Source of the DNA: Choricystis sp. odSpoLacu1
Taxonomy: Eukaryota; Chlorophyta; Trebouxiophyceae
Length of the DNA: 64,000 nucleotides
Assembly: GCA_958009055.1 (NCBI GenBank)
Contig: OY253655.1
Span: 496,001-560,000, forward strand
Direction: 5' to 3'
Below are positions 1 to 64,000 of this stretch, piece after piece (the first letter of the stretch is position 1; every line of letters starts with the position of its first letter). Below the pieces are notes generated by a model. It was not told the DNA's origin. It ran no database searches and was given only the letters and a program-made list of their open reading frames with translations. The position numbers and the translations under genes are program-made.

Positions 1-70
1 GAGGGGAGGAGAGGGTGGGAGAAGGGTGTTGTGTGAGTGCGCCGTTTTTTTTTCCTCTCCAACCGTACCT

Positions 71-89
71 CCCCCCCCCCCCCCCCCCC
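71..89. repeat. Poly-C run (19 C) in a CPN10 intron
   Basis: Uninterrupted C tract inside the last intron of the Cpn10 gene. It is one of several long homopolymers in the non-coding DNA of this window. Confidence 0.95.
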
Positions 90-108
90 AAAACCAATCC
101 ACACTCAC

Positions 109-626
109 TCCTTGCCCTCCAGCTTCAGCTGCTGCCCCCCGTACTCGGGCAGGAGCACGGTGTCCCCGGCCTTGACAGAGGGGGCCACCAAGTCGGCGTT
201 GACGCCGGCGTGGCGCCCGGGGCCGACGGCCAGGACTTTGCCTTCAGCCAGCTGTGTGTGTGTGTGTGTGTGGGGATGGTTAGGCTTGTGTGTGGGACGG
301 AGAGGACGAGTTGGCGGTCGAGGGAGGGCACAGCGGCCAGCCGCATCCACACGCTTCCGGGGGCGTGAAAAACGAAACAACTCACCTTGCCCGCGGTCGC
401 CGACTCGGGCAGCAGGACGCCGCCCACCGTCTTGGTGGGGGCGGCCATCTTTTCGACCAGCACGCTGTGTGGGGAGAGGGGGAGGGAGGAGGTGGTGTGT
501 GTGTGTGTGTGTGCGGCTGATTGGATGCTGGTCGGTGGCTTGCATCAGCGGGCGCGGCACCAGGAGACCACTAGGCCCCTGTTCTCGGGCTCACCGGTCC
601 AGCAGGGGCAGAAGACGCTTGGCCAT
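109..626 (-). CDS. CPN10: Mitochondrial chaperonin 10 (GroES/HSP10), 3' end outside window
   Basis: Co-chaperonin that caps the Cpn60 ring during protein folding in the mitochondrial matrix. Exons on the minus strand are 626-595, 464-386 and 251-109, joined in phase to give MAKRLLPLLDRVLVEK, then KTVGGVLLPES, KVLAVGPG and DTVLLPEYGG, in the order of plant mitochondrial Cpn10. The mobile-loop region (TKTVGGVLLPE) is intact. The third exon stops at a GTGAGT donor in phase 2 (108). A TGA read at 107-105 lies in the intron and is not the real stop. The final exon (about 18 residues, normally containing the FRD-D-I-L motif) is not in bases 1-108, so it must lie left of the window. No long transit peptide is present, as is usual for this family. 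Identity is secure; the last exon is missing only because of the window edge. Confidence 0.9.
253..272. repeat. (TG)n microsatellite at a CPN10 intron end
   Basis: TG dinucleotide run. On the coding (minus) strand it reads CACACA and forms the pyrimidine/CA tract directly before the acceptor of exon 3. Confidence 0.9.
494..513. repeat. (GT)n microsatellite in the first CPN10 intron
   Basis: GT dinucleotide run inside the first intron of the Cpn10 gene. Confidence 0.9.
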
Positions 627-922
627 GGTGTGAGGGGCTAGAAGAGGCACTGAGAGATGCAGCGGGCGTGCGCGGGGGAGATTTAAGGAAACAGAAAGCG
701 TCGAGAGGTGTGTCTCGCCAGCGGCGCTGGCGGTCACTCCGCTTTGCCGACCTCAGTTTTTTCGCCGGCCCTCTCCCTCGCGCGCGACACCCCGGATTTC
801 CATCACTGGTCGCTCACCAGTGAGATACTCGATCACCCACCTCCTGTTCGCCTGTCGACGCGCGACAGGGAGGACATCAACAAACAACCGGCCGAAGCGC
901 GCATTTTTTCGTCGCCCTCCAC
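627..922. promoter_or_regulatory. Divergent spacer between CPN10 and the FCP1-like gene
   Basis: Nearly 300 bases lie between two start codons that face away from each other, so this must hold both promoters. I see no TATA box or other clear element, and no convincing reading frame. Confidence 0.5.
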
Positions 923-2051
923 ATGCCGACCTTGCAAGCGGACGCCCCGCTCGCGGCCCCCCTGCGCGCACTGGCGCTCGCAGCTGCCACTTTCTTGGAG
1001 CTCCTGTCCCCACAACGGCAGAAGCTCGTGACGCAGGCGCCCAGTGGGCCGCTGACGGGGAGGAAAGACCCCGACGCCCCCCCCGCGACGCCGGGGAGAC
1101 GTCGGGCCGCGTTGAAGGTGCGCAGAGAGAGACATACCACGCACGAGACTGGCAGAGAGTGTGAGGGCGCGCGCGAGGCTGTGTGCGCGACAATTGAGGG
1201 GCGGGCGGGGGCGGGCGCGGGCGCAGACCGCCGAAATGTCGGGGGCGAAACCGACCCGCCTGGCGCGCCGCTCTTGCGGCTAGGGTTCACTTTTTCCTCC
1301 CACACCCTCACATGTTTTCCCTGCCTCCCCACAGGCCACCCCCGCCCCCCACCACCGTGTGTGCCACCCCCTCCCCCTCCCCCCCACGTCCCGCATGACC
1401 GTGGTCCTGGACTTTGATGAAACTCTGGTTGCTGTCTACCCTGAGCCCTGCCCCTTCATCCCGGTCGGCCGGTCCCGCGCCTCCCACACGCTCCGCGTCT
1501 CCGGCGTCGACCTGGGCGAAGGCGCCCGCGGCACGGTGCGCGTGTTCGTGAGGCCCGGCCTGACCCAGTTTTTGGGGGAGGTTGCATCCTTTGCTGATGT
1601 GGTGCTATTCACGGCGGGCCTGCCCGGCTACGCCGCCCCCCTCGTCTCCGCGCTGGACCCCGCGGGGGACCGCCTCCCCGTCCGCCTGTACCGCGCCTCC
1701 ACGCGCGTCGTGGCGGGCACGCCCTGCGTCAAGGATTTGAGCGTGCTGGGGAGGGACCTCGCGAGAGTGGTCCTGGTCGACAACTCGCCCTTCTCCTTCC
1801 TCGCCCAACCCGAGTGCGGCGTGCCGGCGGCTCCCTTTGACGGGTGTGGGGATGACGCGCATCTGTTGACGACAGTGCTGCCGCTGCTGCGTGCCCTGGC
1901 CGACACTGAGGATGTGAGACCCGCTCTGGCTGCCCGCTTTGGCATGGCCACCTGGCTCGCCTCCCAGGCTGCGCGCGGGGGGTGGGCTCTGTATGAAACC
2001 CCGGAAAGCGCTGAAGTGGCGGCGGGCGAGGTGGCGGCGGTGGCCGCGTGA
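923..2051 (+). CDS. FCP1/SCP-type HAD phosphatase (CTD phosphatase-like)
   Basis: Predicted protein serine phosphatase of the FCP1/NIF/Dullard family, whose members dephosphorylate the RNA polymerase II tail or other nuclear proteins. The main exon carries the signature VVLDFDETL (DxDxT nucleophile motif), then ASFADVVLFTAG, and the late HAD motif VVLVDNSPFSF. The model has two exons, 923-1117 and 1335-2051, with an intron that starts GTGCGC and ends in a strong CCTCCCCACAG. The join is in phase 0 and adds about 85 N-terminal residues, rich in Ala/Pro, before the catalytic domain. If that exon is wrong, the start would be Met at 1395, directly before the motif. The C-terminus is Ala/Glu-rich with no BRCT domain, so this is a short SCP-like form, not full FCP1. 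The exact substrate is unknown. Confidence 0.75.
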
Positions 2052-2582
2052 AAGGGAGGTTTGGAGAGAGAGAGAGGCGTCACAAACGACTCCTCCCCTT
2101 TTTCCCTCTTTTTTTTTGTACCAGTTTCTTCCAACCCTAAATGGGATGAAGGCGAAGACGTGACTTTGTTTGCATCCCCCGCCCCGCAACCGAGACTCAG
2201 TGTCGGGTCTGCGCGGGCGCGTGAATCCAAAACACCTTTTCCCCCTACCCCCCCAAAACGCGACACCAAACCCCCCCACCCCACCATTACAACACCACCC
2301 TCCCTTCGTGCGCGCGCTCTCTCACGTTGACGCCGAGCGCAGAATTGTTGACGCTTACACCCCTCACCACTTTTTTTTTTCTGTTTTCGTGTTTCAATCG
2401 CACCACCCCCTTTTGATTTTCTCACGAGAGCGACCTGCCATTTTGGACGCCCCCTTCCTTGGTTCAGAGTCGTTTTTGAGTGTGTTTTTTGTTTTGATTA
2501 AATTGCAAAGAAGCGTGGATTCCAAGAAAAAAGCAACCCAAACCAACACCACCCCTCCTCATTCTCTCTCTCCTCTTCCCTT
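2052..2582. other. Convergent spacer, no gene seen
   Basis: 530 bases between the ends of the phosphatase and PSMG4 genes, with T runs and C/CA-rich stretches. It holds both 3' UTRs. I find no reading frame with recognisable protein features and no structured RNA. Confidence 0.5.
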
Positions 2583-2975
2583 TCACTTTTTGAAGTGCCC
2601 CAACTCTGCCAACCGGGCCACCAGCTCCCTCTCCGCCGCCATGGCCACCGCTTCATCCGCGCCCGACGCGGGGGGCACACTCCACGCGGCACACACGGGC
2701 CGCCCCGTGGCCCGCGCCAGCCTCACCGCCAGCGCTCTGGACGGCGCGTCCGCGTCGCCCGGCAGCAGGGTGGCGGCGGGGGGTGGAGTGGAGGAGGCCG
2801 CGGTGGAGGAAGAGGGAGACCAGGGCGTGGCCAGTGCGAGCGCGCCCAGCGCGCCGCGCGGCGACCCCCACACGATCAGCTGCCTACCCGTGTCCAGGAT
2901 GGCCAGGTGGATGAGGGTGCCTGCGCAGTCGGCGGACCAGGCGGTGATGGGTGGGGGCGGGGGTGGCGTCGTCAT
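2583..2975 (-). CDS. PSMG4: Proteasome assembly chaperone 4 (PAC4/PSMG4-like)
   Basis: Small single-exon protein (130 residues) matching the PAC4 family, whose members pair with PAC3 to help assemble the 20S proteasome alpha ring. The order of conserved elements fits: a beta strand LIHLAILDTG, then LIVWGSP, a variable Ser/Ala/Pro stretch, the motif LLPGDADAPSRALAVRLAR (human PAC4 has a similar G-x2-D then LAQRLARK segment), then VCAAWSVP and a C-terminal helix ending AERELVARLAEL. Length agrees with the family (about 120). A cytosolic role is inferred. It lies tandem with, and 75 bases downstream of, the mitoribosomal gene. The Pro run after the start is not conserved, so the start could vary by a few residues. 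Confidence 0.65.
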   Translation of the reverse strand: MTTPPPPPPITAWSADCAGTLIHLAILDTGRQLIVWGSPRGALGALALATPWSPSSSTAASSTPPPAATLLPGDADAPSRALAVRLARATGRPVCAAWSVPPASGADEAVAMAAERELVARLAELGHFKK

Positions 2976-3050
2976 TGTGTGTTGGTGTGTGGGGGCCAGC
3001 TCGCAGGTGGACGGTGGGAAAAAAAAAACTCTCTTGTCTCTCTCTTCCTC

Positions 3051-3599
3051 TCAAAGCGCGTCAATGAAGCGGCGCAGTTCAGCCAGGTAATGGCCCGTGT
3101 GCTCGGTACGGGCGCGCTCCCACATGACGCCCTTGACGCGGGCCATGGACTTGCGCACCTTGGTCAGGCGGAAGGGGTTGTCGAGGCGTTCTTTTTTTGC
3201 GCGCGCCGCGTCGCGAGCAGTCAGCAGCAGGTTCTTCTCCTTCAGCAGCACAATCCACAGCTTGTGCAGGTCGTCCCACGACTTGGTGCGCAGGTCGGCG
3301 GCGGTCCAGGCGCGGCCTGGGGAGGAGTGGTGGGAGTGGGGGTGAGCCTCCGTTTTTTGGCCGACGGCCGGGGGCGTCGGCTGCCCCAATCTGCCCGCCA
3401 CGCCTTGCCTCTCCCCTCCCATCTCTCCCTATCTCACACCTGCTGTCCGCTTTTCGCCCTCTTTCAGGGGGGGCTCGAAAAAGTCGTCTAGGCCGCGCGG
3501 CGCGACGGACGAGGAGAGTGCGCGGGTCGCGTGCGACGAGGGCCTTGCGGCGGCGGCGGACGACGCGGCGCGGAGGGTGGAGACCAGCTGCCTGAGCAT
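3051..3599 (-). CDS. MRPL47: Mitochondrial large ribosomal subunit protein uL29m (MRPL47)
   Basis: Component of the mitochondrial large ribosomal subunit near the exit tunnel. Two exons, 3599-3440 and 3316-3051, join to give an N-terminal Arg/Ser/Ala-rich presequence starting MLRQLVSTLRAASSAAAAR. This is followed by the family hallmark GLDDFFEPP, then WTAADLRTKSWDDLHKLW, IVLLKEKNLLL and a basic helix FRLTKVRKSMARVK. The LRxKS-x2-DLHKLWxVLLKExNxLLT core is diagnostic for MRP-L47. The intron (3439-3317) starts GTGTGAG and ends CTCCCCAG. Length, about 140 residues, is short for the family, which often has a C-terminal extension. Confidence 0.9.
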
Positions 3600-3688
3600 G
3601 CGCTCCGTGTGAGCGCGCGCGTCGATTGGTGGGGGAGAGAGAGAAATCGAGCGACAAAAGTGTGTCCAAACACGACCGCGCTTTTAAC

Positions 3689-4612
3689 ATGGGTGCCCCC
3701 GTCGACCCCCCGCCCCCGCCCGCCCGCGGCTGCGCCCGCCGCGCCCTTCACTTCGCCACAGTGACAGTCCTGCTCGCCCTGGCTGCCTTCACGCTGGCGG
3801 GAGACCCCCCTTCCTGCCCCTCTGCCTCGTGCCTCCACGCCGTCGGAGGAGGCGCTCGCCACTCCGGCGGGGCCTTCCCGCAGCCCCGCGTGCGCTCCGA
3901 CACGTGCTGGTCGTTCATCCAGGCTTACTTTACGTCGGGCGGGTACGATGCTGACGTTTCGGAGGCGGTGACCGCCGCCGCGCGCGTGCTGCTCTCTCGT
4001 GAGCGTCCGTCCCCCACCCAGCTCGTCGTGTTCGACATCGACGAAACATCTCTGAGCAATCGGCAGGAGTGGCTAGGTGCGCACAAGCCTGAAAAATGGC
4101 ACGTCAAGTCGTTGGCGGCGGTGACAGCGCCGCGGGGTCTCGGCGAAGCGCGCGCCGCGGTCGAGGCAGCCGCGCTGCGCGGAGACGCGCCCGCCCTGGC
4201 CCCCTCCCTCGCCCTCTACACCGCCCTGCTGGATGCCGGCTTCTCCGTGGCATTTGTGACGGGGCGCCGGGATGATGAGGCGACGCGGGCGGCGACGGTG
4301 GTGAATTTGGAGGCCGCTGGGTATGGGCGTGAGTGTCAACACGCGCCGACCGCGGCCGCGGCCGAGGCCGCCGCGGCTGAGGCCGTCACGTCTCGGCCGA
4401 CAGCCGCCAACCCGTGCTACATCACATTGATGATGCGGCCGGCTGGCTACCCGTCCCCCGCCAGCGTGGTGAAGCCGATCGCGCGCGGCGCGCTCGTGGC
4501 CGCTGGCTTTCGGATCGTGGGCGCGCTGGGGGACCAATTCTCCGACCTGGCGGGCAGTGCTCCCGCGGACGCCAGCTTCAAGCTGCCGAATCCGGTGTAC
4601 TACATTCTGTGA
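3689..4612 (+). CDS. HAD class III/B acid phosphatase (VSP-like), signal-anchored
   Basis: Predicted acid phosphatase of the plant vegetative-storage-protein/class B family. One exon of 307 residues. After a Pro-rich start there is a hydrophobic stretch ALHFATVTVLLALAAFTLAG, either signal peptide or membrane anchor, so the enzyme should act in the secretory pathway or outside. HAD motif I is FDIDETSLSN (two Asp of DxDE), motif II is FVTGRRDDEATR, then VVKPIARGALVAAG with the motif-III Lys, and motif IV GDQFSDL. The C-terminus FKLPNPVYYIL matches the family ending. The start at 3689 was chosen because it gives a compact leader; an in-frame ATG at 3626 would add 21 residues with no signal-like character. 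Confidence 0.85.
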   Translation: MGAPVDPPPPPARGCARRALHFATVTVLLALAAFTLAGDPPSCPSASCLHAVGGGARHSGGAFPQPRVRSDTCWSFIQAYFTSGGYDADVSEAVTAAARVLLSRERPSPTQLVVFDIDETSLSNRQEWLGAHKPEKWHVKSLAAVTAPRGLGEARAAVEAAALRGDAPALAPSLALYTALLDAGFSVAFVTGRRDDEATRAATVVNLEAAGYGRECQHAPTAAAAEAAAAEAVTSRPTAANPCYITLMMRPAGYPSPASVVKPIARGALVAAGFRIVGALGDQFSDLAGSAPADASFKLPNPVYYIL

Positions 4613-4728
4613 GGGAAACGAGGGTTTGGGAGCCTTTTTTTTGTCATGACTCTTTTTCACCCCACACACCACACAAAAAGAAACTGCCACACGCCTTCCC
4701 TCCCGCCCCCATACCAACCCCCCAAACC

Positions 4729-5423
4729 ATGCCCACCACTCTCTCCCCCGACGACGCCGCCTGCGTCGCCGCCCTGAGCGCGGCGGGCGGTGACGTGGAC
4801 GCGCTGACGGCCGCGATCGCAAAAAGCACGATGCTCGACGCGGCCCCCGGGGACGGCCGCCAAGCCTTGCGCGGTGAGTGTGAGAGATGCTCAGTGTGCT
4901 GTGTGTGTAGGGTGGGGGATGAGGCGAAGCCTGGGCGGCCCTCTCACTCTCTTGGCAAACCAAACACGCGAGCGGGCACGTGTTGACCACCCCCCTCCCC
5001 CTCCCAGCCGCCCGCACCCGCCTCCGCGCCGCCAAAGCCGCCGCCGCCGCCAAAGCCGCCGCCAACGCGGCCTCGGGCGCCGTCTCCCCCCACACCAAGG
5101 CTAGCTACGACGCTGCCGAGTTTGCCTCCCTCTCCGCCAAACACGAAACCCTCGCCTGACGCGCGCTCTCCAAGCCGGGGGGTGCCACCGTCAAGCCGGA
5201 CGAGTACTATGCCCTGGCCGCTCTTGCGGCCCAGGCCACCGAGGGCGACGTCACGGGGGAGCGCCCCATGTGGGCGGAGCGGGGGGGGCTCGACTTTGAT
5301 GGGCGCGCGCGGTTCGACGCGCGCGCGGCGCTGCGCGGCGTCCCCGCCGACGCCGCCCGCCTGTGCTTCGTCAAGCTGTACTACGAGTTCAGTCCCAAAG
5401 CTTTGTACAGTGATGGTCGTTGA
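4729..5423 (+). CDS. Acyl-CoA-binding-protein-like, with an in-frame TGA
   Basis: Two exons, 4729-4873 and 5008-5423, join in phase 1. The product has an Ala-rich N-terminal region (start MPTTLSPDDAACVAALSAAG) and a C-terminal part resembling an acyl-CoA-binding domain: DEYYALAALAAQATEGDVT followed by GERPMWAERGG, FDGRARFDARAALRGV and ARLCFVKLYYEF. This mirrors the ACBP order YxxYKQATxGDxNxxRP, GKAKWDAWxxLKG and the final helix. A TGA stop at 5157-5159 interrupts the frame just before that segment, yet the frame continues open and ACBP-like to 5423. Several acyl-CoA-contact residues are also changed (no Lys in the KQAT position, Trp lost in the KWDAW segment). It may be a decaying gene, a sequencing error, or a diverged protein with readthrough. 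Confidence 0.5.
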
Positions 5424-5521
5424 AGAGGAGGGAGAGAGAGGTTGTGTGGGGGGAGAACGTGTGACAAGGGTTTGCAAAAACGCGACAGGGAAAATCACGC
5501 GGCCCACACACTCTCTCTCTC

Positions 5522-8500
5522 TCAACTCATGACGACCGCCTCTTCCTCCTCCTGCGCGACAGGGGTCAGCGCCACCGCTTTGGCGGGCGACGGCGCGACC
5601 GGCGTGTTGCCGGCTGGCGGCGGCGCGTTCTCCTCCCCGTCGCCGACGCGGCGTGCCGCGCTGCGGGGGGGCGATGCGCCGCCCTCGCCCTCCCCCACCA
5701 GAGACATGCGGCGCACGCCCTGCGTGGCTGCAGCGACGCCGATGGGGGAGGCCAGCGTGGAGGAAGAGGGTTGCGGCTCGTCGGCGGCAGCGCGGGCCTC
5801 CGCACCGCCACCCCCCAACTCCGCCGCGCCAGCATCCACCCTCTCCTCCCACGCATCCAGGTCGGCTTTGAGGGCGGGCGACGCTTTGGGCAGCCTGCGT
5901 GCCTTGACAGCCACCGCCTTGATCGACGCCACCACATCGCCATCCGCCAGCCAGTGGCGGTACGAGGCCACCCCCTCCACCACCCGGCGCACCCCCTTCT
6001 CCGACAGCGCCAGCTGGGCCAGGCAGAAGGCGACGCCACGCGCGGTGGCGACGGGGACGTCGGGGGAGAGGCGGGCCAGCAGTTTGTCGACGAGGGCGTC
6101 GGCGTGGCGTTCCTTGCCGACGTGCGACAAAAGAGTCTCCATGATTGTCCGAAACTCTGCCGCCCCCAACTCTCCATCCGCCGCCAGACTGGACAACACA
6201 TCAGGCAACAGGTTGTACACCGGGTTGGACCCTTTGTGGGCGCGGCGAGCCAGCTCGTGGAAGAAGAGGGAGGCGAGGGCCGCGGTGCGCGGGTCGGCGT
6301 CGACGACGCGCGCGGTGAGGCGCGCGGCGTGGCCCTTCACTTTGACCATGTCGTTCAGCACCAGGTGGCTGAGGACGAGGAGAGCGTCGCGGCGGACGCC
6401 GGGTTCGGGAGCGTTCAGGGGGGCGTAGAGGGAGGCGGTCCAGGGTTCGACCGCGTTGGGGAAGCGGACGGCGAGGTCACCCGCTGCCACGACGAGGGAA
6501 GACCTCACACGTGGGGGGAGGCTCGCATCGGCTGCCGCCCCAAACAACGCCCCCAGGTGGGCTTCGCACATGCGCCCGTCCACCGCCATGAGGGTGGCCA
6601 GGGCCAGCGGGGCGGCGGCTGCGAGCGCGGGCGCGGCCGCGAGGGCGGACCGGTCGGCACACGCGGCAACTATGAGCGGCGCCAGCGCGCCCGCGGGGGA
6701 CGTGGGGGCCAGCACGCCCGCCTCCGCGGCGTCGCGCAGGGCTTCCAAGTCTGCGTCTGCCGCGGCGGCGCCGGCCAGGCCGGCCACCTGGGCGCCGATG
6801 TCGTCGTCGTTGGAGCCGGCGGCGGCGAGCGCGGTCGCGCCGCCCGCGTCGATCGCGGCTGCATCCGCCGCCATGTCGGCCGCCAGCCGGGCTTTGCGAG
6901 TGGTGCGGGCGTGGGTGTCGGCCGCCACGAGTTGGGCGAGGGCGATGCGCGAGGCGAGGAAGACGACGCGTGCGAGGGCGCGGCCGGTCGGCGTCACGAG
7001 CGCGCGCGCCGCCGCCGCGCGCACGACGGCAGCAGTCGCCGCCTGGGGGGATGGGTGCAGCGCCAGCAACGCACGCAGGCAGGCGTCCGCCGCGCCATAC
7101 CAGCCGCCATCAGGCAGGCCGGACGCGGAGGCGGAGGGAGGGGCGAGCAGGGTGCGTGTCACCGCGCGCAGCGCGTCAGACCGCGCGCTCGCGTCGAGCG
7201 CGGCCGCGCCGCCAGGGCCGCTGGCGGTCGCCACCAAGGCTTCAGCAGCGGCGGACACGCAGCCCGCGTCGCGCGGGGTGAATCCCGCCTCCAGCAGGGC
7301 AGGCAGCCTGTCCGCCAGGGCGGTGGGCGTGCGCCGTCCGAGCGACGTGATGACTGCGAGCGCCGACCGCAGGCGCGGCAGTGCGGCTGTCCGCGTGGGC
7401 GCCCCGGGCGCCGCTCCCGCTGTCAACGCCGCGGTCAACGGCCACAGCGCGTTGCGAATGGAGGGCGTGAGCCGCGGCGTGTCGCCACCCAGCAGGCGGC
7501 CGACAAGCTCGTCGAGTGCGGCCGCGTCGGCGAGTGATGCACGGACACCAAGGTCGACTAAAGCAGCCGCCGCGTCCCCAGGGGACCGCCCCGCCAGCCT
7601 CAGATCGGCCAGCGTGGCGGTGACTGCGTCTGGCACTCCCGGTTCACGTGAAAACACGAGGGGCAGCGCGCGGCGCAGCGCCGCGTCCGCGCCGTCTACG
7701 CCAAACCGCACCGCGCACGCGAGCAGCGACAGCGCCTCCGTCACGTCAGACAGGGTGGCGGACGCCAGCAGTTGCACGACCGTGGGCAGCGCGGTCGTCA
7801 GCGCCCCCGCAAAGGAGGAGGCGGCCGCCAGGGAGGCGACCAGCGCGCGCAGCTGGTCGACGTCCGAGTCGAGGCCCGCGGAAGCCGCAGCCTCTGCGGC
7901 CGCTGCTGCATCAGCGTCCGCCTCCACGGCGGCCGCGTCGGCCGCGGCTTCGGCGGCACGCTCGTCGGCTGCGTCTGTCTCGGCGCCGGGCTCGATTTTG
8001 ACGGCGCCAGAGGTAAAGTCGGCGGCAGCGGTGTCATCACCTTCCCGCTCGGCGCGCGCGGCGCGCGCGCGCGCGCGTCGGCAGCGGCCAACCGCTCCTC
8101 ATACTCCGCCAGGCTGGCGTCAAACCGCGCTCTCGGCAGTGCCGGCCCAAAAGGGTTGTACAGCATGAGCGAGGCCAGCAGGGCGAGGGCGCCACGCCGC
8201 ACGAGGGCGGCCTTGTCGTCGAGGCGGCCGATCGCGACGCGCGTCACCGCGTCCCAGTGCCCCAGCGGCAGGGCGCCCTTGTCCGCCAGGTAGGCCAAGG
8301 CAGCAAGCACGCGGGCCCGGGTGAAGGCGGAGGCGTCGCGCGCGCGCTCGGTGAGGACGTCGAGTAAGTGGGCTTTCGTGCGCAGGCGCGCGGCGTGGGA
8401 CGCGGGGGGTTCGGCATCCCCCCCATCCGACCTCGGGTCGCCACAGGCGCGGTGCACGAGCACCGCCATGGCGCCCACCACCCCGCTGCGCAGGGCGTGG

Positions 8501-9886
8501 GTCTTGCCTCCGAGGACGGGCAGCAGCAGGGCGACGTGGCCGCACACGGAGCGCGGCAGGCGGTCGGCCAGCTCGACGAGAAAAGCGCCTGCCGACCGGG
8601 CGGCGGCCGCGTCAGCCACGCCTTCATAGGATGTCGGGTCTGCGGTGGCCACCGCCCGCAGCAGTTCGACGGCAAGGCGGTCGTCGCCCGCCGCGTCGGC
8701 CGCGGCGGCGGCCACGTCGGCCAGCGGGCCCGGCAAGTGCTCCGCCCGCCGCAACGCGTCCACCGCCGCCGCCGCCACGGCTTCCGACTGGCCGTGGGAC
8801 GAGGCGGCAGACGCCAGGGCGGCGGTGGCGGCGTCGCGCACCGCGCGGTCGCGCGCGCCCACGGGGGCGGCGAGCAGGGCGACGGCTGAAGCCACCCACC
8901 GCGCCAGCAGGCCATCCGCCACGGGGGCGGGAGCGAACAGGAGCCTCAGGTCGGTGGACGCCAGCGCCGCCCACGCGCGGGCGGCGCGCTCGCGGCCGGC
9001 GTCCCACGTCCACGCGGCTGCGGGGGCAGCGGCCGCGCCGCCGCCGCGGCGGCCGCGCCCGCGCGCGGGGGGCGGGGCGGCCGCCGCGCCTCCGCCCGCC
9101 GCCACCGCGGCCGAGGCTTCATCGTCGGCCTGGGCCTGGACCCAGGCCAGGAAGAAGACGTAGGCTTTGAGGGCGGAGCGGTGCAGGGTGGCCTGCGCGG
9201 CGCGCTCCCCCGCGTCAGGCGGGGGGGAGGTGGTCAGGGCGGGGGCGGAGGCTGCGACTACGGACAGACCAGACGCCAGGCCATCCACCAGGCGTTTGCG
9301 GGAGGTGGGGGATAGGGACGGGTAGGCGCTTTGGGGGGTGGGTGGAGGTGAGTGAGGGGCCATCGCTTCGCATGCACCCTCTCCCTGCCAAAACCAATAC
9401 TCACCGTGCCAAGCAGTAGACGCGATCAAACACGTCGCCCTCCACGAGGGACAGCGCGTCCGAGTTGACGACGTCGTAGAGGGCGCCTGTGTGGGTGGGA
9501 AGAGGGGAAAGGCATGTGAGCGTGGCGCGTTCCCCATGGTTGCACGCGGTGCGTCCCGCGCAACGCACGCTCTTCGACCTCAAGGCAGAGACTGAGCAAC
9601 TGCATGCAGCCGTCGCACAAAAACAGCGTCCGAGGCTGCAGCGGGGGCGGCAGCGGCTGCCCGCATGCGCAAAACGGCCAATGCGCGCGCGCGCAAAACG
9701 CGCGCCCGCCCTCCCGCTCCTCTCTCTCCACCTCCACCCCTCTCACTCACGCTCGCAAAACTCGTCGGCTTCATCCTTGTCCAGGACGGCCACGTCCGTC
9801 AGGTCGGGGCCGCACTTGAGGGGGTGGTCGCACTCGGGCAGCTCGAGGTCGCCCGGGCGCAGCGGGAACGCAAACTCGTCCGCCAT
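5522..9886 (-). CDS. CND1: Condensin complex subunit 1 (CAP-D2/Cnd1)
   Basis: HEAT-repeat subunit of condensin, needed for mitotic chromosome compaction. Three exons, 9886-9751, 9486-9405 and 9328-5522, join in phase (1 and 2) and give about 1,340 residues, the usual size. The N-terminus starts MADEFAFPLRPGDLELPE. The second exon encodes ALYDVVNSDALSLVEGDVF, and the third a long Ala-rich HEAT array. The diagnostic C-terminal condensin-1 block is clear: SSLVVAAGDLAVRFPN, then RRDALLVLSHLVLNDMVKVK, LASLFFHELARRAHKGSN and VYNLLPDVLSSL. The tail is low-complexity and acidic. One frame break occurs at a GC-dinucleotide run (8051-8079); both sides align to CAP-D2, so the gene is probably intact in the organism. 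A long opposite-strand open frame over this gene is a GC-codon shadow. Confidence 0.88.
8051..8079. repeat. GC-dinucleotide run carrying a frame break in CND1
   Basis: 29 bases of almost pure GC alternation. The reading frame upstream (EERLAAAD) and downstream (GDDTAAADFTSGAVK) differ by two bases here, which equals one GC unit. No intron with matching phase bridges it. Confidence 0.75.
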
Positions 9887-10061
9887 TGGAGAGGGAAGGT
9901 GCGTGTGAGAGAGAGCGTGCTGTCTGACTCTCTGACAGACAACACTCGGACTCGCGCGCTGTTTTTTTCGCGCGGCTTGCGAAGAGTGGCAGCGAAATGC
10001 AATCACTTTGTGTTAATCGGTTTCGCGCGCTCACACACCCTGCGACGCGCACATACACACA
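9887..10061. promoter_or_regulatory. Divergent spacer, CND1 and FAD oxidoreductase
   Basis: 175 bases between two outward-facing start codons, so both promoters must lie here. The middle is AT-richer than the rest (around 9995-10022), but I see no named element. Confidence 0.45.
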
Positions 10062-11464
10062 ATGCCGCTCCCCACGCCCACACAAGTGGCTGCCTTTGAC
10101 GTGGCCGTGGTGGGTGGCGGCGCGGCGGGCGCGCTGGCCGCTGCGCGCGCGGCGCGAGCTGGGCTCAAGGTGAAGAGCGGTTGGTGGCGGTGGGGGCTTC
10201 GTTGCTCATAGAGCGCGCGCGACAAGGGTTGAGTGCAACACGCGCAAAAGAAGGAGGCAGGAACCAACTCCCCACTCTCCTCACTCAGACTGTGCTCCTC
10301 GCCCCGCCGCCGCGCCGCGGTCCGCGCCCCCCACCCTCCCTCGCCCGTCTGGCGACCGCCGACCCGGCCCTCGCGGCCCTAATGCTCGATGGCGCCACCG
10401 GCTGGCGGTCCCTGGCAGCGGGCGCCCCGTCCAAAGCGTTGGCGCGCGCGTGGACAGACACCGGGGTGTTGGACGTGGCCGCGGGGGCAGACCCCACGTC
10501 CGCCCTGGAGGCCGCCGCCGCTGCGTGCACCGCCGCCGGCATCTCCGCCGACCCTCTGCCCGTGTCCTCGCTGGCGGGCCTGTTTCCCGGCGCCCGCCTC
10601 GTGCTGCCGCGGCGCGGCGCGGCGCTGTGGTGTGCGACCGGGGGCGGCCTCCTGGACGCCGTCGCCGCCGACGCGCTGGCGACGGCCACCGCCTCCGCGG
10701 CCGGCGTCACCGTGTGGAGCGACTGGGCGCTGGCCGGGTGGCAGGACGCTCGCGGCGGCCACTGGCGCCTGCGCGAGCGCGGGGAGGAAGGTCGCGTGGC
10801 AGAGGCGGAGCGCGTGCTGCTGGCGTCGCCCGCCGCCGCGGCCGCGTTTGGGGTGAGGTATGGACCTGGAGTGGCCCTGTCGGTGTCCGCTCCATGGGTC
10901 AGCCTGCCGCGGGAGGCGCCCCTGGGCTCCGGCGTCGCCATTTTCTGTCACGGCCTGGCCGACGCGGCGGGCGACGACGGCAGCGGTGCATCAACACGGT
11001 GGGTAGTGGTGCCCACAGACAGCGGGGTGGGGGTGTGCGTGCCGCCACCAGACGCGGTGCCGGGTGGGGACGACCAACCACCTGCCGCGGAGGCCGCCGC
11101 AGCCCTCGCGGCAGCAGGGGCCGCCCTGCCCAACCTGTCCGCCGCGTCCGCCGCCTCCACACGCGCCACCACCGTGTGCGTCACCGCGGACGGCGCCCCC
11201 GTGCTGGGGTGGGCGCCGCCCGCCCTGGCCGAGACGGGGCGCGTGCTGCTGCTGGCGTTGGCGTGCGGTGGCGCCGCGCGCGTCGCGGGGGACGGCCTCG
11301 CCGCCGCCCCCCTCCTGGCCGACACGGCGGCGTCCCTGCTGACGGGGGCGACCGTGAAAGCGGTGAGCGCGGCCAGCGTGGACCCAGGGAGGAGTGTGCT
11401 GGGCGGGGTGAGCGTCGAAGCAGGGGGCATAGACACGTGGGAGGAGGGGGTCGTGTTTGTGTGA
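10062..11464 (+). CDS. FAD-dependent oxidoreductase (DAO/SoxA-like)
   Basis: Predicted flavin oxidoreductase of the glycine/sarcosine oxidase (DAO) type. Exon 1 (10062-10169) encodes the dinucleotide-binding fold FDVAVVGGGAAGALAAARAA, with the GxGxxG glycines and following helix. After a phase-0 intron (donor GTGAAG, acceptor TCACTCAG) exon 2 (10289-11464) continues TVLLA, the usual second strand. The C-terminal part contains a second family-like signature, TTVCVTADGAPVLGWAPP and LLLALACGGAARVAGDGLA, near the isoalloxazine-contact region. About 428 residues in total. No targeting peptide is obvious. The amine or amino-acid substrate cannot be read from sequence. Confidence 0.75.
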
Positions 11465-11607
11465 TTGTTGGCTTGTGAAAAGTTTTTGGTTTTGTTGCAT
11501 TGTCACGTCCACAGTGTGGCCGTCAATAAAGAAAGGGAAAAAAAGGGGGGGTCAATGTTTTTTTGGTGGGGGGTGGTACAACCACCCGTCCCACTCTTCA
11601 CTCCCAT

Positions 11608-13822
11608 TCACTTATTGGGAAACGGCGAGTCGTCCACTGCGTGCGCCGCCGCCCCCGCCAGCCTCTGGCGCCGGTACTCGCTGTACGGGACGACGCCCTC
11701 CTTTTTGGCAGGGGCTGCGGCCGCCGCCGCCTCCTTGGCCGCCTTCTTTGACTCCTTCTTGTCCTCCTTGGCCACGGGGTCGCTCCTGTCGCCACCCGCG
11801 CCACTGTAAGCGGCGTTTGTCTTGAGCATGGGGTCGGTCGCCGCGCCGGTGGTCGACGCGCGCCGCGTGACCAACCACCACGCGAGCGCGGCCAGCAGGG
11901 CCAAACCCAGCAGCACGCCAATGACGATGCCCGCGATGGCGCCACCGGAGAGGCGGCGGCCGCCGGAGGAGGCGCCGCGAGAGGTCGCGTCGCGAGCGGC
12001 TTGGGACGAGCCGAGCGCGAGCGCCGACGCGGGCACGCCCGCCGCCTTCAAGTCAGCCAGCAGCGACCCATCCTTGGCGGCGGCGCGCAGGGCTTTCAGG
12101 ATGCCGTCCACGTCGCCCTTGTCGGCGTCCATGGCGACGCGCACTTGGGCGCCCTTGGAGGAGGAGGAGGGGGTGGCTGCCGCGGCGGGCGCAGGAGCCG
12201 CCGCTGCCGCAGCAGCAGGAGCCGCCGCCGCGGGCGCGGGAGCAGCAGCCCCCTGCAACAGCTTCCTGCCCCCAGACTTGGCAACCGCCACCACGTCGGG
12301 CAGGGCGGGCGCGTCGGCCAGTGGCGCGACGCCCACGACATTCACGTTGGCGGCTTTCGCCGACGTCTTGTTCAACGCTTTGGCGACAGCAGCCACAATG
12401 GCCGCCTTCTGGGGCGCTGTCACGTTGGCCGCGTCCAGGCCGTCCAGCTCCAGGGTGGCGGTCAGCGTCTGGCGCGGCGCGTCGACCTCCCCCACGCGCA
12501 CGTCCTTGGCGCCGGCGCCGCAGTCGGGCAGGCTGCCGCAGGGCGTGTAGCGGCCCCCACCCAGAGCTTTGAGCACGGGGAAGGGGATGCCGTCCGGGAT
12601 GCGGGCGTCCTTGAGGCCGGAGTTGCCCGGGGAAAGGACGACCCCCTTGTCCGCGCCGCGCGCCTTGGGGAAGGCGGCCCGCGTGGCCCAGGGCGCCAGC
12701 CCACCCTCCAGCTTGTTGCCCGCCAGGTTGAGGACTTGGAGGGAGGGGAAGGCGCCATCCTTGGCCCAAGCGGGGGGGAGGGGGCCGGCAACGCCCGTGT
12801 TGGCGAGGGAGACTGCCTTTGCCGCTTTCAGCCCCGCCCACGCGTCGGGCAGGGCGCCGCCCAGCTTGTTGTCATCCAGGTTGAGTACTTCCAGGGCGGC
12901 GAACGAGCCGTTGGCGCCCCACGAGGACGGCAGGGGGCCGGTCAGGTTGTTGCGCGCCAGTGCCAGCGCGGCCAGCTTGGGCGCACCCTCAGCCAACCCA
13001 GCCGGCAGCCCCCCCGACAGCGTGTTCAGGGAGGCGTCCAGCACGGTGAGGTTGGGCATGGCGCCCGCCTTGGCCCAGGAGGGGGGGATGGCGCCGATGA
13101 GGGTGCAGTTGGAGAGGGCGAGGGTCGTGAGGGCCGCCATTTTCCCCGCCCACGCGTCCGGCAGGCCCGCTCCCACCCTGTTGTTGGACAGATTCAGCGT
13201 TTTCAAGTGGGTCATGGCCGCCAGGGACGGCGACAGGGAGCCGCCCAAGTCGCGCGCGGCGAGCGACAGTGCCGTCACTCGGCCGCCCGCGTCGCACTCG
13301 ACCCCCTCCCACCCGCCGCCGCAGGGGGCGGAGGTGTTGGACCAGCCTTTGAGGTAGGGGTAGCCCCAGTACGACCACTGCTGGCGCAGGGCAAAGGCTG
13401 TGTTGTGGGCGTGTGGGTGGAGGGTGAGCGAAGAAGAAAACGAGAAGGGGCGAGAGAGCAGGCGCGCCCAGAGATGAGTGTCCCCGCGCAGTCACCGCGG
13501 CGCGGTGACTGCGCGACCAGTCCACCCCCATGAAACGCAATCCGTCATACTCAAACACCGGTCAGAGCCAGGCATCCGGCGCCGCGTGCGCCAACCGCCG
13601 CCGTGATGGGGGCGCGCAGCTCAACTGGGCGACGCCGACCTGGCAACGCCTAGCCAAAAAACCACCAAACTCACCGTCCGCGTCTTTGCCGTCTTTGGGG
13701 GGTTCAGGCATTGCCGCCGCCGCCGCGGGAGCCGCTTCAGGCGCAGTCCTATTGGCGGGCGCAGCCAGGGCGGAGGACGCGGCCAGCAGCAGCGCCGCCA
13801 GAGAGACGACGAGCGCTCGCAT
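11608..13822 (-). CDS. Secreted/type-I membrane leucine-rich-repeat protein
   Basis: Plant-type extracellular LRR protein without a kinase domain. Exon 1 (13822-13675) encodes a signal peptide MRALVVSLAALLLAASSALA and an Ala/Pro-rich stretch. Exon 2 (13397-11608) continues in phase 1 with a cap motif (QQWSYWGYPY, WSNTSAPCGGGWEGVECD), typical of an LRR N-terminal cap. About seven repeats of the L-x2-LxLSNNxxxGxxP type follow (for example LKTLNLSNNRVGAGLPDAW). After the repeats comes a Cys pair (PCGSLPDCG), an Ala-rich linker with RKLLQ and RRLSG motifs, one membrane helix AIAGIVIGVLLGLALLAALA, and a Lys/Ala-rich cytoplasmic tail of about 80 residues. A role in surface recognition or cell-wall contact is inferred only. 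Confidence 0.85.
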
Positions 13823-14183
13823 CGGGCTTGTGTAATACTTGAGGCGGGAAGGGATAAGTGGGACTGCGTGAGCGGTTGGACGTGCCCTACACACGCACGC
13901 TGCTCCAATGCACGTTGCTGCGAGGGTGGCGGAGTCGGGGCCGGGCGGCAGGGCGCGGCTAGAAGCGACGTGCGCCAAGGCGCTCGCATTGTTTGCGCGC
14001 GTGTGCGTGGGCTCCCCCCTCTCGCTCCTACGGCCGGGCGCCCCCCTCTCACCTTGCGCCAGTGGAGACAAGCTCACGCAGTCAATGAGAGTGCGTGTTG
14101 TTTTTTTGGCAGGCGGGAGGAAAGTGTTAAACTCCGCTGCCTAAAAAAAGAGTTGCGCGGGATTCTGGCGTTCACTCTCTCCT
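13823..14183. other. Spacer upstream of the LRR gene
   Basis: 360 bases between the LRR start and the end of the next minus-strand gene. It must hold the LRR promoter and the SET gene 3' UTR. No gene seen. Confidence 0.45.
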
Positions 14184-15554
14184 CTATCCTGCACCCACCC
14201 ACACCGCCGCCTCGCACGCCACGTCCAGCACGGCCTCACAGTACTGCACCACCACCCCCGCCCACGCGCTGGAATGGGACTTCGCTCGGTCCAGGGCTTG
14301 ATCCAGCGCCTTTGTTTCCGCCGCAAGTGCCATCGCGAGCGCCTGGCGCGACGGCGCGCCCGCGACCGCCGCCTGCGACGCGGCCTCTGTGCGGCGCAGT
14401 GTGACCGTGACGCCGCCGTCCAACTCCACATCCACCCCTGTGTCTGCATCCACCGGCACAAAGCCATAGAAGACGAGGGCGGGGGTGGCGTCCAGGCGAC
14501 CGTACCCCAAAAAGAGCTGCTCCCCTCGACGACACCCCCGAAACGCGCGCACGGCCACGGAGCCATCGTCCCCCGCTCGCCCATACGCCACCGCGTGAGG
14601 AAAAGGGTGGTGGTTGGCCAGGTAGAGGGGGGGGATGAGGGCCGGGGTGGGGGGTGTGCCCGGTGGGCCGCAGACTAGGTCGACTGCGTACGAGTGAATG
14701 AGTGAGACCGCTCTTGTGTAGCCAGCAGGGGTGGCGACAACCGCCAACCCGGGCACTGATTTGGCAAAGGCGGTGGCCACGGCGGTCAGGGCGGTGGCTG
14801 CGGCGGTTGCAGCATTTTTCACGTGCGCGCGCGCGGCCGCGAGCACCCCCCCCGCCACCGTGCCGTCCAGCAGGGCGGCGTCTGCGTCCCCAATCGTCAG
14901 CCCCGTGTCCCCCACATCGCGCAACGACGTCCACACGGGTGCGCGCGGCGAGTCGGGGTCTGCGCTGTCCACGACGCAAAACAGGATGAATCTTTCATCA
15001 GCAGATAATGGCAACGCTGCGAACGCTCCACCCAGCTCTGTGGCAGCAGCGGCGGCGGGCGTGACCACCAGGCTCGCAGGCACGCGCACCACGATGTCCC
15101 CGGGCTCTATGTCAACCGCGGCAGCCGCGCCGCGCAGGCCGGACGGTGTGGTGGCCTCACACAGCAGTGACGTGGCGCCGGCAGCTCGTGCCCAGTCCAC
15201 CAACGCGCCGTCGCCAGTCTCTGTCATGGCCTCTGCAGCCGGCGCGATGGTGGCGATCAGCGCGTCCACCTCGGCTGCGACGGTGGTCGCTCCTGCATCG
15301 CGGGCTGCCAAGGCAGTGCGCGCGAGGGCCGCCGTCTCCAGACGCGCCGACGATGCACACCTCAGCCTGTCCACGTCCCCCCTCCACCACTCATCATCGA
15401 CGCCTGGGCGCAGGCACGCGACGCGGGCCACGGTGAGGATGTCGGGGAGAGGGGTAGTGGGTGGCGGCGACGGTGGCAGGCACAGCGCGGTCAGCAGGGC
15501 CGCCGAGTCGGGGTCGGGGCCGGCTGGTCCAAACAAGGGCAGAGAGGATGGCAT
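14184..15554 (-). CDS. SET-domain protein, Rubisco-LSMT/SETD type
   Basis: Predicted protein-lysine methyltransferase of the SETD3/SETD6/Rubisco large-subunit methyltransferase group. A single exon of 456 residues. After an N-terminal helical part of about 140 residues, the SET core starts TTPSGLRGAAAAVDIEPGD and VVRVPASLVVT. It continues with ERFILFCVVDSADPDSPRAP (Rubisco-LSMT-type insert), and the AdoMet/active-site part LYLANHHPFPH (NH motif), RGCRRGEQLFLGYGRLD (GYG motif), and VFYGFVPVD. No transit peptide is evident, so a cytosolic or nuclear site is likely. A second, clearly different SET gene lies at 61027-62463. The substrate is unknown. Confidence 0.82.
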   Translation of the reverse strand: MPSSLPLFGPAGPDPDSAALLTALCLPPSPPPTTPLPDILTVARVACLRPGVDDEWWRGDVDRLRCASSARLETAALARTALAARDAGATTVAAEVDALIATIAPAAEAMTETGDGALVDWARAAGATSLLCEATTPSGLRGAAAAVDIEPGDIVVRVPASLVVTPAAAAATELGGAFAALPLSADERFILFCVVDSADPDSPRAPVWTSLRDVGDTGLTIGDADAALLDGTVAGGVLAAARAHVKNAATAAATALTAVATAFAKSVPGLAVVATPAGYTRAVSLIHSYAVDLVCGPPGTPPTPALIPPLYLANHHPFPHAVAYGRAGDDGSVAVRAFRGCRRGEQLFLGYGRLDATPALVFYGFVPVDADTGVDVELDGGVTVTLRRTEAASQAAVAGAPSRQALAMALAAETKALDQALDRAKSHSSAWAGVVVQYCEAVLDVACEAAVWVGAG

Positions 15555-15671
15555 GTGTGAGCTGCCCCGCGGGGCATCGGCGCCAACACGGTGAGCGGAG
15601 AAATGGGCCGATTTGTGTGCGCTCGTTGCGACGTCTGGTCAAGTGAAAAACAGAAAACAACCGTGCCTCTC

Positions 15672-16949
15672 TCACCCCGCCTCCACCGCTCCCCGCGTGA
15701 TCGGGCGCCAGCTCTCATCCCCCACACTAAACTCCCACGCGTCATCTAGATAAGCACCATGCAAACCCTCCCCCCCAAACACAACAGTGCGCGTGACGCC
15801 GTCCCCCCCGCGCACAGCGTCCAACCCAAACAAGAACCGGGGCGCCGGCCACGGGGAGGCCGTGCGCTCAATGGCGTGCCAGCGGCGAGACTTCAGGTCG
15901 AACCTCCACACGTCGGCGAGCGGGGTGGAGGTGGCGTACGTGGCACCTCCCCGCCCCCCAAACACGTACACCGCCCGCCGTTCAGCGGCATAGAAGGCGC
16001 CCCCATGGTCGCGTGGCGGTGGGGAGGTGGCGGCGTTGTCATCCCCCGCGTGCAGTGGGATCCACGTGCGCGCCTCGACGTCAAACACAGACACGTCTCG
16101 GTGGTAGCAGGGCCCCCCCTCCGAATCGTTGCGCCCGCCATACACCCACAGGGAGGGACCGACATCGTGGGAGACGGCGCTGGAGGGCAGGCCGACCGCG
16201 GCGTGGCCTTTGCGGGGGGCGGGGGCGGTGGTGGTGGTGGTGGTGGCGTCACCATCGTTCCGTGGCCACAGCTTGCGCCAGCGTTGGCTGTTCTCCTGCC
16301 CCAGCTTGACAGACCACACATCATTCAATAGGCCGGCCCGCTTCTTGCGTTGGCGGCCGCCGTGGATGATGAGCGAGTCGGCCACGACTGCCCCCGCGGC
16401 CGCGCGGCGCGGCAGCGGCGCGTCGCGCGCGTCAACATTCTGCCACGCCGCGCCTCCAGAGGCACGCAGCGTCAGCCTCCACAGGTCGTCCAGGTACACG
16501 TCCCGCCCGCCCGGCAGCTGGGCGTCCCCCCCAAACACGAGGAGGCCGTCGTCACCACCGTCGGCGCGCGCGCACACGCTCTTCCAGCGGGCGGGGGGGG
16601 CGGGCGTCGCCGCCCCCGCCTGTGGCCACAGCGCGTGCCACCTGCCCGTCTCCACGTTGAGCGCGTGCACGACGGACGCGTCTAAATCAGCCACCGCGTG
16701 CTTGCCACGCCCCGACCACGCGAGCAGGGTGGAGCCATCGTTGACGAGGGCAACGGCCGCGCCCTTGCGTCCGCCGGGGCCGGTCTCAAAGCCTCTCTCC
16801 CACGACACCACGGCGGCGGTCAGGGCGCCGCCCACTGTGAGGGCGGCGAGGCTGAGGGCCACGCATGCCAACGCGCGTTGGCGAGAGTCCAGCCCGCCCC
16901 GGCGGCGGGGAGGGGAGGGCACCAGCAGGGGGTCCGTCGTCTCTTCCAT
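15672..16949 (-). CDS. Kelch-repeat protein with N-terminal membrane anchor
   Basis: Single-exon protein of 425 residues. A basic/Pro-rich cytoplasmic start is followed by one hydrophobic segment (VALSLAALTVGGALTAAVVS), giving a type-II membrane or secreted topology. The rest is a kelch beta-propeller: repeats with the paired-Gly/Tyr-Trp pattern include GLLVFGGDAQLPGG, SLIIHGGRQRKKR, SLWVYGGRNDSEG, AVYVFGGRGGATY and TVVFGGEGLHGAYLDD. Each is followed by a Leu/Trp-rich strand such as DDLWRLTL, NDVWSV or ADVWRFDL. The Met at 16949 was taken as the start because the anchor follows within 30 residues. The biochemical role is unknown; kelch propellers usually bind proteins. Confidence 0.82.
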   Translation of the reverse strand: MEETTDPLLVPSPPRRRGGLDSRQRALACVALSLAALTVGGALTAAVVSWERGFETGPGGRKGAAVALVNDGSTLLAWSGRGKHAVADLDASVVHALNVETGRWHALWPQAGAATPAPPARWKSVCARADGGDDGLLVFGGDAQLPGGRDVYLDDLWRLTLRASGGAAWQNVDARDAPLPRRAAAGAVVADSLIIHGGRQRKKRAGLLNDVWSVKLGQENSQRWRKLWPRNDGDATTTTTTAPAPRKGHAAVGLPSSAVSHDVGPSLWVYGGRNDSEGGPCYHRDVSVFDVEARTWIPLHAGDDNAATSPPPRDHGGAFYAAERRAVYVFGGRGGATYATSTPLADVWRFDLKSRRWHAIERTASPWPAPRFLFGLDAVRGGDGVTRTVVFGGEGLHGAYLDDAWEFSVGDESWRPITRGAVEAG

Positions 16950-17205
16950 GGTCAACGGGTGGAGGCGGCAATTGGACGTGCGGGGTGAGGGCGGCGCGGG
17001 AAATTGGCACACCCGACGCGCCGGGCACACAAAAAAAAACGCTGCTTTTGTTCTGACCTGCTCTTCTTCTTCTTGTTTGTTGATCGACCCACACAAGCGG
17101 CCACACACCCTTGCACGATTCTTACACAGGAAAGATGAGACCACTCCGGCGCGCGATAAAAAGGGAACAAGGGGCCGAAAAACACACCACCCCCTGCTCT
17201 CTTCT

Positions 17206-17853
17206 TCACGGCGCCGGCCCCGCGCGGCGCGGCGGCGCGTGCGCAAGCGGCACGGCCTGCGCGGCCGCCGGCTGCGCATCGGCCTGGGGCGCCGCCACCT
17301 GGATGCCCTGTGCCTGCGCCGCCGACGCCAGGGACGCCCACGGCGATGCGCCTGCGTCGTCACCCGCGCCGACGTCTGCGCTCTTCACCGCGCTCTTGGA
17401 CGCCAGCGACGACAGGGACGCCCCCCCGGGTGACGTGTACGACATCTGGTTCTGGTGGGACGCCATGTTTTGGGCTTGGGTAAAGGCGGCCTTGTACTTG
17501 TCCTGGGTGCCGGACGACCCCTTGCCCAGCTTGTCGGCCACGACGGCCGCCTTGTCCGCGACCTCTGGCGCCACCGACTGCGCCGTCGTCAACGCGCCCC
17601 GCACAAAGTCGGCTTTAGAGACAACCTTGCCGTCATTAGTGCGCAGGTCGGCGCCGTTGGGCAGCTTGATGGAGGAGTCGTCCGGGATGAGCTTTTTGAG
17701 GAACGACACCACGGGCGCCGCCACCGCGCGGGACGCGTCCGACACTTGGACGGGAAGGGCGGCGGAGGTGGTGGAGGATGCGGGCGCAGGTGCCGGGGGG
17801 GAGGCGGCGGCCGCGACGACCAGGGCGGCCAGGGCGAGCAGGGCGAGGCGCAT
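17206..17853 (-). CDS. Small secreted Ala-rich protein of unknown role
   Basis: I do not recognise the family. The product has 215 residues, a textbook signal peptide (MRLALLALAALVVAAAA, likely cut before SPPAPAP), a helical Lys/Asp-containing middle (FLKKLIPDDSSIKLPNGADL, KVVSKADFVRGALTT, VADKAAVVADKLGKG), a Gln/Ser stretch and an Ala/Pro-rich tail. No Cys pairs or catalytic motifs are visible. The open frame extends upstream of 17853, but that extension is low-quality and has no start near a leader, so the signal-peptide Met is preferred. It is probably an extracellular or cell-wall protein. Confidence 0.6.
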   Translation of the reverse strand: MRLALLALAALVVAAAASPPAPAPASSTTSAALPVQVSDASRAVAAPVVSFLKKLIPDDSSIKLPNGADLRTNDGKVVSKADFVRGALTTAQSVAPEVADKAAVVADKLGKGSSGTQDKYKAAFTQAQNMASHQNQMSYTSPGGASLSSLASKSAVKSADVGAGDDAGASPWASLASAAQAQGIQVAAPQADAQPAAAQAVPLAHAPPRRAGPAP

Positions 17854-18501
17854 CTGTGTGGAGGGTTGCGGTTGGGGGGGTGAGCGGAGGCGTTGGGGGG
17901 CGGTTTGCGCGTGGAATGGGCACCGCTGGTCTAGAACGGCCCACTGGCCATGTACACGAAACTCCAGCCGCCATGTTGGTGGGGCGCGCGGGAGCGGAGA
18001 CGGCGGAGGTAGCGCGGAGGCGGTGCGTGGGGAAGCTCGCATGGAAAAACAAGATGGGCGCGCTTGCTCCCTGTCACACCGCGCAGCCCCCTCAACCGCG
18101 GCGTGCCGACGTTGGCGCGCAAGTGTCGACACTCCCAACACACCTTGTGGGCGGAAATTGTGTGGGGAAAACAGGGGGGAAAGGGTTGTGTGTACAGGTG
18201 CTAGCGCAGTGGCACTCTCTCTCTCTCTCTCTGCGCCACACCTAAAAACGTGATCCCTCTCCATAACCACGGTTTTTGTTGAAAAGCAAGCAAAGCAATT
18301 ACGTGGGCTGTGTGTTGTTTTGTTAACACAGCAACCGGCCACAGAGTGTGGGACGTGTGGTGGGTAAAGGGGGGAGGGGAGACGAGCCAACACGTTTGCG
18401 CCTTTCCCCTGCCCTCCCCCCCCACCCCTCCAAACGCCCCACACGAGCAAAAAATGATAAAAAAAAGAATAGAGCCCGCCCTTCTCTCCCTCTCCCTCTT
18501 A
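17854..18501. other. Gene-poor spacer
   Basis: About 650 bases with a CT run (18220-18231) and mixed composition. Open frames across it look like chance. It holds the promoter of the downstream Ala-rich gene and the 3' UTR of the small membrane-protein gene. Confidence 0.4.
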
Positions 18502-18970
18502 TCACGGCTCCCCCACACCGTCGTCCGCCACCCTCCCCTCGTGCGCAAACACAAACCCGCCCCCGTGCGCGGCTGGGGCCACCGCCGCCGCCAGACTGAC
18601 GGGGGGGGGCCTCGCCCCCACCGCGGTGGGGCCAGCGCCGCCGCGCGCCAGGAAGAGGGCGACGGCGGCGTCCAGGCGGGCGTTGGGGGCGGCGACGCCG
18701 CCTTCCGGGCGCAGCAGGCGGGGGGTGGGCTGGGCGAGGGAGGGCTGGACGCCGCCGAAGGAGATGGCGACCACGACCCAGGCGGCGGTGAGGAGGCGCA
18801 GGGCCTGGGGGTGTGGGTTGGGGGGCGGGGGTGGGGAGGATGGGTGCTAAGCATCGTGGACCATAGTCTGGCCAAATTTGGTTTTCTTGCGTGTTTTCAC
18901 GCTCCCGACACTCCCGACACACACCGCACGCACGGTGTTGACCCACCTTGGACACGTAGTGCGTGCGCAT
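18502..18970 (-). CDS. Small single-pass membrane protein, unknown
   Basis: Proposed two-exon gene: exon 1 18970-18947 (MRTHYVSK) and exon 2 18804-18502, joined in phase 0 across a GTGGGTC...CCCCAG intron. The product has about 108 residues: a short basic start, one hydrophobic helix (ALRLLTAAWVVVAISFGG), then Pro/Ala/Gly-rich sequence (ARLDAAVALFLARGGAG) and no known motif. The model rests on the good acceptor, the phase match and the membrane helix directly after the junction. I cannot name a family, and the very short first exon is uncertain. Confidence 0.4.
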
Positions 18971-19164
18971 TGTTGTGATGGAGCGGGAGAGTGGGCAAAA
19001 GGTGGGGGTGGGGCGGCGCAGGTGTGCTGTGTTTTTGGACAGATGTGAAGAGTGAGAGGAGCCACTGCCGCTGACGACGCACGCACACACTATCAAAAGC
19101 AAAGCACCCCCAGTTCGTGCCGTCTTTACACAAGCACAAACGCCCTTCTTCTTCTCTCTCTCGT

Positions 19165-20019
19165 CTACCGTTCGGGCGCAGGCGCGTACGCCCCCAGCAC
19201 GGGCCCACTCGTGTCCCCCGCGGCGACAGATCCCGCCACGGCAGCAGCGACGGCAGACCGCAAGTCTTTGCCCGGGGCGGCAGCGGTGGAGCGAGAGCCG
19301 GCCGGCCCCCCCGCCCCAGCCACAAACCCGTCCGCCAGGGAGGCGGCCACCCCGACTGCAGCCGCCGACGTGCGTTCAGCGAACGACTGCACCGCCTTGG
19401 CCGACACCGCCCCCCCACTCGCCGTCGCGTCCGTCAGGTCGGCGGTGGCCTCCTTGGCAGTTTTGACAAAGCTCGACACCGAGGGCGCTGCCCGGGAGGC
19501 GGCTGCAGTGACCCCGGCCGTCGCGCGGGTGACCACATCGGCTGCAGCATCCACCAACGGCGCTGCAGCCGACGCCACTGACCCGGCCGCCCGGTTGAGG
19601 GAAGATTCGAGAGCAGCCACAGAGTCGTGGGTGGCGTCCACGGCGGCGTCGGGGTCGTAGGCGTAGCCGGAGGAGGGGGAGGTCCAGGACGTGCGGCCGG
19701 ACGACGACGCGCGCCGAGCAGCCGACCGAGGGGCGCCCGCAGTGGACGCGGCATCCACCGTGTACACGCCGTCAGACGCGCTGGTGTCTGCCAGCACGGT
19801 CTGGCGGGAGGGGCGGCGCACGTACGTCGTCTCTCCACCCACAGACTCGCGCACGGGGCGCGCGGAGGAGACAGAGGTGTAAGCCGCGTCGTGCAGGGTG
19901 CGGGCGGTGGCGACGGTGCACGCGCCTAGGAAGGCGACGGCCAGGACGCAGTGCAGGGTGCGGGGCTGTGTGGTGTGTGGGGTGGGTGGAAAGTGTGAGT
20001 GAAGGCAAGGCAACACCAT
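19165..20019 (-). CDS. Secreted Ala/Ser-rich helical protein, unknown
   Basis: I do not recognise the family. The product has about 284 residues: a signal-like hydrophobic core (LHCVLAVAFLGACTVATA), then a Ser/Arg/Thr-rich part with RRPSRQ and ARRASSSGR. A long amphipathic Ala-rich region follows (VASAAAPLVDAAADVVTRAT, SSFVKTAKEATADLTDA, AVQSFAERTSAAAVGVAASL), resembling apolipoprotein-, LEA- or oleosin-like helical repeats in composition only. The start is uncertain: Met at 20019 is the nearest, but the strong CCACACACCACACAG just before the hydrophobic core suggests that a separate first exon may lie further upstream. It resembles the 17206-17853 protein in composition. Confidence 0.5.
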   Translation of the reverse strand: MVLPCLHSHFPPTPHTTQPRTLHCVLAVAFLGACTVATARTLHDAAYTSVSSARPVRESVGGETTYVRRPSRQTVLADTSASDGVYTVDAASTAGAPRSAARRASSSGRTSWTSPSSGYAYDPDAAVDATHDSVAALESSLNRAAGSVASAAAPLVDAAADVVTRATAGVTAAASRAAPSVSSFVKTAKEATADLTDATASGGAVSAKAVQSFAERTSAAAVGVAASLADGFVAGAGGPAGSRSTAAAPGKDLRSAVAAAVAGSVAAGDTSGPVLGAYAPAPER

Positions 20020-20458
20020 GCGGTGTCCTGGGCGCTGCCACCGCGCCTCCAACTGGTTTCCTGCCAAGCCACAGGCATTGTCAGCTATGAGCACACGGCA
20101 ACGAGGAGGAAACAGCGTGAAGGCTGAGGCTCGCGGCGTGGCGGGCGCGGCTGCCGCATGTGTGTCGCGCGTTCGCACGCGCGCCCCCTTTCCGCCGCCA
20201 CACGCGGGCGCCTCATGCCCACCAGCCACCGCTCGCGAACGTTTTACCATTGTGGTGCTCGTGTGAGGTGAGATGCAGGAGGGATGCGGGCGTGTGGTGA
20301 GTGAGAGGCGCCCTCTTTTTTTGGTTTTCAGAGTGAGGGCCTCTGGTGCTGGCTTCCTCGCAACAACCGCGCCCCCCCGTCCGCCCCCACACCGACCCAC
20401 CGTGCGACTCACACGCAGCTCTCTATAGTTCTACACACTCCCCACACGAACCCCTATC
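20020..20458. other. Spacer between the secreted-protein and RBMX2 genes
   Basis: 440 bases. The minus-strand frame stays open here up to about 20250 and may contain a first exon of the gene at 19165-20019. Otherwise nothing recognisable. Confidence 0.35.
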
Positions 20459-21261
20459 TCACTCCCGCCGCCTCGGCGACCGCGACCGCTTCCTCCTCCG
20501 CTCGCGCTTCTCCTCCTTGCGCCGCCGCCGCCGCGCCTCCTTGTCGGCGTCCTCGGCCGCCGCCTGACGCCCTGCCGCCGGCACCGCCTCCGTCGACCGC
20601 AGCAACGCAAATACGGACCCCGAGTCCGCCCACGGCGCGTCGCCGCCGCCGCCGCCGGCGGCGTTGCGGTCGCCACAGCCGCGCACCGACGCTTCCGCCT
20701 CGGGCACGTACGCTGCCCCCGCCGCCTCGGCGGCAGCAGCCGCGGCATCAGCTTCAGTTCGCGCAGGCGGTGGAGTCGTCATTGCTCCTGCCCCCCCGGG
20801 GTCGAGTTCAGCGAGTTTGATTCGATAATCATCCACGTGCTCCACCCTCAGCGTCCTCCCCCACACCCGGGTGCCGGACAGGTTGTCCACGGCGACGACG
20901 GTGGAACGCTGGTCTTCGTAGGCGAGGAAGGCGAAGCCGCGCGAGGTGCCGGTGTCTTTGTCTCTGTGGGGTGGGTGAGGGGTCGGAAATCGTGTGAACG
21001 GCGGCGTTGTCCCCCCCTCTCCCCGCCCTTCACACGCCCTCCTTCCCACACTCACTTGACCAGGTGCACATCCACCACTTCTCCATACTGGGAGAACACG
21101 GCCAGCAGGTCGCCCTCGGTGAGGGAGGGGGGGAGGCCGCCGACGAAGATGTAGGCGGAGTGCGAAAACCGGGCGTGCCAGGACGCGGTGTCGGGGACAC
21201 CGGCCTTGGCTTCGGCCAGGGAGGCGGCCCTCTGGTTTTTGATCTGGGTGAGGATGTTCAT
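20459..21261 (-). CDS. RBMX2: U2 snRNP/RES-complex RNA-binding protein RBMX2 (Ist3)
   Basis: Spliceosomal RRM protein of the Ist3/Cwc29 family, which acts with the RES complex during B-complex activation. Two exons, 21261-21056 and 20963-20459, join in phase 2. The N-terminus MNILTQIKNQRAASLAEAK and ASWHARFSHSAYIFVGGLP match the family, where an ASWHxxYKDSAWxFVGGLP block precedes the RRM. RNP2 is YIFVGGL and RNP1 is RGFAFLAYED, followed by the diagnostic QRSTVVAVDNLSGTRVWGRT and LRVEHVDDYR. The C-terminus is Ala-rich and ends in Arg/Ser/Glu repeats (RRKRSRSPRRRE), usual for splicing factors. A nuclear location is expected. Confidence 0.92.
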
Positions 21262-21447
21262 TTTGGTTGAATGGAGCGCGGGGGGACCCCCGACGCGGTG
21301 GTCAAAAAATGGGCAAATTCGTTGTGTCGTCGTTTTATCCTCTCGACCGTGCTCCATTCAACCAACCGTGCTCTTTCCACACAGCGACTACGACTCTGAC
21401 AACAAAGAAACAAAGAACACGAGCACGCACAAAAAAACCCCGCCCTC

Positions 21448-23661
21448 TCAATACGTCGCCCCACTCTTCCTCAACCGCACGGCCGAGTCGACCCCCCCAG
21501 GAGCCACCCGCCCCCCATCCACGCTGGCGTACACGACCACATGGTCGCCCGCATCCATGGTGGAGACGACGGTGCAGTCCAGCCAGGCGGCGGCCACGGT
21601 GTCGCCTAACAACAAGGCGCCTGTGTCTTCGTCACGCGTCGCGCCCAGGCCGGCCAGCCTGTCCCCTCCACCCGCCTTGGCCAGGGCGCGGGACACGGCG
21701 CCGTCTGCGCCGTCTGCCACAATGTTGACGGCGAAACGGGAGCCAGGGGATGTCAGGCGGGCTTCCGCGGCGCGGCCGCGCGCGACGGCAAGGGTCAGGC
21801 CTGGCGGGTCAAACGAGGCTTGCGAAATCCAGGACGCCAGCATGGCGGTGGCCGCGGCGTCGGGGGCCGCCGTGGTGACGACGCACAGGGAGCCGACGAC
21901 CCGATCGACTGCAGCCTGGGCCGCGGTGGCGGCGGTGGCAGCAGCGCCGCCTGACGCGACGACGGCCGCTTTGCGCGCGGCGCGCGCTTTGGCGGCAGCC
22001 GCCAGAGCGCTCCCCGCCGCTTCAGCCGCCGCCATGTCGTCCGCTGTGGGCGTGAACTGGACGCGCAGCGGGGTGAAGGCGGCTTTGAACCCGGCGTCAT
22101 CGAGCCTGGTGGACAGATCGGCCACCGCTTCGCCCGACCAGCCATAGCTGCCAAACACGCCCACAGGGAGGCCGCGCCTGGGAGACCGAATGATGGAACC
22201 CAGCGCGGTGACGACCTGGGTGGGCAGGTGGCCGGCCAGGGTGGGGGAGCCGAGGGCGAACGCGGAAGCACGTGAGACCGTGGCTTCCACTTCAGCAGAG
22301 GGCGCGACCTCCAGGTTGACGATCTCCACGCCCACGCCCGCGGCTGCGGCGCCGCGGGCGATGGCTTGGCCCAGGGACGCAGTGTTGCCATAGGCTGAGG
22401 CGTAGAGGACGGCGACGGAGAGCGCGTCTGCGGCTTCGGCTGCTTCGGCCGTCCAATCACGGTAAGACTGGGTCAGCGTTGCCGCACTCGCCCCATCCAC
22501 GACGGGGCCGTGCAAGGGGCACAGGCGGGCAATGGCCAGGGGGCCGGTGGGGGAGGCAGCGGCGGTGGAGGAGGCAGTGGGGAACGTCGCGCGTTGAGCC
22601 GCAGACAGTTTGGCGTCCAGCGCGCGCAGCCACCCAAACGCGGCGGACGCGGCAGAGGCAGCGGACTCGGCTGGGGACGCACCGTTGCCAGCCGCTGTCG
22701 GCCTCAGGTCCAGGCGGGACAGCAGAGTTGAGGCCGACCGCGCGACGGGGGCGAGCGTCGTGTCGAAAAACCAGCGCGAGTCGCCGCCCACGCCGTCCCC
22801 GCCGACTGCAGCATCCGCCACGGGGTCGCCGTCGCCGGGGGCCACGTGGGCGGAAAACAGTTTGGAGGAGAAGAAGGTGGAGGAGGTGGCGTCGAAAGCC
22901 ACGATAAGGTCGGGCCACCTGGGCGTCGGAGCCGGCACCAGGGCCAGGGACCGGCCGCAGGCCAGGGTCACACGGGTGCCGGGCTTGACGGCGTGCAGTG
23001 TGACTCCCGCCAGGAGCGCGGCGTCGCCTTGACGCGGCCCCACGTTTTCGCGCAGGACGCGGAGCGCGAGAGTCGACAGATACACATCCAGCGGGGCCGC
23101 GTCACCCCCCGCACCCGCCGCACGAGCCACCAACAACTCCCTCAACGCGGGCAGGCGGCGGGGGGTGAGGTGGGTGATGACGACGGCGCGCGGCAGCGCG
23201 GCGCGCGGCGCGGCGCGGCGCAGCGCCGCGACGAACGAGGCTGCATACTGTGCGTCCGGCACGTCCACCAGGATGGCGTCGCCCGGGGAGGCGGTGGTGG
23301 CGTCAGCGACAGTCGCTGACGTGACTAAGTACGTGTTGTCAGTCGTGCCGCGCCGCCGCGAGTACTCGACCTCCACCCGCGTCGTCCGCGCGCATGTGCC
23401 GCGCAGGGCGGTGACGCCCGGCGCCCCGGGCACGCGCAGGCCGGCCAGTGGGTCGGCTCCCGCTTCTAGGGGGGCGGGTCGGGCGGGGGCGGCGGCGGAG
23501 GCGGCGGGATGGAGGGGGTGGCGTGAGGGGGTGGGGCGTGCGGGTGGCAGGGCGGTGGGGCGGCGGGCGGGTTGGGCTTGTGCCACCCGACGATGGGTGC
23601 GGGTGACCCCCACCGCACGGCACGGTGCGACAGGGCGCGCGAGAGGGGGCGTGGCGAGCAT
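21448..23661 (-). CDS. FLVA: Flavodiiron protein A (plastid oxygen photoreduction)
   Basis: Flavodiiron protein of the photosynthetic class, which works with FLVB to pass electrons from photosystem I to oxygen and protects against light fluctuation. Single exon, 737 residues, with three domains in order. First is a metallo-beta-lactamase-like domain (NTYLVTS to about residue 330). Second is flavodoxin (AVLYASAYGNTASLGQAIA, LGSPTLAGHLPTQV, GSYGWSGEAV). Third is flavin reductase (AMLASWISQASFDPPGLTLA, SRFAVNIVADG). The leader MLATPPLARPVAPCRAVGV is Arg/Ala/Pro-rich, as in plastid transit peptides. The iron-ligand motif HxExDH is replaced by HLTPRR, as is known for A/Flv1-type members. It lies head to head with FLVB. 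Confidence 0.9.
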   Translation of the reverse strand: MLATPPLARPVAPCRAVGVTRTHRRVAQAQPARRPTALPPARPTPSRHPLHPAASAAAPARPAPLEAGADPLAGLRVPGAPGVTALRGTCARTTRVEVEYSRRRGTTDNTYLVTSATVADATTASPGDAILVDVPDAQYAASFVAALRRAAPRAALPRAVVITHLTPRRLPALRELLVARAAGAGGDAAPLDVYLSTLALRVLRENVGPRQGDAALLAGVTLHAVKPGTRVTLACGRSLALVPAPTPRWPDLIVAFDATSSTFFSSKLFSAHVAPGDGDPVADAAVGGDGVGGDSRWFFDTTLAPVARSASTLLSRLDLRPTAAGNGASPAESAASAASAAFGWLRALDAKLSAAQRATFPTASSTAAASPTGPLAIARLCPLHGPVVDGASAATLTQSYRDWTAEAAEAADALSVAVLYASAYGNTASLGQAIARGAAAAGVGVEIVNLEVAPSAEVEATVSRASAFALGSPTLAGHLPTQVVTALGSIIRSPRRGLPVGVFGSYGWSGEAVADLSTRLDDAGFKAAFTPLRVQFTPTADDMAAAEAAGSALAAAAKARAARKAAVVASGGAAATAATAAQAAVDRVVGSLCVVTTAAPDAAATAMLASWISQASFDPPGLTLAVARGRAAEARLTSPGSRFAVNIVADGADGAVSRALAKAGGGDRLAGLGATRDEDTGALLLGDTVAAAWLDCTVVSTMDAGDHVVVYASVDGGRVAPGGVDSAVRLRKSGATY

Positions 23662-23807
23662 TTTTTCGGGTGTGCTGTTCTTATCTCCACTCGCGCACTG
23701 AGGTGTGTTTGGTTCACAGCGTTCTGCTCCCCCGCCACCGCGCAGCACTCCCCTTCCGCCGCGACTGTGCCTGTTGCACAACACCTATTCATCACCCACA
23801 CTCACGC
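23662..23807. promoter_or_regulatory. Shared divergent promoter of FLVA and FLVB
   Basis: Only 146 bases separate the start codons of the two partner genes, so both 5' UTRs and promoters fit here. No TATA box is visible. It contains CT/CA-rich sequence and an AT-richer stretch near each gene start. Co-regulation is inferred from position. Confidence 0.6.
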
Positions 23808-25952
23808 ATGCACGCCCTCCGCGCAGGCGCCCCCGCGCGCGCGCCGCGCGCGGCGCCGCGCTCCACCGTCGCACTGGCCCGCCCCCGGACCGCGGCCAGG
23901 CCGGCGTCCTCGCCACGCGGAGCCAGTGTGACGGCAGCGGCAGCCGCTCTGGCGGAGGCGGTGGCGGACGGGGTGAAGGTTTGGGGGTGGGATGGCGTGT
24001 TTTTTGCTCAACCCACCAACGACGTGGGCGCCCCTCACCTTCCCACCCACCCACCACCCACACCAGCCCTACCTCCTCACCCCCATCGACCTGTCCTCCA
24101 CCGGCCGCCGCCTGCAGGTGCAGACGGTGCCTGGCGTGGCCAAAAAGACGACTGCGATTCGCTCTCTAGACTGGGACCGTGACCGCTTTGACATTGAATT
24201 CGCTTCAACGGATGGTACGACCTACAACTCCTACCTCATCGTCGGCCCCGACGCCATCGCCCTCGTCGACGCGTCCCACGAAAAGTTTAGGGATGCGTAC
24301 GTGCCGGCCGTCAAGCGGGCGCTGGCGGCTGCCACGGGGCGTGAGAATGCGTCGATCGATTTTGTCATTGTCTCCCACGCCGAGCCCGACCACTCCGGCC
24401 TGGTCGCCGACGTGCTGGACGCCTTCCCCGGCGCCTCCGTCGTGGCCTCCAAAGTGGCGCTCACCTATCTGGCCGCCCTGGTGAGGCGGCCGGTTGCGTC
24501 GCGCGCGGTCAAGAGTGGGGAGACGCTGGACCTGGGGGGGGGGCACGTGCTGTCCTTCATCAACGCGCCCAACCTGCACTGGCCGGACACGGTAAGCTTG
24601 TGTGTGGAGGGGTAATGGTGGGGGCAATAGTGGATGGCGTGTGTTTTTTCTCTTTGTTTCTCACCCCCACTCTCTCTTTCCACCCCACCCCCCCACCCAC
24701 TCAGATGTTCACCCACGACGCCGCCACCGGCGTCCTCTACACGTGCGACGCCTTCGGCGCGCACTACTGCTCCCTGGACCCCGTGGACACAGACGAGAGG
24801 GAGTTGGTGCCTCATTTCTCACTCTACTACGACTGCCTGATGAAAGCCAACGCGCGCTCCGTGCTGACCGCGCTGCGCAAAGTGAACGATCTGCTGCCCC
24901 TCTCCATCGTTGCGACTGGCCACGGCCCCATGCTGACCCACCACACGGCTGCGTGGATGGACAGGTACGCAACCTGGTCGGCTGCTGTGGGTGCCTCCAC
25001 CACGTCTGTCGTTGTTCTGCACGCCGGCGACTACGGCGAGTCTGAACGACTCTCCCTCGCCGCCTCCCGCGGCGTCGCCAAGTCGGGTGACGTCGCAGTG
25101 GAACAGTTTGACGCCGCCGTCGCCGACCCCGCCGAACTGGCGGCCGCCGTGGGCCGGGCCAAGGGAGTCGTGCTGTTTGCGCCGCCGTCTGATTCGCCTG
25201 ACGCGGCTGCTTCCATCGCCACCCTCGTCTCCTCCATCAAACCGGGGACCCGCACCCTGGTGGCCGAGTCGGCGGGTGGGCGTGACGAACCGGTGGACAC
25301 ACTGGTCACCTCCCTGGTGGACGCGGGCGCTGCCCCCCTGCTCGCGCCGCTGCGCGTGAAGACGGGGGTCGACGCGTCCACCCTCCAACTCTTCGAACAA
25401 GCAGGCACCGACCTCTCCCAAGCCCTCACCTGCAAGGATGCCGCCGCCCGCGTCAAGGCGGCCATGGGGTCGGACCTGGCGCGCGCCCTGGCGCGCGTGT
25501 CGGGGGGTCTGTACGTCGTCACCGCCGCGCGCGCGGGCGGGGGCGGTGCCTCGGGCGCCATGGTCGCCTCCTGGGTCGCCCAAGCCGCGTTTGAGCCGCT
25601 GGCGGTGACGGTGGCGGTGGCCAAGGACCGCGCGATCGAGTCGTTGCTGCGCACGGGGGACGCGTTTGTGTTGAACTGTTTGAGCGAAACGGGGGCGCCT
25701 GCCACGATGAAGCACTTCCTGCAGCGCTTCCCCCCGGGCGCCGACCGCTTCGCCGGCGTCGACTGGAAGCCTGCTGCCTCCTGTGGCGCCCCTGTTTTGG
25801 CCGCCGCAGTCGCGCACTGCGAGTGCACCGTCGTGTCGCGCCTGGAGACGCCCGACCACTACGTTGTGCTGGCCCACGTGACGGAGGGCGGGGTGGCGGA
25901 CAGCAGCGCGCTGACGGCGGTGCACCGGCGCAAGGTGGCGACGTACTATTGA
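23808..25952 (+). CDS. FLVB: Flavodiiron protein B (catalytic partner)
   Basis: Partner of FLVA in photosystem-I-linked oxygen reduction. Exons 23808-23972, 24067-24591 and 24705-25952 all join in phase 0, for about 645 residues. Exon 1 is an Arg/Ala/Ser-rich transit peptide (MHALRAGAPARAPRAAPRST). The lactamase domain has the complete di-iron motif SHAEPDHSG, upstream NSYLIVGPD, and a later ligand region (MFTHDAATGVLYTCDAFG, ATGHGPML). The flavodoxin part is less typical (VVVLHAGDYGESERLSLAAS), followed by the flavin-reductase domain (GAMVASWVAQAAFEPLAVTV, FVLNCLSE). The C-terminus VHRRKVATYY mirrors that of FLVA (VRLRKSGATY), as expected for paralogues. The intact ligands point to B being the catalytic iron subunit. 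Confidence 0.92.
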
Positions 25953-26069
25953 ATTTTGTGGGGGCAGACTTTTGGGGGCGTTTTTGTAGAGGGTCGTTTT
26001 CGATTGAATCACTTCTGATTGCTTTCACGCTCGCTCCCTCTCCTTCTCCCGCAAATGTAGCACCACTCG

Positions 26070-27233
26070 ATGTCGAGCCTCCTGGCCCGTCTTCAGTCCC
26101 GCGAGACGAGCGCCGCCGCGCACAGCCGACACCGTCCCTGCTGGCCGTTTGACAACGCGTCCACATCCACCGCGTCCGCCCTGCCCCCCCGCCTGCTTCC
26201 CTCCCTCGACTCGCTCGCTGTGGACACAGCCACACGCCACCTTTTACGCGGCTGTGTGGCGCTGGGGTGGAGCCAGGATGGCGGCTTCCTGTTGGCACAC
26301 ACCGTCACGCGGCGGCGACGCAGGCCGCAGCACAGCCTGGTCCTGCTGGCGGTCGATGCCGCAGCCGACGGTGGAGGCACGACTGCGACTGTGGCAGCAA
26401 CTGTGCCCCTGTTCCTGGGCGGGGAGCCAGCGACGCTGGGCGATGAGGCGGGAGGTGGCGGCGATGACGATGACGACGACGACCCACCCGACGCGCCACC
26501 GCCTCTCACAGGCGGCCTCGCCATCCACACACACCAGGTGGGCGACCTGGTGTGTGTGTACGGCCGTCCAACAGGGGATGATGTCGGCGACGACAGCGCC
26601 ACCGCGCGCGTCGCGCTGACGCTTGTGCCCCTCCCCCCCCCGCGCGACGCGCGCGGGTGGCGCCTCGAGGCCGCGCACGCGGCCTACGTGGCCGACGTGA
26701 GGCGGGTGCCGTCCCCACCCTTGTGCGCCGGCGGCGGCAGCGCCATCGTGGCGTGCGTGGGGGCGGAGGGGGTGGAGTTGGTGCGGGTCGCCCTCGTACA
26801 CGACGCGCCCACCCGCACCCGCACCGCCATTCTGCACGCCTCCGCGTCCGCCTTCGATGCAGCTCCCTTTGCGTCGGCCGCCCTGGCCCCCGTCCACCGC
26901 CTGACCGACCTGGGGGTGGCCCTGGCGTCCCTGGATGGCGACGGCGCGGTCGCAGTTGTTGTCGCGCGCTCGGCCGCGGGTCGGGACGTCGTTCTCCTGG
27001 CCTCCCTGTCCACTCACACGCCCACAGTCACCCCGCTGGCCGCGCTGCCGCCGCCCCCCGGGTCGGCGGCCGCGCCGCCGCACGTGGTGGCGGAAGCTGT
27101 TGCGACCGCGCTGGCCGCGCGCTGGCGCCTGCCGCGGGGGAGGGACGGCGGCCTGTCCAACGAGGCCGCGCTGCGGGGGGCGAGCCTGGAGGCGCTGGTG
27201 GCGGCTGGGGCGCCGGTGGGGGTGCGACTGTAG
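26070..27233 (+). CDS. Conserved-looking protein of unknown role, acidic insert
   Basis: Single exon, 387 residues; family not recognised. A Ser/Arg-rich start (MSSLLARLQSRETSAAAHS) is followed by hydrophobic strand-like segments, for example HLLRGCVALGWSQDGGFLLA, SLVLLAVDAAADG and AIHTHQVGDLVCVYG. A seven-Asp run sits in the middle. The later part is again strand-rich (GSAIVACVGAEGVELVRVAL, VVLLASLSTHTPTVTP) and would fit a beta-propeller. The early segment loosely recalls the N-terminal propeller of DET1/DCAF-type ubiquitin-ligase adaptors, but I would not claim it. Codon use fits the neighbouring real genes, and no other frame here is coherent. Confidence 0.55.
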   Translation: MSSLLARLQSRETSAAAHSRHRPCWPFDNASTSTASALPPRLLPSLDSLAVDTATRHLLRGCVALGWSQDGGFLLAHTVTRRRRRPQHSLVLLAVDAAADGGGTTATVAATVPLFLGGEPATLGDEAGGGGDDDDDDDPPDAPPPLTGGLAIHTHQVGDLVCVYGRPTGDDVGDDSATARVALTLVPLPPPRDARGWRLEAAHAAYVADVRRVPSPPLCAGGGSAIVACVGAEGVELVRVALVHDAPTRTRTAILHASASAFDAAPFASAALAPVHRLTDLGVALASLDGDGAVAVVVARSAAGRDVVLLASLSTHTPTVTPLAALPPPPGSAAAPPHVVAEAVATALAARWRLPRGRDGGLSNEAALRGASLEALVAAGAPVGVRL

Positions 27234-27250
27234 AGAGAGAGAGAGAGAGA
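27233..27250. repeat. (GA)n run after a stop codon
   Basis: GA dinucleotide repeat directly following the TAG of the unknown gene, within its 3' UTR. Confidence 0.85.
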
Positions 27251-27333
27251 CGATAGTTGAGCTGCATGCACGAGCAAAAAAAAAAACACAACCGACCTTT
27301 GTTTCCCCTCTCGTCGAAACCCTCGTCGACGCC

Positions 27334-28881
27334 ATGCGTTTGCTCATCGTCCTGGCCCTCCTGGGCGCCGCTGCGGCCGCCCCAGGTGACCCCAAAAAGA
27401 TGCTGGTGTGCGGGGCCCGCCAGCAGGGCGTGGGCGGCGCCATGGGCACCGTGATCAAGACGGAGGCGGGGGTGCAGCGCGCGGTGAGTCAGTGGGGTGT
27501 GTGTGTGGGTGCGGGGTGCGGGGGGGTGGGTGGGAGCGCGCGCGCGTGTCGGTGACCACTGTCGACGCCCATCGAGCGGGTGGGGGGGGGGGGCGGGGAG
27601 AGCGGGGGCCGCGGCCGGTGCACGGAGAGTGGGGTCCGCATGGCACCCGCACAAAGGCGCTTGCGTGCGAACGCGGCGGTTGGCGGCCGCGCGGGCCCCG
27701 GTGCGACGTGTGCCAATGCGTGGAGCATGCACGACATTCACAGGGTGCCGTGTGTGCGGCGGGGAGGTGGCAACGCGCCCACGCGGGGTGGGTGGGGGAG
27801 AGCAGACCCGCGCTGCCGATGCACCCGCCTTGCGTCCCCTCCCGAGCGCAAAACACGGACGCCCTTCACCTCCCCCCCCCCCCCCCCCCCCCCTCCCCCC
27901 CACTCCCCACAGGACGACTGCGCCAACCTGTGCATCGACACCGCTGGCTGCTCCATCTACCAGTGGTGCGGCTTCGGCTCCTTCAACGGCACGTGTGCGT
28001 GGCCAGACACGACCAAGCCGCAAGCGGCCAAAGGCGACTGCCTGCTCGGCAACGGTGGCTGGCGCCAGCAGGGCTCCGCGCGCGACGTGGGCGGCTGGAC
28101 GGTGGGCACCGGGTGCAGTGCTGTGGATGCACCCCCCGACCCGGAGACGGAGGGTGAGAAAGTGGATGACGAGCCCAAGCCCGTGCTTCGTGCCGCGCCC
28201 GTCGCCTCGGCCGACCCTGTGCCGCCGACGCCCAAACCCGCCGCCGCGCCGCTCGCCCCCCGCGTCGACGCCGCTGCCGACAAGCCGGCCACCGTGGAGA
28301 AGCCGGTGACTCCCGCCGGGTGGGCTCGCACCGCGGACGCTGCCCCCGCTGGCGGCGCGGGCGGCATCACGCCGCTGACCGATGTCGTCACACCCGTCCG
28401 CACGCCCGTCGCGCGAGCGCCCGCGCCCGCTGGCGCGGCCCGCCCCACTGTCGCTGCCGCCGCCCCCGTGGATGACGGCATGACTGTGGTGCCCCCCAAG
28501 AAGACCACCACCGCCGCCGCCGCCCCCGCGCCGGTGTCGTCCGCCCCGCGCAAAGCCGCTGCCGCGCCCGCGCCCGTCGCCAGAAAGGGCGTCACCGCTG
28601 CCCCCGCCCCCGCCCCTGCTGCTGCCGCGGGTGGCAAGCGTCTGGCCGGCACCGCACTGGAGCTGCAGCCCGACATGACCAAGGCGGAGTGTGCGGTTCT
28701 GTGCGACGGCGACAAGGCGTGCAAAGGGTGGTCGTGGTGCGCGGCGCCTGCGGGCTGCGGATCCATTGCGACCCGGGTCTGCCAACCGATGTCATTTTCG
28801 GGGCCGGCGCGCTATGTGGAGGGTGACGGCTGGACGTCGGGCCTCAAGGAGGCGGCGACCGCCGCCGCCAAGTCGGTCTGA
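27334..28881 (+). CDS. Secreted protein with two PAN/apple-like domains
   Basis: Predicted extracellular binding protein. Exon 1 (27334-27483) encodes signal peptide MRLLIVLALLGAAAAAPG and the start of domain 1. A 429-base intron (27484-27912, containing a 22-C run) precedes exon 2 (27913-28881), joined in phase 0. Domain 1 continues DDCANLCIDTAGCSIYQWC with further Cys (TCAWPD, GDCLLG) and WRQQGSARDVGGWTVGTGC. A Pro/Ala/Lys-rich linker of about 170 residues follows. Domain 2 is LELQPDMTKAECAVLCDGD, ACKGWSWCAAPAGCGS, VCQPMSF and YVEGDGWTSGL. The Cys-x3-Cys-x(6-7)-Cys pattern with a Trp/Tyr core fits PAN_4/apple domains, which bind carbohydrate or protein. The rod-like linker is typical of algal wall glycoproteins. 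Confidence 0.78.
27872..27893. repeat. Poly-C run (22 C) before an acceptor
   Basis: Forms most of the pyrimidine tract of the PAN-gene intron, just upstream of its CCCCACAG acceptor. Confidence 0.95.
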
Positions 28882-29170
28882 GGAGAGGCGTCAATGGAAC
28901 GGATGATGACAGATCGTTAGTACAATGCCGGCGGAGAGTGTTGCCCCTTTTTTCTTCTTTCTTTTGTGTTTGCTTGTGTAAGCACCATCCCAAACCAGAG
29001 GGACGTCCCGCGGTGCATGTGTGTGTGGGGGAGAGGGCGGTGAGAGAGAATGGTGGAGGTCGAAACGTCGTGTCAGCCGTCACTGCGTCCGCTTGTTTTG
29101 CCTCACAACAGATTGTGTGTGTTTTGTTGAGGCGGCCGTCGCCCGCCCCCCCCCCCCTCCCCACACTCAA

Positions 29171-30166
29171 ATGCGAGCCCTACTGGCCCACACGACTCCA
29201 TCCACGCGCTCGCTGCGGCGTCGCCTGGCGACCGCGTCCACCACCGCGCACGCCCGCCGCCGGTTTCGCGACCCGCCCCCGCTCGCCGTCGACGACGACG
29301 ACGACGACGACGACTCCGCCACCCCCTCCCCCTCGTCCCGCGCCACCTGGCCCTGCCCCCTGAAAGGCTCCCTGGGCGACGCCCGCTCCCTGGTGGCCAC
29401 GCCCGCCCCTCCCGCCGTGATCGCTGCCACCGCGTCCCGCTTTCCTTATGCCAATCACTTTTCTGTCGACGGCGACACCGTGCCCGCGCCCGACCTGCTG
29501 ACCCTGTTGACCCCGTTTGTGTCGGACGAGCGGGTGGCTCGGTTTCGTGCGGCTGCGTCCGGGCGCCGCTTCGACGTGTTGCCGATCATCGAGGGCGTGC
29601 ACGATCGCGGCAACCTGGGCGCCATCTGCCGCACAGCAGACGCACTGGGCATCGGTGCCCTGCTGGCCGCCGACGTGGAGACCGGCATCGACCGGCAGAA
29701 GGGGCGCTGCTCTGCCGGCGCTGAAAAGTGGGTGGATGTCACGGTGCACCGCGACACGCTGGCCGCCGTCGCCGACGCCAAGGCGCGCGGGTTTCGGATC
29801 GCGGTCGCGGCGGCCGGGGATGGCGCAGTGTCTGCCGCCGACCTCGACTGGGAGACGCCGACTGCTTTCATCGTCGGCAATGAAGCGATGGGTGTGAGCG
29901 ACGCCGCGCGCGCTGCAGCCGACGTGTCCGTCCAGATTAAAATGACGGGCATGGTGGAATCCTTGAACGTGTCCGTGGCGTCAGCCCTGCTCATGCAGGC
30001 CGCGTTGGCGCGTTTGACGGCGGTTGGCGTGCCGGGCCTGAGCGAAGAAGAAATCGACGTCTTTGCCGCCATCCTGACGGCGCGCCACAAGGCGCAGGCG
30101 AGGCAGGGGGGATGGCGGCGAGGCATGCTGCGCGAGTTGATGGAGAGGGCGGGGGCGGAAGTGTAA
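29171..30166 (+). CDS. SpoU/TrmH-family RNA 2'-O-methyltransferase, organellar
   Basis: Predicted RNA ribose methyltransferase of the SPOUT class (rRNA or tRNA). Single exon, 331 residues. The start MRALLAHTTPSTRSLRRRLA is an organelle presequence, followed by an eight-Asp run and a Ser/Pro-rich linker. The three SpoU motifs are complete: motif 1 HDRGNLGAICRTADALG, motif 2 TAFIVGNEAMGVSD and motif 3 VESLNVSVASALLMQA, which form the trefoil-knot AdoMet site. The C-terminus is a basic helical extension (ARHKAQARQGGWRRG). Bacterial-type ancestry and a plastid or mitochondrial site are likely. It converges on WDR6 with only 76 bases between. Confidence 0.85.
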   Translation: MRALLAHTTPSTRSLRRRLATASTTAHARRRFRDPPPLAVDDDDDDDDSATPSPSSRATWPCPLKGSLGDARSLVATPAPPAVIAATASRFPYANHFSVDGDTVPAPDLLTLLTPFVSDERVARFRAAASGRRFDVLPIIEGVHDRGNLGAICRTADALGIGALLAADVETGIDRQKGRCSAGAEKWVDVTVHRDTLAAVADAKARGFRIAVAAAGDGAVSAADLDWETPTAFIVGNEAMGVSDAARAAADVSVQIKMTGMVESLNVSVASALLMQAALARLTAVGVPGLSEEEIDVFAAILTARHKAQARQGGWRRGMLRELMERAGAEV

Positions 30167-30242
30167 AACGTGATTGGTAGTCAGAGAGGATTAAAAACCG
30201 ATTTTTCACAACGTTGATCACTCAAAAACAAAAACAGTTTTC

Positions 30243-33200
30243 TCAACACCCGTGCCACACCTGACACCCGCGCCCCACCACCGCGATCAGGGAGCCACCG
30301 CGCCGCGCGAGTCCTGCCACACCTGCGGGCGCGGGCACCTGCGTGCGCCGCGTCCACAGGGGGCCTTCGACGTCGCCGTTGTCAGGACCGTCCACCAGGC
30401 GCCACCCAGCCAGCGTGCGGTCCAGCCCCGCCGACACGGCGACCGCACCATCCGTCCACATGCCGCGCACGGCCGACGCGTGCGCGTTGGCGAAGTGGGC
30501 GTGGCGCGTGCACACACCACTCGCGTCCAGCCAGACAACGCACATCGCTTGGTCGTCGCCCCCGGTGACCAGGGTGAACGCGTGGGCGGGGGTGGGGGTG
30601 GGGGCACAGACGAGGGAGAGGGTCAGCACGCCCGACTGGTGGGCGGCGTCGATGATGGTGGTGGGGGCGGCGGGTGTGTCACTCGCGCGCTTGGCCGCCG
30701 ACGGCAGCTGCGCCCCCCGCCACACCACCAGCCGGCCGTCGGTGCCCCCCGTGACGACGAGGGCGGTGTTGGCGTCGCCTCCAGCCGCCCCGATGCACAG
30801 GACAGCGCCGACGTGCTCACTAGGCAGCGTGGCGGGGGCACCAACAAACGCTCCGCCGCGCGCCGAAAACGTGTGCACCGCCACCACGCCCGTCGACAGA
30901 GCGACGGCAATCATCACGCCATCTCCATCGCCCACGCCCACCGCGGTAACACCCATGGCTCGGGGCACGGCGGCCGCCACGCGCGCGTTGGTGCGGGGGG
31001 ACGCGGTCGATGCAGCGACCCAGGCGGTGGAAAAGACGTCGTCGTCGTCGGTGCCTCCCTCGTGCCACCACCCGCGCCACGCGGTCACGCCGCCCCCGCC
31101 CCCGCCCGCTGCAAACAGGAGCCAGTCGTTGGTGGGGGGGTTGGTGAAGTCTCCACTTCCACAGGGAGTGGGCAGGACCGCCAGCGCGCGCAGGGAGGCG
31201 CCGTCGAGCAGCCCCCCCGCGCGCGCGGACGGCGGCAGCAGGCCGCCGGGGGCGGAGTGCGGCGCCACGCGCGTGATGATCAACGCGCCATCCTCGCCCG
31301 CGGTGGCCAGGGCGGCAGTGATCGAGGATCCTGCCTCCGGCCCCGGCAGCAGGGCGCCCGCCCACACTTCCAGGCCGTGGCCAGCCGGCAGCGCGAGCCG
31401 GGGCGGCGGACCGCCCCACCCGCGCGGCGCGAGCGACCGCAGCGCGAGCCCGGGCGCATCCCCCGCCCGGTGGGGCGGGCTCCACACCAGGGTGGGGGGC
31501 GTGGAGGTGTGCGACCCACTGTCCCCTCCTCCAGGCACCAACGCGGCCGGCCGGCGCCAGCCGCCCGTGCCCGCCTCGCGCACCAACTCTGCGCCGCCGC
31601 CACGGTCGGGCGCACACGCGCACCAGTCGTCCCCCCGAAACCCGGCCAGCAGGCGGGAGCCGGTGGGAGTGATGACACCATCGTGCGTGACGACGGGGAA
31701 GGGGGCGCGGTCGCCGCCGCAGCGGGTGAGGGTGGGCGGGGCAGAGGACACGCGCCAGGCAGTCACGCGGCCTGCAGCATCGCCGACGCGCACCTCCAGC
31801 GCGCCTGCCGGCAGGGAGGGGGGCGTCATCCCTGGCCCCAGCGTGATGCAGGTGGCGGCGGTGGCACCGGGCGTGGTGGCGCGAGCTAAAAGAGGGAGAG
31901 GGGGTGGGGTAGCGGCCGCGGTCGTGTCATTGTCGGCACTCGGCAGCCGATACATACTCACCCCGCCCGCCGCGTCCGTCACAAACAGCAGGTCGTCGCA
32001 CGCAGCCACCGCCGCCACGGTGGCCTCCCGCCGCCGCACGCGGCGGGGCGGGGCGGCCGCCAGCAGGGGTGGGGGCGTGGTGGTGGCGGCGCGTGTGTGC
32101 GGCACGCGCCACACCCTCACGTCTCCTAACGTCGACGCTGTGACCGCGATCCTGCCTCCCAAAGATGCGGGGAGGTAGACACGCTGTAGCAGGGGCAGGC
32201 GATCGGCTGGCGCTCCGGGAGCGGCGGGGGCGGCGGCCCAGGTGAGGGCAGGTGGGGGGGCGGCGTCACTGCTGCTCTCTCCACCACCACCACAATCACA
32301 AGCAAGCGCGGCGTGGCCGCGCCCACACCCTGCGATCACCACCACGCCGCCTGCATCGCCACACCGCCAGCACGGCCCCGCGTCCAGGGACAGCACGGAG
32401 CCGAGAGCAGGGGAGGGCGGCAGCAGGCGGCGCCACGGTGCTGTTGTGTTGCCGACCTCCACCCGCCACGCGCCTCCGTCGCCGGCCCCCACCAGCAGCA
32501 CGCCGGGCAGGGCGGGCAATGCAGCCAGGCACGACACTTTGGGTCGGCAGGCGCCGGGAGGCCAGGGGATGTGGTGCCGGCAGGAGTCACGCTGTGCCCG
32601 CGCGGCGGTGGCATCAACAAAGTCGGCAGCGCGCCACGCCAAGGCGGCACCGTCCGCGCCCGCCGTGATGATGGTGCCGCCGGGGGCCGCCGCCACGCGC
32701 CACACGCCGCGCCCCGTGTGGCCGCGCAGCGTGGCGGTGGGGTGGGGGGCGGGCGGCGCCACCGCCCACACGCGCGCGGCGCCGTCTTCGCACGCTGAGA
32801 CAGCGTACGCGGGCGGCGCCGCGGGCGTGGCGGGCTCCAGGTCGGAGCCCAGAAATGTGACGTCCCACACGCGGGCGCCGTGGCCTGCAAACACGGCGAT
32901 GGGGGAAGGAGGGGTGTCATCGGTGCCACCACAACCACGCCCGACCCTCCACACGCGCACGCTGCGATCGTCCGACGCGGAGGCCACCGCATCGCCACTG
33001 GGCGCCCACACCAAGCGGTGAATGGAGCCGGTGTGGCCGGCCAGAACGGCGGTCGGGGTGGCCAGGGTGGTGGTGGTGGGCGGCGGCGCGAGGAGGTGTG
33101 CTGCTTCGACTCGCCACAACACAATGTCCAGGAAGGCGGCGCCTGACGCCACCCACACAGACCCGTCGTGCACAGTCAGGGCCATGGAGTACAGCACGCC

Positions 33201-33719
33201 GCCCGCGTCGCAGCGGGCGGCAGGGTGGGGTGGCCACGGCGAGCGGTGGGGGGAGGGGGTGGTTGGAACATCCACCAGCGTTACCGCGTTGTCAGCGGTG
33301 CCGACAGCCAGGGAGTCACCACCCAGGGGCAGCACGTCATGCACCCACGAGTGCGCGCGCCAGCGGGAGAGCGGGGTGAGGGTGTAGAGTGGGGCGGTGT
33401 CGTGGGTGTCCGCACCCACCTGCGCCAACACCCACGCTGCCACCCACCGGTCGCCGTGCACAAAGACACGGGTGCAGATGGTGCTGGCATCGCTGGGCTC
33501 GGCCACGGTGCGCACGCCATGCACGCGCGCGCCAGCGGGAAGGACGGTCGCGCACGCGACGCAGTCCCCGCTCCCACCACTCCCACCATCTACCACGTGC
33601 AATTGCGATCCCACGCCCACCAGCAGCAGGGAGCGACCAGCTAAAACACACGCTGTCAGCGCGGTGACGTCGCCCCCCGCCCCGACGTGGGTGGGGCCAG
33701 TGTCTGGGGGGGCGGTCAT
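30243..33719 (-). CDS. WDR6: WDR6/Trm734-type WD40 protein
   Basis: Large WD40 protein of 1,158 residues in a single exon, resembling WDR6 (yeast Rtt10/Trm734), the partner of the Trm7/FTSJ1 methyltransferase that modifies the tRNA anticodon loop. N-terminal blades include AVLAGHTGSIHRLVWAPSGD with ASASDDRSVRVW, then AVFAGHGARVWDVTFLGSD with SACEDGAARVWAV, and TLRGHTGRGVWRVAAAPGG with TAGADGAALAW. This triplet is the WDR6 hallmark. Further blades near the C-terminus (GGTDGRLVVWRG, VTGGDDQAMCVVWLD, SAGLDRTLAGWRLVDG) suggest two or three propellers. The start Met at 33719 follows from where WDR6-like sequence begins; the frame stays open 60 codons further without similarity. Cytosolic. Confidence 0.75.
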   Translation of the reverse strand: MTAPPDTGPTHVGAGGDVTALTACVLAGRSLLLVGVGSQLHVVDGGSGGSGDCVACATVLPAGARVHGVRTVAEPSDASTICTRVFVHGDRWVAAWVLAQVGADTHDTAPLYTLTPLSRWRAHSWVHDVLPLGGDSLAVGTADNAVTLVDVPTTPSPHRSPWPPHPAARCDAGGVLYSMALTVHDGSVWVASGAAFLDIVLWRVEAAHLLAPPPTTTTLATPTAVLAGHTGSIHRLVWAPSGDAVASASDDRSVRVWRVGRGCGGTDDTPPSPIAVFAGHGARVWDVTFLGSDLEPATPAAPPAYAVSACEDGAARVWAVAPPAPHPTATLRGHTGRGVWRVAAAPGGTIITAGADGAALAWRAADFVDATAARAQRDSCRHHIPWPPGACRPKVSCLAALPALPGVLLVGAGDGGAWRVEVGNTTAPWRRLLPPSPALGSVLSLDAGPCWRCGDAGGVVVIAGCGRGHAALACDCGGGGESSSDAAPPPALTWAAAPAAPGAPADRLPLLQRVYLPASLGGRIAVTASTLGDVRVWRVPHTRAATTTPPPLLAAAPPRRVRRREATVAAVAACDDLLFVTDAAGGVSMYRLPSADNDTTAAATPPPLPLLARATTPGATAATCITLGPGMTPPSLPAGALEVRVGDAAGRVTAWRVSSAPPTLTRCGGDRAPFPVVTHDGVITPTGSRLLAGFRGDDWCACAPDRGGGAELVREAGTGGWRRPAALVPGGGDSGSHTSTPPTLVWSPPHRAGDAPGLALRSLAPRGWGGPPPRLALPAGHGLEVWAGALLPGPEAGSSITAALATAGEDGALIITRVAPHSAPGGLLPPSARAGGLLDGASLRALAVLPTPCGSGDFTNPPTNDWLLFAAGGGGGGVTAWRGWWHEGGTDDDDVFSTAWVAASTASPRTNARVAAAVPRAMGVTAVGVGDGDGVMIAVALSTGVVAVHTFSARGGAFVGAPATLPSEHVGAVLCIGAAGGDANTALVVTGGTDGRLVVWRGAQLPSAAKRASDTPAAPTTIIDAAHQSGVLTLSLVCAPTPTPAHAFTLVTGGDDQAMCVVWLDASGVCTRHAHFANAHASAVRGMWTDGAVAVSAGLDRTLAGWRLVDGPDNGDVEGPLWTRRTQVPAPAGVAGLARRGGSLIAVVGRGCQVWHGC

Positions 33720-33914
33720 CGCAGCGAGGTGAGGGACATGGTTTTTTGAAAAGAAATGGTGGCACGGTGCCTGTATCGTCACAGGCACGTGCTGTGTGTC
33801 GCGCGGTCCCCTTCCAGGCCGGCCGCGGCGCAGAGAGGAAGCGAGATGCAAACAACAAAACAAAAAACTCTGTTCGCTAGCCGTCACAAATTTTGCCAAA
33901 AACACAAGAAAATC
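33720..33914. promoter_or_regulatory. Divergent spacer, WDR6 and NIFK
   Basis: 195 bases between two outward-facing starts, with an AT-richer stretch (33845-33914) near the NIFK start. Both genes serve RNA maturation, so a shared promoter is plausible but not shown. Confidence 0.45.
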
Positions 33915-35051
33915 ATGGTGTCCAAAAAAGCGTCCGCCGCCAAGCGCGCCAAGGAGGGCGACAAGCTCATCAAGAAGTCACTTCTGACTTCCGCCAAGAA
34001 GGAGGCGGCCGAGGTGGCAGCAGCTGAAGAGGCGGCTGTTGCTGCAGTGGTGCCCAAGCGGGCAGCGTCGCCTGCTGGCACCAGCGACGGCGAGGGCGAG
34101 GCAGACGGACGTGTACTGTACATTGGGTGAATTTGGCGAGGGGTAGAGGGTGGTGGGGGGCGGGCGGGGAGGCCGCATGCGGCGGCGGCTTGTGCAAAAT
34201 GCACGGCGTTGTTTCTCTCACCCTCCTCCTCCTCCCCACACACAGCCACCTGCCGCACGGCTTCTACGAGGCTCAACTGAAAGGTATGGGTGAAGGCGTT
34301 CTTTTTTGAAACGAGACAAAAGGAAACACGCGCCGCTCGCACTCACCGACCCTCCCCTCTCTCCACCCACCCTCCAGGCTACTTCTCCCAGTTTGGCACC
34401 GTCACCCGCGTCCGCGTCTCCCGCAACAAGAAGACGGCCCGCGCCCGGCACTACGCCTTCCTGGAGTTTGCCAGTCCTGCGGTGGCCAAGGTGGCAGCCG
34501 ACGCGATGGACGGTTACCTCCTCTTCACCTCGCGCCTGGCCGCCAAAGTGGTCCCCCCCTCCCGCGTCCACCCCGCCCTGTTCAAGGGCGCCAACCGCAC
34601 CTTCACCCGGGTGCCGTGGCGCAAGATCGAGGCGGAGCGGCACAATGTGGAGCGCGATGGCGACAAAGAGAAGGTGAGGGCATCCCGCGCCGCCGCGCGC
34701 GACAGGAAGCGGGCGGCCCGCATCAAGGCGGCGGGGCTGGACTATGAGTACGACGTGCTGGCGGCGGATGCGGTGCCTGCGACGCCAGAGGTGAAGGCTG
34801 TGGCTGCCAAAGCGAAGAAGGGCGCGGAGACCAAGACCAAGACGCCTGCACCCCCGCCCACGCGCGGCGTGCGCAAGCGCACCGCGGGCGCCGAGGCAGC
34901 ACCCCAGCCCGCGGCCAAGGTGGGGGCGGTGGCCAAGCAGGCGGTGGCGCAGAAGAAGAAGGCGGCACCGGTGGCGGCGGCGCCGCGTGCCAAGCGCGCG
35001 ACCGCGGGCGCACCCGCGGCCGCGTCCAAGAAGCGCACCAAAAAGGCGTGA
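33915..35051 (+). CDS. NIFK: Nucleolar RRM protein NIFK/Nop15-like
   Basis: Nucleolar RNA-binding protein for pre-60S ribosome maturation (human NIFK, yeast Nop15). Three exons, 33915-34126, 34246-34283 and 34378-35051, join with phases 2 and 1. Together they rebuild the RRM: RVLYIGHLPHGFYEAQLKGY, FSQFGTVTRVRVSRNKKT, ARHYAFLEFASPAVAKVAAD, AMDGYLLFTSRL. The phrase LPHGFYExxLxxYFSQFGxV is diagnostic. After the RRM, the basic region HPALFKGANRTFTRVPWRKI and ERHNV match the family. A Lys/Ala/Pro-rich tail with several nuclear-localisation-like clusters (KKRTKKA) ends the protein. The second exon is only 38 bases. Confidence 0.9.
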
Positions 35052-35190
35052 GAGAGAGAGTTTGTGTTTTTGTGTAAACGACATCCCCTGTGTTTTCTTT
35101 GCGTTTGTTAAACGCGGGAGTGGTGGGTGGAAGAGCAGCTGGGACGACGACGTTTACTACGTCGTCGTCACACTCGATTGAGGTTTCTCA

Positions 35191-35964
35191 ATGTCGCCAC
35201 CCCTCTGGCTCCCCGACCGCGCCACGCTCGGCCCGTCGCTGGACGCGCTCGCGGCCGGCGCGGCCGCCCCTCGCGCTCAACTGACGGCAACCGCAGCGGC
35301 CGCCGTCGAGTTCCTGCGCTCTCTCGGAACGGCGGAGGTAATTCACACATCCGCCGGCGCGTTTTCCGACCATTTGGTGGGCCTGTACGACGTCACCCGC
35401 TGGTGGAACCTGCCCACCGTTTACTGCGACGCCGCCCTGCTGCACTCGATCTACGGCACCGAGGGTTTCCAGGGTTTCTCCCTCCCAGCTGGACTGACCG
35501 AACGCGCGGCAGTCATCGACCTGGTGGGAGCAGACGCTGAACGCGTGGCCTTCATCTTTTGCGGGCTGGACCGCGAGTCCCAGGACGCGGGCGTGCTGGC
35601 GGGCGACAGCACGACGGCACCGTGGCGTCCGCGCGCGTGTGCGCCGGGCGGCGCAGACGCGTGGCACACCGCGGTCGCAGAGGCCAACGCGGCCGACCCC
35701 GCCTTCTGGCGCCACTTCACCGCGCTGACGCTGGCCGACTGGATGCAGCAGGTGGAGGACGCGAGTCGTGTCGCATCAGACTACTTTGGGTGGGGCGTGG
35801 GGCAGGCGTGGGGGTACAGGCGGAGGGCGTATGCAGCGATGGCGGCGACGCTGGGGGGGGACGCGGCAAGGATGCATGCGGCGGTGATGGCGCGGGAACC
35901 AGAGGGCAGCAAGCAGTTTGAGTGGGTGGGGTGGGGGGAGGCGGGGCCGCCGGAGGGTGTGTAG
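35191..35964 (+). CDS. DUF6817-like protein, HD-type His/Asp motifs
   Basis: Single exon, 257 residues, function unknown. The middle matches from memory the DUF6817 pattern: HTSAGAFSDHLVGLYDVTRW, then NLPTVYCDAALLHSIYGTEG. Spaced His/Asp residues (H, DH, D, HS) recall an HD-domain metal site. A hydrophobic N-terminal region and a C-terminal helix-rich part (FWRHFTALTLADWMQQVEDA, ASDYFGWGVGQAWGYRRRAY) complete it. No targeting signal is obvious. DUF6817 proteins are known mainly from bacteria, so the eukaryotic copy merits a database check. Enzyme activity is not claimed. Confidence 0.6.
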   Translation: MSPPLWLPDRATLGPSLDALAAGAAAPRAQLTATAAAAVEFLRSLGTAEVIHTSAGAFSDHLVGLYDVTRWWNLPTVYCDAALLHSIYGTEGFQGFSLPAGLTERAAVIDLVGADAERVAFIFCGLDRESQDAGVLAGDSTTAPWRPRACAPGGADAWHTAVAEANAADPAFWRHFTALTLADWMQQVEDASRVASDYFGWGVGQAWGYRRRAYAAMAATLGGDAARMHAAVMAREPEGSKQFEWVGWGEAGPPEGV

Positions 35965-36482
35965 AAGAGAGCGAGAGTTGAGAGAAGCCTCCAAAACGAG
36001 CTCTCGTTTTGCGGGCGTCGTTTGAAGTCGTCTCTCCCGCGTCCGCTCGCGCGCCCAATTCACGCCCCCTCCTCCCTCTCCGCCCCCCTCCACGCGTGTC
36101 CACTGTCCTTGCCTCTGACGTGAGCAGCTGGTTACGCGCGGCGGGAGCGCGCGCCAGGGAAACACGCACACAGGTGAGTGCAGTTGAATGAAAGCACCCC
36201 CTGGTTGGCCGCGTCACAGGCCTCGGACGCGTCGTGGAAGGCGGTCTTGGCAACTTATGGTGCTGAAATGTCCCGCGCTCCCGAGATCTCGTGCGCGATT
36301 GCCGTCAGCGAGGCGGGCGGTGCTACATCGTGTTGTTTTTCGGTCCCGCAAATTCGTCTCATCCTCGTTCCCCCCCCCACACGCCCCCTCCCTCTCCAGC
36401 CGTCTGCTCGCTGACCTCCTGTGTGCGCCACCCACGAGGCACGCGGCACGCGCCCGCTGTGGTGTGCTTGCGTCCCTGAAAC
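35965..36482. other. Spacer before the secreted-paralogue array
   Basis: About 520 bases, with a small unsupported open frame at 36009-36191. It holds the 3' UTR of the DUF6817-like gene and the promoter of paralogue 1. Nothing else recognised. Confidence 0.4.
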
Positions 36483-39096
36483 ATGTCCCACATGTGCGCC
36501 CATCTCTTCCTCCTGCTGCTCGCGGCAGCCGCGGCCCTGCCCGCCCCCGACGCCCCCGTGCTGACTGATGGAGCCGACACAGCGGCTGCCCGGGCGGGAG
36601 CGGCGGGCCTGGGCCTGGCTGCCACCGTGGTCGAACCCAGCGCGGTCGAAGTAGCGCCGCGCGTCGACGCGGCGGCCGTGCCCCGCACCGCGCCACGCGG
36701 CGCCGGCCGCGGCACGAAGCCTGCTACGGGGGCTGCCAAACCAGCACCCAAGGCAGCTTCGCCCGCCGCCGCGCCGCGCGCCGAGAAACCGCCGGGCGCC
36801 CTGCGCGAGGACGGCGACGGCGACGACGGACCTCCCTTCAACAAAGCGTTCCCCTCGCCCACGGGGCGTGGCGTGGCCCGGTCGGGAGGGCCTGTGGGCA
36901 TACTGTCTCTGGGTGCGTCGCTGCCTGAACTGTATGATCCTGCTGTGGGTGGGCGCGGCCTGTCGCCCGCGCGCGCGGCCAAAGCCGCCAAAGCGCCCAC
37001 CCTCTCCTTTGCCGCCAAGTGGGCGGGCGCGGCAGCCGCCCGCATCGTCGGCCTGGCGGACGACATGCAGGCCGCCGAAAACGAGACGCCCGACCCACGG
37101 CGCGAGTCGCTGCTGACCGCGGGGTTGGATCCTGCCAAACCAAACCGCCTTGGCGCCAAGCTGGACGACGTCCCCGTCGCCAAAGCCACCCCCGTGGAGG
37201 TGCTGGCCAGCGCGGTGCTGCCGCCCGACCAGGCGGCCGCGTCGAGGCTGGTGATTCGCAACGGCTCCGCCCCCGCGCGGCTTGGCTTTGCTGCAGGCGC
37301 CGCGGTCGACCAACCCACCCGCCGCTTCCGCCCGCCCGACCAGTCGCTGTGCGTCGGCGCCGGCACCGTCATCACGGGCAACAACCTGGTGCTGCGCACG
37401 TTTAATGCAACCACGGGCGACCCGATTGATGGGCCGATTGACCAACCCTCCTTTTTTAAAATGACGGGCAACTTTTCGGATCCCGGCTGCATCTTCGACG
37501 CCGACACCCGCCGCTTCTTCATGTCCCTGTTCCGCTTCAATGAAGCGCCCACCGGCAAGTACTCCCAGTACATCGTGGCCGTGTCCAAAAGCTCCAACCC
37601 GTCTGACGGGTGGTTGGGCCCCTATGTGTTTCGCAACGATGGCCTCGACGCCGCTGGCAAGACCCCCCTCCCCGGCCTGGAAAAGTGCCGGGGGGACGCC
37701 GACATGGAGGCGGGGTGTCTCGGCGACTACCCCTCCATCGGCCTGGACGCGCACTCGCTGTGGGCGGGGTTCAACCTGTTCAAAGACGGGGAAGGGTATG
37801 CCGGGTCGCTGATGCTGGCGATTTCGAAACCCGACCTTCTCTCCGGCGCCGCCTCCACCCCCGCCCACGCCGTCTACTCCAACTGGAATATGGAGCTGGC
37901 GTACACGGTGCAGCCCAGCGTGACGCAGGCGGGGTCGGCGCACGACGCGGGGCGGGGGGGCACGATTTATTTCGCGTCCACCGCGCCCGTTGTGCAGAAC
38001 GAGCCCAACGTGCCCGCCCTGGCCACATGGGCGGCCACGGGCACGTCCAAACTGACCGCCCCCGACTTTCCCAAGGGCGGCCTCCCTCTTACCTCAAACT
38101 GTGCGTTGCTGGACACGCCCGCGTACCGCGATCCCGGCGTCTTCAAAGCGCGCAAGCTGGGGGTGGTGCAACCCGCCCCCGGGTTTCCACTGGATGGGGG
38201 GGACGCGCGCACCCTGCAGCACATGTGGTCGGGGGGCGTGCTGTGGACGGCGGCCCAGACGGTGAGTGGGTTGGTTGAGGGGGAGAACAAAAGAAGAAGA
38301 GGGAGCGCGCGCGCAAAACCAACACACACACCTCAATCCCCACCACCCCACCACGCAGGTCATGTACGTCGGCTCCCGGGACGCCAACCTGACCATTGGC
38401 CCCACCTACTTTGCGGTCATCCCCTCGTTTTCGCCCGCCGGCGCCTACACCCCCCGCCTCGTCGCAGCCGGCTACGTCGGCGTCGCCGGCCGCTTCCTCG
38501 GCCGCCCCGCCATCACCGCCTCCAGGACGGGGGTCGCCTATATCTCGGCCTACATGAGTGGGCCCGACTTTCACATGTCTCCCGCGATCGCAGAGGTGGA
38601 TTTAGTCACGGGCCCCCGCCGCGTCATCGTGCCGGCCCGCTCCCCCGGCCCCCTGCAACCCTCCACCGTGGACCGGCTGTGGAGGGCGGGCGATGTGGGT
38701 GGTGGCGGCACCCTACGCGTGGGCGACTACAGTGGGGCCACCCTGGACGACGAGGGCCACGCGTGGCTGGCCTCAGAATGGTCGGGCGGCGTGCCGTCGG
38801 CGCTGTGCGCGGAGGCGTATGGACCCGCCAAGTGCCCCAACTGGTCCTCCTTTGTGACGCGCGTTGATTTGGCGCCGGCGACGGGGCCGCTGGCGTCCGC
38901 GCGCGCGCCGCCCGTCGCGTCTTTCGCGAGCGACACCGACGCCACCGACGCCGACGCCGACGACCCCGACGTCGCGGTGGGAGGTTCCGCGGGTCCGCCC
39001 GCCCCCGGGTCCAGCATCGATGAGAGGCTGGGGCCGGTGGCGTACTCGCCGGACGACATCGTGGAGGCTGCAGAGGAAGAGGAGAGGAAAGGGTGA
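36483..39096 (+). CDS. Secreted propeller-like paralogue 1 of a tandem triplet
   Basis: Large extracellular protein of unknown function, about 838 residues. Exon 1 36483-38261 and exon 2 38359-39096 join in phase 0 (AAQT then VMYVGS). Signal peptide: MSHMCAHLFLLLLAAAAALP. A disordered Ala/Pro/Lys-rich part follows, then blocks shared with the next two genes: DPAVGGRG, AVDQPTRRFRPPDQSLCVG, ITGNNLVLRTFNATTGDPI, GNFSDPGCIFD, GCLGDYPSIGLDAHSLWAGF, NMELAYTVQPS, TPRLVAAGYVGVAG, and GDYSGATLDDEGHAWLASEW with KCPNWSSFV. The DYPxxGxDxxxLxxxxN and GDYSxxxxDxxGxxWxAxE patterns recall bacterial secreted beta-propeller proteins. An acidic tail ends it. Only this copy has the internal intron. Confidence 0.8.
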
Positions 39097-39486
39097 AACG
39101 TGAAGCATTCTTTTTTTGTTTATTTAGGGCGAGAAAATGCTGGGCTCTTCTTTCATATTTTGGCGCCCCTACCTTCCTGGAGAGAGGGACGAAGTGGCGG
39201 GTGAGTGACAACGGTGGTGCGTGCTGTAAAACGCGACCAACCCCAAAAATCAAACCACCTCTGTCCGACAGTCGTGCGCGCATCCGCACGCCCCCTCTCC
39301 CCACCTCGTCCCGGCCTCGGCACCCGGCTGGGCACTCGCTGTACCTCGCCCGCGCACACGCGGCGCTTGGCGCGCGCCAACTGCCGGAGCGGCGGACGCT
39401 TTTTTCTATTCGCGAGCGCGCATCGGGCGATACAGGCGCGGCAGTGACGCCCGCCGTCCCCGTCGGCCACCCCCATCTGGCCCCCC
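39097..39486. other. Spacer between paralogues 1 and 2
   Basis: 390 bases with T runs after the upstream stop. It must contain the paralogue-1 3' end and the paralogue-2 promoter. No gene seen and no clear similarity to the next spacer. Confidence 0.4.
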
Positions 39487-42066
39487 ATGCGCGCCCGCAC
39501 CACCCACCTGCTGGCCCTGACGGCGGCCCTGGCCGCCGTCGCGACCACCGCCCACGCGTCCGCCCTGCATGCGCCACGCGTCACCGTGGCCACCGTGTGG
39601 CGCCGGTCTGGGCGGGCCGCGTCCAGGGAGAGCCTGGCGGGACTGACCCTGGATGCCGACGAAGGCGAGGACGAGCTGACCCAGGCGGACGCGGTGCCGC
39701 CCACTGACGACGCGTTCGGCGCGGCGCGCCCTCCGTCGTCCGACCCGTCGCGCCGCGGCGCCACCCCCGAGAAAAAGGCGCCCCCCAACTCCAAGGCGTA
39801 TGTGGGCGACGACATCGACACTGCCAACCCGCCCTACAACAAGGCGTGGCCGTCGCCTGCGATGGTCGGCTTTCCTCCGCGCGGTGGCAAAGTTGGCGAC
39901 CTGTCGCTGTCCTCCTCCCTGCCCCCCGAGTATGACGCCGCGGTCGGTGGGCGCGGCACCTCGCCCAAGGGAAACACGGGGCGCCAGTCCGTGTTTGCGG
40001 CCGCGCGCCACCGCCGGGAGGCGGCTGCGCGGCGCGCGCGCGGTGCCGACGCGGAGCCGGAGGATATTATGGCGGCTGAAACAGAACGCCCCCGCCCCCG
40101 CAAGGAGACAGTCCTCACTGCTGGCTACAAAGTGTCTGAGCCCAATGCGTATGGCGCCAAACCCGATGACGTGCCTGTGGTGTCGCCGTTGACAGTCGAA
40201 GAGCCGGGCGCGACCCCTGCGTCTGCTGCCGACGCGTCGCGCTTCGTCACCACCAAAGGCAAAGCCCCCTTTGACCTGGCGTTTGCGGGGGGGGCCGCCG
40301 TGGACCAACCCACCCGCCGCTTCCGCCCGCCCGACCAGTCGCTGTGCGTGGGGGCGGGCGTCGCGTTCACGGGCAACAACCTTGTTCTGCGCACGTTTGA
40401 TTCAAACACGGGCGTCCCCATCCAGGGCCCCATCGCCACCCCCGACTTTCTGGGGTTGGACGGCAACTTTTCAGACCCGGTGTGCGTGTACGATGAACCC
40501 GACACGAAGAGGTTCTTTTTCTCCATCTTTCGGTTTGCAGAGGGGTCCCCCGGAAAATACTCAAACTTCATCGTCGCCGTCTCCAAGACGAGTAACCCGG
40601 CCGACGGCTTCCACGGACCCTACGTCTTCCGCAACGACGGCCTGGACAAGGATGCAAAGCCACTTCCCGGCCTGGAGGACTGCGCGGGGGGTGGGCCGAC
40701 CAAAAACAACAAGGGCACCGTCTCCCCGGGTTGCCTGGGCGATTATCCCGCCGTCGGCCTCGACTCCCACGCTCTCGTGGCCACGTTCAACCTGTTTGTG
40801 ACGGAGCCGTCTGAAAAGTATGCAGGCGTTTTAGGGATGGCGGTGTCTAAGAAGGACCTGCTGGCAGGCAAGATGGCTGAACCGCGGTACGTGACCTACT
40901 CCAACTGGAACGCTGAACTCGCGTACACGGTGCAACCCACCCAGACGCAGCCCGGGACTCCGCACGAGACGTCGCGGGGGGGCACGCTGTATTTGGCGTC
41001 CACGGGGCCCGTCACACAGAACGAACCAAACGTTCCCACGCTCGCGGTGTGGGCGTTGACCAACACATCACTTTTGACCGCCCCTGATTTCCCCAAGGCC
41101 GGCGTCCCCACTCTCTCGCGTGTCGCCCTGGTGGAGACGCCCGCCTACCGCGACCCGGGCGCGTTCAAGGCCGAGCGGCTGGCCATGGCGCAGCCACTGC
41201 CCGGCGTCCCCCTCGACACGGGCGACGCGCGCACGCTGCAGCACGTGCTCTCGGGCGGCGTCACCTGGGTCGCCGCCCAGACGGCCATGCACGTGGGCCG
41301 CGCGGAAGCCCCCGTAAGCGTGGGCGTCGCCTACTGGGGGCTGCTGCCCGGGTGGTCGTCGCCTGATGCTAATGCCACGTTCACACCACGGCTCGTGGCA
41401 GCCGGCTATGCGGGCCTCCCCGGCGGCCGCTCCCTGGCCCGCCCCGCCATCACCGCTACCAAGGACGGCACCGCCTGGATCGCCGCCTTTGCGACGGGGC
41501 CCAACCTGGCGCCGTCCCCTGTGTTTGTCGAGATTGACATGGTCGACGGCCCAAAACGCGCCCACATGCCCGCGCGCGCGCCGACACCCCTCCTGCCCTC
41601 CATCCCCGACAAAAAGTGGAAGGGGGCCAATGGAGCGGGCACGCTGCGCGCTGGTGATTACTCCGCCGCGTGTCTGGACGACAAAGGCGCCGTGTGGTTG
41701 GCCACAGCGTGGGCGGGGGGCGTGCCGTCTGCGCCGTGCGTCGACAAGTTTGGGGTCGCCAAGTGTCCGTCTTGGTCCTCCTTTGTGGGGCGGGCCAGCG
41801 TGCCGGCGCCCGCGGCGGGCGCCCCCACCGCGGCGGTCAAGGCGGCTGGCATCAAGGGGCCGACGATGCCGAAAGGCTCTGCAGGGCCCGCCGTCCCCGG
41901 CACGCGCGCGGGCGAGTGGGCCGCCAAAGCCGCCAAAGCGAGGGAGGCGGAGCTGGCGGCGGCTCAAGCGCCGGCTGCTGCGGTCGTGTTTGACTACGAC
42001 CCCGACGACGAGTGGGAGGGCGCGGTCGGGCCGCAGGGCGCGCCGGTGGACAGGAAGGGTCCGTGA
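39487..42066 (+). CDS. Secreted propeller-like paralogue 2 of the triplet
   Basis: Intronless paralogue of 859 residues. Signal peptide: MRARTTHLLALTAALAAVAT, followed by an acidic/Pro-rich linker. The conserved blocks keep the order of copy 1: DAAVGGRG, AVDQPTRRFRPPDQSLCVG, FTGNNLVLRTFDSNTGVPI, GNFSDPVCVYDEPDTKRFFF, SKTSNPADGFHGPYVFRNDG, GCLGDYPAVGLDSHALVATF, NAELAYTVQPTQTQPGTPHE, TQNEPNVPTLAVWAL, TPRLVAAGYAGLPGG and GDYSAACLDDKGAVWLATAW with KCPSWSSFV. The C-terminus is Ala/Glu-rich and acidic. The site that carries an intron in copy 1 reads straight through here (AAQTAMHVGR). Extracellular site is inferred from the leader; molecular function is unknown. Confidence 0.85.
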   Translation: MRARTTHLLALTAALAAVATTAHASALHAPRVTVATVWRRSGRAASRESLAGLTLDADEGEDELTQADAVPPTDDAFGAARPPSSDPSRRGATPEKKAPPNSKAYVGDDIDTANPPYNKAWPSPAMVGFPPRGGKVGDLSLSSSLPPEYDAAVGGRGTSPKGNTGRQSVFAAARHRREAAARRARGADAEPEDIMAAETERPRPRKETVLTAGYKVSEPNAYGAKPDDVPVVSPLTVEEPGATPASAADASRFVTTKGKAPFDLAFAGGAAVDQPTRRFRPPDQSLCVGAGVAFTGNNLVLRTFDSNTGVPIQGPIATPDFLGLDGNFSDPVCVYDEPDTKRFFFSIFRFAEGSPGKYSNFIVAVSKTSNPADGFHGPYVFRNDGLDKDAKPLPGLEDCAGGGPTKNNKGTVSPGCLGDYPAVGLDSHALVATFNLFVTEPSEKYAGVLGMAVSKKDLLAGKMAEPRYVTYSNWNAELAYTVQPTQTQPGTPHETSRGGTLYLASTGPVTQNEPNVPTLAVWALTNTSLLTAPDFPKAGVPTLSRVALVETPAYRDPGAFKAERLAMAQPLPGVPLDTGDARTLQHVLSGGVTWVAAQTAMHVGRAEAPVSVGVAYWGLLPGWSSPDANATFTPRLVAAGYAGLPGGRSLARPAITATKDGTAWIAAFATGPNLAPSPVFVEIDMVDGPKRAHMPARAPTPLLPSIPDKKWKGANGAGTLRAGDYSAACLDDKGAVWLATAWAGGVPSAPCVDKFGVAKCPSWSSFVGRASVPAPAAGAPTAAVKAAGIKGPTMPKGSAGPAVPGTRAGEWAAKAAKAREAELAAAQAPAAAVVFDYDPDDEWEGAVGPQGAPVDRKGP

Positions 42067-42593
42067 AGTGAGCGTGTGTTTTTTCCTTTCTCAAAAAGTC
42101 TGCGACTTTCCTTTCCCCCCTTTTTTCTTGCTGCTGTTTGCTGATCTTCAGTCCCGTGATTCCTTTTTTGTGACCTCGTGAAGAGCAAAAAGGGGCCCGC
42201 TTTTTTGTGTTGGCGAGACGAGACAAAGACAGCCGGCGAGAAGAAAACTCACCCACGCGCGTTTGTTCGCACAACCGCGCGCACCCCTCCCCTCCGGCCC
42301 CCACCCTCGAGTGGACACTTTGGGGATCGACAACCGTCGACTCTCGAGTCGACGCGCCGAGGGAACGCGCGTGTAGCGAGCACCCAAACTCGCGCGCGCG
42401 ATTGGGGCCTTGGCAATTGCGCGTCGATTCAAAGCACTTGCCACCCTCCTACCCCCGTAACTTTTACTCACCTCGCTGCGTCCCCTCATTTAACTCTGAG
42501 CAAGGTGGGTGGGGGGCGAGGCGCGGAGCGCAGCTGTTGGAAAACCAGCGATTTGCGCGCGCGCCCAACTCCCTTCCCCCCCCAACCATCAGC
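42067..42593. other. Spacer between paralogues 2 and 3
   Basis: About 530 bases. It includes a short palindromic stretch, tcgacaaccgtcgactctcgagtcga (42328-42353), with nested TCGA motifs, and otherwise T/C-rich DNA. No gene seen. Confidence 0.4.
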
Positions 42594-45216
42594 ATGTCTC
42601 GCCGCGCCCCCGCCCTCCTACTCCTGACCCTGCTCGCCTGCCGCGGCGCCATTGCCGCGCCTCGCCTTCCCTCGCGCGAAACCCTGGTGGCGGTGGCCGC
42701 CGACCAAAAAGCGGCCGCCGACGCGGAGTGGGCGTCGCGCGACGCGCGGGAGGCGGAGCTGGAGGCCGCCCGCGCGGCGGTCGAGAAAGCGCGCAAAGCT
42801 GAAACCCCCGAGGAACGGGAGGAGCGGGAGGAGAAGGAGGAGGAGGAGAGAGAGCATGCTGAACGTGCGCTCAAGAAGCGTGCCGCGGCCGCGCGCGCGC
42901 GGCCGCGGCGGCAGCTCCGTCCCCCGTCTTCATCGAGGGCGGCCCAGATGATGGTGATGATGATGGTTCACAGGCTGTGCCGGGCGCCGAGGCGCCGTCG
43001 GCGGCTGCGTCCGCCCCCGGCCCGTCCCCCCGCCGCCGCGCCCCCCGCCTGCGCGCGTCCGACGTGGCAGGCACCGCCTTCCCCGGCCCCTTTCGCGGGG
43101 CCAACGCGTCCGTGGCGGCGCCGTACGTGACTCCCACGCCTGCGGGGGGGCCGGCTGCCGGCACCAAAATGAACCTGGACGCTGTTCTCACTGAAGATTA
43201 CGACCCTGCCGTCGGCGGCCGCGGCCTTCGCAAGGGCACCGCCCGCGCGGAAGCCTCCCCCGACGCCCCCCCGCCGCGCCCTCAACAAGGATAGCGTCAT
43301 GAGCGAGGAGGGGGAAAACAACCGGCCCAAGCGGGTGATCAAGGCGGCGTCCGCGCTGGAAACAGCCAACGCGTTTGGCGCGCTGCCGGGGGATGTGCCG
43401 GTGGTTGCCCCCACGCCTCTGATCGATGCTGGCGCCGCCCGCCCCGCCACCTCCTTAGACGCCTCCCGCCTCGTCCTGCCCCCCAACGACACGCTGTGGG
43501 CGTTTGCGGCGACGGGGTCGGTCGACCAGCCCGCGCGCCGCTTCAGGCCGCCCGACCAGTCGCTGTGCGTGGGGGGGGGGGGTCGTCATCACGGGCAACA
43601 ACCTGGTGCTGAGGTCGTGGAACGCGACCAATGGGGAGCCGCTGCAGGGGCCTGTCTCCCCACAAGACTTTTTTGGTGTGTCGGGCGACATGTCAGACCC
43701 CGTCTGCGTCTTTGACGCGTCCGACACGCGCCGCTTCTACCTGGCCATCTTCGCCTACGCCGACACCCCCATCAAAAAGTCGGAGTTTGTGGTGGCGGTG
43801 TCCAAAACCGAGGATCCGGCAGACGGGTGGCTCGGACCCTACATCGTTCGCAACGATGGCCTCGACGCGCACGGCGCCGCGCTCCCCGGCCTCGAAGCCT
43901 GCGCCCTGACCCCACCCCGCCAACCCGGCTGCCTGGGCGACTACCCGTCCATGGGCATGGATGCGCATGCGCTGGTGATAGGGTTCAATTTGTTTGGCGA
44001 CGGGTACGCGGGCGTCCTCGTGCTCGCCCTCTCCAAAGCCTCCCTCCTGTCGGGCGCGTCCTCCCGCCCCGCATCCGCCGCCTACACCAATTGGCCGCCT
44101 GATTTATCGTACACCATTCATCCCACCGCGACGCAGGCCGGCACGCCGCACGACCCTGAGCGCGGCGGCACGCTGTGGATCGCCTCGACAGGACCGGCCA
44201 CCCAGAACGATCCCAACGTGCCCGCGTTGGCGGTGTGGGCCATGACCAACACGTCGTCCTTGGCGTCTGCCTCTTTCCCGTCTGACGGGGTGCCGGTTGT
44301 GCACCCGCCCGCGTTGATGGCGACGCCCGCGTACCGCGATCCAGCAGCAGCCGACCCGCCGGTTGCTCTCACCCAGCCTGCCCCCGGTTCCCCCCTGGAC
44401 ACGGGCGATGGGCGCACCCTGCAGTCCGTGTACAGTGGGGGGCTCATTTGGGCCGCGTCTCAAACAGTGGTGCGGGTGGGGGACGCGAACGCGGCGCAGA
44501 CGATCGGCACCGTTTACTTTGCTGTCCAACCGCGCTGGCGTGGCTCGTCCTTCACCCCCCGCCTCGTAGCCACCGGCTACGCCGCCCTGGCTGGCACCCA
44601 CCTGGCCAGGCCCGCGATTACAGCGACGGCGTCAGGGACGGCGTTCATCGGGGTGGTGATGACGGGGGAGAAAGTCAATCCAACGCAGGCAGTCGTTGAA
44701 GTGGACCTGGTCAAGGGCCCGGTCGCGGTGCGTGTGCCCGCCTACTCGCCCAGCATTCTGTACCCACTGACTCCAGATGAACTGATGGAACCAAAAAGCG
44801 AGGGCAAGGGCTACTTGCGGGGCGGAGACTATGGTGCGGCCTGCCTTGACGACTCCGGCGCGGCCTGGACCGCGGGCGAGTGGTCGGGCGGCGTGCCCTC
44901 CGCTGGCTGCGTCTCCAAGGACGGCAAGGACAGGTGCCCCAACTGGTCCACCATGGTGGTGCGGTCACGGGCGAGCGAGGAGGGGGAGGGGGTGAGAAGC
45001 GCGGCGGGCGGGGCGGCGGTCGACAGGATCGCGAGCGTGCTGACCGGGGGGCGCCTGCCTGCTGTGGGCCGGTGGGGGGGGGACCCCGTGCGGGCGGCCG
45101 AGTCGGCGCCCAAGTGGTTGAAGAATGGGGTTAGCCGCAAGGAGGAGGAGAGGGAGGAGGAGAGGGAGGAGCGGCGCCGCGCGCGCACGGCCGTGGCACG
45201 CGACGACCGCGACTGA
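42594..45216 (+). CDS. Secreted propeller-like paralogue 3, frame broken at repeats
   Basis: Third paralogue, about 870 residues if the frame breaks are ignored. Signal peptide: MSRRAPALLLLTLLACRGAI. A coiled-coil-like Ala/Glu/Arg region absent from the other copies follows. Conserved blocks are DPAVGGRG, FRPPDQSLCVG, ITGNNLVLRSWNATNGEPL, GCLGDYPSMGMDAHALVIGF, TQNDPNVPALAVWAM, TPAYRDP, TPRLVATGYAALAG, and GDYGAACLDDSGAAWTAGEW with RCPNWSTMV. The tail is Glu/Arg-rich. The frame changes at three places: a GC run (42891-42900), a seven-C run (43266-43272) and a twelve-G run (43571-43582). Protein similarity to copies 1 and 2 continues on both sides of each, which favours sequencing error over a dead gene. 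Confidence 0.72.
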
Positions 45217-45386
45217 GCGGCGATTATTTTTTATGTGGTAGGGAAAGAAGGGCCATGCATTTGCTGTCGTCTTGACTGTTAAACAAACCGTGGATTGTGT
45301 GTGAACTGCTTGACCACAAAAAAGGCGGGACTCGGGGAGGGAACAAAACTGAAAAAAAAAATGACACGACCAACAAAAACTCTTCC

Positions 45387-47278
<1,892 letters not shown>

Positions 47279-47752
47279 GTGTGCCGCGGCGGAGACACAC
47301 GAGGCGCCCGTGATGCGGCGCGGGGAGAGGAAAAAAGAGAAGAGTTCTGCAGCGGGATGGGGGCGAGTTTTTCGTGTGCTTTCCGACTCCCCACTTTTTT
47401 CTCCCACATAGAACGCGATGTATACGTGGTTTCTTTCACAGCAGGTGTCACTACATTAAGGCCAGGGAGTCGCGGATTGATTGAGTCAAAAAGCGGGGGG
47501 GCCGTGACAGGTAGAAAAAAGGGTAGGGGGGAGAGGGCAAAAAAAGGTTACGTGGGGGGTTCGATCAAGGCGTGCGTCGCACCCGGTGTGCGCCCTCGCA
47601 GAAAACAAGGGCGCGGTGGGCGGGTGTGGGAAGACAAAACAGGTTGAAAGTGTGGAGACGCGTCGAAAACGCGCCCCTCTTTTTTCTTTCCCTCTCCCTC
47701 ACTTGCCAGCAGGCGCCGGCGCCGCCGCCTCTTTCCCCGCCTTCAGCGGCTA
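47279..47752. other. Spacer between the two glycosidase genes
   Basis: 475 bases with an AT-richer part (47380-47540). It holds the promoter of copy A and the 3' UTR of copy B. No gene seen. Confidence 0.4.
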
Positions 47753-49514
47753 CTACGTCGGCGGGTTGCCCCACAGCTGGGACACATAGTCAAACGAGCG
47801 CTTGGGGTAGCGGGTCTGCGTCTTGTAGTCCACGTACGTCAACCCAAACCTCTGCTTGTACCCTTCCGCCCACTCCAGGTTGTCGGAGAACGACCAGGGG
47901 AAGACGGTGGTGATCGGGGCACCCTCTGCCTTGGCGTCGGCGGCGGCCTTGATGTAGTCGCGGTAGTAGTCGACGCGGCAGGTGTCGTTGAGCACAGCTG
48001 GCAGCCCAATGTTGTCTTCATTGGGGCATGCAATGCCAAACTCCGTCACAGCCATGTTGCCGGGGTTGTACCGCTTGTTCAGGTAGACGAGGGCGGATTT
48101 GAAGCCCCACGGCACAGAGTAGAGCCATTCAGGCTCCCCGCGCGGGCCGATCGTTTTACCATTCAGCTCCGTCAACCCATCATAGTCCGCCACCCCCAGC
48201 CCATCGGGTTGGGTGGCGCCCTTCCTGTCCTTCACCCAGCGCGTGGTGTAGCCGTTGAAGCAGTAGAGCGTTTGGGACCCCTTCAGGTCGGCCGCCAGTT
48301 TGGGGGAGATCGTGCCGAGGCCGGCGGGGGCGCGGTCGATGATGGATTGGGGGTACCTGCCGAGGTAGATGGGGTCGGCAAACAGGCCGTAGTGGTAGTC
48401 GCGGTGGCGTTGTGCGGCGTCGAGATCGGCCTGAGAATCCGACGCGGGCTCCCCCCACTCGCCATCCAGGTTCATGCAGATGTCGCCACCCGGCACCTTG
48501 GCTTTAAAGTACTTGAACGCGGCCGCGTGCGCCTCCAGCACGTGTTGGACACACTTCCAGGCGGCCTCGACTGATTTGGTGCCCGGGGCGTGGACGCCGA
48601 TTCCGTAGCCCAGGGTGCAGAACGTGCGCGGCTCGTTGAACGTCGACCAGTGCTTGATGCGGGGGCCGAACTCGGTGAAGACGAGGTCGGCGTAGGCGGC
48701 AAAGTCGTCGACGATTTTCTGTGGGTGGGTGGGGGTGGGGTGGGAGGGTGGTGAGACGGGAGGGTGAGAGAGGGAGCGTCGAGACGTCACCATCACACAA
48801 CATCCCGACTCACCGGGCTCGTCCAACCGCCATACTTGTCGTGCAGGGGTTGGGGCAGGTCCCAGTGGCTGTCGTGTGGGGGGTGGGGGTGTGGGAGTGT
48901 GGGTCGCCCGTTTTTGCCACAACCGCGCGCAGCTCCCAACACACACCACTCTCCCTCCCTCCCCCACACACTACTCACTACAGCGTGACCCAGGGCTCGA
49001 TGCCGGCGGCGTCCAGCGCGTCAAACACTTTTTTGTAGAAGGCGAGGCCTTCTTTGTTGGCGGCCCCTGTGCCGGAGGGCTGGATCCTCGGCCACGAAAT
49101 CGACATGCGGAACTTTTTCACGCCTTTGGACTGCATCAACGCGATGTCCTCCTTGTACTTGTGGTAAAAGTCGATGGCGGTGTCGCCCGCGCCTTTCGAA
49201 AACGTGTCCCAGATCGACGCGCCGCGCCCCCCCTCCTTGGGCGCGCCCTCCACCTGGTACGCCGCGGTCGCCACCCCCCAGTCAAAGGGAGGGATGGAGG
49301 AGGAGGTGGTGGTGGTTTCAGGCGCCGCTTCGTGCAGGGAGCGAGCGGCGGCGGCTGGGGTGGGGGTGGGGGGTGAGGCGTGTGTGTGTGGGCCCCCGTT
49401 GCCGGAAGCTGCCCCCGTGTGAATCCGACAAAACTCTCCCAATCCACCCCACTCACTCGAGCCCAAAATGACGCAGGCGACGGCCAGGGCCGACGCAAAC
49501 CCCGAGCGCGGCAT
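47753..49514 (-). CDS. Family-1 glycosidase, copy B (TEFG nucleophile motif)
   Basis: Second GH1 gene. Exons are 49514-49457, 49354-48979, 48868-48814 and 48718-47753, joined in phases 1, 2 and 0. The first exon encodes signal peptide MPRSGFASALAVACVILGSS. Core: FDWGVATAAYQVEGAP, GASIWDTFSKGAGDTA, RMSISWPRIQPSG, VTLYHWDLPQPLHDKYGGW, then the acid/base motif TFNEPRTFCTLGYG and the nucleophile region MAVTEFGIACPNEDN. The usual TENG reads TEFG: the nucleophile Glu stays but Asn becomes Phe. The C-terminal part WSFSDNLEWAEGYKQRFGLT is normal. The intron after GGWTS is shared with copy A; the others differ. Probably an extracellular glucosidase with altered specificity. Confidence 0.9.
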
Positions 49515-49699
49515 GGTGTGGGCTGTGGGAAGGGAGAAAAGGGCCGTGATGAGGACAAAATGCGATTCAAAACGGTGACCACGCGCGGCGGGGCGGCCGG
49601 CGAGGGGGCGCCGCCCCGGCCATGGTGTGCGCCATGGTGTGGGCCGAGGTGTGTGGGGTGTGTGGAGTTAATGGGCGGGCGGAGTGCTAAGCGTGGGGA

Positions 49700-49718
49700 G
49701 GGGGGGGGGGGGGGGGGG
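49700..49718. repeat. Poly-G run (19 G)
   Basis: Uninterrupted G tract in the spacer upstream of glycosidase copy B; on the gene strand it is poly-C. Confidence 0.95.
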
Positions 49719-49784
49719 AGACCGCAGGCGGCACGAATGTCTGGCGCGACCGCGGGCGGGGGCGCCCCGCGCCTGCTGCCACCC

Positions 49785-49811
49785 GTGTGTGTGTGTGTGT
49801 GTGTGTGTGTG
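49785..49811. repeat. (GT)n microsatellite
   Basis: Perfect GT dinucleotide run of 27 bases in the same spacer. Confidence 0.95.
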
Positions 49812-50175
49812 GAAGGCAAGCGCATACCTGGTGTGCTGGTGGTGTGTTGTCGCTTTCACACACGTGTGGAAGTAAGAGAGAGAGAGGTTTCTACGCCGAG
49901 CGTGTGTTTTTGCGCAAGCTGCGGCCGCGTTGCGCGCCGAGTCCTGCTTTTTTTTACACAAACGCCCGTTTTTATTTGTGTGCACACCGTACAATAAGAA
50001 ATAAGGGCGTCGGGGTGGCGCCCAGAGGCCCGGGGACTTATTGGGGCGGGGCGCAGGCGCGAACACGGGGGGGGGGGCGCGCGCGCTCGCCGCGTGTTTT
50101 ATCGGGCTCTCTGGGTCGGCCCGTCAACCGCGTGCGAAAAGAAACAAAAGCCGCGTCGGGGAAAACCAAACAACC

Positions 50176-51401
50176 TCACTTTTTGCCGGCAGCGGCAGCA
50201 GCAGCGGCCCCACCACGCCCGCCAGCAGCGGCGCTCGACGCGGCGCCACCGCCGCGCCCGCCACCGGCGGCGGCGGCAGCAGCGGCTGAGCCGCCTCCGC
50301 GCCCCGCACCCGGCCACGCCCACCATGGCTGCAGCAGTTCGCGCCGAGCAAGCAGCTTGCGCGACGCCGACTCGTCCTCCATCAGTTTGCGGCCAGCAAC
50401 AGCGCTAGAGGCGGCGCCGCCGCCCCCCCACCCCCCTCCACCAGCGGCCGCGGCCGCGGCAGCGCCGCCGCCGTTCCACCCTCCCCCAAACCCGGGCCCG
50501 CTCCACCATTGCGCCAGCTCGCGGCCGGAGCCGTCAGTCAGCAGCTTGCGCCCGGCGGCAGCGCTGGAGGCGGCGCCACCCCCCCACCCGCCGGCAGCCG
50601 CGCTCGACGCGGCGCCGCCGAAACCGCCCCACGGCCCGAAGAACGGCCCGCCGCCCCAGCCCCACTGATGCAGGTGGCGGGACGCGGAGCCGTCCTCCAT
50701 CAGCTTGCGCCCAGCGGCCGCGCTCGAGGCCGCTCCCGGGCCCCCCCACCCACCCCCACCGGCGGCCGTGGCCGCGGCAGCACCGCCGCCGTTCCACCCT
50801 CCCCCCCACGGCCCGAAGAACGGCCCGCCGCCCCAGCCCCACTGCTGCAGGTGGCGGGACGCGGAGCCGTCGTACAGAAGCTCGCTGGCAGAGCCGTCGT
50901 TGTCTGGGGAAAAGGGGAGGAACGGGAGGGGAGGGATGGTTGAAGGAGGAACGGGAGGGAGGGATGGTTGTAAATAAAGGGGGGTGGCCCGTGGGGGGCC
51001 AGTCAGCGTGCCAGGCGGTGCCCAGATGTGGTTGGGGAGGGGTGGGGGAGCGGGGCGCGGCGGGGGGGGGAGCGCGCGCGGGTGGGTGGGTTGGGCGACG
51101 CGCCCCCACCCACACGCGGGTTTCAACGGCGCCCGGGCACACCCGGCCCGCGAACCCTGGCGCCACAGGACCAGAGTTTTGTGACGCGGGTGGCGGGCGG
51201 GGCGGGGGGGTGCGGGGGAGGGCGGAACCCGGGGTGCGCCGCGGCTGGCTTTCCTCCGCCGAGGCAGCAGCCGCGCCGCGGCCGCGACCACGGCGCCGCT
51301 GCCAGCGGCGGCCGCAGCGGTTCCCCCCTTGTTTTTCACTCACCAGCCGTCACGGACGAGGCGACAAGCAGGAGGCCGAGCGCCAGCAGGGCGAGCTTCA
51401 T
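50176..51401 (-). CDS. Secreted Gly/Ala-rich repeat precursor with RxLx motifs
   Basis: Unknown secreted protein of about 262 residues. Exon 1 (51401-51344) encodes signal peptide MKLALLALGLLLVASSVTA, and exon 2 (50903-50176) joins in phase 1. The mature part repeats a unit of about 55 residues: an acidic segment (DGSASRHL or EDGSASRHL), an aromatic Gly block (QWGWGGGPFFGPWGG), a Gly/Ala run, and SSAAAGRKLM or RKLL. Four to five units are visible; the last ones diverge (RELAQWWSGPGFGG, RRELLQPWWAWPGAGR). The recurring R-x-L-x motifs (RKLM, RKLL, RHLH, RRELL) fit the site-1-protease type of cleavage site, so it may be cut into peptides. It could also be a structural Gly-rich wall protein. Confidence 0.75.
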
Positions 51402-51559
51402 GGTGGCGTGTGTGTGTGTGAGTGCGAAAGAAAAAACGAGCAGAGTGAGCGTCGTTCGGTCTCGGCTGCGCTTTCACTTTTCCCTCACTCCAAATTTCAC
51501 GGCTGCCTCTCGCGCCTCCTCTCATCACCCCCTCTCCCCTCCCCCAACGCGCCGCAGTC

Positions 51560-52501
51560 ATGAAGTACGCGACCAACGTGTCGTCCTCGCGCCGCAAGTC
51601 GCGCAAGGTAAGCGGTGGTGGAAAGGCGGCAGTGTCGCCCGACGCGTTTTGGATCGGGGTGGCGGCCCGCTGCTGCGCTGGTGCGCCCCTCCCGGACGCG
51701 CCGCCTCCGCTCCCGCCGTGCCACGTGCACGCGGGCGTGCACGCAGTGCCCAGACCAGCTGCTGGTGTCCGCGATCGCGGCCTGCTGGGAGAGGGAGGCT
51801 GCGGCGCAACACCACCGGCGGCCCGACTGGTGCTTGCTACCGCAGCGCCTCCCCGCCCTGCCTCCCTGCCCACACGGCTCCCACATCGGGAGCCCTGGTG
51901 AACCAGGAGCGTGCTCTGTGCCACGCAGAAAAGTCGCTGGAGCCCGACGGAGAGGCTGAGCGCGCTGCGCTGCCCCCCGCACCGACGGCTCCCCCCGATC
52001 GGGCGCGGGCGCGCCCCCCTCCCCTCCCCCCCTCCCCGGCGCGCGCCCCTCCCTCCCCTCTGCCTCCACTCACACACACTCACACACACCTTCCCCACCC
52101 CCCCACCCTCAATCCAGGCCCACCTCTCCGCCCCCTCCGACCTGCGCCGCAAGCTGATGGCGGCCCCCCTCTCCCGCGACCTGCGCTCCAAGCACGGCGT
52201 GCGCGCCGTCCCCGTGCGCAAGGACGACGAAGTCACCGTCGTGCGCGGCACGTACAAGGGGCGGGAGGGGCGGGTGACGACGGTGTACCGCAAAAAGTGG
52301 GTGATCCACGTCGACCGCGTCGTGCGCGAGAAGGTCAACGGCCAGACCGTGCCCGTCGGCCTCGACCCCTCCAAGTGCGTCATCACCAAGCTCAAGCTGG
52401 ACAAGGACCGCAAAGCGTTGCTGGAGCGCCGGGGTGGTGGCGCCGAGAAAAAGGGCAAGTTCACCGAGGCGGAGGTCGAGGCGATGAAGGGCGTCGAATG
52501 A
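51560..52501 (+). CDS. RPL26: Cytosolic 60S ribosomal protein uL24 (RPL26)
   Basis: Large-subunit ribosomal protein at the tunnel exit. Exon 1 (51560-51607) encodes [16 protein letters not shown]; exon 2 (52118-52501) continues [60 protein letters not shown] and [20 protein letters not shown]. This includes the KOW motif and matches the eukaryotic L26 length (about 143). The start MKYxxxVSSSRRKxRKAHF is universal. The intron (51608-52117) is about 510 bases, the longest here. Ribosomal-protein introns often host snoRNAs, but I could not see clear C/D boxes in it. Confidence 0.97.
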
Positions 52502-52823
52502 GAGAAAAAAGGGGTTTTGTTTGTCTCTGTTTTTCTCTTTCCTTTTCATCCTCTGTGTCAAACCAAACTGGGTGGCTCTTGCGTTTTTTTCGAGTTGGGA
52601 GGTGGGGAGGAAGCGGAAAAACGGCGAGTTTTTCTCCCACCGTGCTCCCACGCCTCTCTCTCCACTCTCTCCCCCCCACGCACCACGCCCCCAGTGCTTG
52701 TTTTGGCTCGCGCTGGTGTGCGGTGTTCCACGCGCAGGCGTTGCAGATGGCGTGGCGAAAAATGATGACGAGCTTTTTTTCCACCGGCGCTCTCCCTCCT
52801 CCTCTCCCACCTCGTCCCCTCCT
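52502..52823. other. Convergent spacer, RPL26 and MRS2
   Basis: 320 bases between two converging genes, T-rich after the RPL26 stop. It contains both 3' UTRs and nothing else recognisable. Confidence 0.45.
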
Positions 52824-54359
52824 CTACCCATCCCTGGGCACACTCGGAAACTCGCTCGGGTTCCACAGCAGCGCCCTCCGCCTCGCAAACGCCATGCCCC
52901 CCATGAAAATGGCGGCGCCACCGACAGACGCGGCAGTGGTGATGGCGATGAAAGGAAGCATCGAACCCTCCACAGGCAACGGATACAAGTTCATGCCAAG
53001 GATGCCTGCGATGGCGGAAACTAGGGCCAGACCTGCAGTCAACAGCGTGGCCACCAGGTTTAACGAGATGATCTCGTTGCGCCGGTTGTCTAAAGCAATC
53101 GCGACCAGCGACTCCTGGTCCTCCAACCTCTCCCGCAGGCCGTCCAGGCGGGAGGAGAGGTAATCGGAGCGCATGTAGTAGCTCTCCAGCAGGTTTTCGC
53201 AGGCTGAAATGTCGATGCGGCCCGCTGCACCAGCAATCGACGAGGCTGTCCGAATCAGCGACGCGCCGTCGTCGGAGCCGGCGGCCTCCGCCTCCGCCTT
53301 GCGGGACAGGTACATGTCCGCCATGTCGTCATCATCGTCCATGATTTCGTTCTGGTTTGGAAGGAGAGGTGGGGTGTCGGGTTGGGGTGCCTTTGTTGCT
53401 CCACCCCTGTCTATCTCTCCCTCCCCTCACGCTCTCACTCACCAGCTCCCGCTTCACCGCGTCCACCCACGCCGCCAGCCGCTTGATCGCCACCTTGGTG
53501 GCTCGCGCCGTGGCCAGCGAGGCCGCGGTGGCGGCTGCCCCCAGCGCGTCCAGCGTCGCAGGCAGGTCTGCCGCCAGGTCATCCGTGTCGGCCGCGAGAC
53601 TCGTCAGCGCGGCCTCCAAGCATGCTTCCAACGCCCTCAGCTCGTACGGCAGGGCGCCACCCAGCGCAGATGCGCGGGGCGAGGTGGGAGGGCCACCGCA
53701 CACGGCGCGCCCTGCCAGGCGGTCTGAGAGGGCTGTTTCAAAGGCGCCATCAATCCGTGGAAACGCCCAGCGCGCGGTGTTGGGCGCCACCTTGTGCGCC
53801 ACTGGCACGGACAACAGGTACACTTCTGACGCAGCGATCACAGCGCGCACCGCCCCCAGGTTGACGACCAACGCTCTTGTCCGCACCAGCACGGCCGGGG
53901 GAAATGGGGTGGGTACAAGAGGCGAAATCATGAGGACGTCTCGGTAGGGGAGGTCCAGTTTGTCGGCAAAGCCTTTGTCGGCCTGTGGTTGGTTGGTGGT
54001 GGGTGGGGGCAGCGGTTGGTGGGGGGTGGGTGGGCGGCGGTGGTGGCATGCGGGCGTTGAGGTTAAAGAGGGGGCGACCCCCTCTTGTCGCATCTGCGTC
54101 GCTCCTCTCTGCCCGCCGCCTCCCCTCCTTTGTCACCCGAATGCACACTCACCTCCACATACTCCCCTCGTCCCTCCCCATCAAACCGCAGCCACCGCCT
54201 CTCCCCGGGCGGCGGCGCCGCGTCGCGGTCTGCCGCGGCGGCGGAGCGCCAAGCGTCCAGTTCGGACGCTGAATACTCGGCCCGCCCCCGGTGGCGGGAG
54301 GCGGAGGGGCCGTGCGTGGTGGGCAACAAGTTTTGGCGGGCGGGCTGGCGGAAGGGCAT
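52824..54359 (-). CDS. MRS2: MRS2/CorA-type magnesium channel
   Basis: Magnesium channel of the MRS2/MGT family, in an organellar or plasma membrane. Exons 54359-54153, 53982-53443 and 53351-52824 join in phase 0, for 424 residues. The N-terminus has a basic leader and RRWLRFDGEGRGEYVE, then DLPYRDVLMISPLVPTPFPP and AVLVRTRALVVNLGAVRAVI, LPYELRALEACLEAAL. The third exon opens with the family hallmark DDDDDMADMYLSRK, followed by SACENLLESYYMRSDYLSSR and LDNRRNEIISLNLVATLLT. The pore motif GMN is in AGILGMNLYPLP between two membrane helices. All diagnostic elements are in order, so function is secure; which membrane it occupies is not. Confidence 0.95.
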
Positions 54360-54612
54360 GGTTTTGTGTGTGTGTGTGTTAAAAGCGAGAGAGTGGGTGT
54401 GTGTTTTGTTATTTGTGCGAGTCCACACAACGCCGCGCCAGAGCTGTTTCCGCGTTTCGGGTGCTCCGTTTTTGTACGCGCAGGCTTCACAGAGGCGTGT
54501 GGGGGGGAAAGAGGGGGCGACAGTGTGTGCGCTAAAAAAAAAAACTTTCTCACCTGCCAACAAAGAAACGCCCCCCTCCCAACACCAACGCCGCCACCAG
54601 GCCAGACCCCCA

Positions 54613-55829
54613 TCACTCGGCCGCAGGCGTCGGCACCAGCACGCCGAATCCCCTGTCCCTGCGCTTGTACACGACGCGCAGGCCGCCAGAGGACGCGTCG
54701 GTGAACACGTAAAAGTCGTGGCCCAGGGCAATAGCAGCTGTAGGAAAGGGGGAGACGGGGGGCCGTGCGTGTCGGCAAAACGGGGTGCACACACCGCCCC
54801 CCCTCCCCCCCACCCCCCCCCCCGCACACACACACCCAAACCACACTCACCATCGACCGCGGCCTGGATCGTCATGCGCGCGGCGACAAACGCTTTCTCG
54901 CGCAGCACTTCTTCTTCGGGCGCCACCGCCGCCGCCACGCCGCCACCCCCCACAAACTCGTCCCCAAAGTCTTCGCCATCATCGCTGGAGGCTTCCACGT
55001 CGGACGGGGCCAGCTTGGCGGCGCCGCGGGGGCGGGCGGCGCCCGGCCACCGCCCCACCGCGATGGCTTTCTCTTTCACACGCCTCAGCTTGGCGCGCAC
55101 CTTGTCGCACACAATGTCCAGGGCGGCGTAAGCGGTGGATTCCGCGTCCTCGACGCGGATGACGCCGTGGCGGGCGGTGTAGATGGTGACTTCAGCGCGC
55201 TGCGCGCGGGCACCCTTGCCCGCGTCGCCGCCCGCGACGGACAGGCGGACGTCGACTTCGCGGACGGCGGGCTCATAGTTGGCCACCGCTTTGGCGACTT
55301 TGTCCTCCTGGGGTGTGTGGAGTGTGGGAGGTTTGGGGGGAGGGTGAGAGGGTGGTTTGGCGGCACACGCCTCGTCGTCGCGGGCGGCGCGAAAAGTGGA
55401 ACGAGTCTTCCCGATTTCGTCCAAGACTTGCAGCCCTGCACCCCGTTGTCCCGCCTCTCTTCCCCCCTTCGGCACGGGAGCACTTCCACACCAGCTCGCG
55501 TGCCCGGAGAGCGGGTCGCGCAGACCAGGGTGGCGCACGTGCCGGCGGGCGCGCGCCAAAGCAAAAACGGCATGCGACCCTTTCCCTCCGCCGCAACCCA
55601 CACACAACTCACCGCGTACGCTTTCAGCGCGTCCGTCAGCTCAACGTGGCGCCCCGTCACAATGATCTTGGCGGTGCCGGTGCCCGCGGAGCGGGGGGGG
55701 GCGGGGCCGCGCGTGGCGGGCGGCAAGCGCGCGGGCGCGCGCGCGCGCCAGGAGGGAGGGGCGAGAGCACGGCGCCGGCGGCCGGGGCGCGGGGGCGCGG
55801 GTAGGGTGGAGCAGCGCGCGTGCGAACAT
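54613..55829 (-). CDS. PSRP1: Plastid ribosome hibernation factor pY (PSRP1)
   Basis: Plastid ribosome-associated factor of the long HPF/pY family, which blocks the decoding site and stabilises idle ribosomes. Exons are 55829-55613, 55307-54851 and 54737-54613, the last two joined in phase 0 and 1. Core: AKIIVTGRHVELTDALKAYA, then EDKVAKAVANYEPAVREVDV, AEVTIYTARHGVIRVEDAES and YAALDIVCDKVRAKLRR. The C-terminal S30AE-like domain is ALGHDFYVFTDASSGGLRVV with YKRRDRGFGVLVP. The leader (MFARALLHPTRAPAPRPPAP) is transit-like, but its frame is one base off the core. Only one base in a G/GC run (55693-55748) would restore it. No better upstream start was found. Confidence 0.85.
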
Positions 55830-56063
55830 GTGGGCGAGTCGCAAACAGGCTTGGGTGGCGGGGAGGGATTTGGAAAGGGTGAAACGACTGTGCGATGACA
55901 AAAAACAGGCGATCCCCCTTTTTTCGGCGCCCGCCCTTTGTCTCTCCACGCACACAGCACACGCCCGCTGCCACCCGCACGCCGCGCCGTGGCTCGAGCC
56001 AGCCCTCTCGCCTCCACACACGCGACGCGCGGGCGAGACCTCCCCCACCTTTCCTTACCTGCA
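55830..56063. promoter_or_regulatory. Divergent spacer, PSRP1 and EMC5
   Basis: 234 bases between two outward-facing starts. Both promoters must lie here; no element recognised. Confidence 0.4.
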
Positions 56064-56507
56064 ATGGGCACCTCCCCACCCGCCCCGCCGTCCACGTTGG
56101 CCGCGGTGGGCGCCCTGCTGTTTGTGGCGGCAGCGGTGCAGATGGTTCGATGTGAGTGTGTGCGTGTGTGTGAGGTGTGGTGGAAAGAGGACGCTCCCTC
56201 ACCCCACCGTTGTGTTCACACCCTCCTCTCAACCCACCCTCCTCCCCTCCTCCCAGACCGGGACGAGCTCAAGCTCACGCACACGCCCTACACATCGCCA
56301 CCGGCTTCTTTGGCCGCGCTCGTCGCCGCCGCGGCCGCCGCGTGCGCGTGGGCGGCAGCGTCATCCGCCGGCGCGCTGCGCGCCATCGCGCCCGCGTCCA
56401 ACCAAAACCCGCTGGACAGGGCCCCCCTGCGCCTCGACCTGGTGTGCGTGGGCACGCGGGCGTCGGCGCTGCCGGCGGCGGATGTGCCTGCTTTTTTTAG
56501 AGGGTGA
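56064..56507 (+). CDS. EMC5: ER membrane protein complex subunit 5 (EMC5/MMGT)
   Basis: Subunit of the ER membrane protein complex that inserts membrane helices. Exons 56064-56151 and 56257-56507 join in phase 1, for 112 residues. The first helix (TLAAVGALLFVAAAVQMVRY) is followed by RDELKLTHTPYTSPP and a second helix (LAALVAAAAAACAWAAASSA). A short tail LRAIAPASNQNPLDR then leads to LDLVCVGTRASALP. The pattern helix, Y-R-x-L-K-x-T, PP, helix and a C-terminal F/C-V-x3-RA segment agrees with EMC5/MMGT1 and with its size. The sequence is diverged and Ala-rich, so identity is likely rather than certain. Confidence 0.65.
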   Translation: MGTSPPAPPSTLAAVGALLFVAAAVQMVRCECVRVCEVWWKEDAPSPHRCVHTLLSTHPPPLLPDRDELKLTHTPYTSPPASLAALVAAAAAACAWAAASSAGALRAIAPASNQNPLDRAPLRLDLVCVGTRASALPAADVPAFFRG

Positions 56508-56730
56508 GAAATGGTGGTGGTGTGGTTAGTTTTTTCTTTTTTGTTGTAATCCGGGTGACGCGCTGTTTCTGTCCCCCCTGTCCGCGCTCACAGCTTGGGT
56601 GTGCGTTTTAGGCTCGATTGATCACAGGGCAAAAAGTAAACACACACACACGCTCTCAACACCCGGCTCTCTCTTTTTTTCTTTCAATCCTCTCTCTCTC
56701 TCTCCCCACACACACACAGCACTCAGTCTC

Positions 56731-57209
56731 TCAGAACCGGAACATGATGGACCCATCCGCCAGCATCTCGCCCTTGCCCCCGTCCGCGGGCGCGGCCGCC
56801 GCCGCGGCCGCCGCGGCCGGCGCTTTGGGCTTCTTGGGCTTGACCGCCTCGGGAGCGGCCGCTGCGCCGCCGCCGCCCCCGTTCTTGCGGGCGTCCAGCC
56901 AGGGCGTGATCCAGGCGCGGGCTTCGGCTTGGCGCGCTTTCAGGGCGGCGTCGGCGGAGCTGTTGTGTGGAGTGGGTGGGGGAGGTGAGAAACAAAGAAA
57001 AAATGTGAGGGGTCGAGGGCGCCCCTGACCTTTCCTCCCTCTTGCTGCTGCGCCATCCAATCTAATATCAGCTTATCATCACTGCGGCGCGCGCTCTGCG
57101 CCTGTACCCCTCCATCCAAAACTCACGCTTGGACCGCGACCGCGCGCGCGCGCGTCGCGCGGCGGGGCGCGCAGGGGGCGGGCGACCGAATGGACGCGAG
57201 GGACGGCAT
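56731..57209 (-). CDS. Small plastid-targeted protein of unknown role
   Basis: Proposed two-exon gene, 57209-57127 and 56959-56731, joined in phase 2, about 103 residues. Exon 1 alone looks like a plastid transit peptide (MPSLASIRSPAPCAPRRATR then ARAVAVQA, with a V-x-A cleavage-like end). The mature part begins SADAALKARQAEARAWITPW and LDARKNGGGGG, followed by a Lys/Pro/Ala linker (VKPKKPKAPAAAAA), and ends GGKGEMLADGSIMFRF. The AxAWIxxW helix and the ADGSxxF end recall short green-lineage plastid proteins, but I cannot name it. The intron also contains an AT-rich island (57050-57080) unusual for this genome. Confidence 0.5.
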
Positions 57210-57603
57210 TGAGTTGGGAGGTGTTTTTGTGTGGGGCACGAGAAATGCGCGTGTGCTGGGGGAGAGGAGGAGGGGAGAGAAATTGGGAGGGTGAGAAGCT
57301 TGGTCGGAGCGCGGTGTGGGGGCTGGCGCCTTCAACCGCCTTCTGCTGCGACCACCGCCGTGCGGACGAGGCAGGCGCCAATGCGGGGCGCCCTGATCGG
57401 AGGCGGACGGAGGGGTTGCGAGCGCGAGCGTGTGTGACGAGGAGGCTGCGCAAACACACTCACGCACCAAACAAACGACGGAGAGTGGAGTGTCGGCAGA
57501 ACGTCGGCTCTCGCATTGTCCGACCGGTGGAGAGGCGCGCGGCCCACACCGCCACCTCTACTAAACACCACCTTCCCGCCCACACCCGCCCACCCACCCC
57601 TCA
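57210..57603. promoter_or_regulatory. Divergent spacer, plastid protein and MTR3
   Basis: About 390 bases between two outward-facing starts. Open frames here lack any recognisable protein. Both promoters are expected in it. Confidence 0.4.
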
Positions 57604-58596
57604 ATGGCCGCCGCCCGCGTAGACGGCGTGACCAGCGCCCCCCTGCCGCGCGCCGCGCCGCCGCCGCCCCTCGCGCCCGGCGGCGCCCGCGCCGACGGTC
57701 GGGGCGACGAAGAGTTGAGGCGTGCATGTGAGTGTAGTGTATGGGGAAGAGAAAGAGAGAGTGTGAATTGAATCAGCGTGAGGCGTCTTCCGCCGACCCT
57801 CCGTTTTCCTCCCCACCCCAACCCACAGTCCTTCAAGTCGGCGTCCACTCCCAGGCCACGGGGTCCGCCTACGTCGAGCTGGGCGACACCAAAGCCATGG
57901 CCGCGTGGTGAGTAGTGTAGGTTTGTGAGTGTGTGTTTGTTAAAAAGCACGATCGACCAGCCCCCATCCCACACCCACTCACCCACACCCACCCCACCCC
58001 ACCACCCCAGTTACGGACCACGCGACCCCGACCGCCGGGACCCCTTCTCCCCCGACGGCCGCCTCGCCGTTGACTTTCGGGCTGCCGGCGCGGCCGCGTC
58101 CGCCGCGCACGCGGCCGTGGGCGACCGCGGCGGCCGGGGCGCCACCCCCGCCGAACGGGAGGCTGCCTCCTTGATCGCGGCCGCCCTGCTCCCCGCTGTG
58201 CGGGTGTCTGAGTTTTCGCGGTTGACAGCTGACGTGGCAATCACCATCGTCGACGGCTGGGGGGGGGCCACCGACCGGGCAGCCGCCATCCTGGCCGCCT
58301 CCCTGGCGCTGGCAGATGCAGGCGTGCCCATGACCGCGTGCGTGGGGGCGGCGTCGTTTGCCAGGGTGGGCGGGCGGGTGCTTCTCGACCCCTCCCCCGC
58401 AGAGGAAGCGGCAGCAGACGGCGGCGGCCTAGTCGCTGCCTTGGTCGCCCCCTCCGCGCCCGACAGGCTCACCCAGGCTGTCGTCACGGGGTCATGGGGC
58501 GCGGACGCGCTGGAGGGGGCGCTGGATGCGGCTGCAGCCGCTGCGGCCGCGGTCGGCGGGTTGGCGCGGGAGGTGCTGTTGGCCAGTGTGAAGTGA
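57604..58596 (+). CDS. MTR3: Exosome core subunit MTR3/EXOSC6-like (RNase PH fold)
   Basis: Predicted ring subunit of the RNA exosome, which degrades and trims RNA in nucleus and cytoplasm. Three exons, 57604-57727, 57829-57907 and 58011-58596, join in phases 1 and 2. The start carries the family Asp-Gly-Arg (GARADGRGDEELRR). It continues with VGVHSQATGSAYVELGDTK and CYGPRDPDRRDP, which is the RNase PH signature xxGSAxVxxGxTxVxAxVYGP, and then LAVDFRAAG. The second half has FSRLTADVAITIVDGWGG, AAILAASLALADAGVPM and LLDPSPAEEAAADGG, as in MTR3/RRP41-type subunits. Phosphorolytic residues are not evident, as expected for an inactive eukaryotic ring member. Confidence 0.8.
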
Positions 58597-58788
58597 TGTG
58601 AAATGGTTTGTTCGTGTTTTGCAGTGCTTTTGTTGTGTAGTGCCTCTCAGTCGGGAAAAAACGTTGGTTCACAGCTAGCGCGGCGCGTTTTTTAGTGTGC
58701 CGACGTCAAACGACGGCGACACACACATTCGATTCGTTTTGCGGCCACGTGTGTCGCGCATTCCTCCCCGCAAAACCACATACCAACC

Positions 58789-59616
58789 ATGCGGCTAGCC
58801 TCCCGCCTCTTGACACGCGCCCGCCCACCGGCACCCTGCTGGACGCCGCCCCCGCGGCGTGCCGCAGGAGCTAGCCGCGCGCTGGCGGCCGCGGTCCCTC
58901 CCGGCGACGAGGAAGCCCCCGAAACCCCTGTCTCCTACGAGGAGGTGGACGATGGTGGTGTCGACTGGTGCGGAGGAGAAGTGGGGAGAGAAGGAGACAG
59001 TGTTTGTTGGACGCAATGCCGCGTGCCGCCGTCTCGCCGACCAACCTCCCTCCTCCACACTCTTCACAGGGGCGCCACCGCCCTGGCCACCGCCCGCACC
59101 GTCCTCACCTCCCACCCTGACGTCGCCCCCCTCAACCTGGCGCTGTACTCGTTCCGGGCGACGCCCGCCCCGACGCGCCGCGTGGCGGTGCGGCTCGATG
59201 CCCTCGCCTCCCCCACGGGGTCGCCCTCCCTGGACGAGGTGGCCGCCTTTTCCACGGCTTTCAACGGTGCTTTAGAAACCGCGCTTGGGGAGGAGGAGGC
59301 GGGCCTGCTGGAGGTGGAGGCGTCGTCCCCCGGGGCGGACCGCGAGCTGCGCTTGCCAGCTGATTTGACGCGCTTTGCAGAGCTGCCGCTGGCGGTTGTG
59401 CCAGTCCCCGGCTCGGCAGCAGCCGCCACGCTGCCACCCTCGCCCGCCGTGCTGACGTTCGTCGAGTTTAATGACGCGGGAGCTGCCGTGTTTGGGGTGC
59501 CAGACACGCGCGCGAAGCGCGGACAGTCGGGCAAGTTGACGGCCAAGCAGAAGGCGGCGCGGTATGATGTGGAGTTGGGCGACCTGGAGAGGGTGACGCT
59601 GCACGTGGACATTTGA
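58789..59616 (+). CDS. RimP-like ribosome maturation protein, organellar
   Basis: Homologue of bacterial RimP (30S maturation), most likely in plastids. Exons 58789-58967 and 59070-59616 join in phase 2 across an intron that starts GTGCGG and ends TTCACAG. The frame is also open through the intron, so it could be retained. The leader MRLASRLLTRARPPAPCWTP is transit-like. The RimP N-domain ends with the hallmark LLEVEASSPGADRELRLPAD followed by LTRFAELPLAVV (bacterial: ExSSPGxDRPL). The C-domain includes TAKQKAARYDVELGDLERVT, where RimP has a similar final strand. The acidic EEVDDGG stretch before the domain is family-typical of plastid forms. Confidence 0.7.
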   Translation: MRLASRLLTRARPPAPCWTPPPRRAAGASRALAAAVPPGDEEAPETPVSYEEVDDGGVDWCGGEVGREGDSVCWTQCRVPPSRRPTSLLHTLHRGATALATARTVLTSHPDVAPLNLALYSFRATPAPTRRVAVRLDALASPTGSPSLDEVAAFSTAFNGALETALGEEEAGLLEVEASSPGADRELRLPADLTRFAELPLAVVPVPGSAAAATLPPSPAVLTFVEFNDAGAAVFGVPDTRAKRGQSGKLTAKQKAARYDVELGDLERVTLHVDI

Positions 59617-59837
59617 GAAGCATTGTGTGTGGTGGATGCAATGACATTATCACAGTTTGGAAGGAAAAGAAAAAAGAAACACGCAGACTCACGTTTTGCC
59701 CACCACACGGACACCCTCTCTCCCCTAGTCATGGCCGCTCTCTGTGTGTGTGAGCACACACACACATAGTAGTACGCACGTCGCGCCACTCTCTCCCTCT
59801 CTCTCTACTAAAACCCAACCACCTCTCCTCCTCACTT

Positions 59838-60918
59838 TCACACCAGCTGCCCACGCGCACGCAACAACTTGTCCTCCGCCGCCGCCACAAAGGGCTCGGT
59901 GCACCCCATTCCCACCGCGGACAGGATGTGCCAGGCACAGTGGCAGAAGGGCAGCATGGGGTCTGCGTCTTCAGCTGCCCAGGCCGCCAACCCAATGGCG
60001 GTGGACGCCACGTGCGACCGCCAGGGGCCACGCAGGGATGCATCATGTTTCGCAGCGCGCGCAAAGTCGACTTCTGCGGTGAGCGCGTGGGCCGCGATCA
60101 CAGCAAAAGGTTGGACGGGGGTCAGCGCGAGCGCGACGTGCGTCAAGTGCTGCGCGTCGGCCCTCGGGTGCACCAGCCTCGTCAGCGCGGTCGCCGCGGC
60201 CGCGATGGACCACACGTCGGCACGGCGGGCCCACTCCTTGGCGGGGCCGGTGGTGGCGTGGAACGCGGTGCAGGCTGCGGTCACAGCGCCCAACGACGCC
60301 GCATACAGCCGCCGCTCGGGCGTGCGGGCGGCGCGGGCGTGGCGGACCGCCAGCAGGGCGTAGGGAATGGTGGTGACCAGGTTGAGGGCGCGTTCAGCGA
60401 CGTTGAGGTCGGAGACGCCGGGGCCCTGTGGGGAAAAGAGGAGGGAAAACGACAAAATGAGGGAAAACGAGCGCCCCGAATCGGGACGCTGACCCCCCAA
60501 AACCCACCTCCCCCGCCTCTCTTTCTCCCTCGGACGCGCATGGTTGACGTGTGGGTAAACTGGAGCACCCGCCTGCCCGCGCGGCGGCCAGCCGGGAGCG
60601 CCAACCGCTGGGCGCGTGTGGGCGACGACCGAAACAGCACCTCGACGTCGCGCGCGCGGCGCGCCCTCCCCCCCGGCGTCGCCAAAGGCGCCGCCTGGCA
60701 CAATGCCCCTCTCTCGCGATGAACAAAACACCACACACACCCAACCCACTCACGTGTGGCCTAATCCGCACGCTGCGCAGCGCATCACCCAGCGCTGACG
60801 CCGCTTTCAGAGTGGGCCCCCGCAGCTCACGCAGGCCGCCCAGGGCGGCGGCGCCGGCCAGGGCTTGGCCAGCGCCTGGGCGGGGAGGCGAGCCGCTGGA
60901 CGGGTCGCGGGCTCCCAT
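59838..60918 (-). CDS. Ceramidase-like membrane protein (CREST superfamily)
   Basis: Multi-pass membrane protein with motifs of the alkaline-ceramidase/PAQR/Per1 (CREST) superfamily of metal-dependent membrane hydrolases. Exon 1 (60918-60754) encodes an Ala/Gly-rich start; exon 2 (60425-59838) joins in phase 0. Features in order: VSDLNVAERALNLVTTIPYA (E..LN region), AACTAFHATTGPAKEW (FHAT with His), RADVWSIAAAA (Asp), several hydrophobic helices, and FCHCAWHILSAVGMG (His-x3-His). These His/Asp positions match the zinc ligands of ceramidases. Length (about 250) fits. Which lipid or partner it acts on is unknown. The 328-base intron could hide another small exon. Confidence 0.6.
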
Positions 60919-61026
60919 TGTTTTTCTGTTTCTGTCTTGGTTTGTGTTGAGAGCGCTCGTTCTTTTCGACCGACACTCTTCCATCTGCCGTCGGTGACGC
61001 ACAGCCGTCCCCCCCGCCCGCCCGCT

Positions 61027-62463
61027 ATGCGCCCCGCCGCGACCCTCCGCCCGCCCGCACTGCGGCCTGGTCGTCCGGCCCGCTGTGTCCGCGCCGCCGC
61101 CGCCCCCCCCTCCTCCTCCCCCGCGCTCGCCGACGCGCTCTCCACCTGGCTCGTCGCGCGCGGCGCCCTCCCCGCCACCAACGCCAACGTGCGCGTGGTG
61201 TCCTCCCCAGATGGCACGGGGCTGGCCCTGGAAGCTGTGAGGGCGATCCCGCGCGGTGGCGCCGCCCTCGCAGTCCCTGAAGCCGCCTTCATCGGTGCCG
61301 CCGCCGTCGACGCTTCCCCCGTGGGCGCGGCCACGGCGGGGCTGGAGCCCTGGCTGCGCATCGCGCTGGCCCTGCTGCATGCGCGCACCACGCCGTCCGA
61401 CCCGCTGGCGCCGTACGCGGCGGCGCTGCCGTCGTCGCCTGACGCGCCCACGTTTTGGGATGACAACGATTTGGCACTCCTCGCTGGCACGTCTGTCGGC
61501 GACGGTGTCGCCGCCTACCGCGCCTACTTTGCGGAGCGGCACGCTGAGCTGGAGGCCAGTCTGTTTTCCAAGCAGAGGGACGTGTTTCCTGTGGATGTGT
61601 TCACGCCTGCCGCCTTTGCCTGGGCCGCCGCCACCGTGCGCGCCAGAGTGCACGCCCCCCTGGACGGCGCGGACGCGGCCATCGTGCCGGGCGTCGACCT
61701 GACGGTGCATGCACGCGGCGGGGGTGCGTTGCGGCTCGGGCGGGAGGGCCTGCTCAACGCGTCCCGCGCGGCCCGTGTCGAGCCCACCTCCGACGCCGCC
61801 CCCGGCGACGCCATCACCCTGGACAAGGGCGCCGGCGGCCGCACCGATGCCCAAGTCATGCTGGACTATGGCGCACTGGACACGGCGGTGGGCGATGATG
61901 GCGCAGGGTTTGCGTTGACGTTGGCACTGCCCCCCGACGATCCGTTCCTCGACGACAAGCTGGACATCGCTGCATCCGCCGGCTATGCCGCCTCCGCCAC
62001 CTTTGTGCTGACCCCGGACGCGCAGCCCCCCCCTGATTTGTTGGCGTACCTGCGCCTGATGAACCTGGGCGGGGGGGACGCGTTCCTTCTTGAGCCCGTC
62101 CTGCGCGCCGACGCGTGGCGCCACGTGTGCGACCCCGTCTCACCCGACAACGAGGGCGCGGTGTGTGCGTCCATGGCGGATGGGTGTGCGGCTGCTGCCG
62201 CCCGTGTCGCGGGGGACGCGGCGGAAGACGCAAACCTTCTCGAATCCAACACCCTCTCCCGCCGCGCCGCCATGGCGCTGCGCGTGCGCTCCGGGGAACG
62301 CGCTGCCCTGGCGGCTGCCGCCCGCTGGTTTGGGGGACGGCGGGAGGCGTTGCCGGGGCTGGAGTACTATCAAGAGAGGAGGTTGAGGGGGTTGGGGCTG
62401 CTGGATGATGATGGCACCCACTCCAAGACGTACGACTCGTACTTCAAGGACGGCATTGCGTGA
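61027..62463 (+). CDS. SET-domain methyltransferase, plastid, Rubisco-LSMT type
   Basis: Single exon, 478 residues. The N-terminus MRPAATLRPPALRPGRPARC, ending VRAAAAPP, is a plastid transit peptide. The SET region starts SSPDGTGLALEAVRAIPRGG, with WLRIALALLHARTTPSDPLA and PYAAALPSSPDAPTFWDDND, where LSMT enzymes have a similar P-Y-x-x-L-P segment. It ends AAPGDAITLDKGAGGRTDAQ then VMLDYGALD. A Rubis-substrate-binding-like helical domain follows (AYLRLMNLGG, AMALRVRSGERAALAAAARW). The expected DLxNH is VPGVDLTVHA, so Asn is missing before His. Target may be Rubisco, aldolase or another plastid protein; not known. Confidence 0.8.
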   Translation: MRPAATLRPPALRPGRPARCVRAAAAPPSSSPALADALSTWLVARGALPATNANVRVVSSPDGTGLALEAVRAIPRGGAALAVPEAAFIGAAAVDASPVGAATAGLEPWLRIALALLHARTTPSDPLAPYAAALPSSPDAPTFWDDNDLALLAGTSVGDGVAAYRAYFAERHAELEASLFSKQRDVFPVDVFTPAAFAWAAATVRARVHAPLDGADAAIVPGVDLTVHARGGGALRLGREGLLNASRAARVEPTSDAAPGDAITLDKGAGGRTDAQVMLDYGALDTAVGDDGAGFALTLALPPDDPFLDDKLDIAASAGYAASATFVLTPDAQPPPDLLAYLRLMNLGGGDAFLLEPVLRADAWRHVCDPVSPDNEGAVCASMADGCAAAAARVAGDAAEDANLLESNTLSRRAAMALRVRSGERAALAAAARWFGGRREALPGLEYYQERRLRGLGLLDDDGTHSKTYDSYFKDGIA

Positions 62464-62683
62464 TGGCGAGACGATGTGTGGGTGTTTTGGGTGGGAAAAG
62501 AGAGGGGCGGGGACTTCTTTGGGGGGGTCGTGTTTGGTAAAAACTGATCAAAAAAACAAAACAAAACATCGCGCCAAGTCAGAGACATTGATTGCGCGCA
62601 CACAAGCGAGAGAGAGACAAACCAGCACGATGTTTCTTCTCTGATCTGGGCTGTTAAAACAACAGCAAAAAACACCCTCTTTT
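62464..62683. other. Convergent spacer, SET and TFIIE-alpha
   Basis: 220 bases with A runs (62548-62570). It holds two 3' UTRs and nothing else recognised. Confidence 0.4.
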
Positions 62684-64000
62684 CTAAGCATCCACCCACG
62701 CCTCATCATCCTCCTCGTCCTCCGCCGTCTCAGCCTTGGCCGCGGGAGGGGGCACCACGTCGGTCCACTCGTCAGCAGCTGCAGGCGCCTCTTCTGTCTT
62801 GGCCTCTGCCTTCACCCCCTCATCGACGCGTGGCCGCTTGGCGTCCCGCCCACCCCCACCCGCCGCAATTTCGGCCGCCCGCCGCTCCACTTCAGCCGCG
62901 TACGCAGCCGCATACTCGGCCTGCGCGTCTGCGCGGGCGTGGCCATCGCCGGCGGCATCCGCAGCCGCAGCCGCCGCGCCCGCTGCGCGCAGCCAGGGGG
63001 GCAGTTCTTTGGGGGCGCCGGGGCCGGCGGCAGCAGCATCAGTGGCCACAGTGGCACCCAGCTCGACAGCGACGTCGGGGTCGCCGACGCCCCTGCGCCC
63101 GCCGCCGCCGCCGCCGCCGCGCCCGCGCGCGGCGGCTTGTGCGACCGCCATCGCCCACTCGCCCAGCGGCCCAAAATCGGGGGCAGCCGCGCCACCCGCC
63201 AGCGCAGCATCCACAGCCGCCAGCGCGTCGTCCAACGGTTGCAAAGCAGCATCCGCCGCCTCCAGCGCGGACCGTGCGGCCGCCGCGTCGGCGCCGCGGT
63301 CGCCGCCGCCCGCCGCCACCAGCACGGCGCCGCCACAATGATCGCCGTCGCAGTGAAACTCGCCGTCCCGGGGGTCGATCAGCCGAGCCGCGGCCAGTGT
63401 GTCGTGGGCGGCGCCGCAGGAGGGGCAGTCGTAGCGCAGCACAGCGGCTGCACGTGCCGCGCGCGCGGTCAACCCCGCCCGCAGCGCGTGCCGCCTCAGG
63501 CGCAGCACGTCCAGGGCACGCGGCCAGTCCAGGGCGGCGTAGGAGTGGATGTGGGCCCGGATGGAGGGGGGCGACGCGCCATCGGCGGCGGTCGTGCCAG
63601 TCGAGTCGGCCGCCCCCCCATCACTCGACGCCACCGCCGCCTGCCCCGCCCTCGGCCTCGCCGCCTCCTTCCTGTGCTCGCGAGCCACCAGCTGCTCCCC
63701 CTCCAGGTAGCGCAGCGCGCGGCGTGCGGGCTTGGCGTGCAGGCCGAGGGAGGCGAACAGGTCGTCCTCCCGCACCCACTCGCGCTCGGCCAGGGCGTCC
63801 AGCAGGACGGCACCCAGGCCGGTGGGCGGGATCTGGGTTGAGGGGGGGAGGGGGAGGAGGGTTGGGGAAACGCACACCCCAGCGGAAACCAATGGGCGGG
63901 TCGCTGCCGCCTCTCGCCCCCGCGCCCTCTTCATTCCGTATCTGGCGTCACGCACACAACCCACACACACACCTTGGCCCTGGACCCAGGCCCCTTGGCC
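62684..64000 (-). CDS. TFA1: Transcription factor IIE alpha subunit, 5' end outside window
   Basis: General transcription factor that recruits TFIIH to the RNA polymerase II preinitiation complex. Exon 63832-62684 and the last 28 bases of an earlier exon (64000-63973) join in phase 0 to read KGPGSRAK then IPPTGLGAVLLDAL. The winged-helix domain continues REDDLFASLGLHAKPARRAL and RYLEGEQLVAREHRKEA. A Ser/Gly/Thr insert follows, then the zinc ribbon RYDCPSCGAAHDTLAAARL and EFHCDGDHCGG (two CxxC-like pairs, the second CDGDHC). An Ala/Gly-rich middle and an acidic C-terminus (ETAEDEEDDEAWVDA) agree with TFIIE-alpha. The start codon lies right of the window. Confidence 0.88.
   Translation of the reverse strand, partial: GQGAWVQGQGVCVGCVRDARYGMKRARGREAAATRPLVSAGVCVSPTLLPLPPSTQIPPTGLGAVLLDALAEREWVREDDLFASLGLHAKPARRALRYLEGEQLVAREHRKEAARPRAGQAAVASSDGGAADSTGTTAADGASPPSIRAHIHSYAALDWPRALDVLRLRRHALRAGLTARAARAAAVLRYDCPSCGAAHDTLAAARLIDPRDGEFHCDGDHCGGAVLVAAGGGDRGADAAAARSALEAADAALQPLDDALAAVDAALAGGAAAPDFGPLGEWAMAVAQAAARGRGGGGGGGRRGVGDPDVAVELGATVATDAAAAGPGAPKELPPWLRAAGAAAAAADAAGDGHARADAQAEYAAAYAAEVERRAAEIAAGGGGRDAKRPRVDEGVKAEAKTEEAPAAADEWTDVVPPPAAKAETAEDEEDDEAWVDA

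What the first reader, a model, noticed from the sequence alone, without database searches (positions are those of the whole stretch)
36483..45216. Tandem triplet of large secreted proteins, apparently an uncharacterised extracellular family
Three adjacent same-strand genes encode proteins of about 840-870 residues with signal peptides and at least nine shared blocks in the same order, including FRPPDQSLCVG, GDYPxxGxDxH and GDYxxAxLDDxGxxW. The N-terminal linkers and tails differ strongly (Pro/Lys-rich, acidic, coiled-coil). I recognise no eukaryotic family. The DYPxxGxD and GDYS...W.A.E patterns recall bacterial secreted beta-propellers, suggesting ancient transfer or an overlooked surface enzyme or adhesin.
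Basis: partly seen in the sequence, partly recalled or inferred. Interest (0 to 1): 0.75.

Follow-up and report, generated by a model that had tools for sequence, protein, structure and literature searches.

The report
Bacterial-type secreted propeller proteins in alga
A very small alga carries three neighbouring genes for a probably secreted, propeller-shaped protein whose relatives found here are unnamed proteins of many bacteria and of a few related algae, so the gene was probably taken from bacteria and then multiplied; its job is not yet known.

Summary
Three same-strand genes encode one family: gene 1 (36483-39096, 838 aa, one intron), gene 2 (39487-42066, 859 aa, one exon) and gene 3 (42594-45216; three frame changes in C7, G12 and GC-repeat stretches, likely assembly errors). 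Cores are 53-59% identical; linkers and tails diverge. No Pfam, NCBIfam or PHROGs family and no solved structure matches by sequence in the members tested. Relatives at 24-33% identity occur in Chloroflexota, Acidobacteriota, Actinomycetota and Pseudomonadota; among eukaryotes I saw only Botryococcus braunii and unnamed alga-like metagenome proteins. The algal rows form one clade, and each window gene has its own counterpart among the metagenome proteins. A fourth, divergent copy lies elsewhere in the genome. Conserved Asp/Arg motifs sit at the starts of inner strands, suggesting a functional pocket. Best reading: a bacterial secreted propeller acquired by an ancestor of the Botryococcus-type algae, then multiplied, probably binding or acting on wall or matrix glycans. 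Transfer rests on distribution (the tree is unrooted); function is inference.

The parts
36483..38261 (+). Gene 1, exon 1 (signal-like N-terminus, Pro/Ala/Lys linker, propeller into blade 5)
38262..38358 (+). Gene 1 intron, 97 bp, GTGAGT...ACGCAG
   Evidence: no transcript data here
38359..39096 (+). Gene 1, exon 2 (rest of propeller, acidic tail, stop)
39487..42066 (+). Gene 2, single exon, 859 aa; modelled
39847..39936 (+). Algal N-terminal block of gene 2 (residues 121-150, WPSP...LSLSSSLPPEYD); blocks 121-130 and 131-140 have mean pLDDT 88 and 91, 141-150 only 57; a similar block is visible in several alga-like proteins
40252..41817 (+). Propeller core of gene 2 (residues 256-777), strands grouped by me into seven blades
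42594..45216 (+). Gene 3, frame changed three times; charged, coiled-coil-like N-terminus; core in the open frame listed from 43504
42885..42915 (+). Approximate place of frame change 1 in gene 3 (GC-rich simple repeat)
43266..43272 (+). C7 run at frame change 2 in gene 3
43571..43582 (+). G12 run at frame change 3 in gene 3

Best explanation
The three genes are a tandem expansion, in a very small high-GC green alga, of a family of secreted seven-bladed beta-propellers that is otherwise bacterial (with a few archaeal members). An ancestor of this alga and of Botryococcus most likely acquired the gene from a bacterium, fitted it with algal N-terminal linkers, and duplicated it; the copies have been kept. 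The protein is exported, locked by disulfides, and presents a ring of conserved Asp/Arg/Pro motifs at the starts of its inner strands (top face). I think this pocket most likely binds or processes a glycan of the cell wall or extracellular matrix, while the divergent charged or Pro-rich linkers place each copy in a different part of that layer. Shown: family, copy number, conservation pattern, algal clade. Predicted: propeller fold. Inferred: direction of transfer, secretion, disulfides, glycan role.
Against: The tree is unrooted, so it cannot show direction by itself; the algal side has long branches and no identifiable donor. The C11 copy, though inside the algal side, is nearer by path to bacterial rows (best identity 34%, P0027) than to algal ones, so a separate origin is not excluded. 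Eukaryote coverage is limited: each protein search scored only about 8,000 candidates, and two of three gave few hits (4 and 9). No structural match is specific: CylK, WD40 and YncE propellers tie. No enzyme signature was found. No neighbour gene recurs in more than 6 of 80 loci. Secretion rests on N-terminal hydropathy and cysteine pattern. Gene 3 could be a decaying copy in this strain.
Confidence: 0.6

Rival explanations
1. The proteins are structural or adhesive wall/matrix glycoproteins: the propeller is an inert or lectin-like scaffold with no catalysis, and the linkers carry the function (cross-linking, hydroxyproline-rich).
Against: Bacterial relatives lack the long linkers yet keep the same Asp/Arg motifs, which argues for a conserved site in the propeller itself. 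I could not compare PSAP's sequence with this family.
Confidence: 0.3
2. A metal- (calcium-) dependent or otherwise catalytic propeller enzyme unrelated to carbohydrate, for example an alkylating or lyase enzyme like CylK.
For: CylK is the best row by Z for gene 2 (18.7, 353 residues) and within 1 of the best for P0026 (21.0, 346 residues), with longer alignments than the WD40 and YncE rows beside it; CylK's active site lies between its N-terminal domain and the propeller top face (passages of PMC8916777).
Against: Ties with WD40 and YncE propellers; no sequence match to CylK at E<=10 with the family profile; no N-terminal calcium-binding domain in the Pfam scans.
Confidence: 0.1
3. Vertical inheritance: an old eukaryotic family lost in most lineages.
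For: The algal side has long branches and no identified donor.
Against: Would require loss in nearly all sampled eukaryotes; only one named eukaryote (Botryococcus) appeared in the three protein searches, whose reach was limited.
Confidence: 0.08
4. Bacterial contamination of the assembly.
For: Relatives are mostly bacterial and gene 2 has no intron.
Against: The triplet lies inside an 840-kb contig beside RRM, DUF6817, WD40 and GH1 genes; gene 1 has a GT-AG intron; the copies are closer to Botryococcus (41-43%) than gene 2 is to any bacterial hit (at most 33%); and a divergent copy sits on another contig.
Confidence: 0.01

Closest known systems
Unnamed prokaryotic proteins, e.g. P0026, Tengunoibacter L020, Dactylosporangium L069, Collimonas L075
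   Same: Same sequence family over the propeller and the same invariant motifs (PPDQ, SDPxC, GDxPxxGxD, RxGDYxxA...W); same fold predicted for P0026
   Different: Typically about 600-700 aa, without the long algal linkers and tails; algal forms add their own cysteine pair (751 and 760, each in 9 of 10 algal rows)
Botryococcus braunii Bobra.0137s0027 (P0010)
   Same: Only named eukaryotic relative seen, 42% identity over 89% of the query
   Different: One hit, branching before all three window genes; the source line gives no function
CylK/BrtB alkylating enzymes (7ROO, 7RON, 7FH6-8)
   Same: Seven-bladed propeller with active site at the top face; top or near-top fold match for CylK
   Different: 9-11% identity, no sequence match; calcium-binding N-terminal domain not detected
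Photorhabdus and Burkholderia propeller lectins (PLL, PHL, BP39L)
   Different: About 9-12% identity; not compared by sequence motif
GH33 sialidases and GH43/GH62 enzymes
   Same: Foldseek's best PDB rows (E 1.2e-5 arabinanase; 2.9e-6 sialidase), and in BFVD a Satyrvirus exo-alpha-sialidase (E 4.6e-8)
   Different: Five or six blades (recalled); TM-scores on the query of those best rows 0.20, 0.32 and 0.29; no Pfam match; no strict Asp-box motif

Membership tests
Unnamed bacterial secreted propeller family (this report) | Profile match over the propeller | tested here: met
   51 hits P0024-P0074 at 24-33% over 71-97% of the core; all 12 algal rows given were matched by the A2 profile, which itself contains three algal sequences
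Unnamed bacterial secreted propeller family (this report) | Invariant motifs at inner-strand starts | tested here: met
   D330 and D419 in 135 of 135 prokaryotic and 10 of 10 algal rows; D283 in 133 of 135 and 8 of 10 (rest gaps); D724 in 133 of 135 (rest gaps) and 10 of 10
Unnamed bacterial secreted propeller family (this report) | Export signal | tested here: inconclusive
   Hydrophobic N-termini by hydropathy and by eye; no signal-peptide program
Seven-bladed beta-propeller fold | Seven four-stranded blades closed by an N-terminal strand | tested here: met
   Prediction only: strands grouped by me; nearest chains
WD40 (Pfam PF00400) | Profile match to WD40 repeats | tested here: not met
   No WD40 match at E<=1 in gene 1 exon 1, gene 2 or the gene 3 core; none in 26 aligned sequences at E<=0.1; no WD dipeptide in g1, g2, the gene 3 core, P0026 or P0010
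GH33 sialidase | Asp-box repeats SxDxGxTW | tested here: not met
   0 strict motifs in the 5 proteins examined, gene 3 only in its open frame
GH33 sialidase | Arginine triad and Tyr/Glu nucleophile at the centre | not testable with these tools
   No model coordinates available
CylK/BrtB | N-terminal RTX-like calcium-binding domain | tested here: inconclusive
   No such Pfam match, but CylK's own N-terminal domain is topologically unusual, so a divergent one could be missed
CylK/BrtB | Catalytic Arg105 and Tyr473 | not tested
   CylK sequence and model coordinates not at hand
Propeller lectins (PLL/PHL) | Sugar-binding pockets between blades | tested here: inconclusive
   Fold match only
Reg_prop (PF07494) | Pfam gathering score | tested here: not met
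   Gene 2: 12.5 bits against a cut-off of 20.4, residues 720-740
Botryococcus PSAP | Sequence identity to PSAP | not tested
   PSAP sequence not seen in the passages read

The most novel reading that the evidence does not exclude
The family is a new class of propeller enzyme (a glycan hydrolase, lyase or ligase with an Asp/Arg top-face centre), widespread in soil bacteria, taken up once by the Botryococcus-type algae and turned into a set of three or more matrix-building or matrix-remodelling proteins.
Probability: 0.25. Interest if true: 0.7.

Novelty: new member of a known kind. Interest (0 to 1): 0.48.

Why it matters
One scan found 298 loci of this family in bacterial and archaeal genomes, yet the members tested match no Pfam or NCBIfam model above chance. 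It appears to have passed into a lineage of very small algae and been kept there in several copies. If its activity were known it would say what many soil bacteria do outside their cells, and whether bacterial surface proteins helped shape the wall or colony matrix of the Botryococcus group.

Tried and rejected
Sequence match to solved structures: none meaningful for gene 2 (best E 0.24) or for the family profile (best E 0.27). PHROGs: none at E<=1 for gene 2 and P0026. Viral origin: none of 16 and 62 pattern-bearing stretches of viral contigs was confirmed as a relative; BFVD gives propeller matches, best a Satyrvirus exo-alpha-sialidase at E 4.6e-8 but TM 0.29 on the query, which I did not follow up. 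Bacterial operon context: 550 neighbour ORFs at 80 loci, the most recurrent clusters (two) in 6 loci each, three of them Collimonas in both. A protein search with the algal alignment gave 4 hits, one with the Botryococcus core 9. Plasmids: 5 of 72,556 records match, haloarchaea and Streptomyces, 22-26% identity over 76-79% of P0026, named 'hypothetical protein' in 4 and 'IPT/TIG domain-containing protein' in 1. Papers: 'RWGDYS' occurs in 0 held papers; searches on propellers, algae and gene transfer showed nothing on point in the listed titles and abstract openings. Antisense ORFs over the genes (e.g. 36255-37943) were set aside as by-products of high GC.

Organism: not named by any tool. The Botryococcus link, 14.6 Mb in 19 contigs and about 69% GC suggest the Choricystis/Medakamo group (Medakamo hakoo: 15.8 Mb, 72.7% GC; Medakamo and Choricystis form a clade sister to Botryococcus; passages of PMC9871001). 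This is inference.
Full report
WHAT IS THERE. The window is bases 496001-560000 of contig C7 (839,807 bp) of a 14.6-Mb, 19-contig genome, with about 69% GC in the window. Three genes lie head to tail on the + strand. Gene 1 (36483-39096) has one 97-bp GT-AG intron and encodes 838 aa. Gene 2 (39487-42066) is one exon of 859 aa. Gene 3 (42594-45216) spans about 870 codons, but its frame changes three times, in a GC repeat near 42.89 kb, at a C7 run (43266) and at a G12 run (43571). The frames that I assign to the last two pieces have third-position GC of 0.88 and 0.83, like genes 1 and 2 (0.83-0.87); the first two pieces are unclear (0.81 and 0.78, with first positions as high). A metagenome protein (P0004, 878 aa) shows the same blocks in the same order as gene 3, by eye, without a break, and is 69% identical to its open frame over 528 columns. 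I take the frame changes as likely assembly errors; a decaying copy is not excluded.

IS IT ONE FAMILY. Yes: core identities are 53-59% over 471-548 columns with 478-623 bits, against a best of 27.3 bits in 60 shuffles. The own genome holds one more, divergent copy on C11 (about 439.4-441.3 kb, minus strand, 29-33% identity), with an open frame of 815 aa and an N-terminus that looks signal-like by eye, although its most hydrophobic window lies elsewhere.

RELATIVES. The first protein search gave 74 proteins among 7993 scored candidates. P0001-P0023 are alga-like (my label), at 40-95% identity, several covering only part of the query; P0006 and P0007 are window-encoded and one is named, from Botryococcus braunii (P0010). 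P0024-P0074 match at 24-33% over 71-97% of the core; the two whose source names an organism are from Anaerolineales and Chthoniobacterales. A scan of bacterial and archaeal genomes found 298 relatives and kept the best 80: Chloroflexota 27, Actinomycetota 18, Acidobacteriota 18, Pseudomonadota 13, one each of Verrucomicrobiota, Myxococcota and Bathyarchaeota, one unassigned. Most titles are of metagenome bins, but others name strains (Tengunoibacter, Nakamurella, Kineosporia, Dactylosporangium, Collimonas). Weak relatives sit on 5 plasmid records of haloarchaea and Streptomyces, four annotated 'hypothetical protein'. No viral relatives were confirmed.

NAMED FAMILIES. No Pfam model reaches its cut-off in gene 1 exon 1, gene 2, the gene 3 core or seven relatives; among 26 aligned sequences one match at E 0.098 appeared. 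NCBIfam gave none for the three window pieces and one at E 0.041 among the 26. PHROGs gave none for gene 2 and P0026. No solved structure is a sequence relative. Gene 1 exon 2 was not scanned.

A CONSERVED FACE. Of residues 225-789, 78 are kept in 80% or more of 135 prokaryotic rows. They are concentrated in the inner A strands with the 4 preceding residues (26 of 75) against the B-D strands counted the same way (37 of 261) (p 1.7e-4). Strand borders are mine, some stretches overlap and the rows are related, so the p-value is a guide. They include PPD283Q, SD330P, GD419YP, P484, D580xR582, P653 and RxGD724Y, one motif per blade. In propellers the loop before the A strand opens on the top face (general knowledge), so these residues should ring the central opening there. 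D336 and D426 follow the A strand and are probably structural. I had no coordinates with which to check distances.

OUTSIDE THE CELL. Cys 287 and Cys 333, on neighbouring inner strands, are present together in 99 and absent together in 26 of 133 rows, with 8 exceptions; Cys 399 and 416 agree in 127 of 132. Relatedness inflates the p-values, but the pattern fits disulfides and export. Signal-like N-termini agree. No signal-peptide program was available.

HISTORY. In a tree of 80 rows (12 algal, 68 prokaryotic) the algal rows are one side of a branch (99*); in a careful tree of 35 rows (9 and 26) likewise (100/99*). Gene 1 pairs with P0003, gene 2 with P0002 and gene 3 with P0004 in both trees (99* or better), and Botryococcus branches before all three (95*, 97/82*). 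So the three copies most likely arose after the split from Botryococcus but before this alga parted from the sources of those proteins. The place of P0005, a further type, differs between the trees. The C11 copy has a long branch and is nearer by path to bacterial rows than to algal ones, so its shared origin is less sure. Two alga-like proteins (P0011, P0014) have the same longest-contig length, 173,040, which hints at neighbouring copies in another species.

SURROUNDINGS. Upstream are an RRM protein, a DUF6817 protein and a WD40 protein; downstream on the minus strand are two glycoside hydrolase family 1 genes or gene parts. This is no evidence of shared function. In bacteria no neighbour recurs in more than 6 of 80 loci.

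VERDICT. The observation and most of the interpretation stand. This is a real, unnamed family, predicted to be a secreted seven-bladed propeller, bacterial by distribution and multiplied in an alga. The role is open; a glycan-acting or glycan-binding surface protein is my best bet.

Noticed in passing
window 45669-48967 (minus): Two adjacent glycoside hydrolase family 1 genes or gene parts (Pfam PF00232, E 7.5e-117 and 2.5e-71); the second match starts at profile position 136, so an upstream exon is likely.
   Followed up: partly
window 35191-35964 (+): A DUF6817 protein (E 3e-20) just upstream of the triplet.
   Followed up: no
L087 (G000 C11 about 439.4-441.3 kb, minus): A fourth, strongly diverged family member; in the trees it is the deepest branch on the algal side.
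   Followed up: partly
window 43571-43582: A G12 run inside gene 3; the window has 87 G or C runs of 7 or more, so frame errors may affect other genes of this assembly.
   Followed up: no
P0005, P0008: A further paralogue type in metagenomes with a very long, charged N-terminal region; no separate counterpart was seen in the own genome.
   Followed up: no
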